Of a stretch of 64,000 bases of DNA, positions 1-64,000 are shown piece after piece. Position 1 is the first letter of the stretch, and every line of letters begins with the position of its first letter. This DNA is from Roseimicrobium sp. ORNL1 (GTDB lineage Bacteria; Verrucomicrobiota; Verrucomicrobiia; Verrucomicrobiales; Verrucomicrobiaceae): NCBI RefSeq assembly GCF_011044495.1, contig NZ_CP049143.1:6448001-6512000 (forward strand), in the 5' to 3' direction. Both the position numbers and the translations under genes were made by a program. The notes beneath the pieces were generated by a model. It was not told where the DNA came from and did not search any database. It was given only the letters and a program-made list of their open reading frames with translations.

Positions 1-169
1 TCCGTTCTCTGATTGCATGTAGGCCCGCTCGCGTTTGTATCAAAAAATCTTCGGGAGCATTCACAGGCCGTATGCAAATCACAGATCCGGAGCCCCCGGA
101 ATGCGCTCAGCACAAGCTCCAAGGAACGTCGAAGGGATTGGCCGCAAAAAGACGCAAAAGGCACAAGAA

Positions 170-396
170 GAGGCGCCAGCCAATGTGGTCCCGTACGCGG
201 GACTGCCCTCAGCGTGAATCAAAACCCAGTCGCGAAGCGCCAAATATTCAGAGGACACCATCCGCCCTCAGACGTTGCATCAGGACACATCACACCATAC
301 AGGCTTCGATCCACCTCAAAGGGAAGCACAGGCGCTGCGCGCAAAAATAGAATGATTCACGCTGAGGGCAGCGTGAGCCACCTTGGCTGGCGCCTC
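170..396. repeat. Intergenic inverted-repeat doublet A
   Basis: The arms 170-221 and 353-396 are reverse complements at both ends: GAGGCGCCAGCCAA with GTGG on the outside and CTGCCCTCAGCGTGAATCA on the inside. The centres of the arms differ; the left one carries a small GTCCCG/CGGGAC hairpin. The rest of 1-449 shows no convincing gene: open frames there have no recognisable protein and overlap these repeats. The layout is the same as the other intergenic doublets in the window. Confidence 0.7.
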
Positions 397-449
397 CTCT
401 CTGGCACCCTCAGGCTATCAACTATCAACCCTAAACCATCAACTCCCTC

Positions 450-1232
450 TCACAGCGCTCTCGCATACGCCCCACCATCCACCAACAACGCCTCACCGGT
501 GATGTAGCTTCCTGCTTCACTCGCGAGCAGCAGGGCCGGACCAGCGAGTTCCCTCGGCTGCCCCCAGCGTTGCAGGGCCGTGCGGGTGGCGAAGGCATCC
601 TTCTCCTTGTCATTCAAAAGGCTCATCGGCAGATCGGTGAGGAAAGGTCCGGGGCAGAGGCAGTTCACGGTGATGTTGTACGTGCCCAGGTCCAGTGCGC
701 TCGCTTTGGCCATGCCGATGAGGCCCGCCTTGCAGGCGGAATAGACATTGCGCTTCTCCTTCGAGCCCACGCCCAATACGGAGGACACATGGATGATGCG
801 ACCCCACTGGCGCGACTTCATCCCCGGCACCAGCGCCCGCGTGAGCGCCATGCAACTCGTGAGGTCCAGTTCCACAATACGGTCCCAGGCTTCATCCGTG
901 ATTTCATCGATGGCCTGCGGCTGGTTGCTGCCCGCGTTGTTCACCAGGATGTCCACCTTGCCCAGGCGCTTCTCCGCCTCGGCCGCCAGATTCTTCACCT
1001 GCGCGCGGTCCACCATGTCCGCCACCATCCACTCTACCTTCACCGAAAGCCCCTCACCAATCTCCGCCGCCGCCTTCTTCAACTCCTCCTCACTCCGGCT
1101 GGAGATGAACACATCCGCCCCCGCCTCCGCAAACCCCCGCGCCATCGCCTTGCCCAGTCCCTTGCTGCCGCCCGTCACCAATGCCGACTTGCCCGTGAGA
1201 TCGAAGAGAGGATGGATATGTGCCTGTGCCAT
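450..1232 (-). CDS. SDR-family NAD(P)-dependent oxidoreductase
   Basis: A 260-aa classical short-chain dehydrogenase/reductase. The Rossmann nucleotide motif TGGSKGLG is at residues 20-27, NNAG follows in the middle, and the catalytic Ser (VSSVLG) and YSACK (YxxxK) follow. The C-terminus has the usual TGEALLVDGG. Length is normal for the FabG-like class. Start: an upstream in-frame ATG at 1268 would add a proline-rich MHPPPPP leader, so the internal ATG at 1232 (MAQAHIHPLFDL) is preferred. It probably reduces or oxidises a carbonyl/alcohol in the cytoplasm; the substrate cannot be read from sequence. It stands alone, divergent from the nuclease-ATPase gene at 1404. Confidence 0.9.
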   Translation of the reverse strand: MAQAHIHPLFDLTGKSALVTGGSKGLGKAMARGFAEAGADVFISSRSEEELKKAAAEIGEGLSVKVEWMVADMVDRAQVKNLAAEAEKRLGKVDILVNNAGSNQPQAIDEITDEAWDRIVELDLTSCMALTRALVPGMKSRQWGRIIHVSSVLGVGSKEKRNVYSACKAGLIGMAKASALDLGTYNITVNCLCPGPFLTDLPMSLLNDKEKDAFATRTALQRWGQPRELAGPALLLASEAGSYITGEALLVDGGAYARAL

Positions 1233-1403
1233 GGCGGGATTGTAGCGTGGGGGTGGAGGGGGATGCAAGTAGCCTAATCGAACATGAATGCACTCACATC
1301 GACCAAGGACGTCTTCGCGTTTTACACTTGCCTTCCCGAATTCAGTTAAATACGTTCATTTAGTCCAAGGAAAAAATATCACTCTAGCGACGACTCAACG
1401 TAT

Positions 1404-3923
1404 ATGAATGCGGATCCCATTGATGCTCGCGCGGCCAAGCTTGCTGAAATTATAGAATGGTACACAGCGCACTCGGCCTCTGTGGTCAGCGAGTCTGACA
1501 CCAGGCTCAAGATGATTGACCGAATCCTTCGCGAGGCACTTGGGTGGGAAATTGAGAATACGCAAACTGAGGAAGACGCAGGCGAAGGACGACTGGACTA
1601 TCGCTATACCGTGGGCTGCGGCACGAGGGCAGTAGTGGAAGCCAAACGCACTACAGTAAACTTTGAAATACCATCTCATCGTTCTGGTCAAGCTTTCTTA
1701 CTCAATGGCCCAGTTTTTGGAGTGAATGCACGCTACGCCATTAAGCAAGTAGTGACGTACTGTGCATTCAAAAGCGCCGAACTGGCATGCTGCACCAATG
1801 GCAATCAATGGATCATTTTTCGCGGAAATCGCCTTGGAGACGGCCGCGACGTACTCGAAGGAAAAGGATATATTTTCGCAAGCCTTCCCGATGTGCAAGG
1901 TGCGTTTAGCCTCTTTCATGACCTTTTGTCTCGGGAGTCGTTGACGTCCCTCCGCTTTCGAGGAGTTCTACAACAAGCCGAAGGCGTAAAGCTTCGTAAT
2001 ATCGGCTTCGCCCGCTCGATCCGCACCCAGGACACGAGAAGACTATTGCCCCGTGATGCTTTTGCCATCGACTTCGAGATGGTCATGTCCTCATTCTTTC
2101 AGCGCTTAAAAGGAGAGACCGACGCTGACATGATTGGGGCCTGCTTTGTGGTTTCCGATGAATCTGAACGAGCTGAATCACGCATTACCCGAATCGCAGA
2201 TGACCTCGTTCACAAAGTGCGTGAACTCAATACAGATACGGGTCGTGAGTTGGCAAACTTAATCAGCCAAGTACAGCAACTTCACAAAAACCGATTCGTC
2301 CTACTTGTAGGCACCAAAGGCGCCGGGAAATCAACGTTTATTGACCGCTTCTTTGCACATGTTTTGCCGAAGAACATCCTGGACGGGCTTGTTCTAATTC
2401 GCGCCGACCTCCTACATTGCGACGGCAACATAGCCCATCTCCATAATTGGCTCAACTCGACCCTGCTCTCAGCATGCGAAAACTCTGTTTACGGCACAGA
2501 GGGCCCCGATTGGAATGAGACGATAGGAGCAATGTTCTGGAAGGAGTACAAGAGGTGGAAGACCACGACGAAGAAGGTTCTTTATGAACAAAATAAGCCG
2601 AAGTTTGACATCCAATTTGGAGACTATGTTGAGGAGTGCCGAAAGCTTGACCCTCATGACTACATAAAGCGCCTACTCGGGAATGTCGTTAGAAGCAGAA
2701 AAAAGGTGCCTTGCCTCATTCTCGACAATACCGATCACCACAGCATCGAGTTCCAAGAGGCAGTTTTTCAGTACGCCAGATCGCTATATGAGGCAGAACT
2801 ATGCATGGTCATCATGCCCATTACTGATCGGACAAGCTGGCAGCTTTCTAAACAAGGCGTTTTGCAATCATTCGAGAGCGAGGTTCTTCATCTTCCCGTT
2901 CCAGAAGCATATAGAGTAGTAGAACGACGCATCCACTATCTTTCGGAGAAGATATCCGAAGCCAAATCCAAACAAAATGCCAGCTACTTCATTGGCCGAA
3001 ACATCAGACTCGACGTCAATGACATCGAGAAATTCGCTCATGCACTAAACCGTATCTTCGTCGAATCCCAGGCCACTTCAGAATGGATCGGCGCCCTCGT
3101 AAACTATGATGTTCGGCGTCTACTTGAGCTTGTCAAAAACATAGTCAGCTCACCACATTTGACCATTGATCGATTGTTCGCCGCACACACATTGAACGAC
3201 GCCGACGTGATCGCACCTTGGCGAATCAAACAGGCGATTATCAAGGGCGGCTATGACATATATCCTTCTGGAGAACATCAGTTTGTTCAAAATTGCTTTC
3301 AACTTATTGAGGACCCACCAACTTCACCTCTGCTCTGCCTACGAATTCTTCAATTCTTGCGCGATGTTCCTCCCGCTAATGAAGGGGAAGTTGCGGCATT
3401 CGTCCCAATCTCGGAAGTCTATGAGTATTTCGCAGCTATGGGATTTGAGAGCCGCTCAATAACCCAATCAATCGAACGCATGCTGGCTGCAGGGCTGGTT
3501 CTTAACTACGATCCATCTGTTTCCACTGTAGAAAAACTAACAAAGATCGAAATCTCTCCATCTGGGCGAATACACTTACTATGGGGAACAACAGACGAAG
3601 ACTATATTAAAACCATGGCTCAGGTGACTGCCATTCGTGACGAAAACACATTTCAATTGATTTATGGATACGCGAGAAACATGGCCCAAAACTGGGCTAA
3701 CGTCCTAGTTTCCTTCGTTGATTATTTGCAGGCCGAGGATCGCAATTGGTGTAATATACCAACGCACAAACATTATTCAGGGCAGGGAAAACTTCTGAAT
3801 CGCCTCAATCGAGTTGCTGAAGACGCCAAACGTACTGCAGACGCTAGAGGCGGCTTTACACGATTCAGTAGCAAGTATACGGAACCTCGGAATCACGGTA
3901 GTCCAGCCACAAAGAGCGAGTGA
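1404..3923 (+). CDS. HsdR-N-like nuclease fused to P-loop ATPase (candidate defence protein)
   Basis: This is an 839-aa protein. Residues about 10-130 look like the N-terminal nuclease domain of type I restriction R subunits: an LGW segment (46-48), then D65 and E79-A-K81 as a PD-(D/E)xK signature. Residues about 280-600 are a P-loop ATPase with Walker A GTKGAGKS (303-310), a Walker B-like LILD ending at D441, a sensor-1-like ITDR (473-476) and an NYDVRRLLEL stretch (567-576) like sensor 2 of ORC/STAND ATPases. Residues about 640-730 resemble a winged helix. No helicase motifs, methylase or specificity subunit is present, so this is not an ordinary type I enzyme. ATG at 1404 has no clear ribosome site. 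The gene is visibly AT-richer than its neighbours, which suggests transfer. It is followed after 3 bases by a DUF3883 gene. ATP-dependent DNA cleavage against phage is inferred, not shown. Confidence 0.75.
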   Translation: MNADPIDARAAKLAEIIEWYTAHSASVVSESDTRLKMIDRILREALGWEIENTQTEEDAGEGRLDYRYTVGCGTRAVVEAKRTTVNFEIPSHRSGQAFLLNGPVFGVNARYAIKQVVTYCAFKSAELACCTNGNQWIIFRGNRLGDGRDVLEGKGYIFASLPDVQGAFSLFHDLLSRESLTSLRFRGVLQQAEGVKLRNIGFARSIRTQDTRRLLPRDAFAIDFEMVMSSFFQRLKGETDADMIGACFVVSDESERAESRITRIADDLVHKVRELNTDTGRELANLISQVQQLHKNRFVLLVGTKGAGKSTFIDRFFAHVLPKNILDGLVLIRADLLHCDGNIAHLHNWLNSTLLSACENSVYGTEGPDWNETIGAMFWKEYKRWKTTTKKVLYEQNKPKFDIQFGDYVEECRKLDPHDYIKRLLGNVVRSRKKVPCLILDNTDHHSIEFQEAVFQYARSLYEAELCMVIMPITDRTSWQLSKQGVLQSFESEVLHLPVPEAYRVVERRIHYLSEKISEAKSKQNASYFIGRNIRLDVNDIEKFAHALNRIFVESQATSEWIGALVNYDVRRLLELVKNIVSSPHLTIDRLFAAHTLNDADVIAPWRIKQAIIKGGYDIYPSGEHQFVQNCFQLIEDPPTSPLLCLRILQFLRDVPPANEGEVAAFVPISEVYEYFAAMGFESRSITQSIERMLAAGLVLNYDPSVSTVEKLTKIEISPSGRIHLLWGTTDEDYIKTMAQVTAIRDENTFQLIYGYARNMAQNWANVLVSFVDYLQAEDRNWCNIPTHKHYSGQGKLLNRLNRVAEDAKRTADARGGFTRFSSKYTEPRNHGSPATKSE

Positions 3924-3926
3924 AGT

Positions 3927-4775
3927 ATGGAAGGAGATTGGAATGCTCAAGAGGTAGAAGCCGCTGTGGCCGACTACTTTGAAATGCTCGCGAAAGAGCT
4001 ACGATCCGAGCCATTTAACAAAGCCGAGCATAATCGCAATCTTCGAAAGGTAATTGCACGGAGGACCGCTGGTTCAATTGAAAGAAAGCATCAGAACATA
4101 AGCGCCGTCTTGATATTGCTCGGTTTTCCGTACATCAAGGGATACAAGCCATTCAAAAATTTTCAACACTTGCTCGGCAGCGTAGTGGAAGCCCGATTGA
4201 ATCAGGCAGTACATCTCAAAGAGCTCGCCAGTTCAGTGGTCACACAGACTACGCCCCCCATTCCTCCAATTGGAGACTTTAGTGACTTATGCGTGTCGCC
4301 ACCAGTTCGCGACGAATTGCAGTCGAGGATTTATGAAACTCGTCAATTTATGCCTCAAGGTACCCACCTGAACTACTTAGAGCTTGAGGCATCAAATCGT
4401 TCGCTTGGAGCAGCTGGTGAAGAGTTTGTGATTCAACTTGAACATCGTCGTCTCTGGATCGCCGGAAAGCACAGCCTAGCCGAAAGAATCGAGCATGTTT
4501 CAAAGACGAAGGGTGACGGCTTGGGGTACGATATTCTCTCCTTTGAGGAGTCTGGAAAAGAGCGACTTATCGAAGTAAAAACGACTAGTTTCGGCCAAAT
4601 GACACCCTTTTTCCTCTCTCGAAACGAACTGCTCGCATCCAAAGCTCTCTCGGATCTTTACCAGCTTTACAGAGTCTTTTCATTTCGGAAGGATCCGAGA
4701 CTCTACACACTGCGAGGTTCACTTCAGGACTGTTGTGAACTCGAGCCGGTAAACTACTCGGCATTCCCACAGTAA
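3927..4775 (+). CDS. DUF3883 (NO VEIN C-terminal-type) nuclease-like protein, partner of the ATPase
   Basis: A 282-aa protein in two parts. Residues 1-95 form a helical domain (VADYFEML, NKAEHNR, IERKHQNISAVL, GYKP) of the type found ahead of HNH or DUF3883 domains in restriction-like proteins. Residues about 155-250 match DUF3883, with GEEFV (E165), GYDILSF (D202) and IEVKTT (E216, K218); together these give a PD-(D/E)xK-like constellation. The ATG is 3 bases after the stop of the nuclease-ATPase gene, so the two are almost certainly co-translated and work together. Composition is also AT-rich. Nuclease activity and a defence role are inferences from the family. The gene ends 77 bp from the convergent nuoF stop. 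Confidence 0.78.
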   Translation: MEGDWNAQEVEAAVADYFEMLAKELRSEPFNKAEHNRNLRKVIARRTAGSIERKHQNISAVLILLGFPYIKGYKPFKNFQHLLGSVVEARLNQAVHLKELASSVVTQTTPPIPPIGDFSDLCVSPPVRDELQSRIYETRQFMPQGTHLNYLELEASNRSLGAAGEEFVIQLEHRRLWIAGKHSLAERIEHVSKTKGDGLGYDILSFEESGKERLIEVKTTSFGQMTPFFLSRNELLASKALSDLYQLYRVFSFRKDPRLYTLRGSLQDCCELEPVNYSAFPQ

Positions 4776-4852
4776 AGGGCGGTCGCTTCGTATCTTGAAG
4801 CGAGTTCATTGAGCCAGTAGTTAGAGTCGGACCACTCTTAACCCTAGCATTT

Positions 4853-6256
4853 TTACACCTCCAACCCCGCAGCCGCCAAGACGGTCTCGGGATTGACCAC
4901 CTTGCCTTCCAGCTCTTCGCGGGTGCCGGACTTGAGTTCGTCGCGGAACTTCTTCACGAAGCTTTGGGTGGGCCAGGAGCAGGCTTCGCCGAAGGCGCAG
5001 ATGGTCTTGCCTTCGATGTTGTTGGCGACGCGCTCGAGTTCATCCACGTCCGAGGGGCTGGCGGTGCCGGCCACGATGCGGTCGCTGATTTTCTTCATCC
5101 ACAGGGAACCCTCGCGGCAGGGGGTGCACTGGCCGCAGGATTCGTGGGCGTAGAAGGCGTTCAGGTTGTTGATGACCCAGGACATGGAGCGGGAGTCATC
5201 CATGATGATGACACCGCCGGAGCCGGCCATGGAGCCGCAAGCGGCCATGGTGTCGAAGTCCATGGGGATGTCCATGATGGTGAGCTCGCGGCCGTCCTTG
5301 AGCTTGAACTTCTCATCGGCGCGCAACACCTTCGCGGAGGAGCCGCCGGGGATGATGGCCTTGAGCTTGCGTCCGGGCTTGAGGCCGCCGCAGAGGTCAT
5401 TGATGACCTCGCCCATGGTGACCTTGCCCACCTGCACTTCGAAGTAGCCGGGCTTCTGCACGTCGCCGCTCACGCAGAGGATGCGGGTGCCGGTGTTGTT
5501 CGGCGTGCCGAGCTTGGCGTACTCTTCGCCGCCCATCTCGATGATGTGCTTCACGTGGCAGAGGGACTCCACGTTGTTCACAATCGTGGGGCACATGTAG
5601 AGGCCGAGGGCCGCGGGGAAATAGGGCGGCTTGATGCGCGGGTAGGGGCGCTTGCCTTCGAGGGACTCGATGAGGCCGGTCTCCTCCCCGCAGATGTACG
5701 CGCCCGCGCCGCGGTGCACGTAGATCTCAAGGTCGTAACCCTTGCCGAGAATGTTCTTGCCCAGGAAGCCCTTGGCGCGCGCTTCATCGAGCGCCTTCTC
5801 CAAGATGATGGCGGCTTCCGGGAACTCTTCGCGGATGTAGATGTAGGCGAGGCTCGCCTTCACCGCGAAGCAGGAGATCACCATGCCCTCCACGAGCTGG
5901 TGGGGGTCCTGGTGCATGATGTAGCGGTCCTTGAAGGTGCCGGGCTCGGACTCGTCCGCGTTGCAGATGAGGTAGACGGGCTTGGTATTCGTGGGCGGGA
6001 TGAAGCCCCACTTCACGCCGGTGGGGAAACCCGCGCCGCCACGACCGCGCAGGCCGGCCTTCTTCACGTCGTCAATGATGGCCTGGCGTTCCATGCCCAT
6101 GGCCTTCTTGAGCTGCTCGTACCCGCCATGCTTCATGTAGCACTCGATGGACGGATCATAGCCCTCGCGGTCCACATTCTTGAAGATGAGGCGGTGCTCA
6201 CGGGCGTGAGGCTGCTTGCCCTGCTTGTATTGGATCTTGGTCGCGGCGGAGGCCAT
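4853..6256 (-). CDS. nuoF: NADH-quinone oxidoreductase subunit F
   Basis: A 467-aa NADH-oxidising, FMN- and 4Fe-4S-binding subunit of respiratory complex I. Visible motifs are the glycine-rich GRGGAGFPTGVKW (NADH/FMN), GAGAYICGEETGL, and the cluster ligands SCGQCTPCREG followed about 40 residues later by TICAFGEACSW. The ATG at 6256 (MASAATKI) is preferred over the one at 6292, which would add a short proline-rich leader. No other nuo gene lies next to it: nuoE is absent upstream, and the downstream neighbour is the defence-like cassette. The gene is therefore separated from the usual nuo operon. A CRP-type palindrome lies 45 bp upstream of the start. Confidence 0.96.
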   Translation of the reverse strand: MASAATKIQYKQGKQPHAREHRLIFKNVDREGYDPSIECYMKHGGYEQLKKAMGMERQAIIDDVKKAGLRGRGGAGFPTGVKWGFIPPTNTKPVYLICNADESEPGTFKDRYIMHQDPHQLVEGMVISCFAVKASLAYIYIREEFPEAAIILEKALDEARAKGFLGKNILGKGYDLEIYVHRGAGAYICGEETGLIESLEGKRPYPRIKPPYFPAALGLYMCPTIVNNVESLCHVKHIIEMGGEEYAKLGTPNNTGTRILCVSGDVQKPGYFEVQVGKVTMGEVINDLCGGLKPGRKLKAIIPGGSSAKVLRADEKFKLKDGRELTIMDIPMDFDTMAACGSMAGSGGVIIMDDSRSMSWVINNLNAFYAHESCGQCTPCREGSLWMKKISDRIVAGTASPSDVDELERVANNIEGKTICAFGEACSWPTQSFVKKFRDELKSGTREELEGKVVNPETVLAAAGLEV

Positions 6257-6300
6257 GAGGCGGGAAGATGCTACCGGGGTGGCGGGGGGCAAGGGCGATT

Positions 6301-6316
6301 TGTGAAAAATTTCACA
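6301..6316. promoter_or_regulatory. CRP/FNR-family-type palindrome upstream of nuoF
   Basis: The 16 bases TGTGAAAAATTTCACA form a perfect dyad, TGTGA-N6-TCACA, which is the core consensus of enterobacterial CRP sites. It lies 45 bp upstream of the nuoF start, where it could act as activator or repressor site depending on the promoter. The regulator is not in this window; the site assignment is by pattern only. Confidence 0.55.
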
Positions 6317-6331
6317 AGCGGGAATGGGGCG

Positions 6332-6627
6332 CGTTTGCGGTGGGTGAGCAGTGACTGAGCGATTGTTGAGCGGTGGTTTGGGAGAAGCTGCTGGTGGGGC
6401 GGACCGTGGCAGGCGGGATGGGGAGAGGTGGGATGTCAGGGGTTCGGGAACGAGGCGTTCCCGTTCCTTGGGCCTTTGCGGTGCGCCGGAGGATGGCGGG
6501 GTCAGAGGTAGGTAACGCGCCTGAGGGGGGGCAGGAGTGCCCCCGATCCTTGGGAATGTGACCTCTGGGTGCTTTTCCTCAAACTACTGCTCAACCATCG
6601 CCAACTACCGCTCAGCCACCGCAAACG
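6332..6627. repeat. Intergenic inverted-repeat doublet B with internal hairpins
   Basis: The arms 6332-6381 and 6578-6627 are about 80% complementary (cgtttgcggtgg and gttgag cores, with one indel). Between them lie two perfect small hairpins: 6446-6462 (GGGAACG-AGG-CGTTCCC) and 6527-6544 (GGGGGCA-GGAG-TGCCCCC). The second is the reverse orientation of the TCCT-loop hairpins seen in the doublets at 20.9, 33.0 and 40.4 kb. The right arm ends just before the stop codon of the next leftward gene. No gene is seen in 6257-6631. Confidence 0.7.
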
Positions 6628-6631
6628 ACAG

Positions 6632-8695
6632 CTATTTCGGCACAAACAGCAGCTTCCCGGTCGCCGGATCACGTTTGTACTCCACGTCCACGGCTTTGCC
6701 TCCGCGGCCTTCAGGAAGCAGCTTGCCTTCGGTATTGAATTCATACCGGCGGCCGTTGGCGCGACGCATCCAACCGATGGGGCTGCCGTCCTTGGCGTAC
6801 AGGTAGATGTCCCGCCAGTTCTTGGGGCTGGTGAGGCGCTGGTCCACGAAGGCGGGGGCGACGGAGCGCTCGAGGAACTCCGGCAACACGGCCTGGCTGA
6901 GCACGGTGAGGTGGAACTGCTTCAAGTGGTGCTTGTCCCCCGCGGTGAGGCGCTCTTCATCGGCAATCAGCTCCACCCGGCCGGTGTCTTCCTGGCCGAG
7001 CAGCACGCCCCAGTCGAGCAGGCGCTTCCGCGCGGCCGCGATGTCCTGCACGGCGGAGGATTTCGAGGATTTGCGGGCCAGGCCCATGAGTTCCTCCTGC
7101 AGCACCACAAACATGTCCGGGGCACTGGAAAGCGTGTCAATGGCGGTGCGCATGGCCTCCACCAGTGAATACTTCCCGCCAATCTCGGGTGCCTCGAGCC
7201 GCTTCCGGAGGCCTTCCTTCAGCTTGGCTTCGACGGCATCTGCCTCTGCCTTCCTGGCCGGGTTTGCAGCGAGGGTGCGCCACTTCTCCTGCTGTGGAGC
7301 GAACTCGTCTGCGATGGCCTGCAGGCGCACCATGGCCTCCTCGGAGAGCCCCTTGGCCAGCAGGCGCATGGGCAGACTCTTCCGCTCCGTATCCGTGCGA
7401 CGCGCCAGGGCCAGCCAGCGCAGATCCGTGGACGGCGGAATGCCGGGGTCGGGATTGCCATTTTCGTAGCAGATCTCCTGCAGCCTCCCCTTTTCATCCA
7501 GGAAGCGCATCTCGTTCGGCAGCATGTAAAAGCTGATGATGGCCGGCGCGGACCACGCGCTGCCGTTCCCGGCGAAGACACCGATATCCACCCGGTGTGT
7601 CTGGATGCCGGAAGCGGCGCGCATCTCCGGGTGCCACTCCACGCTTATATTCGCCTCCGAGGAATCCGGCGAGGTGGGGGTGATCTTTACCTTCCCCGGG
7701 TCCCCCTGAAGCAGCACCCACTTGAGCTTGATCGGCGACTTTTTGAGCGTGCCTGACTTGCGCGCACTGACGGTCATTTCGTAGGCCTTTGATGAGCGTC
7801 GGAAAATGCGGGCGATGCTGCAGGGGGTAGTGCCCACTACTTCGCTCGTGATGGAGGGCGTTTCGAAGTAGTCCCGGCCCGACACCGCGGCGCTCTCACT
7901 CACCACATCCAGGAGCACCACCGGGGGGATGGAGGCATCCTTCATCTGGTGGGCGAGTTCGATGAACTTCAGCTCGTCAATTTGCGTGCCATCGAACACG
8001 GGTGGATGGGCCTTGCCCGAGAAGTAGTCCTCGTCATTCTGCACCATCTTGTTGCTGCGGCGGAAGATGCTCTGCAGCGCCGGCATGAGGGCGCGGCTTT
8101 TGATCAGTGTGGCCTGCGTGTCCGGAGGCAGGGCGCCGGCGGCGGCGAGGAAGGCACGCACGAAGGGCTGGTCTGTGTACGAGGAGCCCTGAGAAATCAC
8201 GAGCAAGGGGAGGTTCGCCGTGTAGAGGTCCCCCCATCCTCCCAGCCCATTCCACCCGGGGTCGTAGTCCTGATGCTCGGGATAGACGAAGAGGTTGTTG
8301 CTCAGGTACTGGGTGGTCAGAAACAGGAAACCCTGCGGCTGAATCGTGTACAGGCGAGGCAGGCTCCCACCCCGCTCCGCGGGCGCTGACATGGAGCAGT
8401 TTCCGATGAGCGGGGACTGCCGGATCATATTGGCGGGGCCGATGTGGACCTTGGACGCCGCCTCCGAATCGGAGGGAGTATAGGCCTTTAACTGGGGCCA
8501 CTCGGCCGTATTGATACGGGAATGGTCGCCGTCCCTGTTCTCATACCCGATGGCGGAGAGCCCGGCGGCCGTGCCTGCCTTGAACCATCCATTCAACCGT
8601 TGCCCCACTTCGTCGGTGCGCGTGGTGACCTGCCCGGGCGCACGTGTCGTGATCGCCGCCAGTACCAGCCAGAAGCCGGTGACGAGAAGGCGCAT
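6632..8695 (-). CDS. Large exported protein of unknown function
   Basis: About 687 aa from the ATG at 8695 (MRLLVTGFWLVLAA), which begins a good Sec signal peptide ending near APGQ; an ATG at 8722 would add nine residues before it. No family was recognised. The mature protein has a long N-terminal region with aromatic patches (WNGLGGWGDLY), a beta-rich middle (residues about 300-420), then a helical, charged segment (about 440-600). It closes with a short repeat-like tail (YEFNTEGKLLPEGRG, YKRDPATGKLLFVPK) that resembles YD/RHS-type strands. It is probably periplasmic or surface-exposed. It is transcribed towards nuoF but separated from it by 375 bp of repeat sequence, so co-transcription is doubtful. 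Confidence 0.72.
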   Translation of the reverse strand: MRLLVTGFWLVLAAITTRAPGQVTTRTDEVGQRLNGWFKAGTAAGLSAIGYENRDGDHSRINTAEWPQLKAYTPSDSEAASKVHIGPANMIRQSPLIGNCSMSAPAERGGSLPRLYTIQPQGFLFLTTQYLSNNLFVYPEHQDYDPGWNGLGGWGDLYTANLPLLVISQGSSYTDQPFVRAFLAAAGALPPDTQATLIKSRALMPALQSIFRRSNKMVQNDEDYFSGKAHPPVFDGTQIDELKFIELAHQMKDASIPPVVLLDVVSESAAVSGRDYFETPSITSEVVGTTPCSIARIFRRSSKAYEMTVSARKSGTLKKSPIKLKWVLLQGDPGKVKITPTSPDSSEANISVEWHPEMRAASGIQTHRVDIGVFAGNGSAWSAPAIISFYMLPNEMRFLDEKGRLQEICYENGNPDPGIPPSTDLRWLALARRTDTERKSLPMRLLAKGLSEEAMVRLQAIADEFAPQQEKWRTLAANPARKAEADAVEAKLKEGLRKRLEAPEIGGKYSLVEAMRTAIDTLSSAPDMFVVLQEELMGLARKSSKSSAVQDIAAARKRLLDWGVLLGQEDTGRVELIADEERLTAGDKHHLKQFHLTVLSQAVLPEFLERSVAPAFVDQRLTSPKNWRDIYLYAKDGSPIGWMRRANGRRYEFNTEGKLLPEGRGGKAVDVEYKRDPATGKLLFVPK

Positions 8696-8865
8696 ATATA
8701 GAGAAGAGGATCCCGGCATCACGATATGTAGATACTACGGTCTCATTAGGCTTGTGGACCAGCTTTGCACGCAAGTTCCGGCGCGATTTGCACGGGTGGG
8801 ATTTTGACAAAGTATTTACGTGGAAAATCCTTGCGAAAGGCAAGAAAAAAGCCTATGCCAATACC

Positions 8866-9552
8866 ATGAAGACAGTCTTCTGGTTGTTGCTCGCAGCGCT
8901 CCTGATTTTGGCTTGGCAGAACCCTGACAAGGTACGGTCCTATACTGGCGTGGCCTCGAAATGGATCGGCGAGCAATCCCGCTGGGTTGCTGACAAATGG
9001 GACCCCGTTGATAAAGCAGAAGGCGAAGGCAACGAATCAGGGGGAGCAGGAACCTCGTCCACGAACGATGTGGTTCTCCAAGAGCTTCCAGAAGGCATGT
9101 TTGTCCTGCTTCAGGACGTCATGATTTCCACCAAAACAGATACGGTAAGATGGCGCGCCGGCACCTCCGTTCGCAAGCTGGGCGAAGGGGCGGGCAAGAT
9201 CCTGGTGAGCGACGGGGTGAATCAAACGACGGTGGATCAATCCATCCTCACACGGGACCTTCAGCAACGAAAGGCCCTGTATAGAAGGCTGCAAGAGGTC
9301 ACGGCTGGACAGGCAAAGCAACAGGCTCTGGAGCTGGAGAGGGAACTGGCTGCCGTGGAGTCAAAGATACTCTCGCTGCAGAACGAAAAGCGCCAGCTCG
9401 CGATTCAACTGAAGGAGAATAACGGCAGACAACGCCCAATGACGACCGAACAGGATTTCCTGGACCTTGCCATCAAGACCCAGGAACAGCGCCGGCTGGA
9501 AATCTACAAGCAACTGGGGCGCTCCACGCCGCAGATGCTGATCGCGCGCTAA
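8866..9552 (+). CDS. Membrane-anchored coiled-coil protein, unknown function
   Basis: A 228-aa protein beginning at the ATG at 8866 (MKTVFWLLLAALLILAW), a single N-terminal membrane anchor. A middle segment (VLQELPEGMFVLLQDV, then TVRWRAGTSV) has an SH3-like beta pattern. Residues about 140-190 (LQQRKALYRRLQEV, LELERELAAVESKI, LQNEKRQLAIQLKE) form a clear heptad coiled coil, which suggests a dimeric scaffold or envelope role. A longer frame from 8752 lacks a sensible leader and was not used. The family is not recognised. It ends 54 bp before a strong hairpin that separates it from the convergent pilT gene. Confidence 0.7.
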   Translation: MKTVFWLLLAALLILAWQNPDKVRSYTGVASKWIGEQSRWVADKWDPVDKAEGEGNESGGAGTSSTNDVVLQELPEGMFVLLQDVMISTKTDTVRWRAGTSVRKLGEGAGKILVSDGVNQTTVDQSILTRDLQQRKALYRRLQEVTAGQAKQQALELERELAAVESKILSLQNEKRQLAIQLKENNGRQRPMTTEQDFLDLAIKTQEQRRLEIYKQLGRSTPQMLIAR

Positions 9553-9606
9553 CATAGCCTAGTTTCTCGCCTGCTGCCTGCAGGCATCCTCGAGCTGATC
9601 TCCTAC

Positions 9607-9649
9607 AACGCAGAAGACCCGCACCAACAGGTGGCGGGTCTTCTGCGTT
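9607..9649. terminator. Bidirectional terminator-like hairpin
   Basis: A perfect 16-bp inverted repeat (AACGCAGAAGACCCGC with its complement), with an 11-base loop that can itself pair (ACC/GGT). It sits between the convergent genes ending at 9552 and 9772. No long T-run follows on the plus strand. Confidence 0.7.
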
Positions 9650-9771
9650 CTACCGGTCAATGGGCGTGCGAGGCTCGTTCGCCGCGTGAGATGTGAATCG
9701 GCGGAGCGACGACTGTGCCCCTCTGAAGCAGAACACAGCTCGTCACACCACCAACTATCCGGGCTACTCTA

Positions 9772-10881
9772 CTAGCCCAGCAATTTGCCAAACCAGCCCT
9801 TCTTCTTCTCTTTCAGAGCCAGCTGGTACTGCTGCTGGAAGTAGCCGACATCGCTGCAGTGCGAGGCGGCATCCGGGAAGGTGATGCGGTCGTCCAGCAC
9901 CAGTTCGAGGAGGCTGTCGTCAATGGTGTGCATGCCATCGGCAGAGCCAATCTGGATGAGGCCCATGAGCTGGGAGAGGCGGCGCTCACGGATGCAGTTC
10001 GCGATGGCGTTGTTCACCACCATGATTTCAGAAGCCATCACGAGTCCCGGCTTGTCATGCCGCGGCAGGAGGAACTGACACACCACACCACGCAGGGCGG
10101 CGGCAAGTTGGGCTGCCACGAAACGCTGGCGCTCCTCCGGGAACGCATCCAGCACACGTGTGATGGCGGCGCCCGTATCCGTGGTGTGCAGCGTGGCGAT
10201 GACGAGGTGACCGGTGCTCGCTGCGGTGATGGCGATGCGAATGGTCTCCTCATCGCGCATTTCCCCCAGGAGGATGACATCCGGATCCTGGCGAAGTGAA
10301 CTGCGGAGTGCCGCTGCGAAGCTGTGGGTGTCCATGCCCACCTCACGCTGATGGATGAGGCTGTAGCCCTGCTGGAACACGAACTCCACCGGGTCCTCAA
10401 TGGACACGATATTCGCGCAGCGCTGCCGGGCGATGGTCTGCGTCATGCTGGCGAGGGTGTGGCTCTTGCCGGAGCCGCTCGATCCGGTCACGAGGATGAG
10501 GCCCGCCTTTTCCTGGCACCAGCGCTCCACCGTGGGTGAGTGCCCCAGCGTGGTCAGGTCCGGCACTTCATCGGGAATGAAACGGAAGCTCGCTTCCACT
10601 GCCCCCAGGGCATAGCGCGCATTGGCTCTCAGGCGCCCGGCGGACTCCACCTCCATGCTGAAATCCAGCTCCCACTCCTGCTCCAGCCGCACCCGCTGGG
10701 AATCACGCAGCACCCCATAGATGAGCTCGCGGGTGTCTTCGCCGGTCAGGATTTCATCCGTCAGCGGCTGCAACGTACCGAAGACGCGCATGGAAGGCTG
10801 CGCGCGCGCGGTGATGTGCAAATCCGAGGCGCCGTGCTGGCGCGCCATGAGAAGGTAATCAACCAGGTCGTGTTGTGGCAT
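9772..10881 (-). CDS. pilT: PilT/PilU-type twitching ATPase (second of a tandem pair)
   Basis: A 369-aa hexameric secretion-type ATPase expected to power type IV pilus retraction at the inner membrane. Walker A GSSGSGKSHT, Asp box (SIEDPVEFVF), QREVGMDT, Walker B (ILLGEMRDEETI) and His box (HLVIATLHTTD) are all present, so it should be active. The C-terminus keeps the GMHTIDDSLLELV segment typical of PilT/PilU. It lies 35 bp downstream of another pilT-like gene, an arrangement like pilT-pilU. Which of the two drives retraction cannot be decided from sequence alone. Confidence 0.93.
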   Translation of the reverse strand: MPQHDLVDYLLMARQHGASDLHITARAQPSMRVFGTLQPLTDEILTGEDTRELIYGVLRDSQRVRLEQEWELDFSMEVESAGRLRANARYALGAVEASFRFIPDEVPDLTTLGHSPTVERWCQEKAGLILVTGSSGSGKSHTLASMTQTIARQRCANIVSIEDPVEFVFQQGYSLIHQREVGMDTHSFAAALRSSLRQDPDVILLGEMRDEETIRIAITAASTGHLVIATLHTTDTGAAITRVLDAFPEERQRFVAAQLAAALRGVVCQFLLPRHDKPGLVMASEIMVVNNAIANCIRERRLSQLMGLIQIGSADGMHTIDDSLLELVLDDRITFPDAASHCSDVGYFQQQYQLALKEKKKGWFGKLLG

Positions 10882-10916
10882 GGGTGGAGGGGAAGGGGGT
10901 GCTGCTACTTCTGCTA

Positions 10917-11972
<1,056 letters not shown>

Positions 11973-12162
11973 GCGCGGGAATGGATACCACGGAGCGGCG
12001 CTCGAACGCAATGGGGAATGCGTGGTGACGATGCTTCCGCATAAATATTTGCGCGTGGGGAGAAGCATCTCCTGTCACGCGTGCCAGCGGCCCCTCAGCG
12101 AAGTCCAAGGATGGCCAGGCCACGCGCTACCCCCGCCGGTACCCCTCCAAGTGGCGATACCT

Positions 12163-12657
12163 TCACGATGGGTCAGCCATCATCTCCTTCAGCCGCGCCA
12201 CTTCTTCAGCCGGCATCTCTTTGAACAGGGGCTTGAGCGTACGATTGCCCACCATCTTGCCCTCTCGGAAGTACAACCAATCCGCGATGTCCACCTCGGG
12301 AATCTCGATCCGGTCGCCGAGCTTCACGTTTGTCACTCCGTTCGGCGTGTTGTTGATGGTGCCCATCGTCTTGCCACCACCCCGCTCAAGGTCAATCAGC
12401 CAGAAGTACTCGACTATGTCCCCGTCGGTGATCTTCACCTTCATCGCGAAGTCGCTCTCGCCACGCTCGCGCTTGTCAAAGACCTTCCAGAATTCCGGAA
12501 GAGTCCGCCTCGCCTCGGCGATGGCGGCTGCCATGTCAGGATCGCCGCTCTGAACGCTGACCACCTTGTCCTTGTCCTTATCCTGCTTCGAGCAACCGGT
12601 GACAAGCGTCAGCAGAACGGTGACGACCACGATCGTGGTTTGTAGTGCACGACTCAT
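12163..12657 (-). CDS. DUF2314 lipoprotein
   Basis: A 164-aa protein starting at the ATG at 12657 (MSRALQTTIVVVTVLL), with a signal peptide and lipobox LVTGC, hence a likely lipoprotein. The mature part matches the DUF2314/YegJ pattern: FAMKVKITDGD, EYFWLIDLE, GTINNTPNG, KLGDRIEIP, DWLYFREGKMVGNRTL. The biochemical role of the family is unknown. It is the last of the leftward run of small genes that extends to about 16.1 kb, and follows the gene at 12674 after only 16 bp, so the two are probably co-transcribed. Confidence 0.85.
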   Translation of the reverse strand: MSRALQTTIVVVTVLLTLVTGCSKQDKDKDKVVSVQSGDPDMAAAIAEARRTLPEFWKVFDKRERGESDFAMKVKITDGDIVEYFWLIDLERGGGKTMGTINNTPNGVTNVKLGDRIEIPEVDIADWLYFREGKMVGNRTLKPLFKEMPAEEVARLKEMMADPS

Positions 12658-12673
12658 GGGAAGCTTGAAGCAC

Positions 12674-13087
12674 TCACTTGTAGAGGATGTCTGGGCGCCC
12701 CTTCGTGGGATAGCGAATGGCAAAACCAACAGCGTGAAAATCGGGTGTCCAGATATGAACCTCGCTTCCGTCCGTCAGGAGGTACCGAAGCGTGCCGCCT
12801 GCTCTGGAGGGCCCGCCGGTACCCTTGGTCTTGGAGTAGATGAGTTGCGGACTGAATGCATCCGGCAGCCCGAAAGCATCGAGCACATCCTGAATTCCCG
12901 GCGGACGGGGTGGACCACGAAAGAGCTCATGCACGGCATCCGATGTCCGGTTGGAGCGGCCCGACTTCGTCGCCAGCTGTGCAGGAAGCTGCGCGCTCCA
13001 TGCCCACTTGTCCTGCCCCGCCGCAGAAACGGAGTCTCCCCCGACGGTGAATGCCAGAAATACGAAGGTGAGAATTATCCGGTTCAT
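12674..13087 (-). CDS. Small exported protein, unknown function
   Basis: A 137-aa protein from the ATG at 13087 (MNRIILTFVFLAFTVGG), with a signal peptide cleaved near VSAAG. The C-terminal half (LRYLLTDGSEVHIWTPD, then GFAIRYPTKGRP) looks like a small beta sheet; no family was recognised. The frame is open to 13141, but the upstream extension lacks a leader. It probably forms a two-gene unit with the DUF2314 lipoprotein 16 bp downstream. Confidence 0.7.
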   Translation of the reverse strand: MNRIILTFVFLAFTVGGDSVSAAGQDKWAWSAQLPAQLATKSGRSNRTSDAVHELFRGPPRPPGIQDVLDAFGLPDAFSPQLIYSKTKGTGGPSRAGGTLRYLLTDGSEVHIWTPDFHAVGFAIRYPTKGRPDILYK

Positions 13088-13247
13088 GGGTATGCGGATG
13101 GTGCGCGAGGCCGTTTGCGGTGGCGGCATGCAATTCGACATTGGCAGACTTCGATTCGTTGCGCGAATCTACATTCTGTCACTATAAAACGCGAGGGCGA
13201 TCAGGAAAGTGCGGAATCGATTCAGGACGGGCGCGGCTGCCTTTCTG

Positions 13248-13451
13248 CTATTCCCAAAGCCCCAGGAAAACTTTCGCTCCCAAGGCCACGCAGAGCAGAA
13301 TCCCCGTGCCAATAACCGCCACCCACTTCCAAAAGCGCAGTGTCTCCAAATCCCACTCCGAAGGGCCAACCCGGGAGTTCTCAATGGACCCCTTCCAAAG
13401 TTCATAGGGGCTCTTGAGAAGGTCTGCCAATACTGACAGGAGGGTGTCCAT
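13248..13451 (-). CDS. Small single-pass membrane protein, hypothetical
   Basis: A 67-aa frame starting at the ATG at 13451 (MDTLLSVLADLLKSPYELW), with one membrane segment near the C-terminus (WVAVIGTGILLCVALGA). No homology is recognised and no ribosome site is evident. Support is the clean amphipathic-then-hydrophobic organisation and its place in a same-strand run of small genes; moderate confidence only. Confidence 0.5.
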   Translation of the reverse strand: MDTLLSVLADLLKSPYELWKGSIENSRVGPSEWDLETLRFWKWVAVIGTGILLCVALGAKVFLGLWE

Positions 13452-13526
13452 GTGACTGGGGGGGAAAGTGCCATGAGAGGGACCGGTGTCAATTCGGCAG
13501 GCCGGACCATCAACCATCTCAACAAG

Positions 13527-13802
13527 TCAGCCTTGCTCTGTGTCATGAGATCGCCGCGACCAACCATAGCGAGCGACGCGAAGAACACCGAGGATGGCGA
13601 ATACACCCGCGGGCAAGATCCAGAACATGCCGCCGGATGTGACGTTAGCTCCGTCTGGTGTGATAAAGCTGGTATCCACTTGGGATAACTCGTGACGCCA
13701 CCGCCAGAAGCGGTCATGGAAGGCATACGCGAAAAAGCCGGCGATGCCGAAGTGGATGACCGCGAATATCAGGTGGCGTGATTTTCTTTTTTCTGGATTC
13801 AT
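13527..13802 (-). CDS. Small two-pass membrane protein, hypothetical
   Basis: A 91-aa protein with two membrane segments (LIFAVIHFGIAGFFAYAF, and FWILPAGVFAILGVLRVA) and basic flanks (MNPEKRKSRH; RRSH), giving a plausible topology with both ends inside. No family was recognised. It lies in the same leftward accessory run, 36 bp downstream of the MazG-like gene. Confidence 0.6.
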   Translation of the reverse strand: MNPEKRKSRHLIFAVIHFGIAGFFAYAFHDRFWRWRHELSQVDTSFITPDGANVTSGGMFWILPAGVFAILGVLRVARYGWSRRSHDTEQG

Positions 13803-13838
13803 GCTATTCGAGCGCCCCGGCGCCAGCGAGTCGCACCT

Positions 13839-14225
13839 TCAACTGAGACTTTTTCTGGCGCGCGCCTTCGCCTTGGTCCGTGGCGGAGTTGTTGGAAGCG
13901 ATCCCTTCAATTGCTGCTCCGTCGTCGTCAGAAATGCTTCCAGCGCACTTTCGGCGTCAATTTCCATCCGCTCAGCGAGCACCATCAGCCACCAGATACA
14001 CTCACCGAGCTTGTGCTCCAGTTCATGAGTTGCTTCCTTTTCTACAGGCCAGCGCCCTTGCTGTGCCATCGTCAGCCGGCCCACCAGTCCAGCGTCTGTC
14101 AGGAAGGCCAGAGCATCCTCTTCAACCGTCCATTTGCTGCCATGGTGCTTCAACTCCAGTTGGTGATAGGACTCCCTGATCTTTCGCGCCCTTGTCACCG
14201 CTTTGCTAAAATCAATATTCTTCAT
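13839..14225 (-). CDS. MazG-like all-alpha protein
   Basis: A 128-aa, mostly helical protein. The segment ELEHKLGECIWWLMVLAERM recalls the metal-binding ExxE helix of the MazG/all-alpha NTP pyrophosphohydrolase superfamily, but the second acidic motif (ExxD) is weak. The C-terminal 20 residues are a basic, Pro/Lys/Arg-rich tail. If functional it might hydrolyse non-canonical or alarmone nucleotides. The assignment is tentative; a structural search would settle it. It sits 49 bp downstream of the GNAT gene and may be co-transcribed. Confidence 0.6.
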   Translation of the reverse strand: MKNIDFSKAVTRARKIRESYHQLELKHHGSKWTVEEDALAFLTDAGLVGRLTMAQQGRWPVEKEATHELEHKLGECIWWLMVLAERMEIDAESALEAFLTTTEQQLKGSLPTTPPRTKAKARARKSLS

Positions 14226-14274
14226 GAGGCAGTGCTTTCTTTTGGCCGCTTCGCCAAGGTTTCAGTGAATGGCT

Positions 14275-14784
14275 CTACACGTCGCTACGGAGTCGGCCAT
14301 AAAGCGCGGTGTCATGACGTTTCCCATCTTCACTGCGCCAGGTTTGGCGAAGCTGACCTTCGAGGACAAAGCCGTTGCATTCAAGCGCGCGTCTCATGGC
14401 ATGATTGTCGACGCGTGTGCTTGCCTCAATGCGGTGAAGCAAGGGATACTCGGCAAAGAGCCACTCGGCCAGCCAGCCAATGGCGGCACGGCCAATGCCC
14501 CGACCTCGGCACGCATCGGCGATCCGAAGATCGAACGCAACGCTGCCGACATCGGCATCTTCCAGATCGAATGCCCGGACTATGCCGGCGGGTGAATCGT
14601 TCTCGTGAATCCAGAAGGTGCGCACCTCGCCGGGAGGACCAAGTCTGACTTTGCGCGCCTCGTCCAAGGTCAGCCTGGTCCGTGCATGAAATGGCCAGGT
14701 GTTCCGTGACAGGAAGCCTGCCGTAGCGTTCGCCTCCTGTTCGGGATCGATCTCCCGGAATTCAAGTTGTGGGGACTGCCACAT
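14275..14784 (-). CDS. GNAT-family N-acetyltransferase (RimJ/RimL type)
   Basis: 169 aa from the ATG at 14784 (MWQSPQLEFREIDP). The acetyl-CoA motif RGRGIGRAAIGWL (motif A, R-x-x-G-x-G) is followed by HRIEASTRVDNHAMRRALE and the GFVLEGQLRQTW strand typical of RimJ/RimL-like enzymes. An in-frame ATG at 14817 overlaps the preceding gene and would add 11 residues. The substrate is unknown. It is part of the accessory gene run, adjacent to small membrane proteins. Confidence 0.82.
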   Translation of the reverse strand: MWQSPQLEFREIDPEQEANATAGFLSRNTWPFHARTRLTLDEARKVRLGPPGEVRTFWIHENDSPAGIVRAFDLEDADVGSVAFDLRIADACRGRGIGRAAIGWLAEWLFAEYPLLHRIEASTRVDNHAMRRALECNGFVLEGQLRQTWRSEDGKRHDTALYGRLRSDV

Positions 14785-14795
14785 GGCTGGGCTGT

Positions 14796-15185
14796 TCAAT
14801 GCATGAATCCCCGGCAAAGCGGCGAATAGAGCGCCACTATCGCCACTGCGACGACGATGGTACTGACTGCAAGGAGCTGCATCTGAATCTGTTGACGCGG
14901 ACTGATGAAAGCAAGCGGCGCTAACAGCCCAGAGACCGAACCAATCATGAGAGCAAGCTCCAGCAGAGCATGCCTGCTATTGGTGGGCTCCAAAAATTTC
15001 CCAATGCTGATGAGCGCGATCAACGCCAGTGGAAGACTGAGCAGAAAAAGCAGCCCGGACAGGAAGCGGAGAGCAATTTGAGCTGCGATGAGCTTTGTCA
15101 GATCTGCGTTATCCATGGTGAAGAGCCACTCGTTCAGGCGCAATGTCGCGCCACACGCCCCCTCGACGGTTTCCCCAATGCTCAT
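14796..15185 (-). CDS. Small multi-pass membrane protein with a start derived from the pyruvyl-transferase gene
   Basis: A 129-aa frame whose ATG overlaps the stop of the preceding gene (ATGA), which supports this start by translational coupling; an internal ATG at 15116 (MDNADLTKL) is an alternative. Three to four hydrophobic segments follow (FLSGLLFLLSLPLALIALIS, LALMIGSVSGLLAPLAFI, LLAVSTIVVAVAIVALY). The N-terminal residues RLNEWLFTMDN are encoded by 15112-15154, a near-copy of 16412-16453 in the pyruvyl-transferase gene, in the same reading frame. The protein therefore looks like a chimera formed by a duplication. Function unknown. Confidence 0.65.
   Translation of the reverse strand: MSIGETVEGACGATLRLNEWLFTMDNADLTKLIAAQIALRFLSGLLFLLSLPLALIALISIGKFLEPTNSRHALLELALMIGSVSGLLAPLAFISPRQQIQMQLLAVSTIVVAVAIVALYSPLCRGFMH
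15112..15154 (-). pseudogene. Internal fragment of the pyruvyl-transferase-family gene
   Basis: These 43 bases match 16412-16453 with one indel and one mismatch and encode LNEWLFTMDN in the same frame. The match stops abruptly on both sides. It is evidence of a second, broken copy of the gene now intact at 16252-17499. Confidence 0.8.
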
Positions 15186-15487
15186 TGCTCTATGTCTTGG
15201 GGAAGACGGAATCTCTCCCGCACAATCTCAAGCGTGGAGCGGATGGCCAACTGAGAATATATGAATCCACCAATACCACCTCCAATCCCTGCACCCCAAT
15301 GGCCCAGGGAAGACAAGTCGCCAACGATTGAACCGACCGCAGCGCAAGCCCCGCATATCAAGAGGCCCAGCCATGACTTGCGTTTGCGAAGGCCTTCCTC
15401 GCTGCACGCTTGCCAAATGCGTTTCCGCTGAGCCTCCGGGAACACGGACAGCTCAGGTGGTGAAGGCGTGGTCCAGTAGACTTTCAT
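15182..15487 (-). CDS. Small glycine-rich membrane protein, hypothetical
   Basis: 101 aa from the ATG at 15487 (MKVYWTTPSPPELSVFP). Two hydrophobic, glycine-rich segments (LGLLICGACAAVGSIVGDL and GAGIGGGIGGFIYSQLAI) are flanked by basic residues. The stop overlaps the next gene's start (ATGA), so the pair is probably translationally coupled. No family was recognised. It lies between the two pyruvyl-transferase fragments. Confidence 0.65.
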   Translation of the reverse strand: MKVYWTTPSPPELSVFPEAQRKRIWQACSEEGLRKRKSWLGLLICGACAAVGSIVGDLSSLGHWGAGIGGGIGGFIYSQLAIRSTLEIVRERFRLPQDIEQ

Positions 15488-15544
15488 CGAGCAGGTAGAC
15501 AACGCGGATGTTAAACCCTCCCCCGCCTTTTGTCACCTCCCTTT

Positions 15545-15600
15545 ACCCCAACTCGCCCAGCGCCTTCTTCAGCGACGCGAATTCCATGTCCTGCTTCTGC
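15545..15600 (-). pseudogene. 3'-end fragment of the pyruvyl-transferase-family gene
   Basis: These 56 bases match 16254-16309 with three mismatches and correspond to the C-terminal codons (QDMEFASLKKALGELG). Similarity ends sharply on both sides. Together with the intact 3' end it forms a direct repeat around the toxin-antitoxin pair at 15647-16146. Confidence 0.85.
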
Positions 15601-15646
15601 AACTTCGATTTACCCGGGAGCTTGGACAAATTGACGAATGTCGGAC

Positions 15647-15940
15647 TCATTTCCTCCGCGCTCCGAAACTGGGATCACGTCGATTGTGTCGGATGACTGT
15701 GACGCGAACATGAGACTCAAACACTCTGAATAAAACGTGATAGGGAAATCTTTTCAGATTCGCCCGACGGCGACCACTCGCATCAAAATGATGCCTCTCT
15801 GGAAATTCGCGCACATGCTCCAGAACCTCTTTTAATTCCGCCCAAAATTCGTCCCCAAGCGTGCGGGATATCCCGTCGTAGTAAGCGAGAATTCCCCGCG
15901 CTTCAGAAGGCACTTTGGGATGGTAATAAACCTCCCTCAT
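15647..15940 (-). CDS. RelE/ParE-family toxin
   Basis: A 97-aa protein of the ParE/RelE toxin superfamily: an N-terminal YYHPKVPSEA strand, helical GDEFWAELKEVLEHV, then RRANLKRFPYHVLFRV and VRVTVIRHNRRDP, the conserved C-terminal strands with basic residues. Length is typical. Its ATG overlaps the antitoxin stop by 4 bases (ATGA). It would act on gyrase (ParE) or ribosome-bound mRNA (RelE); sequence does not decide which, though the RRANLKRFPY pattern is common in ParE-like members. Confidence 0.87.
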   Translation of the reverse strand: MREVYYHPKVPSEARGILAYYDGISRTLGDEFWAELKEVLEHVREFPERHHFDASGRRRANLKRFPYHVLFRVFESHVRVTVIRHNRRDPSFGARRK

Positions 15941-16146
15941 CGGCGGTCAATTTCTGCAAGGAACTCCGCATGTGACAACGGCTTCACCTTTCCAGAATCC
16001 ATTTCGATATCACGCCGGTTTGCCTCCTCATCATCAGCCCCGATCGGGGCCGACGGCATCCCAGCAAGAAGGTGGGCAATCAATCCTTCTCGCTCCTCCA
16101 AAGTCAGATGGTCAGCGGCCTCTTGAATTTCAAGGAGAGTGGACAT
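15937..16146 (-). CDS. Addiction-module antitoxin
   Basis: A 69-aa acidic protein of the 'addiction module protein' antitoxin family: an N-terminal LLEIQEAADHLTLEEREGLI helix, then PLSHAEFLAEIDRR at the C-terminus, the part expected to wrap the toxin. It precedes the ParE/RelE toxin with a 4-base overlap, the normal antitoxin-toxin order. The operon may be autoregulated as in related pairs. It begins about 105 bp from the stop of the pyruvyl-transferase gene. Confidence 0.85.
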   Translation of the reverse strand: MSTLLEIQEAADHLTLEEREGLIAHLLAGMPSAPIGADDEEANRRDIEMDSGKVKPLSHAEFLAEIDRR

Positions 16147-16251
16147 GACTAAACAATGCTCGACGCCAAGATGCTTTCAACTTGATTCGAATGCATGCCG
16201 ACCGGCCCTTGAGAATGGCGCCCGGCGTTCTCCTGCGCGACGCTTCACCCG

Positions 16252-17499
16252 TCACCCCAACTCCCCCAGAGCCTTCTTCAGGGACGCGAATTCCATGTCC
16301 TGCTTCTGCAGCACAATTTCGCGTGCCTTCTGCGCCTTTGCCTTCGCGGCAGCAGGGTCCTTCGCGATGGCCAGCACGGTGGCGGCGATGCGGGCGACTT
16401 CGTCTTCGTTGTCCATGGTGAAGAGCCACTCGTTCAGGCCGATGTCGCGCCACATGAAGCCCTTATTGGTCTGCTCGTCCCAACGGCACACGACGGCGGG
16501 GATACCGCTGGCGATGCACATGATGGGGCTGTGCATTTCATTGCCGAAGAGGCCGGCGCTGCGCACGAAGGTGCTGAGGGCTTCATCGGTGAGCCAGTAC
16601 TTGTCACGCCACACGACCTTCTTCTTCACGTCCTCGGGAAGGGGATCGTAGAGCATCTCCTTGCCCAGCGTGATCTGGGTTTGGTCTTCACAGGTGATGA
16701 GCACCTTCATGTCCGTCTCACGCGTGATGGCGATGATGGCGGCACGGTGCGGCGCGTGGTCGTGCTCCTTCTTCTCCTGGTTGCGCTTGTCCTTCACTTC
16801 ATCATACGGGCGGCCCTTCTTCACGGTCCACTGAGGTGTCCAGCGATAGCGGGGAATGCAGCAGAGGAATTTTCCCTCCTCCAGGTTATGCTCCTTCATG
16901 AAGGCGAGTGCGGCTTCGTCATTGCGCAGCTTCACCACGCCAAATGCGGTATCGGGTCCGAAGGCGGCGCCGGGCACGTTGCAGCCCTGCTGTTTGGCTT
17001 TCTCGAAGGAAACGCCGTCGCGGAAGTACACGAACTTCGCCTTGTTCAGCGTCTCGATGAGCGCGGGATCATCCGAGGTCAGGGAGATGCCCATGACACC
17101 AAAGGGCTTGCCGGTTTCCTTCACCCAACGCGCCACGTCCTTCCACGCGACGAAACCCGAGCCGGAACCGTGCAGCATGAAGTCGCACTTCTGGATGGCT
17201 TCCTTGATGGCGTCCTGCCCTTCCAGCACCTTCACCTTGGGGAAGTGCTTGGCGAAGAGCGCGTCCGCGCCGTTCTCCATGTTGCTCGTCCAGAAGTCGA
17301 CATCGGCATCGATGCCGTACTTCTCAAAGAGCTCCATCATGCCCAGGTAGTGGGCGATGTCGCCGATGTTGATGCTCTGCCAGCCATTTCGCAGGAGGAT
17401 GCGCGGCTTCCGCTGGCCCTGGGCCACAGCGGGAATGGAGGCGAGCGTGCTGGCCAGTGCAGCGAAGGCGGAGGATTCGAGGAAGTGGCGGCGGTTCAT
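16252..17499 (-). CDS. Exported polysaccharide pyruvyl-transferase-family protein
   Basis: A 415-aa protein. It starts MNRRHFLESSAFAALASTLA, a twin-arginine-like signal, so it is probably exported. The body matches the polysaccharide pyruvyl transferase family: NIGDIAHYLGMMEL, HGSGSGFVAWKD, GVMGISLTSDDP, FVYFRDGVSFEKA, FGPDTAFG, and near the end LFGNEMHSPIMCIASGIP. Cytoplasmic family members transfer pyruvyl groups to exopolysaccharide, so a Tat-exported form is unusual and its reaction is uncertain. Two fragments of this gene lie downstream, at 15545-15600 and 15112-15154, which shows that it was duplicated and broken. Confidence 0.85.
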   Translation of the reverse strand: MNRRHFLESSAFAALASTLASIPAVAQGQRKPRILLRNGWQSINIGDIAHYLGMMELFEKYGIDADVDFWTSNMENGADALFAKHFPKVKVLEGQDAIKEAIQKCDFMLHGSGSGFVAWKDVARWVKETGKPFGVMGISLTSDDPALIETLNKAKFVYFRDGVSFEKAKQQGCNVPGAAFGPDTAFGVVKLRNDEAALAFMKEHNLEEGKFLCCIPRYRWTPQWTVKKGRPYDEVKDKRNQEKKEHDHAPHRAAIIAITRETDMKVLITCEDQTQITLGKEMLYDPLPEDVKKKVVWRDKYWLTDEALSTFVRSAGLFGNEMHSPIMCIASGIPAVVCRWDEQTNKGFMWRDIGLNEWLFTMDNEDEVARIAATVLAIAKDPAAAKAKAQKAREIVLQKQDMEFASLKKALGELG

Positions 17500-17577
17500 G
17501 GGAGAGAGAGGGACAAGTGTGTCTGGTTGGTATGAGTCGCGGTGAGGCCGGTTTCAGACAGGAAAAATGCGTCAGCC

Positions 17578-17706
17578 AGGAGGTTAGGCGTCCTCGCCTG
17601 ACAGTGGATGTTAGACCTCCGGTCTGACCAGCAACGCATCAACAAGCCAATACTGTCGGGCTGGAAAGCCCAACATCCGCTGTCAGGCGAGGACGCCTAA
17701 CCTCCT
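17578..17706. repeat. Intergenic inverted-repeat doublet C
   Basis: The arms 17578-17612 and 17672-17706 are reverse complements over 35 bases with one mismatch. Each arm contains a TTAGGCG-TCCT-CGCCTGA hairpin, i.e. a TCCT loop. The spacer has a second small palindrome. Found in the gap 17500-17859, which holds no gene. Confidence 0.85.
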
Positions 17707-17716
17707 AACAAAGCAA

Positions 17717-17748
17717 AGCCCCGGCTCACCTTGCGGCGGGCCGGGGCT
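17717..17748 (-). terminator. Rho-independent terminator-like hairpin
   Basis: AGCCCCGGC ... GGCCGGGGCT forms a strong stem of about 9-10 bp. On the minus strand it is followed by TTGCTTTGTT. It lies about 110 bp after the stop of the Gfo/Idh/MocA gene and probably ends that operon. Confidence 0.65.
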
Positions 17749-17859
17749 GTTTGTGGGTTGTGTTCTGGTTTGGAGTGAGGGGCGGTGCGAAACGCCCCAC
17801 AGTGTTCTCTTCGCGCCAGAGCGCGTTTTGGATTTGTCGATCCCGTGCCTAGCCTGACC

Positions 17860-19218
17860 TTAGATTACCTTGGTCACGCCGGGGATGGCGATGGGGTAGA
17901 AGCCGTCCTTGTCCGGAGCGGTGGGCGGCACGGTTTCCCAGGTGACCTTGTTCGGCATGAGCTGGATCTGCGAAGCGAGGGCATCCTTGTAGAGCACTTC
18001 CTTGCCGGAGTAGGTCGCATAGCGGCCGAGAAGGGCGGTCATGGTGCTGTCTGCCACACGATGGGCGTCATTCTTCGGCTTGCCGTTGAGAATCGCGTCC
18101 TGCAGCTCGTTGTGCTCGACCTGATACGGATCGGGGTCCTTGCGATCCGCGCCGGTCGGACGGTAGCGCCAGAGGGAGTTGCCCTTGTAGTCGACCGCGT
18201 AGCACTTGCCGCCGTTGTCGAGATACAGGATGCCCTTGGTGCCGGTGAGCTCTTCACGCACGGGGTTGATGCAACCCTTCTGGTGACGGCACTGGCTGTT
18301 GATGCGCACGCCGTTGGCGTAGGTGTACTCTACGTAGTGGTGGTCGTAGATTTCGCCGAACTCCTTGCCGGTGCGGACCTGACGGCCGCCCATGCCCTGG
18401 GCGCTCACCGGCGTGGAGCCGATGAACCAGTTGGCCACGTCGATGTTGTGGATGTGCTGCTCGTTGATGTGGTCACCGCAGAGCCAGTTGAAGTAGTACC
18501 AGTTGCGAAGCTGATACTGCAGCTCGGTCTGGCCGGCTTCACGCTCCTTCACCCACACGCCGGCGCTGTCCCAGTAGACCTGGCCGCCGACGATCTCGCC
18601 GATGATGTTGTTTTCCTTCACCTGCTTCAGCGCTTCGAGGTAGCAGTTCTGATAGCGGCGCTGGAGACCGGCGACGACCTTGAGACCCTTCTCATCGGCG
18701 ACCTTGGCCATTTCGAGCACCTTGCGCACGCCGGGAGCATCGACCGCGACGGGCTTCTCCATGAACACGTGCTTGCCCGCGTTGATGGCGGCTTCGAAGT
18801 GGTAGGGGCGGAATCCGGGAGGGGTGGCGAGGATGACAAGGTCGCACTCCTTGAGCACCTTCTCATAAGCATCGAGACCCACGAACTTGCGGTCTTCGAC
18901 CTGGAACTGGTCCTTGCTCTTCGCGGCGAGGTTCTTGTAGGCGCTCTCAAGGCGGTCTTCATGCGCGTCGGCCATGGCCCAGAGCTTGAAGTTGTAGTTG
19001 CCCGAGCTGAGGGCCTGGCCGGCAGCGCCGGATCCACGGCCGCCGCAGCCGATGAGGCCGATCTTCACCGTGTCACCACCGGTAGTGGCGGCTTGGGCGG
19101 AGGAACGGGCGCTGAGGGCAAGTCCGGCTCCGGCGGCAAGGCCGCCGCGCAGGAAGTCGCGACGCGAGGGTGATTTCGGCACGTAAAGGCCGGTATTGGA
19201 TGGTTCGTGAGTAGTCAT
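17860..19218 (-). CDS. Tat-exported Gfo/Idh/MocA-family oxidoreductase
   Basis: 452 aa from the ATG at 19218 (MTTHEPSNTG). The twin-arginine signal SRRDFLRGGLAAGAGLAL lies near residues 17-34, followed by the NAD(P)-binding GLIGCGGRGSG. The family hallmark FMEKPVAVDA (EKP) is present, with further conserved LAGLQRR-like and HNIDVANWF segments. It is expected to oxidise or reduce a sugar or cyclitol in the periplasm, possibly carrying its cofactor through Tat as a folded protein. It lies 76 bp downstream of the sugar epimerase gene on the same strand, so the pair probably processes one carbohydrate. Confidence 0.92.
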   Translation of the reverse strand: MTTHEPSNTGLYVPKSPSRRDFLRGGLAAGAGLALSARSSAQAATTGGDTVKIGLIGCGGRGSGAAGQALSSGNYNFKLWAMADAHEDRLESAYKNLAAKSKDQFQVEDRKFVGLDAYEKVLKECDLVILATPPGFRPYHFEAAINAGKHVFMEKPVAVDAPGVRKVLEMAKVADEKGLKVVAGLQRRYQNCYLEALKQVKENNIIGEIVGGQVYWDSAGVWVKEREAGQTELQYQLRNWYYFNWLCGDHINEQHIHNIDVANWFIGSTPVSAQGMGGRQVRTGKEFGEIYDHHYVEYTYANGVRINSQCRHQKGCINPVREELTGTKGILYLDNGGKCYAVDYKGNSLWRYRPTGADRKDPDPYQVEHNELQDAILNGKPKNDAHRVADSTMTALLGRYATYSGKEVLYKDALASQIQLMPNKVTWETVPPTAPDKDGFYPIAIPGVTKVI

Positions 19219-19294
19219 GTTTGGAATTAGCGAGGGGGCGGTAGCGATCAAATCAACCGCTCAATGACGTTGATTTGGACCCGGAAATTGCAGC

Positions 19295-20149
19295 CTATTC
19301 CGCCAGCGTGCTCTTGATGAGCGCATAACCTTCCGTGTAAACCTCTTCGGGAGAGGAGAAAAAGTCACGCCACACGCGGGTGGCGGCCGCCAGGTCCGGC
19401 AAGGCACCACCGAAGGCCTCGATGGTCAGCCAGCCGTCATAGCCGAGGGATTTCGCCTTGCGAATCGCCTCGCGGCAGGGGGCGTGGCCACGTCCGGGGG
19501 TGCCACGGTCGTTCTCGGAAATGTGGATGTGGTTGAGCTTGCCGGTGGAGTAGACGGTCGCGATGCAATCGATGGGCTTCTTCTCTTCGATGTTCGCGTG
19601 GAAGGTGTCGTACATCGTGCCGAAGTTCGGGTGGTCGACGCGGCGCACGTAGTTGGCGGCCTGCTCCATGGTATTCAGCAGGTGGGACTCGAAACGGTTG
19701 AGCGCTTCAATGGCGCACTTCACGCCAGCGGACTGGGCGATGGGAGAAATGGCGCGGTGCACTTCCGCAGCGTGGTCGAGTTCCGTCTCCGTGGGGAAGC
19801 GGCCGGTGAACTGGCCGAGCACCTGGTAGTACGGTCCGCAGAGGGTCTGCACGCCGGCCTGGTGGGCGCACTCGAGGACGCTCTTGAGATGGTCGATGGC
19901 GCCCTGGCGATTCTTGGCATCGGGCGAAATGGCGTTGTGCGCTTCATCGGGAAGCACGGTCACGGCGGTGCATTCGAGGCCGTTGTCCTTCAGCGCCTGG
20001 CCAATCTTCTTGAAGTGGGAGGGATCGCTGGAGTCGAAAATCGGGATCTCCACGCCGTCATAACCGACAGCCTTGAGTTTCGCGAGGAGAGGAAAGAGGT
20101 CCTCAGTTACGTGACCAGTCCAGAGGAGGAGGTTGAAGCCGATTTTCAT
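19295..20149 (-). CDS. Sugar phosphate isomerase/epimerase (AP-endonuclease-2 TIM barrel)
   Basis: A 284-aa xylose-isomerase-like TIM-barrel protein without a signal peptide. GYDGVEIPIFD and the metal-site segments AIEALNRFE, GTMYDTFHANIEE, HIHISENDRGTPG and WLTIEAFG match the hydroxypyruvate isomerase / D-tagatose-3-epimerase group. It probably epimerises or isomerises a keto-sugar in the cytoplasm. It is first in a likely operon with the Gfo/Idh/MocA oxidoreductase 76 bp downstream, and divergent from the LysM lipoprotein gene. The exact sugar cannot be read from sequence. Confidence 0.9.
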   Translation of the reverse strand: MKIGFNLLLWTGHVTEDLFPLLAKLKAVGYDGVEIPIFDSSDPSHFKKIGQALKDNGLECTAVTVLPDEAHNAISPDAKNRQGAIDHLKSVLECAHQAGVQTLCGPYYQVLGQFTGRFPTETELDHAAEVHRAISPIAQSAGVKCAIEALNRFESHLLNTMEQAANYVRRVDHPNFGTMYDTFHANIEEKKPIDCIATVYSTGKLNHIHISENDRGTPGRGHAPCREAIRKAKSLGYDGWLTIEAFGGALPDLAAATRVWRDFFSSPEEVYTEGYALIKSTLAE

Positions 20150-20298
20150 GAGGGAAGGATGCTAAGAAGTCCGCGAGCGGGGTGCAACCGTGCAGGTGGA
20201 GTATTTTTGACCCGAGGAAGGGACCAGAGAAAAGGATTGCATTGCTTAATCTTTCCAAAATAATAAGGGTGCCCATTCAACCCCTGTCTCTCCCCCTG

Positions 20299-20823
20299 AT
20301 GAATGTTCGCCCCTGCCTGTCTTTGTTGACTGCTGCCTTGCTCACCCTGAGCGGCACCTCGTGCACCACCTGGAAGAAACACTTCGGCAATGAATCCGAC
20401 GGAGGGTACAGCTCGGCCTCGGCGGACGGCAGCGGGTACAATCCCTACCCCGGCAGCTCCGGTACGCCGCAGTACCAGACGTACAACTCCACTCCGGCAC
20501 AGCAGCAGCAGCCTCAGTACCAGACCTACACGCCCTCTCCGCAGCAGCAGCAGAACTACGCGCCGCAGCCGGACTACACCCCCTCTCCTGACTACAGCGA
20601 GCCCGCATCTTCCACGCCCGCTCCCAAGAAGTCAGCGACTACCACCAAGAAGAAGAGCTCGGGTGGCGGCGGCGGCGGCAGTGGTGGCAGCTACACCGTG
20701 AAGCAGGGAGACACGCTCTATCGCATCGCCTTGAACAAGAAGACCACTGTCAGCAAGCTGAAGAGCAAGAACGGGCTGACGTCTGATGTGATCCATCCCG
20801 GGCAGGTGCTGAAGGTTCCGTGA
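20299..20823 (+). CDS. LysM-domain lipoprotein, proline/glutamine-rich
   Basis: 174 aa from the ATG at 20299 ([22 protein letters not shown]), a signal peptide ending in a lipobox-like GTSC. A low-complexity linker follows, rich in Tyr, Gln, Pro and Ser with QYQTY repeats, then a Lys-rich stretch and a glycine run. The C-terminal 45 residues ([17 protein letters not shown] ... [10 protein letters not shown]) are one complete LysM domain, which binds peptidoglycan. Likely a cell-wall-attached lipoprotein; no catalytic domain is present. The frame is open upstream to 20182, but that part lacks any leader. Confidence 0.88.
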
Positions 20824-20917
20824 GCGAGCACCTGCCTTTCGCGGTGATCGATGATGTCCAGTCCAAGCAGTTCCGCGGACTACGCCCTGCAAGGCGAACG
20901 CCCTCTCACCAAAGATG

Positions 20918-21057
20918 CGGTAGGGATGCGCTCCTGCGCGTCCCTCTTTAGGTGGGCGAAGGCGGGGTGGAACTGCGGCACGAAACGGCCTCGCTACGTG
21001 GAATTCCCCTCCGCCTCCGCCCGCTATCTACGGACGCGCAGGAGCGCATCCCTACCG
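20918..21057. repeat. Intergenic inverted-repeat doublet D
   Basis: The arms 20918-20943 and 21032-21057 are perfect 26-base reverse complements. Each arm folds as GGGATGCGC-TCCT-GCGCGTCCC, a hairpin with a TCCT loop. The spacer is about 90 bp with weak further complementarity. The gap 20824-21280 holds no gene apart from this and the terminator at 21230. Confidence 0.88.
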
Positions 21058-21229
21058 TCCCTTTTGTGGAGGGCGTTGAGATGCAGGGCCAATGGTGCCT
21101 CAGGGGCTCGATAGTGTGTTCGTCTCGACGATGAACTCGCAGGCTATTGTCCTCCGGTACAAATTAAATCCTCAGGTCATGCTTATGGGCACTCCTGCCC
21201 CGCAATGGCGTTACCCGCGGAAAAAAATA

Positions 21230-21258
21230 AGGCCGCGATCCACTCGGGACCGCGGCCT
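21230..21258 (-). terminator. Rho-independent terminator of the D,D-carboxypeptidase gene
   Basis: AGGCCGCGATCC pairs with GGACCGCGGCCT (one mismatch). On the minus strand it is followed by TTATTTTTTT. It lies 22 bp beyond the stop of the leftward carboxypeptidase gene: a textbook intrinsic terminator. Confidence 0.9.
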
Positions 21259-21280
21259 CTCAAAAGTTCCGTCGGCAATG

Positions 21281-22297
21281 CTACTTGCTCAAACCCCAGC
21301 GCATCATCGCGATGCCGTCATTCCAGATGTACTTGGTCCGGGTGCCGAGCTGCACGAGCAGCACATCCCTGCGCCAGTTGTGCGCGGAAGAGACGAGGCA
21401 GCGGCCCGCGGCCACGGTATAGCCGGTCTTCATGCCATCGCACTCGGCCATGCGTCCGAGGATTTCATTCGTGTTCTCCAGGGTGATGGTGCGGCCACTC
21501 GCAAAGCGGAAGGTGTAGTACTTGCGCCGCACGATGTCGCGGATGATCGGATTGTTATGGGCTGCCATGCCGATGCGGGCCATGTCCCGGGCGCTGGAGT
21601 ACTGGCCTCCGGCTGTAAGCCCATGGGGGTTGCAAAAGGATGATTGCGTGGCTCCGGCTGCGCGGGCGCGGGCATTCATCTTCGAGCAAAACGCACTGAT
21701 GCTGCCGGCATTGTCTCGCGCGAGGACATTGGCCACGTCATTGGAACTCTTGACCAGGAACGCATAGAGCAGCTCGCGGCGGGTGTACACTTCGCCCGGC
21801 TTCACCCCCAGCTTCGAGGGCTCCACCTGCACGTCGCTGGCCGCGATACGCACGGTCTTGTCGAGGTCGCCCGCTTCCGCAACGATCAATCCAGTCAACA
21901 GCTTCTGGGTGCTGGCGACGCCGCGCACGGTATCCGCATTACGTGCAGCGAGGACCGAGCCATTCCTCGCATCCACGAGGATGTAGGAGCTGGCCATGAT
22001 GTTCGGGGCATTCTGGCCGACATTGGACGGACTGCTAAATGGCGCGACCGGCTGTGGCAACGGCGCGGAGGCATACGGCGAACTCTGATCCCCGGCGGGC
22101 ACGGCATAGGACGCATATTGATAGCTCGGCGCACCGGGATAGCTCATCCGCTGGGAGCTATCGCCCATGCCGCCGGGATAGTACCCCGTCGGTGCGGCGC
22201 GCGGCGGCTGGGGTGGTGGGGTGGACGACGCGCAGCTGGCGAGGCTGAACGCTGCGAGCAATAGGGCTAAGGGGGCGGCCAGGGCTTTGCGATCCAT
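21281..22297 (-). CDS. D-alanyl-D-alanine carboxypeptidase (S11 family) lipoprotein
   Basis: A 338-aa serine peptidase of the PBP5/6 type that trims peptidoglycan stem peptides in the periplasm. The N-terminus has a signal peptide with lipobox LASC. A Pro/Tyr/Ser-rich linker follows to about residue 95. The three active-site motifs are present: STQK (SxxK), SSN (SxN, in KSSNDVANVL) and KTG (MKTGYTVAAG). The PBP5-type C-terminal anchor helix is missing, consistent with lipid anchoring. A good terminator follows. It is divergent from the PpiC-like gene. Confidence 0.92.
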   Translation of the reverse strand: MDRKALAAPLALLLAAFSLASCASSTPPPQPPRAAPTGYYPGGMGDSSQRMSYPGAPSYQYASYAVPAGDQSSPYASAPLPQPVAPFSSPSNVGQNAPNIMASSYILVDARNGSVLAARNADTVRGVASTQKLLTGLIVAEAGDLDKTVRIAASDVQVEPSKLGVKPGEVYTRRELLYAFLVKSSNDVANVLARDNAGSISAFCSKMNARARAAGATQSSFCNPHGLTAGGQYSSARDMARIGMAAHNNPIIRDIVRRKYYTFRFASGRTITLENTNEILGRMAECDGMKTGYTVAAGRCLVSSAHNWRRDVLLVQLGTRTKYIWNDGIAMMRWGLSK

Positions 22298-22380
22298 CGG
22301 GACAGATCTTCAACCAAAATGGGGGATCCGCAATATGAAGTTCCCATTGCGCGGCCGTTTCCGTAAGCCTTTACTAAGCC

Positions 22381-23268
22381 ATGGCTCTGATTGTTAACGG
22401 CGAAGAAATCGAGGACGAAATCATCGAGAATGAGTTTCGCACCATCAAGGGGCACTACGAGCGCACCCTGCAGGTGGCGTGTTGCGAACGCGATCCGGAA
22501 TTTCGCGCCCTGGCCAAGGATAACCTGGCCTCCCGCATGATCATCCAGCAGGAGGCGGTGAAGCGTTTTCCCGAGGTTACTGATGAGGATGTGCAGAACC
22601 GCCTGGCCAAACTCATTGAGGAATCCGGCAGCGAGGAACAGTTCCTCATGCGCATCGGCATGCCGGTGAAGGATGAAAGCTTGCTGCACGCCCAGGTCTC
22701 CAATGGAGTGCGCATGGACAAGATGATGACGGCCGTGTACGCTCCGGAGCCGTCGCCAACCGATGACGAGATGCGCGCGTGGTATGAGAAGAACGTTCAG
22801 TACTTCCTCACCGACGAGGAGGTGAAGGCCTCCCACATCACCCTGAGCCTCGCCGGCGCGAAAAGCCGCGCTGAGATCTTTGCGTTGATGCGTGAGCTGC
22901 GCGGCAAGGCGCAGAACGGCGCCGACTTCGACGCCCTCGCCTCCGAGCACAACAGCAACAAGGAAACACCGCCGGACCTTGGCTGGTTCAAGCGCGGCGA
23001 GTTCATGGAGGAGTTTGAATGCATCGCCTTCTCCATGAGTGAGGGCGAAATCAGCCCCGTGTTCACGACCCAGCTTGGTTTTCACATCTGCAAGCTCACC
23101 GGTCGCAAGCCCGCCGTGCCGAAGCCCTTCGAGGACGTGAAGGAAGAAGTCCGCCACCGCATGCTCGAGCACCATCGCGACGAGAAGTTCAACGTGTTCG
23201 TGGATGAGTTGAAAAAGAGCGCGAAGATCGAGGACCTGGATCCCGACGAGGAGATCGGGGGGCATTGA
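22381..23268 (+). CDS. Cytoplasmic PpiC/parvulin-type peptidyl-prolyl isomerase
   Basis: A 295-aa protein. The N-terminal half is helical and SurA-like (LASRMIIQQEAVKRFPEVTDEDV). Residues about 150-245 form a parvulin domain: VKASHITLSL, GADFDALASEHN, GDLGWF-like PDLGWFKRGEF, FSMSEGEISPVFTTQLGFHI. No signal peptide is seen, unlike SurA or PrsA, so it may act on cytoplasmic clients; alternatively it is an export chaperone with an unusual start. The acidic C-terminus (EDLDPDEEIG) is short. A single gene, followed by a hairpin at about 23310-23349 before the convergent DUF1573 gene. Confidence 0.87.
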   Translation: MALIVNGEEIEDEIIENEFRTIKGHYERTLQVACCERDPEFRALAKDNLASRMIIQQEAVKRFPEVTDEDVQNRLAKLIEESGSEEQFLMRIGMPVKDESLLHAQVSNGVRMDKMMTAVYAPEPSPTDDEMRAWYEKNVQYFLTDEEVKASHITLSLAGAKSRAEIFALMRELRGKAQNGADFDALASEHNSNKETPPDLGWFKRGEFMEEFECIAFSMSEGEISPVFTTQLGFHICKLTGRKPAVPKPFEDVKEEVRHRMLEHHRDEKFNVFVDELKKSAKIEDLDPDEEIGGH

Positions 23269-23417
23269 CGATCGGCCCCTGAAGGGAGCGCAAAGATTAC
23301 CTTTAGTGGGATGTTCATTGAATCATCCTGCTGGTGTTCAATGATAACATCTCATTGCCGTCCGCACGGGCACCCATTCTTGAGAGTTACCACAACACGA
23401 TCCATCTGCTGCGCCAA

Positions 23418-24410
23418 CTATCTAGGCAGAGCGTTGTTACCTTCTGGAATCGCGAGGTATACCGGAACTATTAGAGATGACGCACGGGAGGTCATGCCCG
23501 TGACCGATATAAATCCGTACTCGTACACTTTGGCATTTGCCAAGGAGACGGGTGTGACAACGATCTTATCACCTTCAATCTTGGGCTCCATCACAACCTG
23601 CGCGGTCGGCGATTTCCAACTTACAGAACAGTCCTTCAAAGCGCCGGAAGGGTGCACTGCAATCGAGACGGCTTTGCCAGTTTCCATCGACGTGATGACA
23701 AGCACCCCCGGCTTGGCCTTTACATCGTCCCGCAACCGCCCGCCAATGGTGTAAGGCTTCTCAATCCATCTGTCGTTCAGCTTGACTCTGCACGCCAGAT
23801 TGAAGTCAATTTCCCCGGAAGGCAGCTTGTCTGGCTGTACTTTGACAGTGAATGAACCCTCCGCTCCGGACCACGTTGGCCGCACGATCTCCAAAAAATC
23901 CACAGGTGAGGAAATTTCCACGCCTTGCAGGTCACCGGCATTTCGGTCCACACTGAAGCGCACGTCGAAGCTTGTCTGCTGTTCTCTCAATTGAGCAGCC
24001 GTTAAGATCATGCGATCGGGAGTGAAGGACAGCAACCGCCGGGTTTCATAGTTGATGTCAACCAACGCCACCTTGCGGCTGCGCTCGTTGATCTTGAATG
24101 CAATCTGCTGCTTGTGCGGGCCCGGTTTCCAATCCGACCGCAACGCACCCGAGATGGATTGTCGCGCTCCCGCCTCGAGATCAAATGCCTTGTGCGCGGT
24201 TACTACGCAGCTGCAGCTGGTTGAGGAATCGCTGATCTGCAAGGTTCCAGTCCCTGTATTCGCAATATCAAACAGGAAAGGAATATTGACATTCGGTTCC
24301 ACGATTCCGAGATCGATAACCGCGGGCGCGACAAACGTGGCAGATGAGCCTTCCTTGCAGGAAGTCGTGAAGGTGAGCGCCAAAAGCGCAAGAGCAAAAC
24401 GGTGAATCAT
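23418..24410 (-). CDS. DUF1573-type exported protein, last gene of a four-gene operon
   Basis: A 330-aa protein with a signal peptide (MIHRFALALLALTFTTSC), possibly lipidated. Residues about 25-110 match the DUF1573 Ig-like domain (IDLGIVEPN, FLFDIANTGTGTLQI, and the Cys-containing STSCSC). The remainder is beta-rich without recognised motifs. DUF1573 domains are common in exported proteins of Bacteroidetes and PVC bacteria; their role is unknown, probably structural. It begins 20 bp after the stop of the preceding secreted gene. Confidence 0.8.
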   Translation of the reverse strand: MIHRFALALLALTFTTSCKEGSSATFVAPAVIDLGIVEPNVNIPFLFDIANTGTGTLQISDSSTSCSCVVTAHKAFDLEAGARQSISGALRSDWKPGPHKQQIAFKINERSRKVALVDINYETRRLLSFTPDRMILTAAQLREQQTSFDVRFSVDRNAGDLQGVEISSPVDFLEIVRPTWSGAEGSFTVKVQPDKLPSGEIDFNLACRVKLNDRWIEKPYTIGGRLRDDVKAKPGVLVITSMETGKAVSIAVHPSGALKDCSVSWKSPTAQVVMEPKIEGDKIVVTPVSLANAKVYEYGFISVTGMTSRASSLIVPVYLAIPEGNNALPR

Positions 24411-24430
24411 GAAGCCTGATTTGCTTACGC

Positions 24431-25345
24431 CTATCTTTTGATCTCGACTCCGAGATCCCGGTCCACCAGCCGTTTGGCTGCCGCACGAGGAATGGAAAAC
24501 TCCTCAGGTGGTGGCTTCACCGACAGAATCTGGAAACTGGACTCGTCCAGCTTTACTTTCCAATACATTCCCGAATCAGGCACACGACCCTGCCCAGGTG
24601 TCTCCACTAGTACTGATGGAATGCGCAAACGGCCTCCGGGTCCCTGCGCTTCCAGGTATTTCTCAATTCTGAACTCCATGATTGTACGTCCCGAACTCTT
24701 GTCCAGAGTACTCACGGACGTTGGGTACATACTCCCCGTAGGAATTGTCATGGTAGTGACAAGGTCATTCACACCCTCCTTGGTGAGTGTGATCTGGCCA
24801 CCGTCAACCTTGACGACAGCACCCTTGGTACACTCCATCCAGAATTTGGTGCTGGTGATATTCGGCAAGGCGAATAACCGGTAGTCACTTTCTGAGAACA
24901 GTGACCGGAAAGGAGCAAAGAGAGGGTTTTCACCAAATGCTGCAGCAGTGGCAAGGTGCAGCTTGGTCAAATCGGAGCCCACATAGACTGTGTCTGCCTC
25001 AGTCATGTGTCGGTAATAGCTCATCCCATCGTAGCAGATATGCTCGACAAGTTTGCCTGAAGAGGGTTCCTGCTGTTTGTAGCTAAAAGCTCCATCGAAA
25101 TGCGTGAATTCTGTCCGCCGAGATAATTTCTGAACGGCAGCACCTGGAGTGTGGACTTCAATATCGGTGTTATATGTGAACTTGCAGTTCGGCAACTTTG
25201 CAAAGCCATCCGCCAAGCCTCCGAGAAACACCCCGGGAGCATTCATCAGTTCCGGGACGGGCCCAGGCTCCACAGGAGCCTGAGCCATTCCACGAACCAC
25301 ACCTAAAAACACGGACACTAGAGACGCGCAAACAAGAACACGCAT
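24431..25345 (-). CDS. Exported protein of unknown function
   Basis: A 304-aa protein with a Sec signal (MRVLVCASLVSVFLGVVRGMAQA). The mature chain is beta-rich, with alternating strands (FTHFDGAFSYKQQ, EHICYDGMSYYRH, VVKVDGGQITLTKEG). The pattern recalls LolA/outer-membrane lipoprotein-sorting-like folds, but this is a visual impression and the family is not recognised. It lies 17 bp downstream of a small Cys-rich secreted gene and 20 bp upstream of the DUF1573 gene, so an operon is very likely. Confidence 0.75.
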   Translation of the reverse strand: MRVLVCASLVSVFLGVVRGMAQAPVEPGPVPELMNAPGVFLGGLADGFAKLPNCKFTYNTDIEVHTPGAAVQKLSRRTEFTHFDGAFSYKQQEPSSGKLVEHICYDGMSYYRHMTEADTVYVGSDLTKLHLATAAAFGENPLFAPFRSLFSESDYRLFALPNITSTKFWMECTKGAVVKVDGGQITLTKEGVNDLVTTMTIPTGSMYPTSVSTLDKSSGRTIMEFRIEKYLEAQGPGGRLRIPSVLVETPGQGRVPDSGMYWKVKLDESSFQILSVKPPPEEFSIPRAAAKRLVDRDLGVEIKR

Positions 25346-25362
25346 GAGGATGTAGTCCTGGT

Positions 25363-25707
25363 TTACTGACTGCCGCTCGGAGGGTTGCAGGCCTGCACAT
25401 GATCATTGCCGATTTTGCCGGTTACCGTGGTACACCCCCCATTACCGGTAACTAAGTCGGCACACCTGTCGCCTATCGAACTGGCATCCTTGGTGAGTTG
25501 GGGCGCCGTCGTGGTTCGGTTGGGCTCTCCGATATTGTCATGCTTAAAGTAGGAGCCATTGCCGAAAGGATCCCGGCAGGGCACGATGCAGACCACTGAA
25601 TCACGATAAGTATCACACGTTGGCGTTTGTGCTGTCAGCAGGAAGACTCCAGAGACCGTCAGACTAGCGGTGACGAAGGCAGCGAGGAGGATGGTTCGAC
25701 TTCTCAT
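25363..25707 (-). CDS. Small cysteine-rich exported protein
   Basis: A 114-aa protein with a signal peptide (MRSRTILLAAFVTASLTVSG). The mature part, about 90 residues, has seven cysteines (CDTY, VCIVPC, RCADL, GGCTT, QACNPP) and is rich in Gly, Asn and Thr, which suggests disulphide stabilisation outside the cytoplasm. No family was recognised. It sits 58 bp downstream of the RHS-like gene and 17 bp upstream of the next exported protein. Confidence 0.7.
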   Translation of the reverse strand: MRSRTILLAAFVTASLTVSGVFLLTAQTPTCDTYRDSVVCIVPCRDPFGNGSYFKHDNIGEPNRTTTAPQLTKDASSIGDRCADLVTGNGGCTTVTGKIGNDHVQACNPPSGSQ

Positions 25708-25765
25708 AATGAGGTTACCGGGTGATGTTATTTCTTTTTTGGTGTTTGCTGAAGGATAGATGGGA

Positions 25766-27076
25766 TCAATATGAACGGATCAGTTTTCCCTTGTGGTAGA
25801 CGCGGTAGACACCGTCTTCGAGGACACGAGTCCATTCCCCCGCTTCATCCTTATTCAACAGACCATCGGAGCCAAACCTGGCTCGATACGTTTCCAGCGT
25901 GTTTCCTGCGGGGTCTGTTTCAGTCTGCTTGCGTAGCATGAGGGCCGAACCATCCGGCCGCAGACCATAAAAGTCCTTCCTGATGCGTCCGTCGGGCTCA
26001 AAAGTGAAAATTGTTCCACTTTGATTCGCCCGCGCCTTTTGCACCACGGTACGTTTGCCATCTTCGATTTGAACCACCTGTGGACTGGTAGCGCCTTGCG
26101 GAAAGGTGGTTTCTATCTGTGCTTTATCCACCGACAGGATGTTGCCGGTTTTGTCATTCCAGGAAAAATACCGATTATACAGGGCACCTCCCTCCGGGCA
26201 CTTCCATTCCATCGAGACTTGTCCGCTGTCCGATTTGTTATTGGTGACTGTAACGACGCGATTGCCTGGTAAAATGATTTCTTCCAAGACATTGGGGAAG
26301 CTTTCATTGAACACCTTGGCCGCAACCCTACTGTTCTCCGGAATCTTGGTGTAGCGCAGGGCAACGCGCTTATCCTGCTCTGAAGGCGTGAGAGTAAGAT
26401 GGTGCACCAACCCCTCACGTGACTGCCCAATGGCCAACACTGTTGATCCTGCGCCATTGACGATCTTTTCCAGGAGACCGGAACGTCCGTAGATCCAGTG
26501 CAACTCGAATTCCCCCTTGCGCTCCATCGAACGAATTCGCCCCTCTTCATACTTGAGTTTGTCTTCGCCGGAAGTCAGTTCAATATGGCTGCCATTAACT
26601 TTAGCCTGCCACTTCCCATTGGGGCTGTGATATGCATCAGCTTTTGCATCACGGGCCAGGCTTGCATATTCCCCGTCTGGCATCAGGACGAGACACGTTT
26701 CCTCTGACTCTTGTACGGCACACGCATCGAGAATTGGCAACTGCCAGCCATAGGGCAATGCACCGGCCATGGATAAACTAGGAATGTACCGAATCGCAAC
26801 AGGCAAGCTCCGGCCAGGCAGGGAAATGCTCGCAAGAGGAAGACTGATATCCACGCGACCGCAGCTGTCGTACCCGCATGACGGCACCATAACTTCAGTG
26901 CGATCCGGGAGCCTCACTTGCTGCGCCCATGCGGAGGCGGCAGCAAAGAGATAAGCAGCCACGATGCATGTCAGATGAGCTGCCAAGACCCTGCATTCTG
27001 AATAAGAACACAGGATCTTGCACCTAAGAAAAGCGGCGCCTGCAGGCTGTTTATTGTCATTGGCAAGGCGCTCCAT
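25766..27076 (-). CDS. RHS/YD-like exported beta-repeat protein, first gene of the operon
   Basis: 436 aa from the ATG at 27076 (MERLANDNKQ). A long N-region precedes a hydrophobic signal (IVAAYLFAAASAWAQ). The rest is built of YD-like strands as in RHS proteins: LPYGWQLPIL, FELHWIYGRSGLLEKI, YFSWNDKTGNILSV, FTFEPDGRIRKDFYGL, YRARFGSDGLLNKD and a terminal VYRVYHKGKLIRSY. It lacks the RHS core DxxGR repeats and the toxin-releasing C-terminus, so it is a short RHS-like shell rather than a polymorphic toxin. Three exported-protein genes follow closely on the same strand. Confidence 0.7.
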   Translation of the reverse strand: MERLANDNKQPAGAAFLRCKILCSYSECRVLAAHLTCIVAAYLFAAASAWAQQVRLPDRTEVMVPSCGYDSCGRVDISLPLASISLPGRSLPVAIRYIPSLSMAGALPYGWQLPILDACAVQESEETCLVLMPDGEYASLARDAKADAYHSPNGKWQAKVNGSHIELTSGEDKLKYEEGRIRSMERKGEFELHWIYGRSGLLEKIVNGAGSTVLAIGQSREGLVHHLTLTPSEQDKRVALRYTKIPENSRVAAKVFNESFPNVLEEIILPGNRVVTVTNNKSDSGQVSMEWKCPEGGALYNRYFSWNDKTGNILSVDKAQIETTFPQGATSPQVVQIEDGKRTVVQKARANQSGTIFTFEPDGRIRKDFYGLRPDGSALMLRKQTETDPAGNTLETYRARFGSDGLLNKDEAGEWTRVLEDGVYRVYHKGKLIRSY

Positions 27077-27629
27077 GATAATAGACCCATTAGGGGAGAG
27101 TGCGCCGAGACTCTCAGATATTCCCTCATGCGCAAGGTTATTTCGCAAAACCAATCATTTATTTATGACTATAAATAGATATTGAATGGCCAACGCATGG
27201 AGAAATTTTGACGCCTTCATCTCAAACTCTAAATCTTCCTTCTGCTATAGGTAATGTCTGGTGCGCATCTTCAGACATACGGCAGGTCTTTCCTAATTCA
27301 CCCCGGCGACTCCAAGTACGGCATTGCCAATATTCCTTCACCTGAGAGAGGCCTCGCTCTCTCCCGGCGTGATCTAAGCTGGTCTCGCTGATGCAACGAT
27401 CTCATTTCATCAGGTGGTGATTCGCGTCTTACCTTTCACCATGGCGGCCCAGAAATGGCGGTGATGGCGCAACTCAACCAAGCAGCCCATGCCTCGAAGC
27501 ATGGGCGCCATGCTACCCTGAAGCCAAACCGGCTGGCAAGAACGTACCCCTTGATGAAACAATGCTGTCACCGATCCTCCACTTTTGCGTCTTTGCACGC
27601 AGGCACGTTGTGTGCGTACATCGCAGACC
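27077..27629. other. Divergent intergenic region without a recognised gene
   Basis: This is 553 bp between the leftward secreted operon and the rightward NDH-2 fusion. It holds an AT-rich stretch at about 27148-27190, suitable for the leftward promoter, and two perfect small hairpins: 27344-27363 (GAGAGAG/CTCTCTC) and 27485-27506 (GCCCATGC/GCATGGGC). No inverted-repeat doublet or known riboswitch was recognised. Promoter elements could not be fixed with confidence. Confidence 0.5.
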
Positions 27630-29696
27630 ATGAGCACCGTACCCGCGCGACATTATGATGTGGTCATCCTCGGTGGTGGATTTGCCGGAGTATACTGCGC
27701 AAAGCACGTCACGAAGCGGTTGAAAGGCACCGGCAAGAAGGTGGCGCTCATCGCAGCGGAGAACCACATGGTCTTCCAGCCCATGCTGCCGGAGGTGGTG
27801 GGCGGTTCGCTCTCTCCCCGGCATGTGGTGAATCCCATCCGCCTCATCTGTCCTCGCGCGGATGTCTTGAAGGGCACCGTCTTCGCCGTGGATCTGCACC
27901 ACAAGTCGCTCACGCTTACCGGCGGCCAGTTCACCCCGGATGTGAAGGTCACCTTTGACCACCTCGTGTTGTGCCTCGGCGCGGACGTGGATGTGAGCCG
28001 CATCCCCGGCATGGCGGAGCACGCCTACCTGATGCGCAATGTGGGTGACGCCATGAAGCTGCGCGCCGCCATCATCTCCCGCATGGAGGAGGCGAACCTC
28101 ATCTCGGACGCAACGGCACGGCGCAAGCTGCTGAACTTCGTGGTGGTGGGCGGCGGCTACTCCGGCGTAGAGACCGCCGGCCAGATCATGGACCTGCTGC
28201 ACAGCGTGTCCAGGTTCTACGAGAACATCAAGCCGGAGGATTTCAGCGTCAGCCTGATTCACAGCCAGGAGCATCTGCTGCCCATGCTGAGCACCTCCCT
28301 GGCGATCTACACGGAGAAGAAGCTGGCGGAGATGGGTGTGAAACTCATGCTCAAACAGCGCGTGCGCTCCGTGACGGCCCGCTTCGTGCAATTGGAGGAC
28401 GGCACCAAACTGGAAGCCACCAATGTGGTCTGCACCGTGGGCAATGCGCCACACCCACTCATCGTGCGCCTGGGCCACAGCCGGGCGCTCACCGTGGAGC
28501 GGAACAAGGTGCTGGTGAATCCCACGGGACAGGCGCTGGGCCAGACCCACGTGTGGAGCGCGGGCGACTGCGCGAGCTTCCCCAAGTCAGGCGGCGGCAG
28601 CTGCCCGGAGACGGCGCAGTTCGCCTATCGGCAGGGCCTCATGATCGGCGACAACATCGCGCTGGCCATGAAGGGGGAGAAGCTCAAGACCTTTGACTTC
28701 ACCGGACTCGGAGAGCTCGCTTCCATCGGCCACCGCAGCGCCGTGGCGAACATGATGGGCTTCAACTTCTCCGGCATCCTCGCCTGGTTCATGTGGCGCA
28801 CGGTGTACCTGATGAAGCTGCCCGGCCTGGACCGCAAGCTGCGCGTGATGACGGAGTGGACCTTTGACCTCTTCTTCCCACGCGACATCAATCTGCTCAC
28901 GCCGCAATACTCCTCCCCCATGGAGGAGATGCACCTGGAGGCGGGGGACATTCTCTTCCTGAGCGGCGAGCCGGCGCAGTCCTTCTACGCAGTGAAGCAG
29001 GGCCGGGTGAACATCACCGACGAAAAGAACGAAGTGGTGAAGTCTGCCGTGAAAGGCGACCACTTCGGAGAGCGCGCCCTGTTGAGCGACCGCATCTGGC
29101 GCTTCAATGCGACCGCCATGGAGCCCACCACGCTGGTGGCCATCAGTGCGCGCACGTTCGACAAGCTGGTGTCCTCTATCGGCTCCCTGAGCCAGCTCTT
29201 CAAGCGCACGGCGGAAACGTATGACAAGCCGCAGGACATCGAGCACGTGCTGGCCAAGCTGCCCCAGCGCTGCCGCAGCGGCGTGGCGAGCGATTTGATG
29301 ATCACGGATCTAGCCGTGCTGCGTGAGGATGGTCTGCTCAGCGAGGCGCTGGAACTCTTCCAGAAGGAGCGCCACAGCACCTACCCGGTGGTGGATGCCT
29401 CCGGCCATGTGCGCGGCGTGCTGCGCCGGCGCGAGTGCTACGAGTGGCTGAAGCACCACGTCATGGATGACAAGGCACGCATCCGCGATCTCCCGCTGCA
29501 CCGCCCCCTCTTCATCCCGCCGGACATGCCTCTTCCCGATGTCTTCGAGACCCTGATCCGCACCGGTGCCAGCAAAGCGATTGTGAGCGGCTCCGACTTC
29601 AAGCTGCAGGGCATGCTGACGCTGTACGATGTGCTCACTTGTCCCGTGAACCCCGAAGCGGCCGCCCAACCTGAAGCCGCAGTGCCAGCGATGTGA
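27630..29696 (+). CDS. NDH-2-type NADH dehydrogenase fused to cNMP-binding and CBS domains
   Basis: 688 aa from the ATG at 27630 (MSTVPARHYDVVILGGG). Residues about 8-400 are a type II NADH:quinone oxidoreductase with the FAD motif GGGFAG (15-20), the NADH motif VVVGGGYSGVETAG, a C-terminal FAD segment (VWSAGDCASFP) and amphipathic membrane-binding helices (LAWFMWRTVYLMKLPG). A cyclic-nucleotide-binding fold then follows (LSGEPAQSFYAVKQGRVNI, GDHFGERALLSD), and after it two CBS motifs (TYPVVDASGHVRGVL; ASKAIVSGSDFKLQGML). This suggests allosteric control of respiratory NADH oxidation by a nucleotide. The FGERALL segment keeps the phosphate-cassette look of cNMP proteins. An earlier in-frame start at 27585 gives no conserved sequence. 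Confidence 0.9.
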   Translation: MSTVPARHYDVVILGGGFAGVYCAKHVTKRLKGTGKKVALIAAENHMVFQPMLPEVVGGSLSPRHVVNPIRLICPRADVLKGTVFAVDLHHKSLTLTGGQFTPDVKVTFDHLVLCLGADVDVSRIPGMAEHAYLMRNVGDAMKLRAAIISRMEEANLISDATARRKLLNFVVVGGGYSGVETAGQIMDLLHSVSRFYENIKPEDFSVSLIHSQEHLLPMLSTSLAIYTEKKLAEMGVKLMLKQRVRSVTARFVQLEDGTKLEATNVVCTVGNAPHPLIVRLGHSRALTVERNKVLVNPTGQALGQTHVWSAGDCASFPKSGGGSCPETAQFAYRQGLMIGDNIALAMKGEKLKTFDFTGLGELASIGHRSAVANMMGFNFSGILAWFMWRTVYLMKLPGLDRKLRVMTEWTFDLFFPRDINLLTPQYSSPMEEMHLEAGDILFLSGEPAQSFYAVKQGRVNITDEKNEVVKSAVKGDHFGERALLSDRIWRFNATAMEPTTLVAISARTFDKLVSSIGSLSQLFKRTAETYDKPQDIEHVLAKLPQRCRSGVASDLMITDLAVLREDGLLSEALELFQKERHSTYPVVDASGHVRGVLRRRECYEWLKHHVMDDKARIRDLPLHRPLFIPPDMPLPDVFETLIRTGASKAIVSGSDFKLQGMLTLYDVLTCPVNPEAAAQPEAAVPAM

Positions 29697-29779
29697 CCTT
29701 GCCTTGAGGCGAATGCAGGGCGAAATATCCCCCCGCCCCATTTCCCTGTTCTGCCCTGCCTGCCCCGTCTTACCGATCC

Positions 29780-30742
29780 ATGCTCGCCTACTACCTGCAC
29801 GACCTCAGCCCTGTCATCGTCGAGTTCAGCGAGCGATTCAAAATCCACTGGTACGGGTTCGCGTATGTGATGGGGTTCTACTTCTGCTACCTCGTCATGG
29901 TGCACCTGGCGAAGAAGGGCCTCGGTTCGCTGAAGCCGGATCAGGTCGGCGACTTCATCACCTATGCCGCCCTCTTCGGGGTGGTGCTGGGAGGCCGGCT
30001 GGGATACATGCTTTTGTACAATTTCGATGGATTCATCGAGAATCCCCTTTCTCTTTTCAGGTTGTGGGACGGCGGCATGGCCAGCCATGGTGGCATCGCT
30101 GGCCTCGCGCTCTACTCCCTGTGGTATGCAAAGCGCCACAAGATCTCCTGGACGGGTATCGGCGACAACCTCGTAGTCGGCTCGCCTCTGGGCATCCTCT
30201 TTGGTCGCCTGGCAAACTTCATCAATGGTGAGTTGTACGGCAGGCAAACGGATGTGTCTTGGGCGATGAAGTTCCCCACGGAACTGCAAGAGAAACACTT
30301 GCGGCACATCGCGCCCTCTGATTGGGGTATCACTGCCCCGGGCGATGTCTTTCCCAAGCACAGCAACGAAATCGTGGCTCTGGTCAAGACCGTCCCGGAT
30401 GGGATGCAGAAGCTCCAGGAGGTGCTGACGCCACGCCATCCTTCACAACTCTATGAGGGGGCTCTTGAAGGGTTGCTTCTCTTCCTTATCCTCTACTCCG
30501 TGCGGGTGAAGTTCAAGAACCTGCCCAACGGCGTGCTCACGGGCCTCTTTTTCATTCTTTACGCCATCTTCCGAATTTCCGTGGAAAATCTCCGGCAGCC
30601 AGACGTCGGCATCGACCCCATCATGGGACTCACACGCGGTCAGTTCTACTCCACGTTTATGATCGCCATTGGTCTGGCCTTCTTGATCTTCGGCTTCAAG
30701 TGGGGACAGCGGCCTGGATTGCAAAACGCGGGGGAGAAGTAG
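29780..30742 (+). CDS. lgt: Prolipoprotein diacylglyceryl transferase
   Basis: A 320-aa inner-membrane enzyme that adds diacylglycerol to the lipobox cysteine of prolipoproteins. Conserved segments are HWYGFAYVMGF near the N-terminus, GGRLGYMLLYN, WDGGMASHGGIAG (essential His/Gly region), the signature GRLANFINGELYGR and, near the end, HPSQLYEGALEG. Six to seven membrane segments are visible. It is longer than the usual 260-290 residues because of an insert around residues 165-215. Several predicted lipoproteins in this window would be its substrates. Confidence 0.96.
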   Translation: MLAYYLHDLSPVIVEFSERFKIHWYGFAYVMGFYFCYLVMVHLAKKGLGSLKPDQVGDFITYAALFGVVLGGRLGYMLLYNFDGFIENPLSLFRLWDGGMASHGGIAGLALYSLWYAKRHKISWTGIGDNLVVGSPLGILFGRLANFINGELYGRQTDVSWAMKFPTELQEKHLRHIAPSDWGITAPGDVFPKHSNEIVALVKTVPDGMQKLQEVLTPRHPSQLYEGALEGLLLFLILYSVRVKFKNLPNGVLTGLFFILYAIFRISVENLRQPDVGIDPIMGLTRGQFYSTFMIAIGLAFLIFGFKWGQRPGLQNAGEK

Positions 30743-30856
30743 TCGTTCGCTGCAGATCCGGCGGACGGGTGTCGGGAGGCGTACTATTGAGCAAAATGCG
30801 CATGGGCTCGGTCTGACAGTGACCGGCCGGGTCCGGCGTGTTATGTTTTTCCTGTC

Positions 30857-32059
30857 ATGAAGCCTTTTCCCCTGTCGCTCCTGGCTGCGCTGTTCCTGCT
30901 GCCCTGCGGACTCCGCGCCGAAACCCCAAAACCGGAAGCGAAAGCGCAAGAGCCGGAAACGAAGCATACGGACTTCGTTCGCTTTCAGGAGGACAAGAAA
31001 GGCGCGCAGCTCCAGACGGCCATCGCCACCTATCGGAACAGCCGTGGCGTGATTGTGGACCTCATCGGGGCCATCCACATCGGCGACAAAAACTACTACG
31101 ACGTGCTGAATGCCTACTTCGAGGACTACGATGCCGTGCTGTATGAGATGGTGGGCGACCCGGTGGAGCAGTATGAGGACGAGGCAGCGCCGGAGCCGGA
31201 GCCGCAGCCTCGCAGGAAGGATCCGCTGCCCTTCAAGAAACTGAAGCCGAAGATGCCCGAAACTTCTCCAGCAAAGCCGGATGCCAATCCTGAACTGGAA
31301 CGGCGCCTGAAAGACATCGAGGAGTACGTGGAAAAGGCCGCTCCCAAGTCCAGTGGCTCCTCCAAATTCGAGGCGGAAGCGGCGGCCCGTGAAAAGCTGC
31401 GCTGGCTGCACCCCATGTACGACATGCTGCGGAACACCCTCGCGCTGGAGGCGCAGGTCGAGTGCATCGACTACACGCGGCCCAACTTCGTGCACGCGGA
31501 CATGACCGCACGCGCCTTCGCAGCCAAGCAGGCGGAGCGCGGCGAAAGCTTCATCCAGCTCTGGATGCGCATGGCCAAGGCGCAGGCACTCGCCCCCAAG
31601 TCCAGCTACCAGGACCCCGGTCTGCTCAAGGTGATGGAGATCCTCTGCCGCCCCGACAGCGCCACGGAACTGAAGCGGCTCATGGGACGCATGTTCGACA
31701 CGGTGGAAACCGTGATGTCAGGTATGGAGGGGCCGGAAGGGTCAGTGATCATCTCCGACCGCAACAAGGTGGCGCTCGAGGTGCTGAAGATTCACCTCGC
31801 CCTGGACAAGAAGAAATTCGGTATCTTCTACGGTGCCGCGCACCTGCCGGACATGGAGAAGCGCCTCACGAGCATGGGCTTCACCCTGGAGAAAGTGGAG
31901 TGGCTCACCGCTTGGGACCTGCCGCCCGAGCCGCCGCCGTACAAGAGGGAGACCGCTCCGAAGACGGAATCCAAGAAGGCCGAACCCGGAGCACCTGCCA
32001 CGCCTTCCACCCCGGAAGCAGCCAAGCCCGCGCCCGCGTCCCCGACCGAAACGAAGTAA
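30857..32059 (+). CDS. TraB/GumN-family exported protein
   Basis: A 400-aa protein with a signal peptide (MKPFPLSLLAALFLLPCGLRA). The TraB/GumN (TIKI-like putative metalloprotease) pattern is present: VDLIGAIHIGDKNYYDVLN, DYDAVLYEMVG, and a distal FGIFYGAAHLPDMEKRL. It thus keeps the two family His motifs (GAIH and GAAH). A charged insert (residues about 105-175) and a Pro/Ala/Lys-rich C-terminal tail of 40 residues are unusual additions. Activity in bacteria is unproven. It lies between lgt and tatD on the same strand. Confidence 0.85.
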   Translation: MKPFPLSLLAALFLLPCGLRAETPKPEAKAQEPETKHTDFVRFQEDKKGAQLQTAIATYRNSRGVIVDLIGAIHIGDKNYYDVLNAYFEDYDAVLYEMVGDPVEQYEDEAAPEPEPQPRRKDPLPFKKLKPKMPETSPAKPDANPELERRLKDIEEYVEKAAPKSSGSSKFEAEAAAREKLRWLHPMYDMLRNTLALEAQVECIDYTRPNFVHADMTARAFAAKQAERGESFIQLWMRMAKAQALAPKSSYQDPGLLKVMEILCRPDSATELKRLMGRMFDTVETVMSGMEGPEGSVIISDRNKVALEVLKIHLALDKKKFGIFYGAAHLPDMEKRLTSMGFTLEKVEWLTAWDLPPEPPPYKRETAPKTESKKAEPGAPATPSTPEAAKPAPASPTETK

Positions 32060-32144
32060 AGGCGCTCTCCATTCCAGCCTTGCGGAAGACCAGGAATGCG
32101 GCTTGAGACAGGCCCGCTCCGCTTCACGATCCTTTTCATTTTTC

Positions 32145-32939
32145 ATGCTCACGGACAGCCACGCCCACCTCGCCTCCAAGCAGTTCACGAACGAAGTGCC
32201 GGAACTCATCAATCGCGCCCGTGCGGCTGGCGTTTCGCGCATCATCTGCATCGGCACCACACTGGAGGATGCGAAGCAGGTGTTGGAGATCGCGGATGCC
32301 TATGAAGAGGTGTACGCCACGGTGGGCATTCACCCCTGCGATGCGGACACGGTGACCGATGCGAAATTCACCGAAGAACTACGCGCGCTGGCGGAGCATC
32401 CCAAGGTGGTGGGCATCGGCGAGATCGGCCTCGACTATTATCACAAGCCGCCGGAAGGATTTACCGAGCAGCAGTGGAAGCAGCATCAGGCCTTTGTGCT
32501 GGAGCAGCAGCTCGCCCTCGCCGCGGACATGGGATTCAATGTGGTGTTGCACAATCGCGAGAGCTTCGAGGATCTCACCGCACATGTCCTGCCCTGGTCA
32601 GGGAAGCTGCGTGGCGTGTTTCACTGCTTCACCGGCACTGCCGAACAGGCACTGCCGCTGATTGAGAAAGGCCACCTCGTGAGCTTCACGGGCATCGTGA
32701 CTTTCAAGAATGGGCAAGTCATCCAGGAGTGCGCCAAGGCCGTGCCAGCGCATGGGTTCATGCTGGAAACCGACTGCCCTTACCTCGCGCCGATGCCGCA
32801 CCGTGGAAAACGTAACGAGCCCGGCTACGTGGCGCACACTGCCGAGTTCGTGGCTAATCTCCGCGGCGTGAGCGCGGATGAACTCGCGCGGACGACGAGT
32901 GAGAATGCGACGCTGTTCTTCAAGAAAAGGAAGGGGTGA
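32145..32939 (+). CDS. tatD: TatD-family metal-dependent hydrolase/DNase
   Basis: 264 aa from the ATG at 32145 (MLTDSHAHLA); the frame is open upstream, but only the part from here is homologous. Metal ligands and family motifs are DSHAHL, VGIHPCDAD, GEIGLDYY (Glu ligand), LHNRESFED, FHCFTGTAEQA and ETDCPYLAPMPHRGKRNEP. TatD proteins are cytoplasmic TIM-barrel 3'-5' exonucleases with quality-control and repair roles. It is 85 bp after the TraB/GumN gene. Confidence 0.94.
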   Translation: MLTDSHAHLASKQFTNEVPELINRARAAGVSRIICIGTTLEDAKQVLEIADAYEEVYATVGIHPCDADTVTDAKFTEELRALAEHPKVVGIGEIGLDYYHKPPEGFTEQQWKQHQAFVLEQQLALAADMGFNVVLHNRESFEDLTAHVLPWSGKLRGVFHCFTGTAEQALPLIEKGHLVSFTGIVTFKNGQVIQECAKAVPAHGFMLETDCPYLAPMPHRGKRNEPGYVAHTAEFVANLRGVSADELARTTSENATLFFKKRKG

Positions 32940-32966
32940 GAAGCTCACGCGGTGTGCTGCAGCAGG

Positions 32967-33495
32967 CTCAAGGAGTGGGGGCATTCCTGTCCCCACTCAT
33001 CTGGCCAAAAAAACTCACAGCCAATACAACACCTCAACGAGGATCTGCGCTTTGCGTCCTGGGTGCAGTGGCAAGTCCTGCTCCTTGCCCGTGAACGTCA
33101 GGTAAAGGATATGGAAGCGGTGCCGAAGGCCTTGGACTGCGCGCAGCCCTGCTGCCGCTTTCCTTAAGTGCAGCCTGCTGCACGCTTCACCGCGACGAAG
33201 TCGCCAAGCTTTTCTGGGCAGGTCACCATACGAGTGAATGTCACCATCGCCGCAGCAGGCTGCGGACTCTGGAAAGCGGCAGCAGGGCTGCGCGCAGTCC
33301 AAGGACGCTGCGCGTCACAGCATCCGGTTCGTTCGTGATTGTTGCCCTCTCCTCTGGCTCATACGCATCCATCGTTTCATTGAGTTGGCGCCACTCCGAT
33401 GGAAATAATCGCTTCGTTCACACGAGTGGGTTGGTTTTGATTTTCGGGAAGTAGTACCCATTCCAATGGGGACAGGAATGTCCCCACTCCTTGAG
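32967..33495. repeat. Intergenic inverted-repeat doublet E, outer pair of a nested set
   Basis: The arms 32967-32995 and 33467-33495 (ctcaaggagtgggg ... ) are reverse complements over 29 bases with one mismatch. Each holds a GGGGGCAT-TCCT-GTCCCC-like hairpin with a TCCT loop. Inside lies a second, unrelated perfect doublet (33130-33304). The whole gap 32940-33520 is repeat-derived and holds no gene. Confidence 0.88.
33130..33304. repeat. Inner inverted-repeat doublet nested in E
   Basis: The arms 33130-33163 and 33271-33304 are perfect 34-base reverse complements (ccttggactgcgcgcagccc ...). Complementarity resumes further in (CAGCCTGCTG with CAGCAGGCTG). A perfect copy this long suggests recent formation or active homogenisation. 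Confidence 0.9.
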
Positions 33496-33520
33496 AGCTC
33501 CCAGCGCCACTGCGCCCCCC

Positions 33521-36500
33521 TCACTTCCTCGCCAGCAGGTACGCGAGCAGGTCATGCAAATCCTTCTCCGGTATCAGCTCACCAAAACCCGCAGGCATCA
33601 ATGAGAACTCGCTGACTTGATCCTCCGTGATCTCCGCTTTGGAAATCGCGTGCTCCTGGCCGGCAGCATCGGCGTAGTACTGCACGCCGTCCTGCTCACG
33701 GCGGAAGAGACCTGTCATGAGGTTGCCATTCTTCTGCTTCACGAAATGCAGGCGGAAGGCCGGATCCACGGCGCGGTTTGGATCCAGCAAATCCTCCAGC
33801 AGGCGCTCGACACCACGGACGCCGATGCCATCGAGTTGCGGACCAACCAGATTTCCCGTGACACCGATGCGGTGGCAGATGGCACAATTGATTTGGAAGA
33901 CCTGCTGTCCGTGTGCCTCATCCGACTTCGCGGTCGCGAATGACTTCAACCGCGCCGCGATGATGCCCTTCGCGGCCTCATTCGTCGGCGGAAGATTCGC
34001 AGTGATTTCAGTGAGACGCTTTGCAATCGCCGGAGCGTCCAATGCCTTCACCTTCCCGCTCACCAGCGGATCCGACAGCACGCGGGCCGGCGCAAGAGCC
34101 AGCAACTTCTCCGCGCTCGCGGATGTGCCTGCCAATGCCGTGGCGAGCTTCACCTGCGCACGAAAGGGAAGCGAGCGGAAAGCCCTGCCGAGTTCCTCCG
34201 CAGCGTTCTTGGGTGCCGTGAGCACGGAGAAGACCGTGGCGGAAAGTTCCGAGTCAGATGCGAGTGAAGCAACCTGGGCGTAAGGCATGTCAGGAAGAGT
34301 ACTGACGAAGCATTCCGCCAGCGCACTGCGCGTCGCGGCACTGAAGCTGTCTTTGGCGCCCAGCTTCGACAGGAAGGCCAGCGCGTCGCGAGTTACCCCT
34401 TGTTCCCCGGCGAGGTTTGCCAGGGCACGAATACGTCCATCGCGTCGCTCTTGATTCTCAGGCAGGGCCAGCACCGGCAATGCAGGTTCGAATCCACCCA
34501 CTGCCAGCCATGCATAGGCTCCCGCTGTATCACCATCGGTTAGTTCCAGATACACCTTTCCGCTCCCCCTTGGGATGACGCTGTGCTTTTCTGCAGCTTC
34601 GGATTTCGTGATGAACTTCCATGTCACCTGCTGCGCCACGTCACCGCGCGGAGGCTCCACCCTGGCCAGCTCCCGTCCGTCAGCCGCGTCCACGAGGCGG
34701 ATGAAATTTTTTCCATGGGATGCCGCCGCTGGGAAACCGTTGTGGCCGACCACCCAGAACGAAATTTGATTGGGGAGTTCGAAAGTGCCGGAACGGAATG
34801 TGCCGGTGAGCTTCTCACCTCCGGGAGGATGGCTGTCGAGCAGCGTCCTGTTTTGTCCATCCTCGCACTTCACCATCCTGGCGTGCCATGGGTTGGGATT
34901 GGTATCCGTGGGCGGAGTAGTGAGCGTCCAGGTGGTGGCCGTCTCTTTCTGCAGCGAGGAGAGGAGTTTCTGTGCTAACTGCCTGGACCACGCACGCATC
35001 GCATCTCCCGGAGAGGCGCCGCTCTTCTTCTGTCCCTCGCGAATCGCTTCATGCAAATCCAACTGACCATCTAGGTCCGTGGCGAAATGTTCCTGTACCA
35101 AGGTGATCAGTTCTGACTCACGGGTCGCCGGCAGGTTCCTTGCCAGGTGAGCGATCTTCGCGGGGAGATCTGGAGTGGCGCTGCCCTTTTCCTTCACGTA
35201 CTTGAGCAACCATTCGGCGGACTCGCTGGTGGGGATGGAACAGGCAACGAAAGCCAGCTCGTCATCATGCCGGGTCCTCGGAAATTTGAGGTCTTCATAT
35301 TTCTGAAAACCACCCGGTTGAGAGAGCAAGGCGCGCGCCGCCATCCTCCATGCGAGAATGAGCGCGGGATCTCCGGAATCATGCACGAGGAACAACTCTT
35401 TGCGGGCCTCGTTGCTGTCATCATTTGAAGGATAAAGAATGAGTGGCGGACCAGGATACTCCTGCGGATGCTGCGCGATGGCCAGAGCGCCCGCTCGCAT
35501 GGAGAATCGGCCCCGTGAGTCGAACTGCAGATTGGGCACCATGTGATCCCCTTCAAATCCGCGACTTCCAGGGAACCACGTTTTCTTTTCCGCGATGGCG
35601 TTGATGCAGTGGACGGAGAGCCGTTCATGATCACCTGTCAGTACAGTTCCTCCCACCATCAGCGTACGCGCAATGCGGGACGCGATGGCTTCATCTCCCA
35701 AACGAAAGGCCACCCACATGGCGTGCACATCCTGGATGCCGATGCCGCCTCCCTCATCGATTTGCTGGTCATCATAGTCACTCACCAGCGGTGCGTCCTC
35801 CGCTTCCGTCTTCCCCGTGATCTCCTCCCTCGCCAACTGCAGCGCCGGGCGACCAATGCGTGAAATGAGCTCCTCCGTCGCCAGATAACGCCGCGTGATG
35901 TTCGGTGAAGCCAATTCCTGCATCAGCTCGCCCGCCTTCTTCGCAGCGAGGTTGCAGTCGCTGAGCTTCCCGGTGTACCCCTCCTTCACCACACGCCAGA
36001 TGCGACCACGCTCGCGATCGCGTCCCGGATGATCCAGCGGCACTTCATAGTGGCCGATGATGCGGTTGTAGAAATCCACCACGTACAAAGCGCTATCTGG
36101 ACCGAGATGAAGATCCACCGGGCGGAACCACGGATCCGTGCTGGTCATGAAGTCGGGTTCCTCATTGGCTTTCGGCGTGGTACCATTGAAGGTGACGTGG
36201 TCTTGATTCACCTTCGAAGTCACGGGATTGCCAAGAAAGGTGTGATCATCCCACTCGGGTCCCCACACACCGCCATCAAGGTACACCACACCGGAGATGC
36301 CCGTGCTGCCGTGCGAGTGCGCGCACATCACGGGAGCGAAGCCCAGGCCGTCGTGAGGTTTCCCAAAGCTGGGATAGAATGCGCCGCGGATGAGCTGGTA
36401 GATGGGCGAGCTATGGCAGTCTGCGGAGTACAGATTCCCCATCGAATCCCAGCACAGGCCGAAGGGATTCACCTGCCCTCGCGTCCAGATTTCGACTCGT

Positions 36501-37210
36501 GATCCATCCGGCTTGAAGCGGAAGGTGTTTCCACTGTGTAATTCCAGCGAGGATCCATCCTTCGCTTTGATGTAACTGGTGTTGTTGAACCCGTGAGTGG
36601 CATACACCCACCCATCCAGCCCGAGGCGCAGACTGGAGATCATGCCGTGCGTATCCTTCTCATAGCCCAGCGGGCCGAGCACAATCGAACGCTTGTCGCA
36701 CTGGCCGTCGCCATCCGTATCTTCGAGATACAGAATGTTGGGGATGCTCCACGCGATGCAGCCATTTTTGTACGGCAGCACGCCGGTGGGAACATTGAGA
36801 TCCTTGGCGAACACCGTCACCTTGTCCGCCCGGCCATCGCCATCGGTGTCTTCCAGAATGCGGATGCTGTCCCTGGATCCGGGTGCAGCGGTGGTATCCG
36901 GTGACCACTTGTCCTTGGGCACGGCGTAGGGATACTCCCGCGTGCTGCTCACCCAGAGACGACCTCGTGCATCAAAGGCCATGTTGATGGGCTTGCCACC
37001 GAGTAGCGTCTCGTCAGCAAAGAGCTGCACCTGAAACCCCGCCGGCACCTTGAACCCCTGCATCTCCTCATTCGGTGACAGTGCCTCACTCTTGCGCACG
37101 AGGTGTTCGTCCTGCCCCTGAAGCAGCGCCGCAGTCATGAGACACACGGCGGCGATGGCGCCAGACCGCGAGAGGCTACGAGAGAAAGGGGAATGCGAGT
37201 CCGGAGGCAT
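33521..37210 (-). CDS. PVC-type cytochrome c with membrane-bound dehydrogenase-like propeller
   Basis: 1229 aa from the ATG at 37210 (MPPDSHSPFSRS), with a Sec signal (GAIAAVCLMTAALLQGQ). The N-terminal ~430 residues form the sugar-dehydrogenase-like beta-propeller (INMAFDARGRLWVSSTREYPY, NGCIAWSIPNILYLED, LHLGPDSALYVVDFYNRII). HEAT-like helices follow, then a beta domain (about 740-900), more helical repeats, and a C-terminal cytochrome c with CAICH near residue 1108 and distal NLMTGLFRREQDG. This architecture is typical of Planctomycetes and Verrucomicrobia, where it is thought to oxidise sugars or other substrates in the periplasm. Substrate unknown. It is transcribed alone. Confidence 0.93.
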   Translation of the reverse strand: MPPDSHSPFSRSLSRSGAIAAVCLMTAALLQGQDEHLVRKSEALSPNEEMQGFKVPAGFQVQLFADETLLGGKPINMAFDARGRLWVSSTREYPYAVPKDKWSPDTTAAPGSRDSIRILEDTDGDGRADKVTVFAKDLNVPTGVLPYKNGCIAWSIPNILYLEDTDGDGQCDKRSIVLGPLGYEKDTHGMISSLRLGLDGWVYATHGFNNTSYIKAKDGSSLELHSGNTFRFKPDGSRVEIWTRGQVNPFGLCWDSMGNLYSADCHSSPIYQLIRGAFYPSFGKPHDGLGFAPVMCAHSHGSTGISGVVYLDGGVWGPEWDDHTFLGNPVTSKVNQDHVTFNGTTPKANEEPDFMTSTDPWFRPVDLHLGPDSALYVVDFYNRIIGHYEVPLDHPGRDRERGRIWRVVKEGYTGKLSDCNLAAKKAGELMQELASPNITRRYLATEELISRIGRPALQLAREEITGKTEAEDAPLVSDYDDQQIDEGGGIGIQDVHAMWVAFRLGDEAIASRIARTLMVGGTVLTGDHERLSVHCINAIAEKKTWFPGSRGFEGDHMVPNLQFDSRGRFSMRAGALAIAQHPQEYPGPPLILYPSNDDSNEARKELFLVHDSGDPALILAWRMAARALLSQPGGFQKYEDLKFPRTRHDDELAFVACSIPTSESAEWLLKYVKEKGSATPDLPAKIAHLARNLPATRESELITLVQEHFATDLDGQLDLHEAIREGQKKSGASPGDAMRAWSRQLAQKLLSSLQKETATTWTLTTPPTDTNPNPWHARMVKCEDGQNRTLLDSHPPGGEKLTGTFRSGTFELPNQISFWVVGHNGFPAAASHGKNFIRLVDAADGRELARVEPPRGDVAQQVTWKFITKSEAAEKHSVIPRGSGKVYLELTDGDTAGAYAWLAVGGFEPALPVLALPENQERRDGRIRALANLAGEQGVTRDALAFLSKLGAKDSFSAATRSALAECFVSTLPDMPYAQVASLASDSELSATVFSVLTAPKNAAEELGRAFRSLPFRAQVKLATALAGTSASAEKLLALAPARVLSDPLVSGKVKALDAPAIAKRLTEITANLPPTNEAAKGIIAARLKSFATAKSDEAHGQQVFQINCAICHRIGVTGNLVGPQLDGIGVRGVERLLEDLLDPNRAVDPAFRLHFVKQKNGNLMTGLFRREQDGVQYYADAAGQEHAISKAEITEDQVSEFSLMPAGFGELIPEKDLHDLLAYLLARK

Positions 37211-37326
37211 GGCTTGTGGATACGGATGAGCTGACACGATTTTCCGTGATTTTCCCGAGGGGATTGGTTCATTCTGAAAAGTCGATTTTCATCGACATTT
37301 CATCCGGTTCTCCGAGTATTTCCCCT

Positions 37327-38256
<930 letters not shown>

Positions 38257-38317
38257 GCAACTATCGAAGTTTGCGCAATAGGCTGACGTCGGTGGACTGC
38301 ATCTCCGAAATTGCTGC

Positions 38318-38560
38318 CTGAAGGGCTGCGGGAGCCCAGCCCAGGGTTAGGGAGCCTAAGCGACCGACACCCTGGGTGGTGTACACAAATACATCCCACC
38401 CTGAAGGGGTGGAGGAGCCGTCACAAGAAGCACGTCACGCGTCAGATGATTGCCGCATTCTCCGCGACCCCTTCAGGGTCGAGCATCTTTTCTCATCTAC
38501 CCAGGGTGTCGGTCGCCAAGGCTCCCTAACCCTGGGCTTTGCTCCTGTGCCCCTTCAGGG
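38318..38560. repeat. Intergenic inverted-repeat doublet F with inner pair
   Basis: The arms 38318-38378 and 38497-38560 are reverse complements over about 60 bases (cccagggttagggagcct and gcgaccgacaccctgggt blocks near-identical). Inside are a second, shorter pair sharing CCTGAAGGGG with ACCCCTTCAGG (around 38394-38412 and 38466-38482). Another weaker hairpin lies at about 38572-38605, just before yggS. No gene is seen in 38257-38659. Confidence 0.85.
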
Positions 38561-38659
38561 CACGGCTGCCAGACTGATGACTGCCAAATATTTGCGATGG
38601 CACTGTCAGTCTATTTCACAAGGCTCATTAGGCAGTGGAACCGAACCGCGTTGCTGTTA

Positions 38660-39337
38660 CTAGCGGGAACCAAAGATGGCGCTGCCCACACGCACCAGGG
38701 TGGCGCCTTCCTCCACGGCCACGGCGTAGTCACCGCTCATGCCCATGCTGAGCACGGGAAACTTTGTCCCCGCCATCTTCTCCAGCTTGTCGCGGTACTC
38801 GCGCAGGAAGACGAAGTGCTTCCGGCTGTCCTCCGGTTCTTCGCTGATGGGTGGCACGCACATGAGACCGTGAATCTCGATGCGGTCACACTGCAGCAGA
38901 TCTTCGAGCTGGGTTTCCAGCTTGTGCGCGGGGAAGCCATGCTTGCTCGCCTCCTCCGCGACATTCACCTCCAGCAGCACCTTGGGGAAAACACCCAGCT
39001 CACCTGCGATGCGGTTGATATCGTAGGCGAGTTCCAGGCTGTCCACGCTCTGGATCATCTCCACCACGGGCAGCACCTTGCGCACCTTGTTGGACTGCAG
39101 ATGGCCGATGAGATGCCAGCGCAGTTTCGCCGGGAGATCCGGCACCTTGCCCAGCAGTTCCTGCACGCGGTTCTCGCCGAAGAGCAGTTGCCCCGCTTCT
39201 ACAGCCTCTCGGACGGCCTCCGCGCCAAACGTCTTGCTCACCGCCACGAGTTCCACGTCTTCAGGCTTGCGGCCCGCTTTCACGGCGGCTGCGGCGATGT
39301 GTGACTGCACTAGTTCGAGGTTGTCGCGGATATCCAT
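38660..39337 (-). CDS. yggS: YggS/PLPBP-family pyridoxal phosphate homeostasis protein
   Basis: A 225-aa PLP-binding TIM-barrel protein of the alanine-racemase N-terminal fold, involved in vitamin B6 and amino-acid balance. Motifs are LVAVSKTFGAEAV (PLP lysine), FGENRVQEL, WHLIGHLQSNK, IQSVDSLELA, VNVAEEASKHG, LMCVPP and a terminal SMGMSGDY ... RVGSAIFG (phosphate site). Length is normal and no defects are seen. It is divergent from the phosphatase-fold gene at 39472. Confidence 0.95.
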   Translation of the reverse strand: MDIRDNLELVQSHIAAAAVKAGRKPEDVELVAVSKTFGAEAVREAVEAGQLLFGENRVQELLGKVPDLPAKLRWHLIGHLQSNKVRKVLPVVEMIQSVDSLELAYDINRIAGELGVFPKVLLEVNVAEEASKHGFPAHKLETQLEDLLQCDRIEIHGLMCVPPISEEPEDSRKHFVFLREYRDKLEKMAGTKFPVLSMGMSGDYAVAVEEGATLVRVGSAIFGSR

Positions 39338-39471
39338 GGATGCGTGGAGCAGCGTGTGACCGGACCGTAACGCGACACGGGCGCGTGGGGCAAGTGGGAT
39401 TCGCTACCGCCCGCTCGTTTGTCCTCAATTCAGCTCTTGCGCCTGCTGTGGCTCACGCGAAAGAGAGCGCC

Positions 39472-40398
39472 ATGAATTTTCGCACCAAGCTGCATCGCAC
39501 CGCAGGAATGCTCGGCTGCCTGCTACTGCTGACTGGCATGCTGCTGCACCTGACGGTGAGGGATGAACACACGCGGATTGCGACGCTGTTCTATGCCATG
39601 CCGCTGCCGCTCATCATGCTGGGCTGGCTCATCGCAGCGGCGTGGCATTTCCGGCGGCGGATGCTCATGGTACTCTGTCTCGCACTGGCGCTCGTGACAG
39701 GCTTCTGGTGGCAGTCCGTGTCCTACAAAAACGAAAAGGCACCGATCACGACCGCCACCCAACCAGCAGGCGCACGACTGAAGGTGCTCTATTGGAACAT
39801 GGCCTACCATCGCCTGCCCAGCGAGGATCTGGATCAGCTCATTGCGAAGCATCTTCCGGATATCGTTGGTCTCGGGGAAGTAGGTTTGAGATCCGGTGAC
39901 CCCAATCCCCTGGTGCGAAATCTTCCACCAGGCTACACCGCCGTCCGTCCCGAGCACGGCATGGCATTCATCGTGCGCGGCGCGATACAGGTGAAGCGGG
40001 TGAAGAAGTTGAAGGGCCGGAGCAAGTTCGTCGAGGTGGATGCCACGGTCGACGGACGGGTGTGGCACCTCGTGCTGGTGGACGGTGATGCAGACCCGCT
40101 ACTCTCGCGTGAAGAACTGCTGGAGACGGTCCTGAAAACCAGCACGCTTCCAGGCACGCTGGTGATGGGTGACTTCAACACGCCGCTGGAGTCCGTCTGG
40201 TTTGACCGCTGGCGTGCTGCCGGGCTGCATCACGCCAGCGAAGGAGCACGCCAGGGCTTCCGCGAAACGTGGCCCCGCCATTGGCCCTTCCTCACGATTG
40301 ATCACGTCTGGTGCACGCCTGAGACGCAGCCTCTGCATTTCGAGCGCGTGAGCCTGCCTTCCTCCGACCACCTCGCGATCGTGACCAGCTTAAAGTAG
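39472..40398 (+). CDS. Membrane-anchored endonuclease/exonuclease/phosphatase-family protein
   Basis: 308 aa from the ATG at 39472 (MNFRTKLHRTAGMLG), preceded by a purine-rich AAAGAGAG. Three N-terminal membrane helices (residues about 10-90) anchor a C-terminal EEP domain: LKVLYWNMAYHR, PDIVGLGEVGLRSGD, LPGTLVMGDFNTPLES, TIDHVWCTPE and SSDHLAIVTSL, which include the Asn, Glu, Asp-Asn and Asp-His catalytic positions. The topology matches the EEP domain seen in exported phosphodiesterases of this class. A frame from 39301 adds nothing conserved. Substrate unknown. Confidence 0.9.
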   Translation: MNFRTKLHRTAGMLGCLLLLTGMLLHLTVRDEHTRIATLFYAMPLPLIMLGWLIAAAWHFRRRMLMVLCLALALVTGFWWQSVSYKNEKAPITTATQPAGARLKVLYWNMAYHRLPSEDLDQLIAKHLPDIVGLGEVGLRSGDPNPLVRNLPPGYTAVRPEHGMAFIVRGAIQVKRVKKLKGRSKFVEVDATVDGRVWHLVLVDGDADPLLSREELLETVLKTSTLPGTLVMGDFNTPLESVWFDRWRAAGLHHASEGARQGFRETWPRHWPFLTIDHVWCTPETQPLHFERVSLPSSDHLAIVTSLK

Positions 40399-40434
40399 GC
40401 AACCCCTACCCCATGCAACAGGACGAGCGCACCC

Positions 40435-40600
40435 AAAGGAGCGTGGACACTCCTGTCCGCCGTTCTGTGGCATCGCGAACTCTACCGTGTGGAAACTGCG
40501 AAGTTGCTTCTCAGAAGCAGCTGGTGGCATGGGGCCTTGCCTGCCATATGAAAGAAAGAGGTTCCTCAGGGGCAGCGGACAAGAGTGTCCACGCTCCTTT
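40435..40600. repeat. Intergenic inverted-repeat doublet G
   Basis: The arms 40435-40460 (aaaggagcgtggacactcct ...) and 40575-40600 are reverse complements with one mismatch in 26. Each folds GTGGACAC-TCCT-GTCCGC with the TCCT loop shared by doublets C, D and E. It lies in the 232-bp gap between two convergent genes. Confidence 0.9.
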
Positions 40601-40630
40601 AGGTGAGCCGCGTGAGCTGTTTTACCGGCA

Positions 40631-41317
40631 CTACTTCTTCTCCACCTTCGGCGCCTCAGCCGCCAGCGGCGTGAGCTTCACATTCCGGATGCCGGCGGTC
40701 GTCGCGTACGTGGTGAGCGAGAGCGGCAGGTAGTCTTCAATCGGACCTGCACGTACGCCAATTTTCTTTCCCTCGATGTCCACGTCGATGACCTTCTCCT
40801 CGCCCACCCAGACGGAAATGTTCGCCGGGGTCACACGCAGCTTCACGGCATACCATTTTTTGTCGTCGAACTTCCGGTAGTGGCCGGTGGAGTTCTCAGA
40901 GGCATCCATGCCGTCGATGCTGGAAATGCCGGTGACGCTGCCGCCCCAGCCGCCGAGCACGAGGGTGGCGCAGGTCTTGGGGCTGCCCACGGGGAAGGTG
41001 AGCCCGCAGAAGAAGTCCACGCCCTCCAGCCGCTGGGCATCGAGGGTGATCTCATAGTTGGTCACGGGCAGATCCTTGGCCTTCTTGTAGACCACGCCGG
41101 TGATGGACTCCCCCGTGCCGATGATCATGTCCTTGTCCTTGATCTCCACGGAGCCGCTGCCCCCGGCATCGCGGGCCTCCCAGTCATCGAGCGAGCTGCC
41201 GTCAAAAAGCACGATGGGCTTGCCGGCGGGGGCGCTGGCGGCAGCCGCTGGGGCGGGGTCAGCGGCAAAAGCGGGGCTGGCGAGAGCAAGGAGGAGCAGG
41301 AAACGCAGTGGGTTCAT
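40631..41317 (-). CDS. Exported DUF1080 (3-keto-disaccharide hydrolase-like) protein
   Basis: 228 aa from the ATG at 41317 (MNPLRFLLLLALASPAFA), a clear signal peptide followed by an Ala/Pro linker. The DUF1080 jelly-roll follows: PIVLFDGSSLDDWEARD, DKDMIIGTG, NYEITLDAQRLEG, DFFCGLTFPVG and a terminal AGPIEDYLPLSLTTYATTAGIRNVKL. Family members are periplasmic carbohydrate-binding or 3-keto-glycoside hydrolase proteins, very abundant in Verrucomicrobia. It is divergent from the L,D-transpeptidase gene with only 53 bp between starts. The frame is open upstream to 41512 but without homology. Confidence 0.9.
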   Translation of the reverse strand: MNPLRFLLLLALASPAFAADPAPAAAASAPAGKPIVLFDGSSLDDWEARDAGGSGSVEIKDKDMIIGTGESITGVVYKKAKDLPVTNYEITLDAQRLEGVDFFCGLTFPVGSPKTCATLVLGGWGGSVTGISSIDGMDASENSTGHYRKFDDKKWYAVKLRVTPANISVWVGEEKVIDVDIEGKKIGVRAGPIEDYLPLSLTTYATTAGIRNVKLTPLAAEAPKVEKK

Positions 41318-41370
41318 GGGGAAGACAAAACGTTGGAGAAGGGCAGGATGTGTGCTACGAAGCTCACCGC

Positions 41371-42000
41371 ATGAGATTTCCGCGTCAATTCCACAAAATT
41401 GCCATCCGCGTGGCGCTGGCCTGTGGCCTCGGCCTTCTGGCAAGCTGCACGACCGCCAAAATCGGCCGCCACCCCTACTCCACCACCTACGACCCGCCCC
41501 TGCTCCAGGCAAACAATCCCTCCGCAGTGAAGGTGAAGCTGAGCACCGGCGCCCAGCGGGTGTACCTCGTGGAAGGTAACCGCGTCCTGCTGGCTTCCCC
41601 CTGCTCCGTGGGCACCGCGAGCTCCCCCACCCCGCTGGGGAACTACACCATCTACAACAAGACCTTCCAGCGCCGTCGTGTGAGCCAGCCCGGAGCTGGC
41701 TACCCCATGACGTACTGGATGGAGTTCAAGTCCGCCTACGGCATGCACTGGGGCTTCGTGAAGCCCTACCCGTGCACCCACGGCTGCGTGCGCCTGCCCA
41801 TCAAGACGGCGCAGAAGCTCTTCAGCGCGGTTCGCCCAGGTACCCCCATCTCCATCGCCACCTCCCATCCGGAAGACGCCACGGTTGGCAAGACCCTGCC
41901 CATCCTGGATGATGGTCCTATGCCCGACCCGCCCTGGAACTACATGATCAGCCAGCAGGTCTTCACGGACGCGGCAAAGGGCAAGTTCTACACGTATTGA
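41371..42000 (+). CDS. L,D-transpeptidase (YkuD) lipoprotein
   Basis: 209 aa from the ATG at 41371 (MRFPRQFHKIAI), with lipobox LLASC. The YkuD domain carries RVYLVEGNRVLLASPCSVG, TPLGNYTIYNK, MHWGFVKPYPCTHGCVRLP (His and the catalytic HGCxR Cys) and KLFSAVRPGTPISI. It would cross-link peptidoglycan or attach proteins to it in the periplasm. Length is typical. It lies 46 bp upstream of the ispH start on the same strand, so the two may be co-transcribed. Confidence 0.93.
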   Translation: MRFPRQFHKIAIRVALACGLGLLASCTTAKIGRHPYSTTYDPPLLQANNPSAVKVKLSTGAQRVYLVEGNRVLLASPCSVGTASSPTPLGNYTIYNKTFQRRRVSQPGAGYPMTYWMEFKSAYGMHWGFVKPYPCTHGCVRLPIKTAQKLFSAVRPGTPISIATSHPEDATVGKTLPILDDGPMPDPPWNYMISQQVFTDAAKGKFYTY

Positions 42001-42046
42001 TTTAGCTCGTTCCGGCTTAGTTTAGGTTAGATTGATTCCCCACGAA

Positions 42047-43324
42047 ATGTCCGCACCCACCGCTTCCGCCAGTCCCGCTCCCGCCAAAACCCGGCGCGTC
42101 AATGTCCGCACGCCGGAGGTGATGGAACGTGTGCAGGCGGAGGTGGAGACCCACTACCGCAGTGTGCTCGTGGAGAACCTGCGGAAGGCGGGCGGTGTGC
42201 TCAGCGTGGGGAATACGACCATCCGCCTCGCGCGTGACTTCGGCTTCTGCTACGGCGTGGAGCGTGCCATTGACCTGGCGTACGCGGCTCGCCGTGTGTT
42301 CGCGGATCGCAAGGTGTACCTTCTGGGTGAAATCATTCACAACCCTGAGGTGAACCGCCAGCTTCAGGAGATGGGCATCATCAGCATCCCCATCAGCGAA
42401 CATGAAGCGACGCTCTCCAAACTGAATCCCGAGGACGTGGTCATCGTGCCCGCCTTCGGCGCGGAGACGCGGCTCATGAATATCATCAGCGAGCGCGGCT
42501 GCTCCGTGGTGGACACCACCTGCGGCGACGTGATGAGCGTGTGGAAGCGCGTGCGTGGCTATGCCAAGCAGGGCTTCACCTCCATCATCCACGGAAAGGC
42601 CGAGCACGAGGAAACTCGCGCCACCTCCTCCCGCGCGATGGGTGATTCCGGTGACGGGCACTTCCTCGTGGTCCTCACGCTGGATGACGTGGACTACGTC
42701 TGCGACTACATCCGCAAGGGTGGCAATCGGGAGGAGTTCCTCAATCGCTTTGCCGTGTCTGCCTCCAAGGGATTCGACCCGGACAAGCATCTCACGCGTG
42801 TGGGTGTGGCCAACCAGACCACGATGCTGAAGTCCGAGACGGAAGAACTGCAGCGCCGCGTGCAGAAGGCCGTGGAGGACCGTGATGGCGTCGAAGCAGC
42901 GACGAAAAATTTCCAGGTGTTCGACACCATCTGCGGCGCCACACAAGAGCGGCAGGATTCTCTTTTCGACATGCTGCGCAAGCCGTTGGATGTGCTGCTC
43001 GTCGTCGGCGGTTACAACAGTTCCAACACCACCCACCTGGTGGAAATCGGCGAGAAGGAACTCCCCACCTTCTTCATCCGCACCGCCGAGTGCCTGAAGA
43101 GCTTCAGTGACATTGTGCACTTCGACCTTCACCTGAAGGCGGAGAAGACCAGCTACTCCAACAAGCTGGCCAGCGACGAGTCCGTGGTCGTCGGCGTCAC
43201 CGCCGGTGCCTCATGCCCGAACAATCTGGTGGAAGACACCATCATCCGCGTGTTTGAGCTCCGCGGCATCCCCAAGGCCGAAGTCATGGCCGAGGCGGAA
43301 CGTGTGGCGGCTCCGGTGGAATAG
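42047..43324 (+). CDS. ispH: 4-hydroxy-3-methylbut-2-enyl diphosphate reductase
   Basis: A 425-aa, 4Fe-4S-containing last enzyme of the MEP isoprenoid pathway, in the long form found in cyanobacteria and some PVC bacteria. The three cluster cysteines are visible: DFGFCYGVERA, TTCGDVMSVWK and TICGATQERQDS. GEIIHNPEVNRQL, IHGKAEHEET and NSSNTTHLVEI are also conserved. The ATG at 42047 (MSAPTASAS) is preferred to the earlier TTG. It has an extended N-terminus (about 40 residues) and inserts relative to the 310-residue E. coli enzyme. Confidence 0.95.
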   Translation: MSAPTASASPAPAKTRRVNVRTPEVMERVQAEVETHYRSVLVENLRKAGGVLSVGNTTIRLARDFGFCYGVERAIDLAYAARRVFADRKVYLLGEIIHNPEVNRQLQEMGIISIPISEHEATLSKLNPEDVVIVPAFGAETRLMNIISERGCSVVDTTCGDVMSVWKRVRGYAKQGFTSIIHGKAEHEETRATSSRAMGDSGDGHFLVVLTLDDVDYVCDYIRKGGNREEFLNRFAVSASKGFDPDKHLTRVGVANQTTMLKSETEELQRRVQKAVEDRDGVEAATKNFQVFDTICGATQERQDSLFDMLRKPLDVLLVVGGYNSSNTTHLVEIGEKELPTFFIRTAECLKSFSDIVHFDLHLKAEKTSYSNKLASDESVVVGVTAGASCPNNLVEDTIIRVFELRGIPKAEVMAEAERVAAPVE

Positions 43325-43354
43325 GGCTCACAACAGGTGTACGTTCACGCTGTC

Positions 43355-43540
43355 ATGGAACGGACCATCCAGTCATTTTCCAGTTTTGAGGATGCTGACG
43401 AGGCAGACCGCAGGGAACGCTGGGCCATGACACCCGACGAGCTTCTTATTGCCCTGGAGACCTTGAGGTCCTACAACTATCCCGATGGAGAGACTGCCCC
43501 AAGACTTCAAAGAGTTCTTGAGTCTGTTGAATACCCCTGA
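43355..43540 (+). CDS. Small acidic protein paired with a truncated nucleotidyltransferase
   Basis: A 61-aa protein from the ATG at 43355 (MERTIQSFSSFEDADEADR), with WAMTPDELLIALETLR in the middle. Short proteins of this pattern often precede MNT/AbiEii-like nucleotidyltransferase genes. Here the following reading frame, overlapping its 3' end, encodes only the beginning of such a nucleotidyltransferase. The gene itself is intact but probably an orphan remnant. Confidence 0.6.
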   Translation: MERTIQSFSSFEDADEADRRERWAMTPDELLIALETLRSYNYPDGETAPRLQRVLESVEYP

Positions 43541-43589
43541 GATGGACTATCTCCTCCTTGGAGGATACGCCGTCGCCCTTTTGGGATAG
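43485..43589 (+). pseudogene. 5' remnant of an MNT/AbiEii-like nucleotidyltransferase
   Basis: The frame from the ATG at 43485 reads MERLPQDFKEFLSLLN ... MDYLLLGGYAVALLG and then stops at 43587-43589. The YLLLGGYAVALxG segment is the start of the nucleotidyltransferase fold; an intact gene would continue with the GDxD metal motif. About 100 bp of unassignable sequence follows before the next gene, so the rest has been deleted. Confidence 0.7.
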
Positions 43590-43690
43590 GATGTGGTTAG
43601 CAACAAAGTTGCTCGTACTCACCAGCATATCCAGAGCCCAAGAGGTTCGCTTCGCCGTCTTTCTCGGTTCAACTTAAACACACATCCAAA

Positions 43691-44185
43691 ATGGGCTATC
43701 ATGTTCACATCACCCGGGAGAGGAATGGCGTTGCCTCAGATATCCCGCTGGAGGACTGGCTGCGGCATGTAGAGGACTCACCAGAGCTGGAATTTGAAAG
43801 GCCCGAGGGCGATGACGTCGCAAGCGAGTTCACGCGTTCCATTCATGCCGCCCGTTGGAAGGGTGCCAGTGCCGAAGATGCCTGGCTGGGCTGGTCCAGC
43901 GGTGACATCTGGACCAAGAATCCCTCGGAAGATCTCATCGGCTACATGATTGAGATCGCCCCCAAGTTCGGGGCGCGTGTTCGCGGCGATGAAGGGGAAT
44001 ACTATCGAACCTTGGATGACGTGTACTACGAGGATGAGGGACGCGAAGTCCCCTGGCAGGAACACGCTCAAAAGCAGGTGGCGGCCGTAGCCTTCCACCG
44101 AAAAAAGCGGTTGGTGTGGAACCTCATTCGCATCATACTTCTGCTCCTCACTGCGTACCTGTTTGCGCAGTACCAGTTCCGCTAA
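43691..44185 (+). CDS. Hypothetical protein with C-terminal membrane anchor
   Basis: A 164-aa soluble, acidic protein beginning MGYHVHITRERNGVAS, with PLEDWLRHVED, GWSSGDIWTKNPSED and YMIEIAPKFGARVRGDEGEYY, followed by a basic stretch (HRKKRLVWNL) and one C-terminal membrane segment (IRIILLLLTAYLFAQY). It is a tail-anchored arrangement facing the cytoplasm. Proteins of this pattern are found scattered in bacteria as singletons; function is unknown. It stands in the rightward accessory run that continues to 46.4 kb. Confidence 0.7.
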   Translation: MGYHVHITRERNGVASDIPLEDWLRHVEDSPELEFERPEGDDVASEFTRSIHAARWKGASAEDAWLGWSSGDIWTKNPSEDLIGYMIEIAPKFGARVRGDEGEYYRTLDDVYYEDEGREVPWQEHAQKQVAAVAFHRKKRLVWNLIRIILLLLTAYLFAQYQFR

Positions 44186-44235
44186 ATCAGACGCATTCGC
44201 GTGAGTCAGGTTAAGTTGAGTTGAGTTGGATAGAA

Positions 44236-44763
44236 ATGAAAAAGATGAAATCGTTCCGGCTCTATAGGCCGGATCCCCCTACTACACCGTCGCGACTCGC
44301 ATCGGATTACACTACTACACCGTCGCGACTCGCATCGGACTACACTACTGAGGAGAGGGCCGCACTGAATGAATCCTTTGCACCCGAACTGAAGCGCTAC
44401 CACACGCGCGCACGGATCACGTATGTAATTCTGGGAGGCTTTGTCGCATGCATTGTCATTGGATTCGTGCTGCCAAAGGCAATGGCGTTTCTTGGGTGGC
44501 TCCCCATCGGCCTTGTGATAGCGGCAATGTTGAGCTCCCCACAGCTACCCTCCTGCCCATGTTGCAACAACCATCCCGACCGGCCCTTCGGCGCCTTCTG
44601 TCCTGAGTGTGGCAGCAAAAGCCTGAAGTCACAGTCGCAGCAGGGCGTCAGGCGGCCCATGTGCGGCGCATGTGGCAAACAAATGCGCCGTGGGAAGGGC
44701 AGGGGCTTCAAGATTTGCTACTGCACCCACTGTGGTTTCCACCTGGACAAAGATGGGCTCTAA
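44236..44763 (+). CDS. Zinc-ribbon membrane protein (copy 1)
   Basis: 175 aa from the ATG at 44236 (MKKMKSFRLYRPDPP). An N-terminal tail contains an 11-residue direct duplication (TPSRLASDYTT twice), encoded by a 33-bp tandem repeat at 44281-44346. Two membrane segments follow (YVILGGFVACIVIGFVL and LGWLPIGLVIAAML). The C-terminal cytoplasmic part has four cysteine pairs (CPCC, CPEC, CGAC, CTHC), i.e. two zinc ribbons, and ends HLDKDGL. It is a paralogue of the gene at 45083, about 50% identical by eye in the C-terminal part. Role unknown. Confidence 0.75.
   Translation: MKKMKSFRLYRPDPPTTPSRLASDYTTTPSRLASDYTTEERAALNESFAPELKRYHTRARITYVILGGFVACIVIGFVLPKAMAFLGWLPIGLVIAAMLSSPQLPSCPCCNNHPDRPFGAFCPECGSKSLKSQSQQGVRRPMCGACGKQMRRGKGRGFKICYCTHCGFHLDKDGL
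44281..44346 (+). repeat. 33-bp tandem duplication inside the zinc-ribbon gene
   Basis: Two adjacent 33-base units (44281-44313 and 44314-44346) differ at one base and keep the reading frame, duplicating 11 residues in the N-terminal tail. The paralogue at 45083 has no such duplication, so the event is recent. Confidence 0.92.
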
Positions 44764-44772
44764 AATGACTCA

Positions 44773-44880
44773 GACTTCACGGAGATTGCCAGCGATACAC
44801 CCATCGACAACGAAGACAGCATCTCCGCACACCATGTGTGTGGAGATGCCGAGGTAGAGCGCACCGTGCATTTCATCAAG
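44773..44880 (+). pseudogene. Fragment of the AAC(6')-like acetyltransferase gene
   Basis: 36 codons (FTEIASDTPIDNEDS ... EVERTVHFIK) closely match residues 125-160 of the intact acetyltransferase at 45588-46388. Everything upstream of this piece and the C-terminal extension are missing. It lies directly after zinc-ribbon copy 1. Confidence 0.9.
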
Positions 44881-45005
44881 ACCCTCTCCTCCGAAATGCC
44901 CGATGCTGTGATGGTCAGGATCGACAAAAACATTGCCCCTCTGATGGCCTTGGAGGTGATGCCGGCGCCAATACATCTCGGCAAGCATGTGGCAGCTCTT
45001 TCAGG
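44881..45005 (-). pseudogene. Fragment of the AEC-transporter gene 3' end
   Basis: On the minus strand this encodes GITSKAIRGAMFLSILTIT, matching the C-terminus (GITSKAIIGSTLLSILTIT) of the intact transporter at 46430-47365. It abuts the acetyltransferase fragment, preserving the convergent order of the intact block. Confidence 0.88.
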
Positions 45006-45082
45006 GATTGCATCCATGTGATTTTGTGGATTGTTCTTCCGTTCACCGAACTGACGGCTTTTCGGTGGTTCTTTGAAGAGAA

Positions 45083-45598
45083 ATGAAAAAAATGAAATCG
45101 TTCCGGCTCTGTGCACCGGAGCCTCCACCTACGTTACCTCTCCCCCCTGCACCGGCACGAGTGGCCTCAGACTTCTCCGCCGAGGAAATGGCTGTGCTTG
45201 CCAAGACCTTCATACCCGTGCTTGAGCGCTACCACAAGCACAGGCGTATTACCCTGGGTATCCTCCATGTGCTCATGCCATGTTGGTTCGCGATCGTCAT
45301 CTTCTCGAAGAGCCTTGGCAATGCCGTCGACTTCGTGGCCCCCGCTTGTTTTCTACTAATCGTGACGATGATCATCTTTCCGCGTCTTCCCGATTGTCCT
45401 GGATGTCTAAAACGGCCACACACACCCTTTGGACAATTCTGCCCCGAGTGTGGCAGTCGCTCGCTGTTGCCATCGGGCTGGTCTTACGTGTCCAATTGCC
45501 GGGCATGCAAGAGAACTATCCAATGGAGGAAAGGGCGGCGCTTCAAGGTCTGCCACTGTACCCACTGCGGCCTCCACCTCGACAAAGATGGATTCTGA
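45083..45598 (+). CDS. Zinc-ribbon membrane protein (copy 2)
   Basis: A 171-aa paralogue of the gene at 44236. It has the same start (MKKMKSFRL), a proline-rich tail, two membrane segments (RITLGILHVLMPCWFAIVIF and APACFLLIVTMIIF) and a C-terminal domain with four Cys pairs (CPGC, CPEC, CRAC, CTHC), ending HLDKDGF. Its last 11 bases overlap the start of the acetyltransferase gene, so the two are probably co-translated. The zinc ribbons may bind nucleic acid or a partner protein; no function is recognised. Confidence 0.78.
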   Translation: MKKMKSFRLCAPEPPPTLPLPPAPARVASDFSAEEMAVLAKTFIPVLERYHKHRRITLGILHVLMPCWFAIVIFSKSLGNAVDFVAPACFLLIVTMIIFPRLPDCPGCLKRPHTPFGQFCPECGSRSLLPSGWSYVSNCRACKRTIQWRKGRRFKVCHCTHCGLHLDKDGF

Positions 45599-46388
45599 AA
45601 ATACCATACGCCTCGTGCGCGCCAGCATTCGCCCAGCCGCGCCCAAAGATGCAGCAGGCTGGCAGAAACTTCGTTCCCAGCTATGGCCCGACGCGGACTC
45701 TGCTCGTGAGATCTCTCAATACTTTGCCGTAGATCCGAAAGAACGAGGTCAGGTCTTTGTCGCCAAGAGTTCCCGTGGGATCATCTGTGGCTTTATTGAA
45801 CTCTCCGTGCGTCGTGATTGGGTGGAGGGTTCCACCACATCGCCCACTGCTTATGTGGAGGGCTTGTTTGTGGACCAAGCCCATCGGAGAGAAGGGATTG
45901 GCAGGGCATTGCTGACCGCTGCAGAAGCCTGGGCTCGCGACGCGGGTTTTAAGGAGATCGCCAGCGACACACTCATCGACAACGAAGACAGCATCTCCGC
46001 ACACCTCGCGTGTGGTTACGCCGAGGTGGAGCGCACGGTGCATTTCATCAAGCCACTCCGGTTAACCTTGATGGAGTTTCTAAAGACTGCTCCACAAGAC
46101 GATCGATTTGTGCAAGCGGTACACACCGTATTCGGCCCCACTAATTATTGCTGCCCTGCCCATGGAACTCCTCTGGAGATCGTCGATATCTACCAGACGT
46201 GCATGGACATATCGCCCCTCCTGGCGGTGATACGAGCCTCCGAGGGCAACCCACACCACATTCACATTGGATATCGTTTCGAGGCAAACGATGATTGCTT
46301 CCGTCGCCCCGAGAAGTTTCCCTACTGCCCCGTGTGCGAGGCCAACTACCAGGCCGCTCTCGCATCGTATCCGGATGATATGATCTAG
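45588..46388 (+). CDS. AAC(6')-like GNAT acetyltransferase with Cys-containing C-terminal extension
   Basis: 266 aa from the ATG at 45588 (MDSENTIRLVRASIRPA), overlapping the previous gene by 11 bases. Residues 1-160 match aminoglycoside 6'-N-acetyltransferase-type GNATs: RSQLWPD, GFIELSVRRDWVEG, YVEGLFVDQAHRREGIGRALL (acetyl-CoA motif), EIASDTLIDNEDSISAH and EVERTVHFIKPL, where family members end. A further 105 residues (CCPAHGTPLEIVDIY, CPVCEANYQAAL) have no recognised relative and include CC and CPVC, perhaps a small metal site. Aminoglycoside activity is possible but unproven. Convergent with the AEC gene. Confidence 0.82.
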   Translation: MDSENTIRLVRASIRPAAPKDAAGWQKLRSQLWPDADSAREISQYFAVDPKERGQVFVAKSSRGIICGFIELSVRRDWVEGSTTSPTAYVEGLFVDQAHRREGIGRALLTAAEAWARDAGFKEIASDTLIDNEDSISAHLACGYAEVERTVHFIKPLRLTLMEFLKTAPQDDRFVQAVHTVFGPTNYCCPAHGTPLEIVDIYQTCMDISPLLAVIRASEGNPHHIHIGYRFEANDDCFRRPEKFPYCPVCEANYQAALASYPDDMI

Positions 46389-46396
46389 CTCCATTA

Positions 46397-46421
46397 CGAT
46401 CTTCGTTAAGCACGAAGGTCG
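46397..46421. terminator. Hairpin between convergent acetyltransferase and AEC genes
   Basis: CGATCTTCGT-TAAGC-ACGAAGGTCG, a 10-bp stem with one G-T pair, in the 41-bp space between the two stops. Likely a shared terminator, although no strong T-run follows on either strand. Confidence 0.6.
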
Positions 46422-46429
46422 CGGTTCCC

Positions 46430-47365
46430 TTACCTTCCAAACGTCAGATACGCCGTGATGGTCAGGATCGACAGCAGCGTCGACCCAATGATGGCCTTGG
46501 AGGTGATGCCGGCCTCGCGCTGATACAACTCAGCAAGCATGTAGGGCCCAGTCCCGGTGGGCAGGGCGGCGAGCAACACGGCGGGATGCAGGAGCGATGG
46601 TGGGAGATGAAATACATACTTTCCCAGCACCCATGCGGCAAGCGGATGCACCGCCAGCTTCATCCCCATGATCAAGCCCACGGCGCCAGAGTCTCCGTGC
46701 GAAGTCTTGGGTTTCTCCGCGAGGAACAATCCCAAACTCACCAGAGCACAAGGCGACGCCGCTCCCCCCAGCATCTTCAGGAAACTCTGCACCGGCGCAG
46801 GGACTTCTGCACCTGTGAGTGGAAACACCGCACCCAACACCGGCGCCACGAGCAATGGGTTTCTCACCAGTGAGCCACCCACTTTCCAGATCAAATGGAT
46901 GGGCCGTTTCTCGGACTGCAGGCCGATTTCAATCAAGACAATCGCCGCCGCAAAGACCACGCACACGGTGATGATCGCCGCGATCAGCGTCGGCGTCATC
47001 GCACTCGCGCCAAAGGCGGCCAGAGCCAAAGGAAAGCCCATGTAGCCGGTGTTCGGATAGCTGGTGGCCAGGGCATCAATGGCCGCATCCGCCAGTGGTC
47101 GGGTTCCTCGCCAGCGGATCACCAGTGTCGCAACGAATGCCAGCGCGCAACTCAGCCCAAACGTGCCGATGAAACCCGGCAGCCAGATTTCGGAGGGGTG
47201 CGCTCGGGCAATGATGTCAAACAAGAGCGCTGGCAGCGCGAGATACACCACGAAGCGATTCAACTCCCCCGCCGCTCGTGGGCCGAACACCCCCATCCTG
47301 CGCGTGAGCCACCCTGCGAGGATGAGCGCGAAGACGGGAAGGACTATCAGGAAGGTGGAGAGCAT
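46430..47365 (-). CDS. AEC-family auxin-efflux-type transporter
   Basis: A 311-aa inner-membrane carrier with about ten hydrophobic helices, starting MLSTFLIVLPVFALILAGWL. AEC-family landmarks are LNRFVVYLALPALLF, SYPNTGYMGFPLALAAFG, VGGSLVRNPLLVAPVLG and LAALPTGTGPYMLAELY. It probably exports or imports a small carboxylate or similar anion. Its 3' end also exists as a fragment at 44881-45005, showing that it belonged to a duplicated block with the zinc-ribbon and acetyltransferase genes. Confidence 0.9.
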   Translation of the reverse strand: MLSTFLIVLPVFALILAGWLTRRMGVFGPRAAGELNRFVVYLALPALLFDIIARAHPSEIWLPGFIGTFGLSCALAFVATLVIRWRGTRPLADAAIDALATSYPNTGYMGFPLALAAFGASAMTPTLIAAIITVCVVFAAAIVLIEIGLQSEKRPIHLIWKVGGSLVRNPLLVAPVLGAVFPLTGAEVPAPVQSFLKMLGGAASPCALVSLGLFLAEKPKTSHGDSGAVGLIMGMKLAVHPLAAWVLGKYVFHLPPSLLHPAVLLAALPTGTGPYMLAELYQREAGITSKAIIGSTLLSILTITAYLTFGR

Positions 47366-47480
47366 CTCTTGGAGAATCGCGAGCCCGTGGACTTGGCGAT
47401 TCCCACCGACTTTACCCGGCGCCTTTGAATACAGCGCCGTCGTATTTTATACGCTTGGAAGAGGGGAACGGGCGACCCGT

Positions 47481-48368
47481 TCAGCCCGCCACCACCTTCA
47501 TCCGGAACGGAGCCGCCTTGAACTCAACCGGGGTGAACTCACCCAGTTCGCCATCCAGTTCGAAGGGCGCCTGGCCCTCCTGGCAGGTGACGCGGAAGGC
47601 GGGCAGCTGGAGGTAGTCCAGATCATCTGCCTCTTTGTAGCCGGTAAAGGCCAGGCCTTGCAGGAACTGGAGCACCTCCAGCGCGCCGCGGCGGTGAAAG
47701 ATGAGCACGTCCAGCAGGCCGTCCGTGTTGTTGGCATCACGGAACACCGGCACCGGTCCACCGTAGTGTTTGCCGTTGCCAATCAGGACCACTGAGCCGT
47801 AGAGCGGAGGCCGGCCGGGAATTTCCACGGCGAGCTGCGGTGCTTCCTGGGTGAGCACGCGGGCGGCTGTCATCACGTAGCTGAGCGGGCCGAACCGTTT
47901 CTTCATCTCCCACGGCGTCTGCTGCACGATTTCCGCGTCCAAACCCACGCCGGCGAGCTGGATGAAATACTGGCCATTCGCCTCCCACAGGTCGATTTCG
48001 CTGACCTTACCCCGGTTGATGAGTTCCCAGCCGGCTTCCAGATTCCGTCCCGGGAGACCCAGCTCATAGGAAAAGACGTTCATGGTCCCCACCGGCAGGA
48101 TGCCCAGGGCGACATGCTGTGCAGGATCAGCCAAGCCCCGGTTGTGGATGGCCAAGGCGTTCACCACTTCATTCACGGTACCGTCCCCGCCGGCGGCCAC
48201 CACCAGCTTGTACCCTTCCCGGGCCAAGCGTGCGGCCTCGACCGCTGCGCCCCCCACGCCGCCGGTCATGTGCAGTTCTGGCGCGGGTTGAAGGGTGCGG
48301 ATGCGCTCAATCTGGGCCGTCGCCTTGGTGCTGTTGGCGGCGGGATTGACGATGACGGGAATGGCCAT
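47481..48368 (-). CDS. Diacylglycerol/lipid kinase-family protein (YegS/DgkB type)
   Basis: 295 aa from the ATG at 48368 (MAIPVIVNPAANSTKA). The family ATP/catalytic motif VVAAGGDGTVNEVVNAL is present, with LGILPVGTMNVFSYELG, FIQLAGVGLDAEIV, VVLIGNGKHYGGPV and DGLLDVLIF as further conserved points. It phosphorylates a lipid such as diacylglycerol, or a sphingoid base, at the membrane. The C-terminus keeps the FELDGELGEF strand. It is divergent from the HNH nuclease gene; the frame is open upstream of 48368 but unrelated. Confidence 0.92.
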   Translation of the reverse strand: MAIPVIVNPAANSTKATAQIERIRTLQPAPELHMTGGVGGAAVEAARLAREGYKLVVAAGGDGTVNEVVNALAIHNRGLADPAQHVALGILPVGTMNVFSYELGLPGRNLEAGWELINRGKVSEIDLWEANGQYFIQLAGVGLDAEIVQQTPWEMKKRFGPLSYVMTAARVLTQEAPQLAVEIPGRPPLYGSVVLIGNGKHYGGPVPVFRDANNTDGLLDVLIFHRRGALEVLQFLQGLAFTGYKEADDLDYLQLPAFRVTCQEGQAPFELDGELGEFTPVEFKAAPFRMKVVAG

Positions 48369-48500
48369 GAGCGAGGAAACGAAAGGCGTGTGAGCCGCCC
48401 GTTCTAGCCGGGTTCGGGCCGCTGGCAAGTGAAGTCCTTCAAGGCATTCCATCAAAAACTTGACTGCAAGGCGACTCTCGCGCACCAGTTCCGTCCTGTC

Positions 48501-49082
48501 ATGAGCGACGTCCTTCACAAGGCGACGGTCCTGGTGTTGAACCGGAACTGGCAGGCAATCGATGTAAAGACCCCAGCCGATGCGTTCTGCATGATGGCTG
48601 CGGGCACTGCCACCGCGCTCGACATCGCCAGTGGCGAGAACATGGCCCCCACCAAATGGGGCGAATGGCTGGACCTCCCCGTGCGCGACAGCGACAACGC
48701 GGTGAAGACGGTCCACGGCCCGGTCCGCGTGCCGACCGTGCTGGTGCTGGCCAAGTATGACAAGGTGCCCAAACGCCGCCCCAAGCTCAGCGGCAAGGGA
48801 ATCTGGGAGCGCGACGGTGGTGTCTGCCAGTACACGGGCAAGAAACTCGCCCGGGACGAGGGCAACATCGACCACATCATCCCCCGCTCCCGCGGCGGCA
48901 AGACCTCATGGGACAACTGCGTGCTCGCGGACAAGCGCATCAACAGCCGCAAAGCCAACCACACGCCGGATGAGGCGGGCCTGAAACTCCAGCGCAAGCC
49001 CACGATGCCCCGCGAAATGCCGGCTACCTACTACATCCGGAACACGCATGGCGTGCCGGATTGGGAGATGTTCCTGGATTAA
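48501..49082 (+). CDS. HNH endonuclease-domain protein
   Basis: 193 aa from the ATG at 48501 (MSDVLHKATVLVLNRNWQAI). Residues 5-95 match the N-terminal domain of a widespread chromosomal HNH family (VLVLNRNWQAIDVKTPADA, PVRVPTVLVL). The HNH motif is CQYTGKKL ... IDHIIPRSRGGKTSWDNCVLA, followed by RINSRKANHTPDEAGLKL. Such singletons are common in proteobacterial and PVC chromosomes and are not clearly linked to restriction; function unknown. An upstream in-frame ATG at 48429 gives no conserved sequence. Confidence 0.9.
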   Translation: MSDVLHKATVLVLNRNWQAIDVKTPADAFCMMAAGTATALDIASGENMAPTKWGEWLDLPVRDSDNAVKTVHGPVRVPTVLVLAKYDKVPKRRPKLSGKGIWERDGGVCQYTGKKLARDEGNIDHIIPRSRGGKTSWDNCVLADKRINSRKANHTPDEAGLKLQRKPTMPREMPATYYIRNTHGVPDWEMFLD

Positions 49083-49115
49083 GATTAGCACGGGACATTT
49101 TTCGAGAGTCCTGCC

Positions 49116-49763
49116 ATGCTGAGCGGCATGCGTTTCGCCGTGTTCCTCTTCCTCTTTGGCGTGTTGGCCGCAATCGCAGCGCCCTGTGATGCGGGCGACC
49201 TCAAAAAAGCTGCGCCGACCAAGTCAGCCACCTACCAACCGCAGGAAGGGGACATCCTCTTCCAGTCGCTGCCGCACATGCCGATTGTCGATGCGATTGA
49301 GGGCTGCACCAAGTCGCCCTTCTCCCACTGCGGCATTGTGCACAAGAATGCCCAGGACATCTGGGTCGTCATCGAAGCCATCGGTCCCGTGCGTGAGTCA
49401 CCGCTTCCACTCTGGGTCATGCAGGGACGGGATTCGAAGTTCTGGATCCGTCGCTTGAAGGCCGAGTACCAGAAAGAAATCCCCGCATTCGTCAAAGCGG
49501 CCAAGGTCTACCAGGGCAAACCCTACGACATCCACTACCGCATGGATGACGATGCCATCTACTGCAGCGAGCTGATCTACAAGGCGTATCGTGATGCGAC
49601 GGGAACTGGCCTGGGTTCCCTCAAGCGGCTTGGGGACCTCGATTGGAAACCGTGGACCGATGTCATCAAGTCAATCGAGGGCGGCAATGTTCCACTGGAG
49701 CGCGAGATGATCACCCCCAAGTCACTCGCAGAGGCGGAGGAGCTTGAGGTAGTGGAGTTGTAG
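49116..49763 (+). CDS. Exported YiiX-like permuted papain-fold amidase
   Basis: A 215-aa protein with a signal peptide (MRFAVFLFLFGVLAAIA; starts at 49116 or 49128, the former preceded by GAGAG). The permuted NlpC/P60 (YiiX/YebB) fold is indicated by EGDILFQSLPHM, FSHCGIVHKN (catalytic His) and AIYCSELIYKAYRDATG (catalytic Cys). These enzymes are thought to hydrolyse peptide or lipid amides; in this setting a peptidoglycan or lipid role is possible. It follows the HNH gene by 33 bp. Confidence 0.85.
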   Translation: MLSGMRFAVFLFLFGVLAAIAAPCDAGDLKKAAPTKSATYQPQEGDILFQSLPHMPIVDAIEGCTKSPFSHCGIVHKNAQDIWVVIEAIGPVRESPLPLWVMQGRDSKFWIRRLKAEYQKEIPAFVKAAKVYQGKPYDIHYRMDDDAIYCSELIYKAYRDATGTGLGSLKRLGDLDWKPWTDVIKSIEGGNVPLEREMITPKSLAEAEELEVVEL

Positions 49764-49830
49764 TGATTGCAGAAGCACTCCGGGAGAGCTGCTACTGTCA
49801 TCATCCGAGTCCACGGGTGGCAGGTTCGGC

Positions 49831-50114
49831 TGCATGGGCTTCAACGCAGAGACACAGAGACGCAGAGGAACTTCGGAGACTGAGTAGAGTCGGTGCAGCC
49901 ACCAGAACGGAGCAATATTGGTGAATGCGGCTGCCGAGAACGCCTGGCATGAGGAAAGGAGCGTGGCCTTTCCAGGCCGCAGGGTCGCCTGCCGGTATCA
50001 CGCCAAAGAAGGAATCACCCAGCGGCCTGGAAAGGCCACGCTCCTTTCACCGCACGTCACCCTCAGTCTCCGAAGTTCCTCTGCGTCTCTGTGTCTCTGC
50101 GTTGAAGCCCATGC
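49831..50114. repeat. Intergenic inverted-repeat doublet H, outer pair of a nested set
   Basis: The arms 49831-49882 and 50063-50114 are perfect 52-base reverse complements (gcatgggcttcaacgcagag ...). The arm core is a CAGAGACACAGAGACGCAGAGG stretch. An unrelated perfect doublet lies inside (49954-50048). The gap 49764-50164 holds no gene. Confidence 0.93.
49954..50048. repeat. Inner inverted-repeat doublet nested in H
   Basis: The arms 49954-49980 and 50022-50048 are perfect 27-base reverse complements (gaaaggagcgtggcctttcc ...), separated by 41 bp. The arm hairpin GTGGCCT-TTCC-AGGCCGC and the GGAGCGTGG lead are close to those of doublet G at 40.4 kb. Confidence 0.92.
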
Positions 50115-50164
50115 ACACCAACACACCCATGTTTGGCGTGTGACTCCGCCGCAAAGGCACCAGA

Positions 50165-50959
50165 TCAATCCCCACCACTCCGCCCCGCACTGACAATGCC
50201 TCGCTGGCTTCCACTGATGAAGTTGATGAGATGCTCCACTTCCGCAGTCGCTGTACCCTCACGCAGCTTCTCCAGCGCCTGCGTCTGATTGAGCCCCTTG
50301 CGATAGAGCACCTTGTACGCATCGCGCACCGCCCGGATTTGATCCTCGCTGTAGCCGTTGCGCTGCAGGCCCACGATGTTGACGCCACGCGCGCGCGCCG
50401 GATTGCCATCCACAATGGTGTAGGGCACGATGTCCTGCACCACCTTCGAGCAGCCACCCGTGATGGAGTGTTTCCCGATGCGGCAGAACTGATGCACGGC
50501 CGTGAGACCGCCGAGGATCACGTGGTCCTCCACCGTCACATGGCCCGCGAGGGTGCCATTGTTGGAGAAAATGACGTGATTTCCCACGATGCAGTCATGG
50601 GCGATGTGGCTGTAGGCCAGGAAATGATTGTGGCTGCCCACGATGGTCTTCGTGCCGGGCAAGGTGCCGCGGTTCACGGTGCAGAACTCGCGGAAGACAT
50701 TGTCATCGCCCACTTCGAGGTAGGTCGGCTCACTCGCGTACTTCAAGTCCTGCGTCTGCTGGCCGATGCTGGCGTAGGAGTAGATCTTGTTCCCCTTGCC
50801 GATGGTAGAGGGGCCCATCACGGTCACATGATTCTGCAGCCATGAGCCATCACCGATGACCACCTTGTCACCGATGACGCAGTACGGACCAATGACCACA
50901 TCCGCGCCGATCTGCGCGCCGGGATCCACGATGGCGGTGGGGTGAATCTGTGTGGGCAT
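50165..50959 (-). CDS. lpxA: UDP-N-acetylglucosamine O-acyltransferase
   Basis: 264 aa; first committed acyl transfer of lipid A synthesis, cytoplasmic. Left-handed beta-helix hexapeptides fill residues 1-180 (IHPTAIVDPGAQIG, VVIGPYCVIGDKVVIG), with the active-site-region segments GHNHFLAYSHIAHDC-like SHNHFLAYSHIAHDC and VIFSNNGTLAGHV, and a C-terminal helical domain. It follows lpxC-fabZ after 15 bp, so they form an operon. Confidence 0.96.
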   Translation of the reverse strand: MPTQIHPTAIVDPGAQIGADVVIGPYCVIGDKVVIGDGSWLQNHVTVMGPSTIGKGNKIYSYASIGQQTQDLKYASEPTYLEVGDDNVFREFCTVNRGTLPGTKTIVGSHNHFLAYSHIAHDCIVGNHVIFSNNGTLAGHVTVEDHVILGGLTAVHQFCRIGKHSITGGCSKVVQDIVPYTIVDGNPARARGVNIVGLQRNGYSEDQIRAVRDAYKVLYRKGLNQTQALEKLREGTATAEVEHLINFISGSQRGIVSAGRSGGD

Positions 50960-50974
50960 GCGTGACTTCTAATC

Positions 50975-52288
50975 CTAGCGATCCAAAAGGCTGAACATCA
51001 GGTCAGCCTCGCTGACGACCTGTCCGTTGACGACACAACGCCCGCGAGCCTGACCGACGGAACGCTTCACCTTGAGGAGTTCTGCTTCAATCAAGAGGGT
51101 GTCACCGGGCATCACCGGGCGGCGCCACTTCACATTGTCCGCACTCATGAAGTAGCCGATCTTGCCTTGATTTCCCGGCGTGCGGAGCAGGAGGATGGAA
51201 GCGACCTGGGCCATGGCCTCAAGCTGCAGCACACCCGGCATCACGGGATGGCCAGGGAAGTGACCCTGGAAGAAGGGTTCGTTGATGGTGACGTTCTTCA
51301 CGCCCGTGCACTTGTTCTCGCCTTCGAAGCCAATGATTCGATCCACGAGCAGGAAGGGGTAACGATGCGGCAGGATGCGCATCACCTCATTCACATCCAG
51401 CACCGCGTCGCCGGAGGGAAGATTGAATGGCACCGGCACCATGGCACGCATCTCATTGTAGGACTTGCTCAGTGCGCGGGTGAGTTCGGCATTCGGACCA
51501 TGTCCGGGACGCACCGCGATCACGTGGCCGAGGATACGGCGGCCCAGCAGGCTCAGGTCGCCCACGATGTCGAGAATCTTGTGCCGCACGAACTCCTCCG
51601 CGAAGCGCAGCGGGTGCTTGGTCCAGGCCGTCTCGCCACGGATGACAATCGCGCTCTCCAGCGTGCCGCCTTTGATGAGCCCCTTCTCCATGAGGTGGGC
51701 GATGTCTTCGTAGAAGGTGAAGGTGCGCGCAGGCGCGATTTCCTTCTCGTAGATGTCCGGGGTGATCTCCGTGGAGTAGAACTGGGTGGCGCGTCCCTGA
51801 GGACCCACGTTCGTGCAGGAGATGCGGAATTTCTTGTCCGGCACCACGGTGAGCAGCGAGCCATCGCGTGACTCGATGTGGATGGGCTCGCGCACCTCAA
51901 ACACGCGGCGGCGCTCAGACTGCTCGGCAATGCCTGCCTGCTTGATAAGCTGCACAAAGGGAAGCGAGCTGCCATCCACAATCGGCGGCTCCTGGGCATC
52001 CATCTCGATGATGGCATTGTCCACGCCCATGCCGATGAGCGCACTGAGCACGTGCTCCACCGTGTGCACGTTCACGCCGCCATCGGCAATCGTGGTAGCA
52101 CGCTCCACCTTCTGCACCTTGTCGATGCTCGCGTCGATGAGCGGCTTGTCTTCAATGTCCATGCGGCGGAACTTGAAGCCAAAGTTCTCCGGCGCGGGCT
52201 GGAGGGTCAGGGTGACCTTCTCACCGGTATGTAGAGAGGTGCCTTCAATGGAGGCTGGTTTGGCGAGCGTATGCTGGCGGTCGGACAT
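50975..52288 (-). CDS. lpxC-fabZ: Bifunctional LpxC deacetylase / FabZ dehydratase
   Basis: 437 aa from the ATG at 52288 (MSDRQHTLAKPASIEGT). Residues 1-285 are LpxC, the zinc deacetylase of lipid A synthesis: TVEHVLSALIGMGVDNA (zinc His), EFVRHKILDIVGDLSLLG (His, Asp) and LGHVIAVRPGH. Residues about 295-437 are FabZ, the 3-hydroxyacyl-ACP dehydratase: LPHRYPFLLVDRI and FFQGHFPGHPVMPGVLQLEA (catalytic His and Glu). The fusion is known in Bacteroidetes and PVC bacteria and links fatty-acid and lipid A pathways in one chain. It is followed by lpxA. Confidence 0.96.
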   Translation of the reverse strand: MSDRQHTLAKPASIEGTSLHTGEKVTLTLQPAPENFGFKFRRMDIEDKPLIDASIDKVQKVERATTIADGGVNVHTVEHVLSALIGMGVDNAIIEMDAQEPPIVDGSSLPFVQLIKQAGIAEQSERRRVFEVREPIHIESRDGSLLTVVPDKKFRISCTNVGPQGRATQFYSTEITPDIYEKEIAPARTFTFYEDIAHLMEKGLIKGGTLESAIVIRGETAWTKHPLRFAEEFVRHKILDIVGDLSLLGRRILGHVIAVRPGHGPNAELTRALSKSYNEMRAMVPVPFNLPSGDAVLDVNEVMRILPHRYPFLLVDRIIGFEGENKCTGVKNVTINEPFFQGHFPGHPVMPGVLQLEAMAQVASILLLRTPGNQGKIGYFMSADNVKWRRPVMPGDTLLIEAELLKVKRSVGQARGRCVVNGQVVSEADLMFSLLDR

Positions 52289-52372
52289 GGAACGGGTCAC
52301 TTAGCTGGATGGGGCGGAGCGGTCAACGGGAAGCTGGAGTTCGCCCGGCTTCCCGCTTTTCTCCAGCATTCC

Positions 52373-53170
52373 TCAGAGGCGTTTGAAAGCATCCGCAAGA
52401 TTCGACATGGCGCCCGAAGGAGGGGGCGTGGCGCCCTTCGGCTCCACGGCACGAATGGCTTCCTCCTGCAGTTTGCAGATCTCGAGGATGCCCTTCTTGC
52501 CGAGACCAAGCATCGCGTTGAGCTGGGCTTCGCTGAACGTCGATTCCTCACCGCTGCCCTGAATTTCCACGAACTGGCCGTCCTCGGTCATGACGAGATT
52601 GCAGTCCACCTCAGCATCGCGGTCTTCCTCATAGCAGAGGTCGAGCAGAGCCTGGTTGCGGAAAATGCCCACGCTGATCGCGGCCACCTTCTTCTTGAGC
52701 GGTTGCTGGGTGAGCACGCCCTTTTGCAGCAGGCGGTTGAAGGCCATGGAGGCAGCCACACAGGCGCCCGTGATGCTGGCCGTGCGCGTGCCGCCATCGG
52801 CCTGGAGCACGTCGCAGTCGATCCACAGGGTGCGGGGTCCGAGCTTTTCGAGATCCACCGCGGCGCGCAGGCTGCGGCCGATGAGGCGCTGGATTTCCTG
52901 GCTGCGGCCGTCGAGCTTGCCCTTGCTGATGTCGCGGTCCTTCCGGTCGAGCGTGGAGTACGGCAGCATGGAGTACTCCGCCGTGAGCCAGCCCCCGGGC
53001 ACGCCCTGCACCTTCATCCAGCGCGGCACTTCATCCTGGATTGTCGCTGCGCAAATCACCTGGGTCTTGCCAAAGGAGACCAGCACCGAGCCTGTGGCGT
53101 GCGGGGCAATGTCGGGCTGGAAGCGGATTTCGCGAAGCTGATCGGGAGCGCGGTTGTCGAAACGTGCCAT
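52373..53170 (-). CDS. rph: Ribonuclease PH
   Basis: 265 aa from the ATG at 53170 (MARFDNRAPDQLREIRF). It trims the 3' ends of tRNA precursors phosphorolytically. Family segments are GSVLVSFGKTQVICAAT, YSMLPYSTLDRKDRD (with Arg of the phosphate site), LIGRSLRAAVDLEKLGPRT, DCDVLQADGGTRTASITGA and AISVGIF. The C-terminal tail (KLQEEAIRAVEPKGATPPP ...) is about 20 residues longer than in E. coli. The stop is 84 bp from lpxC-fabZ on the same strand. It is divergent from thrB. Confidence 0.96.
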   Translation of the reverse strand: MARFDNRAPDQLREIRFQPDIAPHATGSVLVSFGKTQVICAATIQDEVPRWMKVQGVPGGWLTAEYSMLPYSTLDRKDRDISKGKLDGRSQEIQRLIGRSLRAAVDLEKLGPRTLWIDCDVLQADGGTRTASITGACVAASMAFNRLLQKGVLTQQPLKKKVAAISVGIFRNQALLDLCYEEDRDAEVDCNLVMTEDGQFVEIQGSGEESTFSEAQLNAMLGLGKKGILEICKLQEEAIRAVEPKGATPPPSGAMSNLADAFKRL

Positions 53171-53323
53171 GATGGGAGTTGGAAATAGGGATGCGGGAAG
53201 CAGTGACCAATGAACGGCGCGGGGCGATTGTCGACTGGGAATGCGAAATTGCTTCGGTCCGGTGACAGCTACTTTCGTACATTCGCCATTTGCCGGACGG
53301 GTCACCTTCGGCATGCTATCCGG

Positions 53324-54205
53324 GTGCCCCAATCCGTCACCATTTCCGTTCCAGCCACTTCCGCCAATCTGGGTCCCGGCTACGATTGTCTTGGCCTGGC
53401 CCTCTCCGTCTACAACCAGACCACCGTCACGATTCTGGAAGGCGACCGCCCGCACGTCGAGCCGCACCACCCCATGGTGGAGGCCATCGCCGCCCTCTTC
53501 TTCCAGCAGCCGGATGTGGAGGAGGCACCCTTCCCCTTCGCCTGGAGCATCCAGGGAGATGTCCCCCAGTCCCGCGGATTGGGCAGCAGCGTGACGGTCC
53601 GCCTCGGTATCCTCATGGGGCTGAACGAACTCTGCGGCAGGCCCCTGAACAAGGAACGTCTCTTTACGCTCTGCGCGGAAGCGGAGGGCCACCCAGACAA
53701 TGTGGCTCCTGCCGTCTTCGGTGGATTCGCCGTGGCCAGCAAGGAACAGCATTTCCGCTTTCCCGTGGATGAGCGCCTGAAGGCCGTGATCCTCATCCCG
53801 GAGTATGAGGTGCAAACCGCCCATGCCCGCACCGCCCTGCCAGAGAGCGTGCCCCACGGAGATGCCGCGCGGAACACGGCGCACGCCTGCACCCTGGTCG
53901 CGGCATTCGCCACTGGGGAGTATGAGCGCATGGGCGCGGACCTGGAGGACTTTCTGCATCAGCCCTACCGCCGCCACCTCGTGCCCGGTTTGTTTGAAAT
54001 CGTCCATGCCGGAGTGACTGCGGGAGCCATCGGTGGCTACCTCAGCGGCTCGGGTTCCGCCGTGGCGTGCCTCACGACTTCAGGTGACCCGGATGCCATC
54101 GCTTCCGCCATGCTTCAGGAGCTGGCCAAGACCGGCGCAAACGGCCGCACCATCATTGTGGCCGCGGACAACACAGGTGCGAAACCTATTCCAGGCACCG
54201 CTTGA
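53324..54205 (+). CDS. thrB: Homoserine kinase (GHMP family)
   Basis: 293 aa if translation begins at GTG 53324 (MPQSVTISVPATSANLGPG), which matches the family N-terminus; upstream in-frame ATGs give unconserved sequence. It phosphorylates homoserine in threonine synthesis. The GHMP ATP motif is PQSRGLGSSVTVRLG, preceded by NLGPGYDCLGLAL. EGHPDNVAPAVFGGF and GGYLSGSGSAVACL complete the fold. It ends 5 bp before the lpxK ATG, suggesting co-translation. Confidence 0.92.
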   Translation: MPQSVTISVPATSANLGPGYDCLGLALSVYNQTTVTILEGDRPHVEPHHPMVEAIAALFFQQPDVEEAPFPFAWSIQGDVPQSRGLGSSVTVRLGILMGLNELCGRPLNKERLFTLCAEAEGHPDNVAPAVFGGFAVASKEQHFRFPVDERLKAVILIPEYEVQTAHARTALPESVPHGDAARNTAHACTLVAAFATGEYERMGADLEDFLHQPYRRHLVPGLFEIVHAGVTAGAIGGYLSGSGSAVACLTTSGDPDAIASAMLQELAKTGANGRTIIVAADNTGAKPIPGTA

Positions 54206-54210
54206 CCGAA

Positions 54211-55440
54211 ATGAAGGATCGCCTCGAAGAACTGGAGCAGTGGGGCATCGAGGTGATTCTCCACAACCGCCGCGGGTGGAAGGAAAGCCTCGCGCGCGTG
54301 CTGGTTCACGGGCTGTCGTATGTCTATGCAGGCCTCGTGCGTCTTCGGTTGAAGCTCTACCGGGATCGCTACATCCACGATCATCACCTCGGCATTCCGG
54401 TCATCAGCATCGGGAATCTGACGGTCGGTGGCACCGGCAAGACTCCCGTCGCGGAACTCCTCGCACGCGCCCTGCAGAAACGCGGTCGCAAGCCCGCCAT
54501 CCTCAGCCGTGGCTACAAGAGCAAGCGGCAGAAACGCGTGCGCATCTGGACGAAATGGCTGGCGCGCATCCGCGGTGAAAAGCTTCCGCAAAATCCGCCT
54601 CGCGTGGTGAGCGATGGCGAGCGCGTGCTGCTGGACAGCCACACCGCCGGCGATGAACCCTTCATGCTGGCCAGCAACCTCCCCGGTGTGCCCGTCGTGG
54701 TGGACAAGGATCGCGTGAAGGCTGGCCTGCATGCCATCGAGAATTTTGGCGCGGACATCCTGCTGCTGGATGATGGCCTGCAATATCTGCGACTGAAACA
54801 CCGGCTCGACATGGTGCTGGTGGACCGCACCTCCGCCTGGGGGAACGGCTATCTCCTCCCCCGTGGCACGCTGCGCGAGCCGCCGCGCCACCTCAAGCGC
54901 GCGAGCTACATCTTCCTCACAAAGTGCGATGGCTCGGACAACACCGCCATCATCAAGGACCTTCGCAAATACAACCGCGTGGCGGAGATCATCGAGTGCC
55001 GGCACCGGCCGATGCACCTGGAGAACATCGTGACACGCGAGCGCATCCCGCTGGAGCGATTGTACGGTACGCACATCGGCGCGGTCAGCGGCATTGCGGT
55101 ACCGGAGAGCTTCGAAAACGGCCTGCGCAAACTCGGCGCGAAGGTCGAGGTCTTCCACCGCTTCGCGGATCACCACCGGTTCACGCTACGTGAAATCAAA
55201 CAATTCTTCGACCGCTGCGAGCGCCGTGACGTGGAGATGATCGTCACCACGGAGAAGGACTTTGTGCGTTTCCCCGAGATCAAGGATCTGGTGGTGCCCA
55301 TCTACTTCCTCCGCGTGGAGATCGAGATCGTGAACGGCAAGGAGGTGTTCGACCGCATGGTGCGCATCCTGTGCGAGCCGCGTGAGGTGCCGAAGCCCAT
55401 GTACGGCTCCGAGCTGATTGGACGTGCGTTGGAAGAGTAA
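54211..55440 (+). CDS. lpxK: Tetraacyldisaccharide 4'-kinase
   Basis: 409 aa from the ATG at 54211 ([15 protein letters not shown]); an in-frame TTG at 54202 overlaps thrB. It phosphorylates the lipid A disaccharide at the inner membrane. The P-loop segment [16 protein letters not shown] is the LpxK signature, with [38 protein letters not shown] and [14 protein letters not shown]. Length is longer than E. coli LpxK (about 330), owing to an insert around residues 95-135 and a C-terminal extension. It is near lpxA and lpxC-fabZ but on the opposite strand. Confidence 0.94.
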
Positions 55441-55501
55441 GTACGTCGCGGCTTGACTCTTGGTCCCTCACATCGGATCTATCCTGTCCTGTTTTCTCCC
55501 C

Positions 55502-56065
55502 ATGCGCCGCCACGACCGCCCCGAAGCCCGAGCCAACAAGCACTCTTCCGCTGTTGGCGATGTCCATTTCTATGACGAGGGCGATTTGGAACAGTTGATC
55601 GGAGCCAGCCCGAATCCGCTCGTGCTGATCCTCGACTGCGTGCAGGATCCCCACAACTTCGGTGCCTGCCTGCGCACGGCGGACGCTGCCGGGGTCGCCG
55701 TGGTGGTGGTGCCCAAGGACAAGAGCTCCCCCGTTACCGACACCGTACGCCGCGTATCCTGCGGGGGTGCAGAGAACGTGCCCATCGCCCGCGTGACGAA
55801 CCTGGCCCGCGCCATGGACAAGCTGAAGGACCTCGGCGTCTGGCTCGTGGGGACCGCGGATGAAGCAAGCAAGTCCATCTACCAGCTCGATTTGAAAGGC
55901 CCCGTCGGCATTGTCATGGGAGCCGAAGGCGAGGGCATGCGCCGCCTCACGGGCGAGCGCTGCGATTTCCTGGCCCAAATCCCGATGAACGGGAAGGTGC
56001 CGTGCCTGAACGTAAGTGTGGCCACCGGCGTGTGCCTTTTTGAGGCCGTACGTCAACGCCAATAA
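55502..56065 (+). CDS. TrmH/SpoU-family 2'-O-methyltransferase (RlmB-like, short)
   Basis: 187 aa from the ATG at 55502 ([16 protein letters not shown]). SPOUT-class motifs are [17 protein letters not shown] (motif 1), [15 protein letters not shown] (motif 2) and [22 protein letters not shown] (motif 3), forming the AdoMet-binding trefoil knot. It would 2'-O-methylate a ribose in rRNA or tRNA. The N-terminal L30e-like RNA-binding domain of RlmB (about 80 residues) is absent; only a basic 25-residue leader replaces it, so the target is uncertain. Confidence 0.87.
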
Positions 56066-56199
56066 GCATTCTTTTTCCTCCGTACGAACCTCTCTCTTCG
56101 ACGGAAACGTGCAAAAAACCAAGATGACTTGGTGAAAGTCCTGCGGGTGATTGACACGCTGGGGACAAACCCCTAGCATTCAGGTTCCAAATTTTTTTG

Positions 56200-57474
56200 A
56201 TGCCTCAAGCTTCAGCCATTTTGCACCCGGATTCGGACAAGGCTCACTACCTTGCCCAAGGGGTATTGTGCGTGCTGGCGGCCTCCACGGTGGCCAGCGC
56301 GGCCTGGGCATTCTGGCACGGAGTAGGCCAGCCCGGGAATGCCGTTGCCCTCGCGCACCAGGGGACCGGGCAGCCAATTGCCACTGCTCCGGCCGTTCCG
56401 ATCACCGAGGTGCCCACGCCCCCTGGATCGATCCCGTACCCGGCAGGTCCCTCCACCATCCTGCCGTCCAATCCCAATCCGACCCTGCTCGCGAACCCGG
56501 CTCCGCCAGCCAATCTCTCTGCACCCATCACTCCCGCGGTGCCTTTCGTGCCGCTGGAGCGCCCCCCGGTTCCCACCGCCACGACGCTCGCCAGCCTGCC
56601 ACCCCCGCCGGTCACGAACAACATGCCGCCTCTCAGCGGCGTGCCCGTGACGATGGCGTCAGGCAACTACTCTCCGCTGGGTGAATCTGCCCCACCGTCC
56701 CGCCTTCCCGCTCTGCCTCCGGGTAAGGAACTGAAGAACCCGCAGGCCCGGGAATCGGTGCACGCCGCCCGCGAAGCCCGCAAGCTGCAGGACATGGAAG
56801 CGGCCCTCAATGAACTGCGCACGGCAGATCTCCGGGAACCGAACCACCCCGAGATTCTTGGGGAGATGGCCCTGACCTACGAATTGATGGGCCTGAACTC
56901 CAAGGCCCAGGGGTTCTGGAAACAGCTCTCCACCCTTGGTGAGGCCGAAGCCGGTGGATACTTCCTGCTGGCCAAGTCCAAGCTGGACGCCGCTGAATCC
57001 AGCCCAGCCCCGGGTGCTGCCGCCTCGAGCCCCGTGAGCCTTGGCACCTGCCAGGTGATTCAGGATCCCACAGTGCAAAAGGGAGAGCGCGTCACGGTGC
57101 GCGTGCCCATCATCTCCTCGCCCGGCGCGACCATCAACGCCGCGGAAATGGACATTCATGTGTTGCTCTACGAATCCGTCAACAATGGCGAACGCATCGA
57201 GCAGGTGCGGGCCGATCAACCCAGGACAAGCTGGGTGTCCGAGCCCGTGGACTGGCAGGACACACGTGAGGAACTGGTGGACGTAGTGTACGACCTTCCG
57301 CCTCCCACCGCCGAGCAAATCCGCGATCTCGGCAAGCGCAAATTTCACGGTTATATAGTGAAACTGTTCTACCAAAACAAACTGGTGGGTGAACAGGTGC
57401 AGCCTGAGTCATTGCGGGAAACGGCCCGGCGCAACTCGCCCGGAGGCCTGGACAACTCCCTCTTCCCCAAGTGA
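56200..57474 (+). CDS. Membrane-anchored proline-rich protein with TPR-like region
   Basis: 424 aa from the ATG at 56200 (MPQASAILHPDSDKAHYLA). There is one N-terminal membrane helix (GVLCVLAASTVASAAWAFW), then about 130 residues of Pro/Thr/Ala linker. TPR-like helices follow (AREARKLQDMEAALNELRTA; EILGEMALTYELMGLNSKA), then a C-terminal beta domain (VTVRVPIISSPGATINAAEM, IVKLFYQNKLVGEQV). It is probably a periplasmic or surface scaffold. Its stop overlaps the GTG start of the next gene by 4 bases, so the two proteins are made together. Family not recognised. Confidence 0.78.
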   Translation: MPQASAILHPDSDKAHYLAQGVLCVLAASTVASAAWAFWHGVGQPGNAVALAHQGTGQPIATAPAVPITEVPTPPGSIPYPAGPSTILPSNPNPTLLANPAPPANLSAPITPAVPFVPLERPPVPTATTLASLPPPPVTNNMPPLSGVPVTMASGNYSPLGESAPPSRLPALPPGKELKNPQARESVHAAREARKLQDMEAALNELRTADLREPNHPEILGEMALTYELMGLNSKAQGFWKQLSTLGEAEAGGYFLLAKSKLDAAESSPAPGAAASSPVSLGTCQVIQDPTVQKGERVTVRVPIISSPGATINAAEMDIHVLLYESVNNGERIEQVRADQPRTSWVSEPVDWQDTREELVDVVYDLPPPTAEQIRDLGKRKFHGYIVKLFYQNKLVGEQVQPESLRETARRNSPGGLDNSLFPK

Positions 57475-59579
57475 ACGACATTTCCGGCTCCTCACTCGTG
57501 GTGCTGTATGTGGACCCGAACCCGGAGGTCCGCACCCAGCGCGTCGCCGCTCTCACGCGCCAGGGCGTGACCGTGCTGGAGGCGGACGATGCCGAGGCCG
57601 GCGTGATCGTGGCCCAGACCCTGAAACGCCTCGATGTCCTGGTGAGCGAGGGATACCTCAGGGAGGGCGGTTACACCGGCTTTGATCTGCGTGACGCGGT
57701 ACGGCAGAAGTTTCCAGAGCTGCGCACGATCTTCACCAGCCGGTATGAGATGGCCGGCTACGAGCAATACTTTGACGGATGCCCGCTCATGCTGGAGCCG
57801 GTGAATGAGTCCGAACTCATCAGCGAAATCGTGGGCGTTTGTGAAGTGGTGCAGGCGCCGTCGGCAGTTCCATCAGTCCCCTCGGCACCGGTCGCGGTGG
57901 CCGTGGCAGTAGCGGCCACCGCTGACGATTCCTCCGTGCAGAAGGCCATCCTGGTGGACGAGGATGAGGAGAACAAACCTCACTCCCTGCCACCCAATAC
58001 CGCGCTCGGGAACTACACCATCACCGAAGATCTCTACGCGGAACGTGATTCGGAGACCTATCTGGCCATCCAGCGGGGAGTGAATCGCAAGGTGGTGCTG
58101 GTGCTGCTGCGCCCTGACCAGACAGACCAGCCCGGAGCGCTCGATGCCTTCCACGAACGCGAGCGCGTGAAAGCCTCCATTGCCCATCCACGAATCGCCC
58201 CGCTCTATGAGGCGCTTGCAGTGGATGGACGCCATTTTTACACGCGTGAATTGCCCAACGGACGCTCCATCGAGGAACTCCAGGAATCGGGGACAAAGTT
58301 CAAGGAAAAGCAGCTTGTCGAAATCATTGCCAATGTTGCGGAAGCGATGGGGCACGCCACCGGACGTGGCCACCATTACCGTATGCTCAGTCCTCGCGAC
58401 GTGTTCGTGGATGACGAAGGCCAGGCCAGCATCGTGAACGTCTTCCGTCCTCCTGGCAGCAAGCCGCGCGATTTCCAGGCGGACACAAAGAAGCTCCTGA
58501 TCATGCTGCGAGGGCTGGCGGATGGCCCGCGCGCCCGTCACCAGATTGATGATCTTGTGCGCGAATCCCACACGTGGGAAGGCCTGACCAATCGCGCCAA
58601 GGAATTGCAGGAAGAATTTCATGAGCGCAGCCTCCTGAAAAGGGCAGACACCAAGGAGGCTCATGACATCAAGGCCGCGCATGAGCGGACCAGCGTGCCC
58701 ATCTGGGTGCTTGGCCTCTCTGCGGTAGTCGTGGTGGGCCTGGTGACCGGCATCGTGCTGCGCAACCGGAACACACCACCGCCGCCGCCCAAGCCGCTGC
58801 AGTCGGAGATGGTGGCCATTCCCGCCGGGGAGTTTGTGTACCAGAAGGATGCGCAGAAGCGCGTCAACAACGCCTTCTGGATCGACAAGTACGAAGTCAC
58901 CATTGGCCAGTACGCGGAGTTCCTGGATGCCCTCGCCAAGGATCCTGCGAAAGCCAAACAGTACGACCATCCCGACCAACCCGCGGCGAAGAAGGATCAC
59001 CTGCCCGACAAGTGGACCGACTACCTCGGCGCGGCGCGCACGGCGGGCTACTTCAACAACCAGCCGGTCAACATCAACTGCCCCATCACGAACGTCGACT
59101 GGTGGGATGCCTGGGCCTACGCGAAGTGGCGCGGTCACCGGCTGCCCACCGAGGAGGAATGGGAACGCGCCGGACGCGGCAGGGATGGCCGTCTTCATCC
59201 CTGGGGAAATGACGCCAAGCCAAAGGCGGCCAATCTGGGAAGCGACTACGACCCCAAGGGGAAAGGCGGCGCCACGGATGGCTACAACTTCTGGGCTCCC
59301 GAAGACAAGATGCCTGAGGACGTGAGCGAAGATGGTGTGATCGGCCTTGCCGGGAATGTGGAGGAGTGGACCGCTACGCAGGCAAATCACCCCGACTACC
59401 CTGACCTCCCGGTACCGGTGGTGCGCGGGGGGAATTTCGCCCTGAACCGGCCTGAGAATGAACTGACCCTCCGAATCTTTGCGGATTCCCCGGAAAATGC
59501 TACCATCGCCCGCGGATTCCGCACGGTGAGCGATACGCCACCCCCTGCCGCTGCCACTGCTGCCGGGGCCGCGCCCTGA
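57471..59579 (+). CDS. Receiver-like / pseudokinase / SUMF1 (FGE-sulfatase) fusion protein
   Basis: 702 aa starting at GTG 57471, which overlaps the previous stop. Residues 7-125 fold like a response-regulator receiver, but the phosphate-accepting Asp region reads LVSEGYLREGG, so it is degenerate. Residues about 180-400 resemble a Ser/Thr kinase: a HYRMLSPRDVFV segment (302-312) stands where HRDLKPxN belongs and IVNVF replaces DFG, so catalysis is unlikely. A membrane helix spans 409-430 (WVLGLSAVVVVGLVTGIVL). Residues 445-690 are a SUMF1/FGE-type domain (MVAIPAGEF, VTIGQYAEFL, RLPTEEEWERAGRG, VVRGGNF), outside the membrane. The FGE redox cysteines are absent. A sensor or adaptor role is inferred. 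Confidence 0.88.
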   Translation: MNDISGSSLVVLYVDPNPEVRTQRVAALTRQGVTVLEADDAEAGVIVAQTLKRLDVLVSEGYLREGGYTGFDLRDAVRQKFPELRTIFTSRYEMAGYEQYFDGCPLMLEPVNESELISEIVGVCEVVQAPSAVPSVPSAPVAVAVAVAATADDSSVQKAILVDEDEENKPHSLPPNTALGNYTITEDLYAERDSETYLAIQRGVNRKVVLVLLRPDQTDQPGALDAFHERERVKASIAHPRIAPLYEALAVDGRHFYTRELPNGRSIEELQESGTKFKEKQLVEIIANVAEAMGHATGRGHHYRMLSPRDVFVDDEGQASIVNVFRPPGSKPRDFQADTKKLLIMLRGLADGPRARHQIDDLVRESHTWEGLTNRAKELQEEFHERSLLKRADTKEAHDIKAAHERTSVPIWVLGLSAVVVVGLVTGIVLRNRNTPPPPPKPLQSEMVAIPAGEFVYQKDAQKRVNNAFWIDKYEVTIGQYAEFLDALAKDPAKAKQYDHPDQPAAKKDHLPDKWTDYLGAARTAGYFNNQPVNINCPITNVDWWDAWAYAKWRGHRLPTEEEWERAGRGRDGRLHPWGNDAKPKAANLGSDYDPKGKGGATDGYNFWAPEDKMPEDVSEDGVIGLAGNVEEWTATQANHPDYPDLPVPVVRGGNFALNRPENELTLRIFADSPENATIARGFRTVSDTPPPAAATAAGAAP

Positions 59580-59661
59580 GCCTATTTTAGACTTCCTTTT
59601 ACGCCCCATTGCCACGGCGCGCGTTTCCAGATACGCTTCCTTTGTTTTCCCCCCGTTCATC

Positions 59662-60549
59662 ATGTCCAGTCGCCGCCTCTCCCCCCTTTGCCTGCTCCTG
59701 CTGCTTTCCCTCCTCGCAGTGGTGCCGGCCCGTGCCCAGTTCGAGACCCAGCTTATTCTGAACAAGCAGAGCTACCTGGTCGGTGAAGTGGTGGTGGGCA
59801 CGATCACGATTATCAATCGCTCCGGCGCCGACGTGGTCATGGGCGGACGCAACAACGCCTCCTGGCTCAGCTTCGATGTAGCCGGCCCGGATGGCAATCA
59901 GGTGCCGATGATGCGCGCCCGCGCCGACGAGACCTTCGTCTTCAAGGCCGGCTCCACCTACCGCCGCAAGGTGCTGATCACGGATACCCACCCCTTCACG
60001 GAGTATGGGAACTACGGCGTCAGCGCCCTGGTGTACCACCCGACCAGCCAGCAGACCTACCAGTCCAACCGCGCACGGGCAACCTTCGTCGACTCGAAGG
60101 CATTTTGGGACAAGACATTCGGCGTGCCGATGGGCCTGCCCAATGCCGGACAGATCCGGCGGTATGATTTGGTCCTCGTGCGCGACGTCGAGCACACCTA
60201 TCTCTACGCGCGTCTGGTGGATCAGAACACCAACATCCGCCTCGCCACCCAGGCCTTGGGACAGTGCATCATGGTAATGAATCCCCAGATGACTCTCGAC
60301 GCGAACAACACCCTGCATGTGCTTTTCATGATGGCGCCGCACACCTACGCACACATGAGCATGGACTCGCAGGGCAAAGTTCAATTCCACGGTTACCACA
60401 AGGAGATCAAGTCGAACCGCCCGGCGCTCGTCGTCCAGGCAGACCAGCGCACCATCGGGGTGACGGGCGGCCAGGTCTATGATCCGCAGGCGCCCAATGG
60501 CGGCGGACCTGCCGTGCGCTCCGTCGGCGACCGCCCGCCGGGACTCTGA
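59662..60549 (+). CDS. Exported protein of unknown function
   Basis: A 295-aa protein with a signal peptide (MSSRRLSPLCLLLLLSLLAVVPARA). The mature N-terminus (QLILNKQSYLVGEVVVGTI) is an Ig-like/MG2-type beta sandwich of the kind seen in exported proteins, and the rest alternates beta strands (YLYARLVDQNTNIRLATQ, LHVLFMMAPHTYAHM). The C-terminal 30 residues are Gly/Pro-rich. It is 83 bp downstream of the pseudokinase-SUMF1 gene and might be a partner, but the spacing leaves this open. Confidence 0.75.
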   Translation: MSSRRLSPLCLLLLLSLLAVVPARAQFETQLILNKQSYLVGEVVVGTITIINRSGADVVMGGRNNASWLSFDVAGPDGNQVPMMRARADETFVFKAGSTYRRKVLITDTHPFTEYGNYGVSALVYHPTSQQTYQSNRARATFVDSKAFWDKTFGVPMGLPNAGQIRRYDLVLVRDVEHTYLYARLVDQNTNIRLATQALGQCIMVMNPQMTLDANNTLHVLFMMAPHTYAHMSMDSQGKVQFHGYHKEIKSNRPALVVQADQRTIGVTGGQVYDPQAPNGGGPAVRSVGDRPPGL

Positions 60550-60635
60550 CAAAAGAAGTGAGCGTGCATTCGCTCAAAGTCTCCTTTGTCAACGTGTAAA
60601 AGGTCGCTAGGGTGACGGCTCCCCGCCGCCCGCCG

Positions 60636-62828
60636 ATGTCCACGACCCCTGCCGTCCCCAAACTGAAAGACAGTCCCATTCTTGGCAGGGAGCATCTGCC
60701 GTCTGATGGTGTACTCCTCATCCCCAGCCAGCTTGGCTATCATGATGTGCTGCACCTGGAGAAAATTTTCCACGGGCGCACCCTCGTGTACCTCACCGTT
60801 CAGGGTGCCGCGTTGGATCCCCGGGTGAAGAGCCACCTGCACGGCGAGAGCGTGCATGCCCTGGAAATCGTACCGGACTCCACGGACACCAGCGCGCTGC
60901 GCAAGGAAATCCAGGATGAGGTGAAGAAGGGCAGCGTGGTGATCTACGTGCCCCAGCTGGCGGTCACCCAGACCGCGCCCCTCTCCTCCGTGCCCGGCAC
61001 GCGTCTTGAATTTCTGATGGAGGCCCATGTGCCGGTGCTGCCGCTGTACGTGCTCCACTCCAACGATATCCTGCTGGCGATTGAATCCCGCAAATCCGAA
61101 GGGGAAGCCGTATATGCCTTTGGCCCGGTGTTGCGCGATGCCAATGTCACGGTCGCGAAGTATCAGGAATCCCTGATGGCGCTCAATGAGGAGGCCTTCT
61201 CACAGAATCCCACGCTGGACATGAGCCTGGCGTATGCCCTTCTCAAGGGCCTGAAAAAGCACGGCTCGCTCAAGCTGATCGACGGCAAGGATGAGAAGGA
61301 AAGCTCCACTCTCACCTACGACAAGGTCCTCGCCGCAGCCATCGCGCTGAGCAAGCACGTGAAGTCGGTGACGCAGAAGCCGCGCGTAGGCGTCATCCTG
61401 CCTCCCGGCTCCGGCGCCATGATCGCGAATCTCGCGGTGCTCTTCGCCGGCAAGGTGCCGGTGAACATCAACTTCAGCGCGGGTCGCCCGGCGGTGGAGA
61501 GCGCCATCAAGCAGGCGGATCTGGATCACTACCTCACGGCGGATCTCTTTGTCCGGAAGCTGCAGACCTTCCCCTGGCCTCCGAATCGCCAGCTCACGTT
61601 CATCGAACGCACGCTGCCGACCTTGAAGGGCAAGATGACCACCTGGTTCCTCCTTTCCAAGGTGCTTCCCGCGAGCGTGCTGGCATCCCTGTTGGGCATT
61701 TCCACCAAAGGTGGTGACAAGGAAGCGCTGCTGCTCTTCACCAGCGGAAGCAGTGGTGAGCCCAAGGGCGTGGCTCTCACGCACCGCAACCTCATGGCGA
61801 ATGTCATGCAGTTCGGCTCGCGTCTCGCGCTCAAGCACGATGACCAGATCCTCGGCTGCCTGCCTCTCTTCCACAGCTTCGGTTGCACCGTTACGCTGTG
61901 GTATCCCATCATCCAGGGAATTGGACTGGTGACCTACCCGACACCGCTTGAGACGAAGAAGCTCGCGGAACTCATCGGCAAGCACAAGATCTCGCTCTTC
62001 ATCTCCACGCCGACCTTCCTGCGAGGCTACCTCAAGGGCGTGAATCCCGAGCTCTTCACGTCACTCAAGCTCGTGGTCACTGGAGCGGAAAAGCTGCCCA
62101 AGGCCGTCGCGGAAGCGTTCGAAGCCCGCTTTGGCAAAAAGGTCTTCGAAGGTTATGGCCTGACGGAAACGTCGCCGGTAAGCAATGTGAACCTGCCGGA
62201 TCCCGAGACTGCCGGCGCGGTGTCCGGCTCCCTCGTGATGCCCAGCTATCGCTTCGGTTCCGTGGGCCAGCTCATTCCGGGACTCGCGGTGAAGCTGACG
62301 GATCCGGAGACCGATGAACCGGTAAGCATCCACGAAAGTGGCATGGTCTGGTTCAAGGGACCGAACGTGTTCGAGGGTTACCTCAAGAACCCGAAGAAGA
62401 CCGAAGAAGTCATCAAGGACGGCTGGTTCCGCACCGGCGACATCGGCCGCATGGACAAGGATGGATTCCTCTACATCGAAGGCCGCCTCAGCCGCTTCTC
62501 CAAGGTGGGTGGCGAAATGGTGCCGCACGAGACCGTGGAAGATGCGCTGGTGAAAGCACTCGGTTTGGAAACCGAAGCCGTCCGCCGCATTGCCGTTGTG
62601 GGTGTGCCGGATGTGGAAAAGGGCGAAGCGCTCGTGCTGCTCACCACCATCCCCGGTGGCAGCGTGCAGCAGGAGATTCTCGACCTGCGCTACAAGCTCC
62701 TCGACCGTGGCATGGCTCCGCTGTGGATTCCCAAGAAGATGGTCCGCGTGCCGGAGATCCCCGTACTGCCCAGCGGCAAGCTGGACGTGAAGGGCTGCGA
62801 GAAACTGGCGAAGACGGCGGGCTGGTGA
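60636..62828 (+). CDS. Acyl-adenylating enzyme with degenerate acyltransferase-like N-terminus (Aas-like)
   Basis: 730 aa from the ATG at 60636 (MSTTPAVPKLKDSPILG). Residues 20-205 follow the layout of a PlsC/Aas acyltransferase domain, but the HxxxxD active site is not recognisable (SQLGYHDVLHLEK occupies the place). Residues about 230-730 are an AMP-forming synthetase: LLLFTSGSSGEPKGVALTH (P-loop), YGLTETSPVSN, WFRTGDIGRMDKDGFLYI and the late lysine region PSGKLDVKG. It probably activates fatty acids for lipid remodelling, as in Aas (2-acylglycerophosphoethanolamine acyltransferase/acyl-ACP synthetase), perhaps with only the ligase half active. Confidence 0.9.
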   Translation: MSTTPAVPKLKDSPILGREHLPSDGVLLIPSQLGYHDVLHLEKIFHGRTLVYLTVQGAALDPRVKSHLHGESVHALEIVPDSTDTSALRKEIQDEVKKGSVVIYVPQLAVTQTAPLSSVPGTRLEFLMEAHVPVLPLYVLHSNDILLAIESRKSEGEAVYAFGPVLRDANVTVAKYQESLMALNEEAFSQNPTLDMSLAYALLKGLKKHGSLKLIDGKDEKESSTLTYDKVLAAAIALSKHVKSVTQKPRVGVILPPGSGAMIANLAVLFAGKVPVNINFSAGRPAVESAIKQADLDHYLTADLFVRKLQTFPWPPNRQLTFIERTLPTLKGKMTTWFLLSKVLPASVLASLLGISTKGGDKEALLLFTSGSSGEPKGVALTHRNLMANVMQFGSRLALKHDDQILGCLPLFHSFGCTVTLWYPIIQGIGLVTYPTPLETKKLAELIGKHKISLFISTPTFLRGYLKGVNPELFTSLKLVVTGAEKLPKAVAEAFEARFGKKVFEGYGLTETSPVSNVNLPDPETAGAVSGSLVMPSYRFGSVGQLIPGLAVKLTDPETDEPVSIHESGMVWFKGPNVFEGYLKNPKKTEEVIKDGWFRTGDIGRMDKDGFLYIEGRLSRFSKVGGEMVPHETVEDALVKALGLETEAVRRIAVVGVPDVEKGEALVLLTTIPGGSVQQEILDLRYKLLDRGMAPLWIPKKMVRVPEIPVLPSGKLDVKGCEKLAKTAGW

Positions 62829-62861
62829 TAAAGCGTCTCAGCTACTCAACGATCTGATGAG

Positions 62862-62972
62862 AATGCAAAGTGAGAGATGAAAAATGAAAAGTGCAAAATG
62901 AAGTCTGAAATGCGCCGCTAAGGCTCAGGACATCAATTTGCACTTTTCATTTTTCACTTATCATTTTGCATT
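62862..62972. repeat. Intergenic inverted-repeat doublet I (AT-rich)
   Basis: The arms 62862-62896 (aatgcaaagtgagagatgaa ...) and 62938-62972 are reverse complements in about 31 of 35 bases. Unlike the other doublets the arms are AT-rich. It fills the gap between convergent genes and could also act as a two-way terminator. Confidence 0.8.
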
Positions 62973-62988
62973 TCATCCGAGCCACTCG

Positions 62989-64000
62989 CTACACCGCCTC
63001 TTTCTTCCGCAGCGGATTCCATCCGGTCCGCGTCTGCCAGGCTTCGAACACGAGCATCGCAACGAGCGCGATGAGCAGCCAGCGTTGCACATCTCTCCAT
63101 GCAGGAGGGCGCGGCGCATTCCACACATCACTCAAGTCCACGCGCTCCGCGCCGCCACTGCGCTGGCTCACAGCGCGCAACTCGGTCAGGCGTGACCGAT
63201 CAAAACTCCACTCGGGGTTCACCACGGAATTGATGGGCCCGAAGGGGAAGGCAGCATCACCGATCTTCACGGCGCCGCGCACGTAGTGCTCGCCTTCGAT
63301 TTCGAGGGTGGCGCGGAAGTGGCCGGGCGCGAGGCGTTCCCAGCTTACGGGATGTGCCACACCACCGGCTCCTTCGGCAAGCACCAGCTCCGGCGCATGC
63401 TGAGCCACGCGGTCATTCCACGTTTCATCAAAGAACAAATCGGCTTTCAAGCGGCTGCCATCCATTCCGGCGCGAAGCCCCACCCCTGGAGGCACCTGCT
63501 CGCCCATGAGCCAGCGCCCAAGGCTCTGGCAGAAGCTGCCATAGTTTTTCCAGGCGCGTGTCTTCTGGGAAAAGTCACCACCCAGCGGACAGCTCACCGC
63601 CGCCACGCGCCCTGCCCCGCGCTGCCAGAAGGCCACCAGGGGAGCGGTGTATTCATCAGACGTCACCGCCGCCTGTGTGGCCCCGGGACGGAGGTAGCTG
63701 AGATTGTAACCGTCCGCCTGCGGCATCCACTCCATGGCTCCCGCGGCCATTTCCATCCAGCCCGGAGTGCCTTTGATGGCCACAGGCTCTTCAACGAACG
63801 CAGACCTCGCCACTGCGACCGTCTCCTGCGCAAAGAGCGCGGGCAGTTCATTGGGATTCGCATTGAAGAAGATGCGGCCGTTGCCACGCTTGGCCACGTC
63901 CTTGAGGAAGTCGGCGTCGGGATCCTTCTCCGTGCCGAGGCCAATCACGCTCACGGTGGCCTTCTCCTTCTGCATCTCTTCGAGGAGCCGTTTGTATTCA
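62989..64000 (-). CDS. VWA/BatA-type membrane protein, C-terminal part (5' end outside window)
   Basis: The frame is open through the right edge, so at least 337 C-terminal residues are visible. The first part (EKATVSVIGLGTEKDPDADF, FLKDVAKRGNGRIFFN) resembles the end of a VWA-type domain. A glutamine-amidotransferase-like/BatA-type region follows (LVAFWQRGAGRVAAVSCPLGGDF), then beta-rich segments, and a C-terminal membrane helix (WLLIALVAMLVFEAWQ). Large proteins of this build in PVC bacteria carry N-terminal membrane helices and work alongside MoxR ATPases. The N-terminus must be read from the neighbouring sequence. Confidence 0.8.
   Translation of the reverse strand, partial: EYKRLLEEMQKEKATVSVIGLGTEKDPDADFLKDVAKRGNGRIFFNANPNELPALFAQETVAVARSAFVEEPVAIKGTPGWMEMAAGAMEWMPQADGYNLSYLRPGATQAAVTSDEYTAPLVAFWQRGAGRVAAVSCPLGGDFSQKTRAWKNYGSFCQSLGRWLMGEQVPPGVGLRAGMDGSRLKADLFFDETWNDRVAQHAPELVLAEGAGGVAHPVSWERLAPGHFRATLEIEGEHYVRGAVKIGDAAFPFGPINSVVNPEWSFDRSRLTELRAVSQRSGGAERVDLSDVWNAPRPPAWRDVQRWLLIALVAMLVFEAWQTRTGWNPLRKKEAV

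Follow-up and report, generated by a model that had tools for sequence, protein, structure and literature searches.

Anti-invader systems that combine an ORC/Cdc6 ATPase with a restriction endonuclease (REase) form an established theme (PMC10853773), and the systems in which an ORC/Cdc6-clade AAA+ protein is associated with an REase (PMC10853773, PMC12839542) are a natural point of comparison for the locus described here. Type-1 BR systems, which are related to BREX, comprise DUF499, a DUF1156 methylase, and an SNF2 helicase–nuclease. One publication presents DUF3883 as a novel kind of REase domain (PMC3710099), and PDC-S36 is one of the phage defence candidates of PADLOC, consisting of a single gene (PMC11514479); no paper naming or testing PDC-S36 was found in the literature searched. 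The first gene of the locus (gene 1, encoding P0001) resembles the ORC/Cdc6-clade systems in the type of its ATPase, its winged helix, and its associated REase. However, this REase is of the HsdR type and resides at the N-terminus of the same chain, HerA/FtsK, PglZ, DUF499, and a methylase are absent, and many relatives add cold-shock domains. With the HsdR subunit of Type I restriction–modification (R-M) systems, gene 1 shares an HSDR_N-type N-terminal nuclease with the D...ExK and QxxxY motifs, whereas the SF2 translocase, HsdM, and HsdS are missing and an ORC/STAND-like ATPase is found in place. The second gene (gene 2, encoding P0002) is matched over its full length by PDC-S36, and no difference from this family was found; its position after gene 1 at this locus is regarded as incidental.

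The window analysed is a stretch of 64,000 nucleotides from Roseimicrobium sp. ORNL1, in which an AT-rich insert between an SDR gene and nuoF carries both genes (Table 1). ORF analysis confirmed the two reading frames of the initial annotation, on the same strand and with three bases between them. The GC content is 48.4% in gene 1 and 47.8% in gene 2, compared with 63.0% in the SDR gene and 63.3% in nuoF, and GC3 is 0.50 and 0.48, compared with 0.81 and 0.90 in the two flanking genes; as these values are well below those of the flanks, both genes look horizontally acquired. The three-base spacing and equal GC fit co-transcription. Searches of the insert revealed neither convincing repeats at its borders nor a sigma-70-like promoter on the coding strand. 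Among the neighbouring genes examined, no methylase, specificity subunit, or SF2 helicase adjoins the pair, as had been noted from the sequence.

Table 1. Features of the insert and its flanking genes (positions within the window).
Feature	Position	Strand	Remarks
AT-rich insert	1278..4850	.	between SDR gene and nuoF; from GC and flanking-gene identity
SDR gene	450-1232	-	flanks insert
Gene 1 (P0001)	1404..3923	+	839 aa; HsdR-type nuclease, ORC/Cdc6/STAND-like AAA+ ATPase, predicted winged-helix C-terminus
HsdR_N-like PD-(D/E)XK nuclease domain, gene 1	1404..2003	+	about residues 1-200; invariant residues, HSDR_N in relatives, viral structure match
Nuclease codons, gene 1	D65 1596-1598; E79 1638-1640; K81 1644-1646; Q115xxxY119 1746-1760	+	
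Walker A GTKGAGKS, gene 1	2310..2333	+	residues 303-310; G303, G306, G308, K309 invariant
Walker B LILD, gene 1	2715..2726	+	residues 438-441; followed by invariant N442, D444
Sensor-2-like NYDVRRL, gene 1	3102..3122	+	residues 567-573; R571 in 49/50
Winged-helix-like region, gene 1	3321..3623	+	about residues 640-740; H-H-H-E-E in model; predicted placement
Gene 2 (P0002)	3927..4775	+	282 aa; PDC-S36 family protein
N-terminal helical module, gene 2	3927..4241	+	about residues 1-105; proposed DNA-targeting; module also in L096
NOV_C/DUF3883 domain, gene 2	4416..4709	+	residues 164-261; Pfam NOV_C E 6.5e-22
Nuclease-like codons, gene 2	D202 4530-4532; E216 4572-4574; K218 4578-4580	+	invariant residues
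nuoF	4853-6292	-	flanks insert

Relatives of gene 1 were gathered from plasmids (30 records), genomes (58 loci), and viral contigs (7 loci); single-sequence scans of the viral contigs gave no matches, and alignment queries were needed. Nucleases of the HsdR/RecB-like group are characterised by a D...ExK motif together with QxxxY, and the corresponding residues of gene 1 (D65, E79, K81, Q115, and Y119) are, along with E30 and A80, identical in all 50 members of the family alignment. The same holds for the ATPase residues G303, K309, D441, N442, D444, and D475, so that the D65/E79-A-K81 site and the intact Walker A and B motifs first read from the sequence are not chance resemblances, and the Walker motifs are those predicted for an ORC/Cdc6/STAND-like AAA+ protein. 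In Pfam, HSDR_N was detected in 17 of the 50 relatives (best E 1.4e-6) and was not detected in P0001 itself, while AAA_16 or AAA_22 was found in nearly all 50. A cold-shock domain is present in 20 of the relatives, and the protein of this genome does not carry this extension. Searched alone, gene 1 gave just weak P-loop matches in Pfam, PADLOC, and NCBIfam: assignments to RsgA, TsaE, ABC, mad8, or nSTAND3 were rejected as sub-threshold matches covering the Walker region alone, and membership in MADS was rejected because the mad8 match comprises 32 residues around the P-loop (E 0.005). The theme of ORC/Cdc6 with an REase is established, but the copies of PADLOC 2.0.0, Pfam, and NCBIfam that were searched contain no full-length model for the gene 1 family.

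The AlphaFold model of gene 1 (mean pLDDT 85.4) places it, in Foldseek searches, closest to the subunits of ORC/Cdc6. The best PDB match is 7jgr_D (E 7.2e-8), and matches to Orc4/Cdc6 chains range from E 7e-8 to 1e-4; the TM-scores are low (0.24 by query and 0.40 by target), partly because gene 1 has extra domains. The matched ORC/Cdc6 chains carry a C-terminal winged helix, and the modelled protein is consistent with an ORC-like core with a lid/sensor 2 and a winged helix. The fold match also supports the reading of NYDVRRL as a putative lid/sensor-2 helix, in which R571 is conserved in 49 of the 50 family members. In the viral library, gene 1 matches an HsdR N-terminal-domain protein over 210 columns at 5.4 A (E 1.7e-3, probability 1.00), and none of the other viral-library matches among the 50 listed superposes as tightly. 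Motifs, HSDR_N in relatives, and the viral fold match agree in identifying the N-terminus as an HsdR-type nuclease domain. Taken with the ORC/Cdc6 matches, this leads to a predicted architecture of nuclease, ORC/STAND-like AAA+, and winged helix, in which the HsdR-type nuclease, ORC/STAND-like ATPase, and winged helix of the initial annotation are all retained. As P0001 contains no helicase domain and no hsdM or hsdS was found among the neighbours examined, gene 1 was rejected as the HsdR subunit of a Type I R-M system.

Lower among the Foldseek matches of gene 1 are Apaf-1 and plant NLR structures, and a STAND/ORC-like switch of this kind raises the question of whether gene 1 might be a suicide effector, causing abortive infection through indiscriminate cleavage of the cell's DNA, or of RNA in the members with cold-shock domains. 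The lack of a modification gene in the window and the presence of cold-shock domains in two-fifths of the relatives would both suit such an effector. However, gene 1 has a restriction nuclease domain of the HsdR kind, and its relatives occur within R-M and BR operons, for which restriction is the presumed mode of action; abortive infection is regarded as the less likely outcome, although it has to be taken seriously.

The relatives of gene 1 are patchily distributed across Pseudomonadota, Cyanobacteria, Planctomycetota, Acidobacteriota, Bacteroidota, Omnitrophota, and other groups, and reside on chromosomes as well as on plasmids and proviral contigs; identity to gene 1 is 41–44% in the five closest full-length relatives. 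The link to defence comes from relatives that lie in or beside restriction operons. One relative with 44% identity (L023) overlaps by four bases the hsdR gene of a Type I hsdRM operon, and at another locus (L013) hsdR and hsdM reside within 7 kb. Among distant relatives, with 20–26% identity, the one at L020 adjoins both a methylase and a restriction nuclease, the one at L204 a Vsr-like gene, and the one at L206 a gene whose sequence, read by eye, resembles a DNA methylase. Within the same bacterial family, two genomes carry a distant relative as part of an operon that fits the Type-1 BR system (PMC12839542): at L201, the operon comprises an SNF2 helicase–NOV_C gene, a DUF1156 methylase, and a HEPN–DUF499 ATPase, while L202 was assigned by the similarity of its neighbours. 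No core BR gene adjoins genes 1 and 2, and the relatives in the BR operons are 22% identical to gene 1; as DUF499, DUF1156, and SNF2 are absent among the neighbours here and present around the distant relatives, a Type-1 BR system was rejected for this locus. Around the gene 1 loci, 143 PADLOC families were matched among 120 near genes and 42 among 125 distant genes, a contrast that counts families matched rather than genes and is only suggestive of a defence context.

Many gene 1 loci have no obvious defence neighbour, and two plasmid relatives (L015 and L021) adjoin replication genes. Together with the similarity to ORC/Cdc6, these loci would suit a role of gene 1 in DNA maintenance, repair, or a mobile element rather than in defence. 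Such a role is considered improbable in view of the patchy distribution and foreign GC of gene 1, the invariance of its HsdR-type active site, and the repeated occurrence of its relatives within or beside restriction genes. It is possible, although held here with somewhat less than even confidence, that gene 1 is the founding member of a widespread and as yet uncatalogued family of single-protein defences, which act alone or as an extra ATP-controlled effector in R-M or BREX-related operons. In the proposed build of the family, an HsdR-type nuclease is joined to an ORC/STAND-like AAA+ switch and a winged helix, with cold-shock domains as optional additions.

Gene 2 was not a new candidate, a point absent from the first reading of the sequence. 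The PADLOC profile of PDC-S36 matches it with E 2.5e-103 over residues 2–280 (profile positions 4–278 of 280), and PDC-S36 also matches the gene 2 homologues carried by a sister species, a plasmid, and proviral contigs. The DUF3883 domain with a second nuclease-like site, as first annotated, was borne out by the NOV_C match and by D202, E216, and K218, which are invariant in an alignment of 25 members; the domain is common to the PD-T4-1 and TmtA proteins. A Peptidase_M16_C match (E 9e-4) was rejected as below the cut-off. The structure model of gene 2 is mediocre (pLDDT 74.9), and Foldseek relates it to Hjc/RecU-type nucleases and to SPARDA with weak scores (best E 0.04), so that profile and literature are the main grounds for assigning a nuclease fold. 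In the L096 protein, a module of the gene 2 N-terminal type (PDC-S36 E 9e-23, N-terminal) is found ahead of an HNH nuclease, and the C-terminus is recognised by PADLOC as a Type IV methyl-directed enzyme (mREase_IV, 1.2e-33). This fusion suggests that the N-terminal module may be a targeting domain paired with various nucleases. The nuclease fused to the module in L096 is of the McrA-like Type IV (HNH) kind, but the catalytic domain of gene 2 is DUF3883 and not HNH; gene 2 probably acts in the manner of a Type IV restriction enzyme.

The close spacing of the two genes on one strand and their similar GC and GC3 favour the initial proposal that they form one operon, whose products would work as a single machine against phage, with two nucleases and a sensor driven by ATP. 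The L201 locus offers a parallel, in that the gene 1 relative is directly downstream of the SNF2 helicase gene ending in NOV_C/DUF3883, so that both domain types meet in defence operons; this is the only sign that gene 1-type and DUF3883 domains may cooperate in other settings. However, the neighbourhood survey went against the expected conservation of the pair. By BLASTP, gene 2 homologues are absent from all 65 gene 1 loci of genomes and viral contigs, those of the five closest full-length relatives among them, in a survey whose flanks extend to at most 10 kb, in which several contigs end early, and which would miss very distant DUF3883 domains. The phylum survey covered 388 genomes, of which 10 gave gene 1 matches and 13 gave gene 2 matches; both were found only in the genome studied here (G000). 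Likewise, among 68 genomes of the family, G000 alone has a gene 2 homologue together with a substantial gene 1 match; in G391 and G218, gene 2 is present, and the gene 1 matches are short and weak, covering 31 and 80 model positions.

The sister species G388 is the most direct comparison, as its SDR and nuoF are 94% and 98% identical to those of this genome. At the same site, it has a gene 2 homologue (51–53% identical) that ends about 100 bases from nuoF, and no gene 1, in place of which there are a 223-aa gene of no assigned family and a Vsr-like endonuclease (Pfam Vsr 1e-14, PADLOC Vsr 9e-13). The 98% identity of nuoF against the 52% identity of gene 2 implies either very fast change of gene 2 or its replacement, both of which are compatible with the tree. 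A Vsr-like gene is also found near the gene 2 homologues in G218 (73 bases away, divergent) and G415, which makes Vsr, in three of six genomes, the more regular neighbour of gene 2 in this bacterial family. With synteny and co-occurrence both against it, and with gene 2 catalogued as a single-gene candidate, a conserved two-gene unit was rejected, and the single machine is now considered improbable. The compact anti-phage module of the initial annotation survives in part: a role in defence has the best support for either gene, whereas the union of the two in one module is not supported, because they are not co-conserved and gene 2 already belongs to the named single-gene candidate family PDC-S36.

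The occurrence of a gene 2 homologue and a Vsr-like gene without gene 1 at the same site in G388 marks this site as a hotspot, and the lack of further loci with both genes in the surveys argues that the two are independent. The reading preferred here, with a probability of roughly 0.6, is that the insert is a small hotspot of defence genes in which two nucleases, each an independent single-gene system, came to lie side by side; gene 1 would be ATP-switched and gene 2 Type IV-like.

In such a hotspot, the winged-helix region of gene 1, assisted in many relatives by cold-shock domains, would contact the invading nucleic acid. The binding of ATP by the ORC/Cdc6/STAND-type AAA+ core would then drive assembly, and assembly would cluster the HsdR-type nuclease domains, leading to the cutting of DNA. 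In gene 2, the N-terminal module may pick the DNA, which the DUF3883-type PD-(D/E)XK domain would cut in the Type IV (McrA) style. The analysis itself shows the domain content, the intact motifs, the foreign composition, the behaviour of the site as a hotspot, and the association with restriction genes at other loci; we infer that DNA is the substrate, that assembly depends on ATP, and that the outcome is protection against phage.

The locus illustrates that tight gene spacing alone is not proof of a defence pair, as both the survey of relatives and the sister species argued against it here. If active, the gene 1 family would amount to a restriction-type defence in compact form, with a replication-initiator-like ATPase in the place that the helicase motor and the methylase occupy in classical systems.

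Relatives of gene 1 (HsdR-type nuclease, AAA+ and winged helix) also occur within BREX-related (Type-1 BR) operons. The operon of L201 includes an additional HsdR_N-AAA+ gene, a distant relative of gene 1, which has the SNF2-NOV_C helicase gene on one side and the gene for the DUF1156 methylase on the other; L202 has a similar arrangement.

A gene of ~220 aa, which had no Pfam match, lies head-to-head with the homologue of gene 2 (the PDC-S36 protein) in two genomes (L172 and L199; 44% identity between the two proteins) and is a possible partner of gene 2; it is missing from the window. Separately, Vsr-like endonuclease genes repeatedly lie close to genes with the gene 2 N-terminal module (n=4 loci).

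Features located in the window and at loci (L) with relatives of gene 1 or gene 2
Feature	Location	Strand
Polysaccharide pyruvyl transferase	window 16252-17499	
FGE-sulfatase domain protein	window 57471-59579	
AMP-binding enzyme	window 60612-62828	
~220-aa gene	L172:5996-6667	(-)
~220-aa gene	L199:5443-6075	(+)
Vsr-like endonuclease	L172:5463-5999	(-)
Vsr-like endonuclease	L101:9065-9511	(-)
Vsr-like endonuclease	L199:2763-3293	(+)
Vsr-like endonuclease	L095:1953-2321	
UvrD-helicase/PD-(D/E)XK fusion	L107:166-3507	
Type-1 BR operon	L201:2752-15105	
Plasmid locus, gene 2 homologue	L022:4704-5840	

Outside the insert, the window looks like ordinary chromosome, judging by the three genes listed. 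In IMG/VR contigs (L107-L147), the gene 2 homologue shares its locus with a large serine recombinase in ~35 of 41 cases, frequently sits at the contig (provirus) edge and, as judged by eye, is close to 3' ends that resemble those of tRNAs. The homologue could be cargo there, or a marker of an insertion site. In L107, it follows the UvrD-helicase/PD-(D/E)XK fusion gene by 6 bases. A 45%-identical homologue is borne by plasmids of enterobacteria and Acinetobacter (>1,200 plasmid records), and in the single record inspected, it adjoins aac(3)-IId; a resistance region and a PDC-S36 gene appear to move together here.
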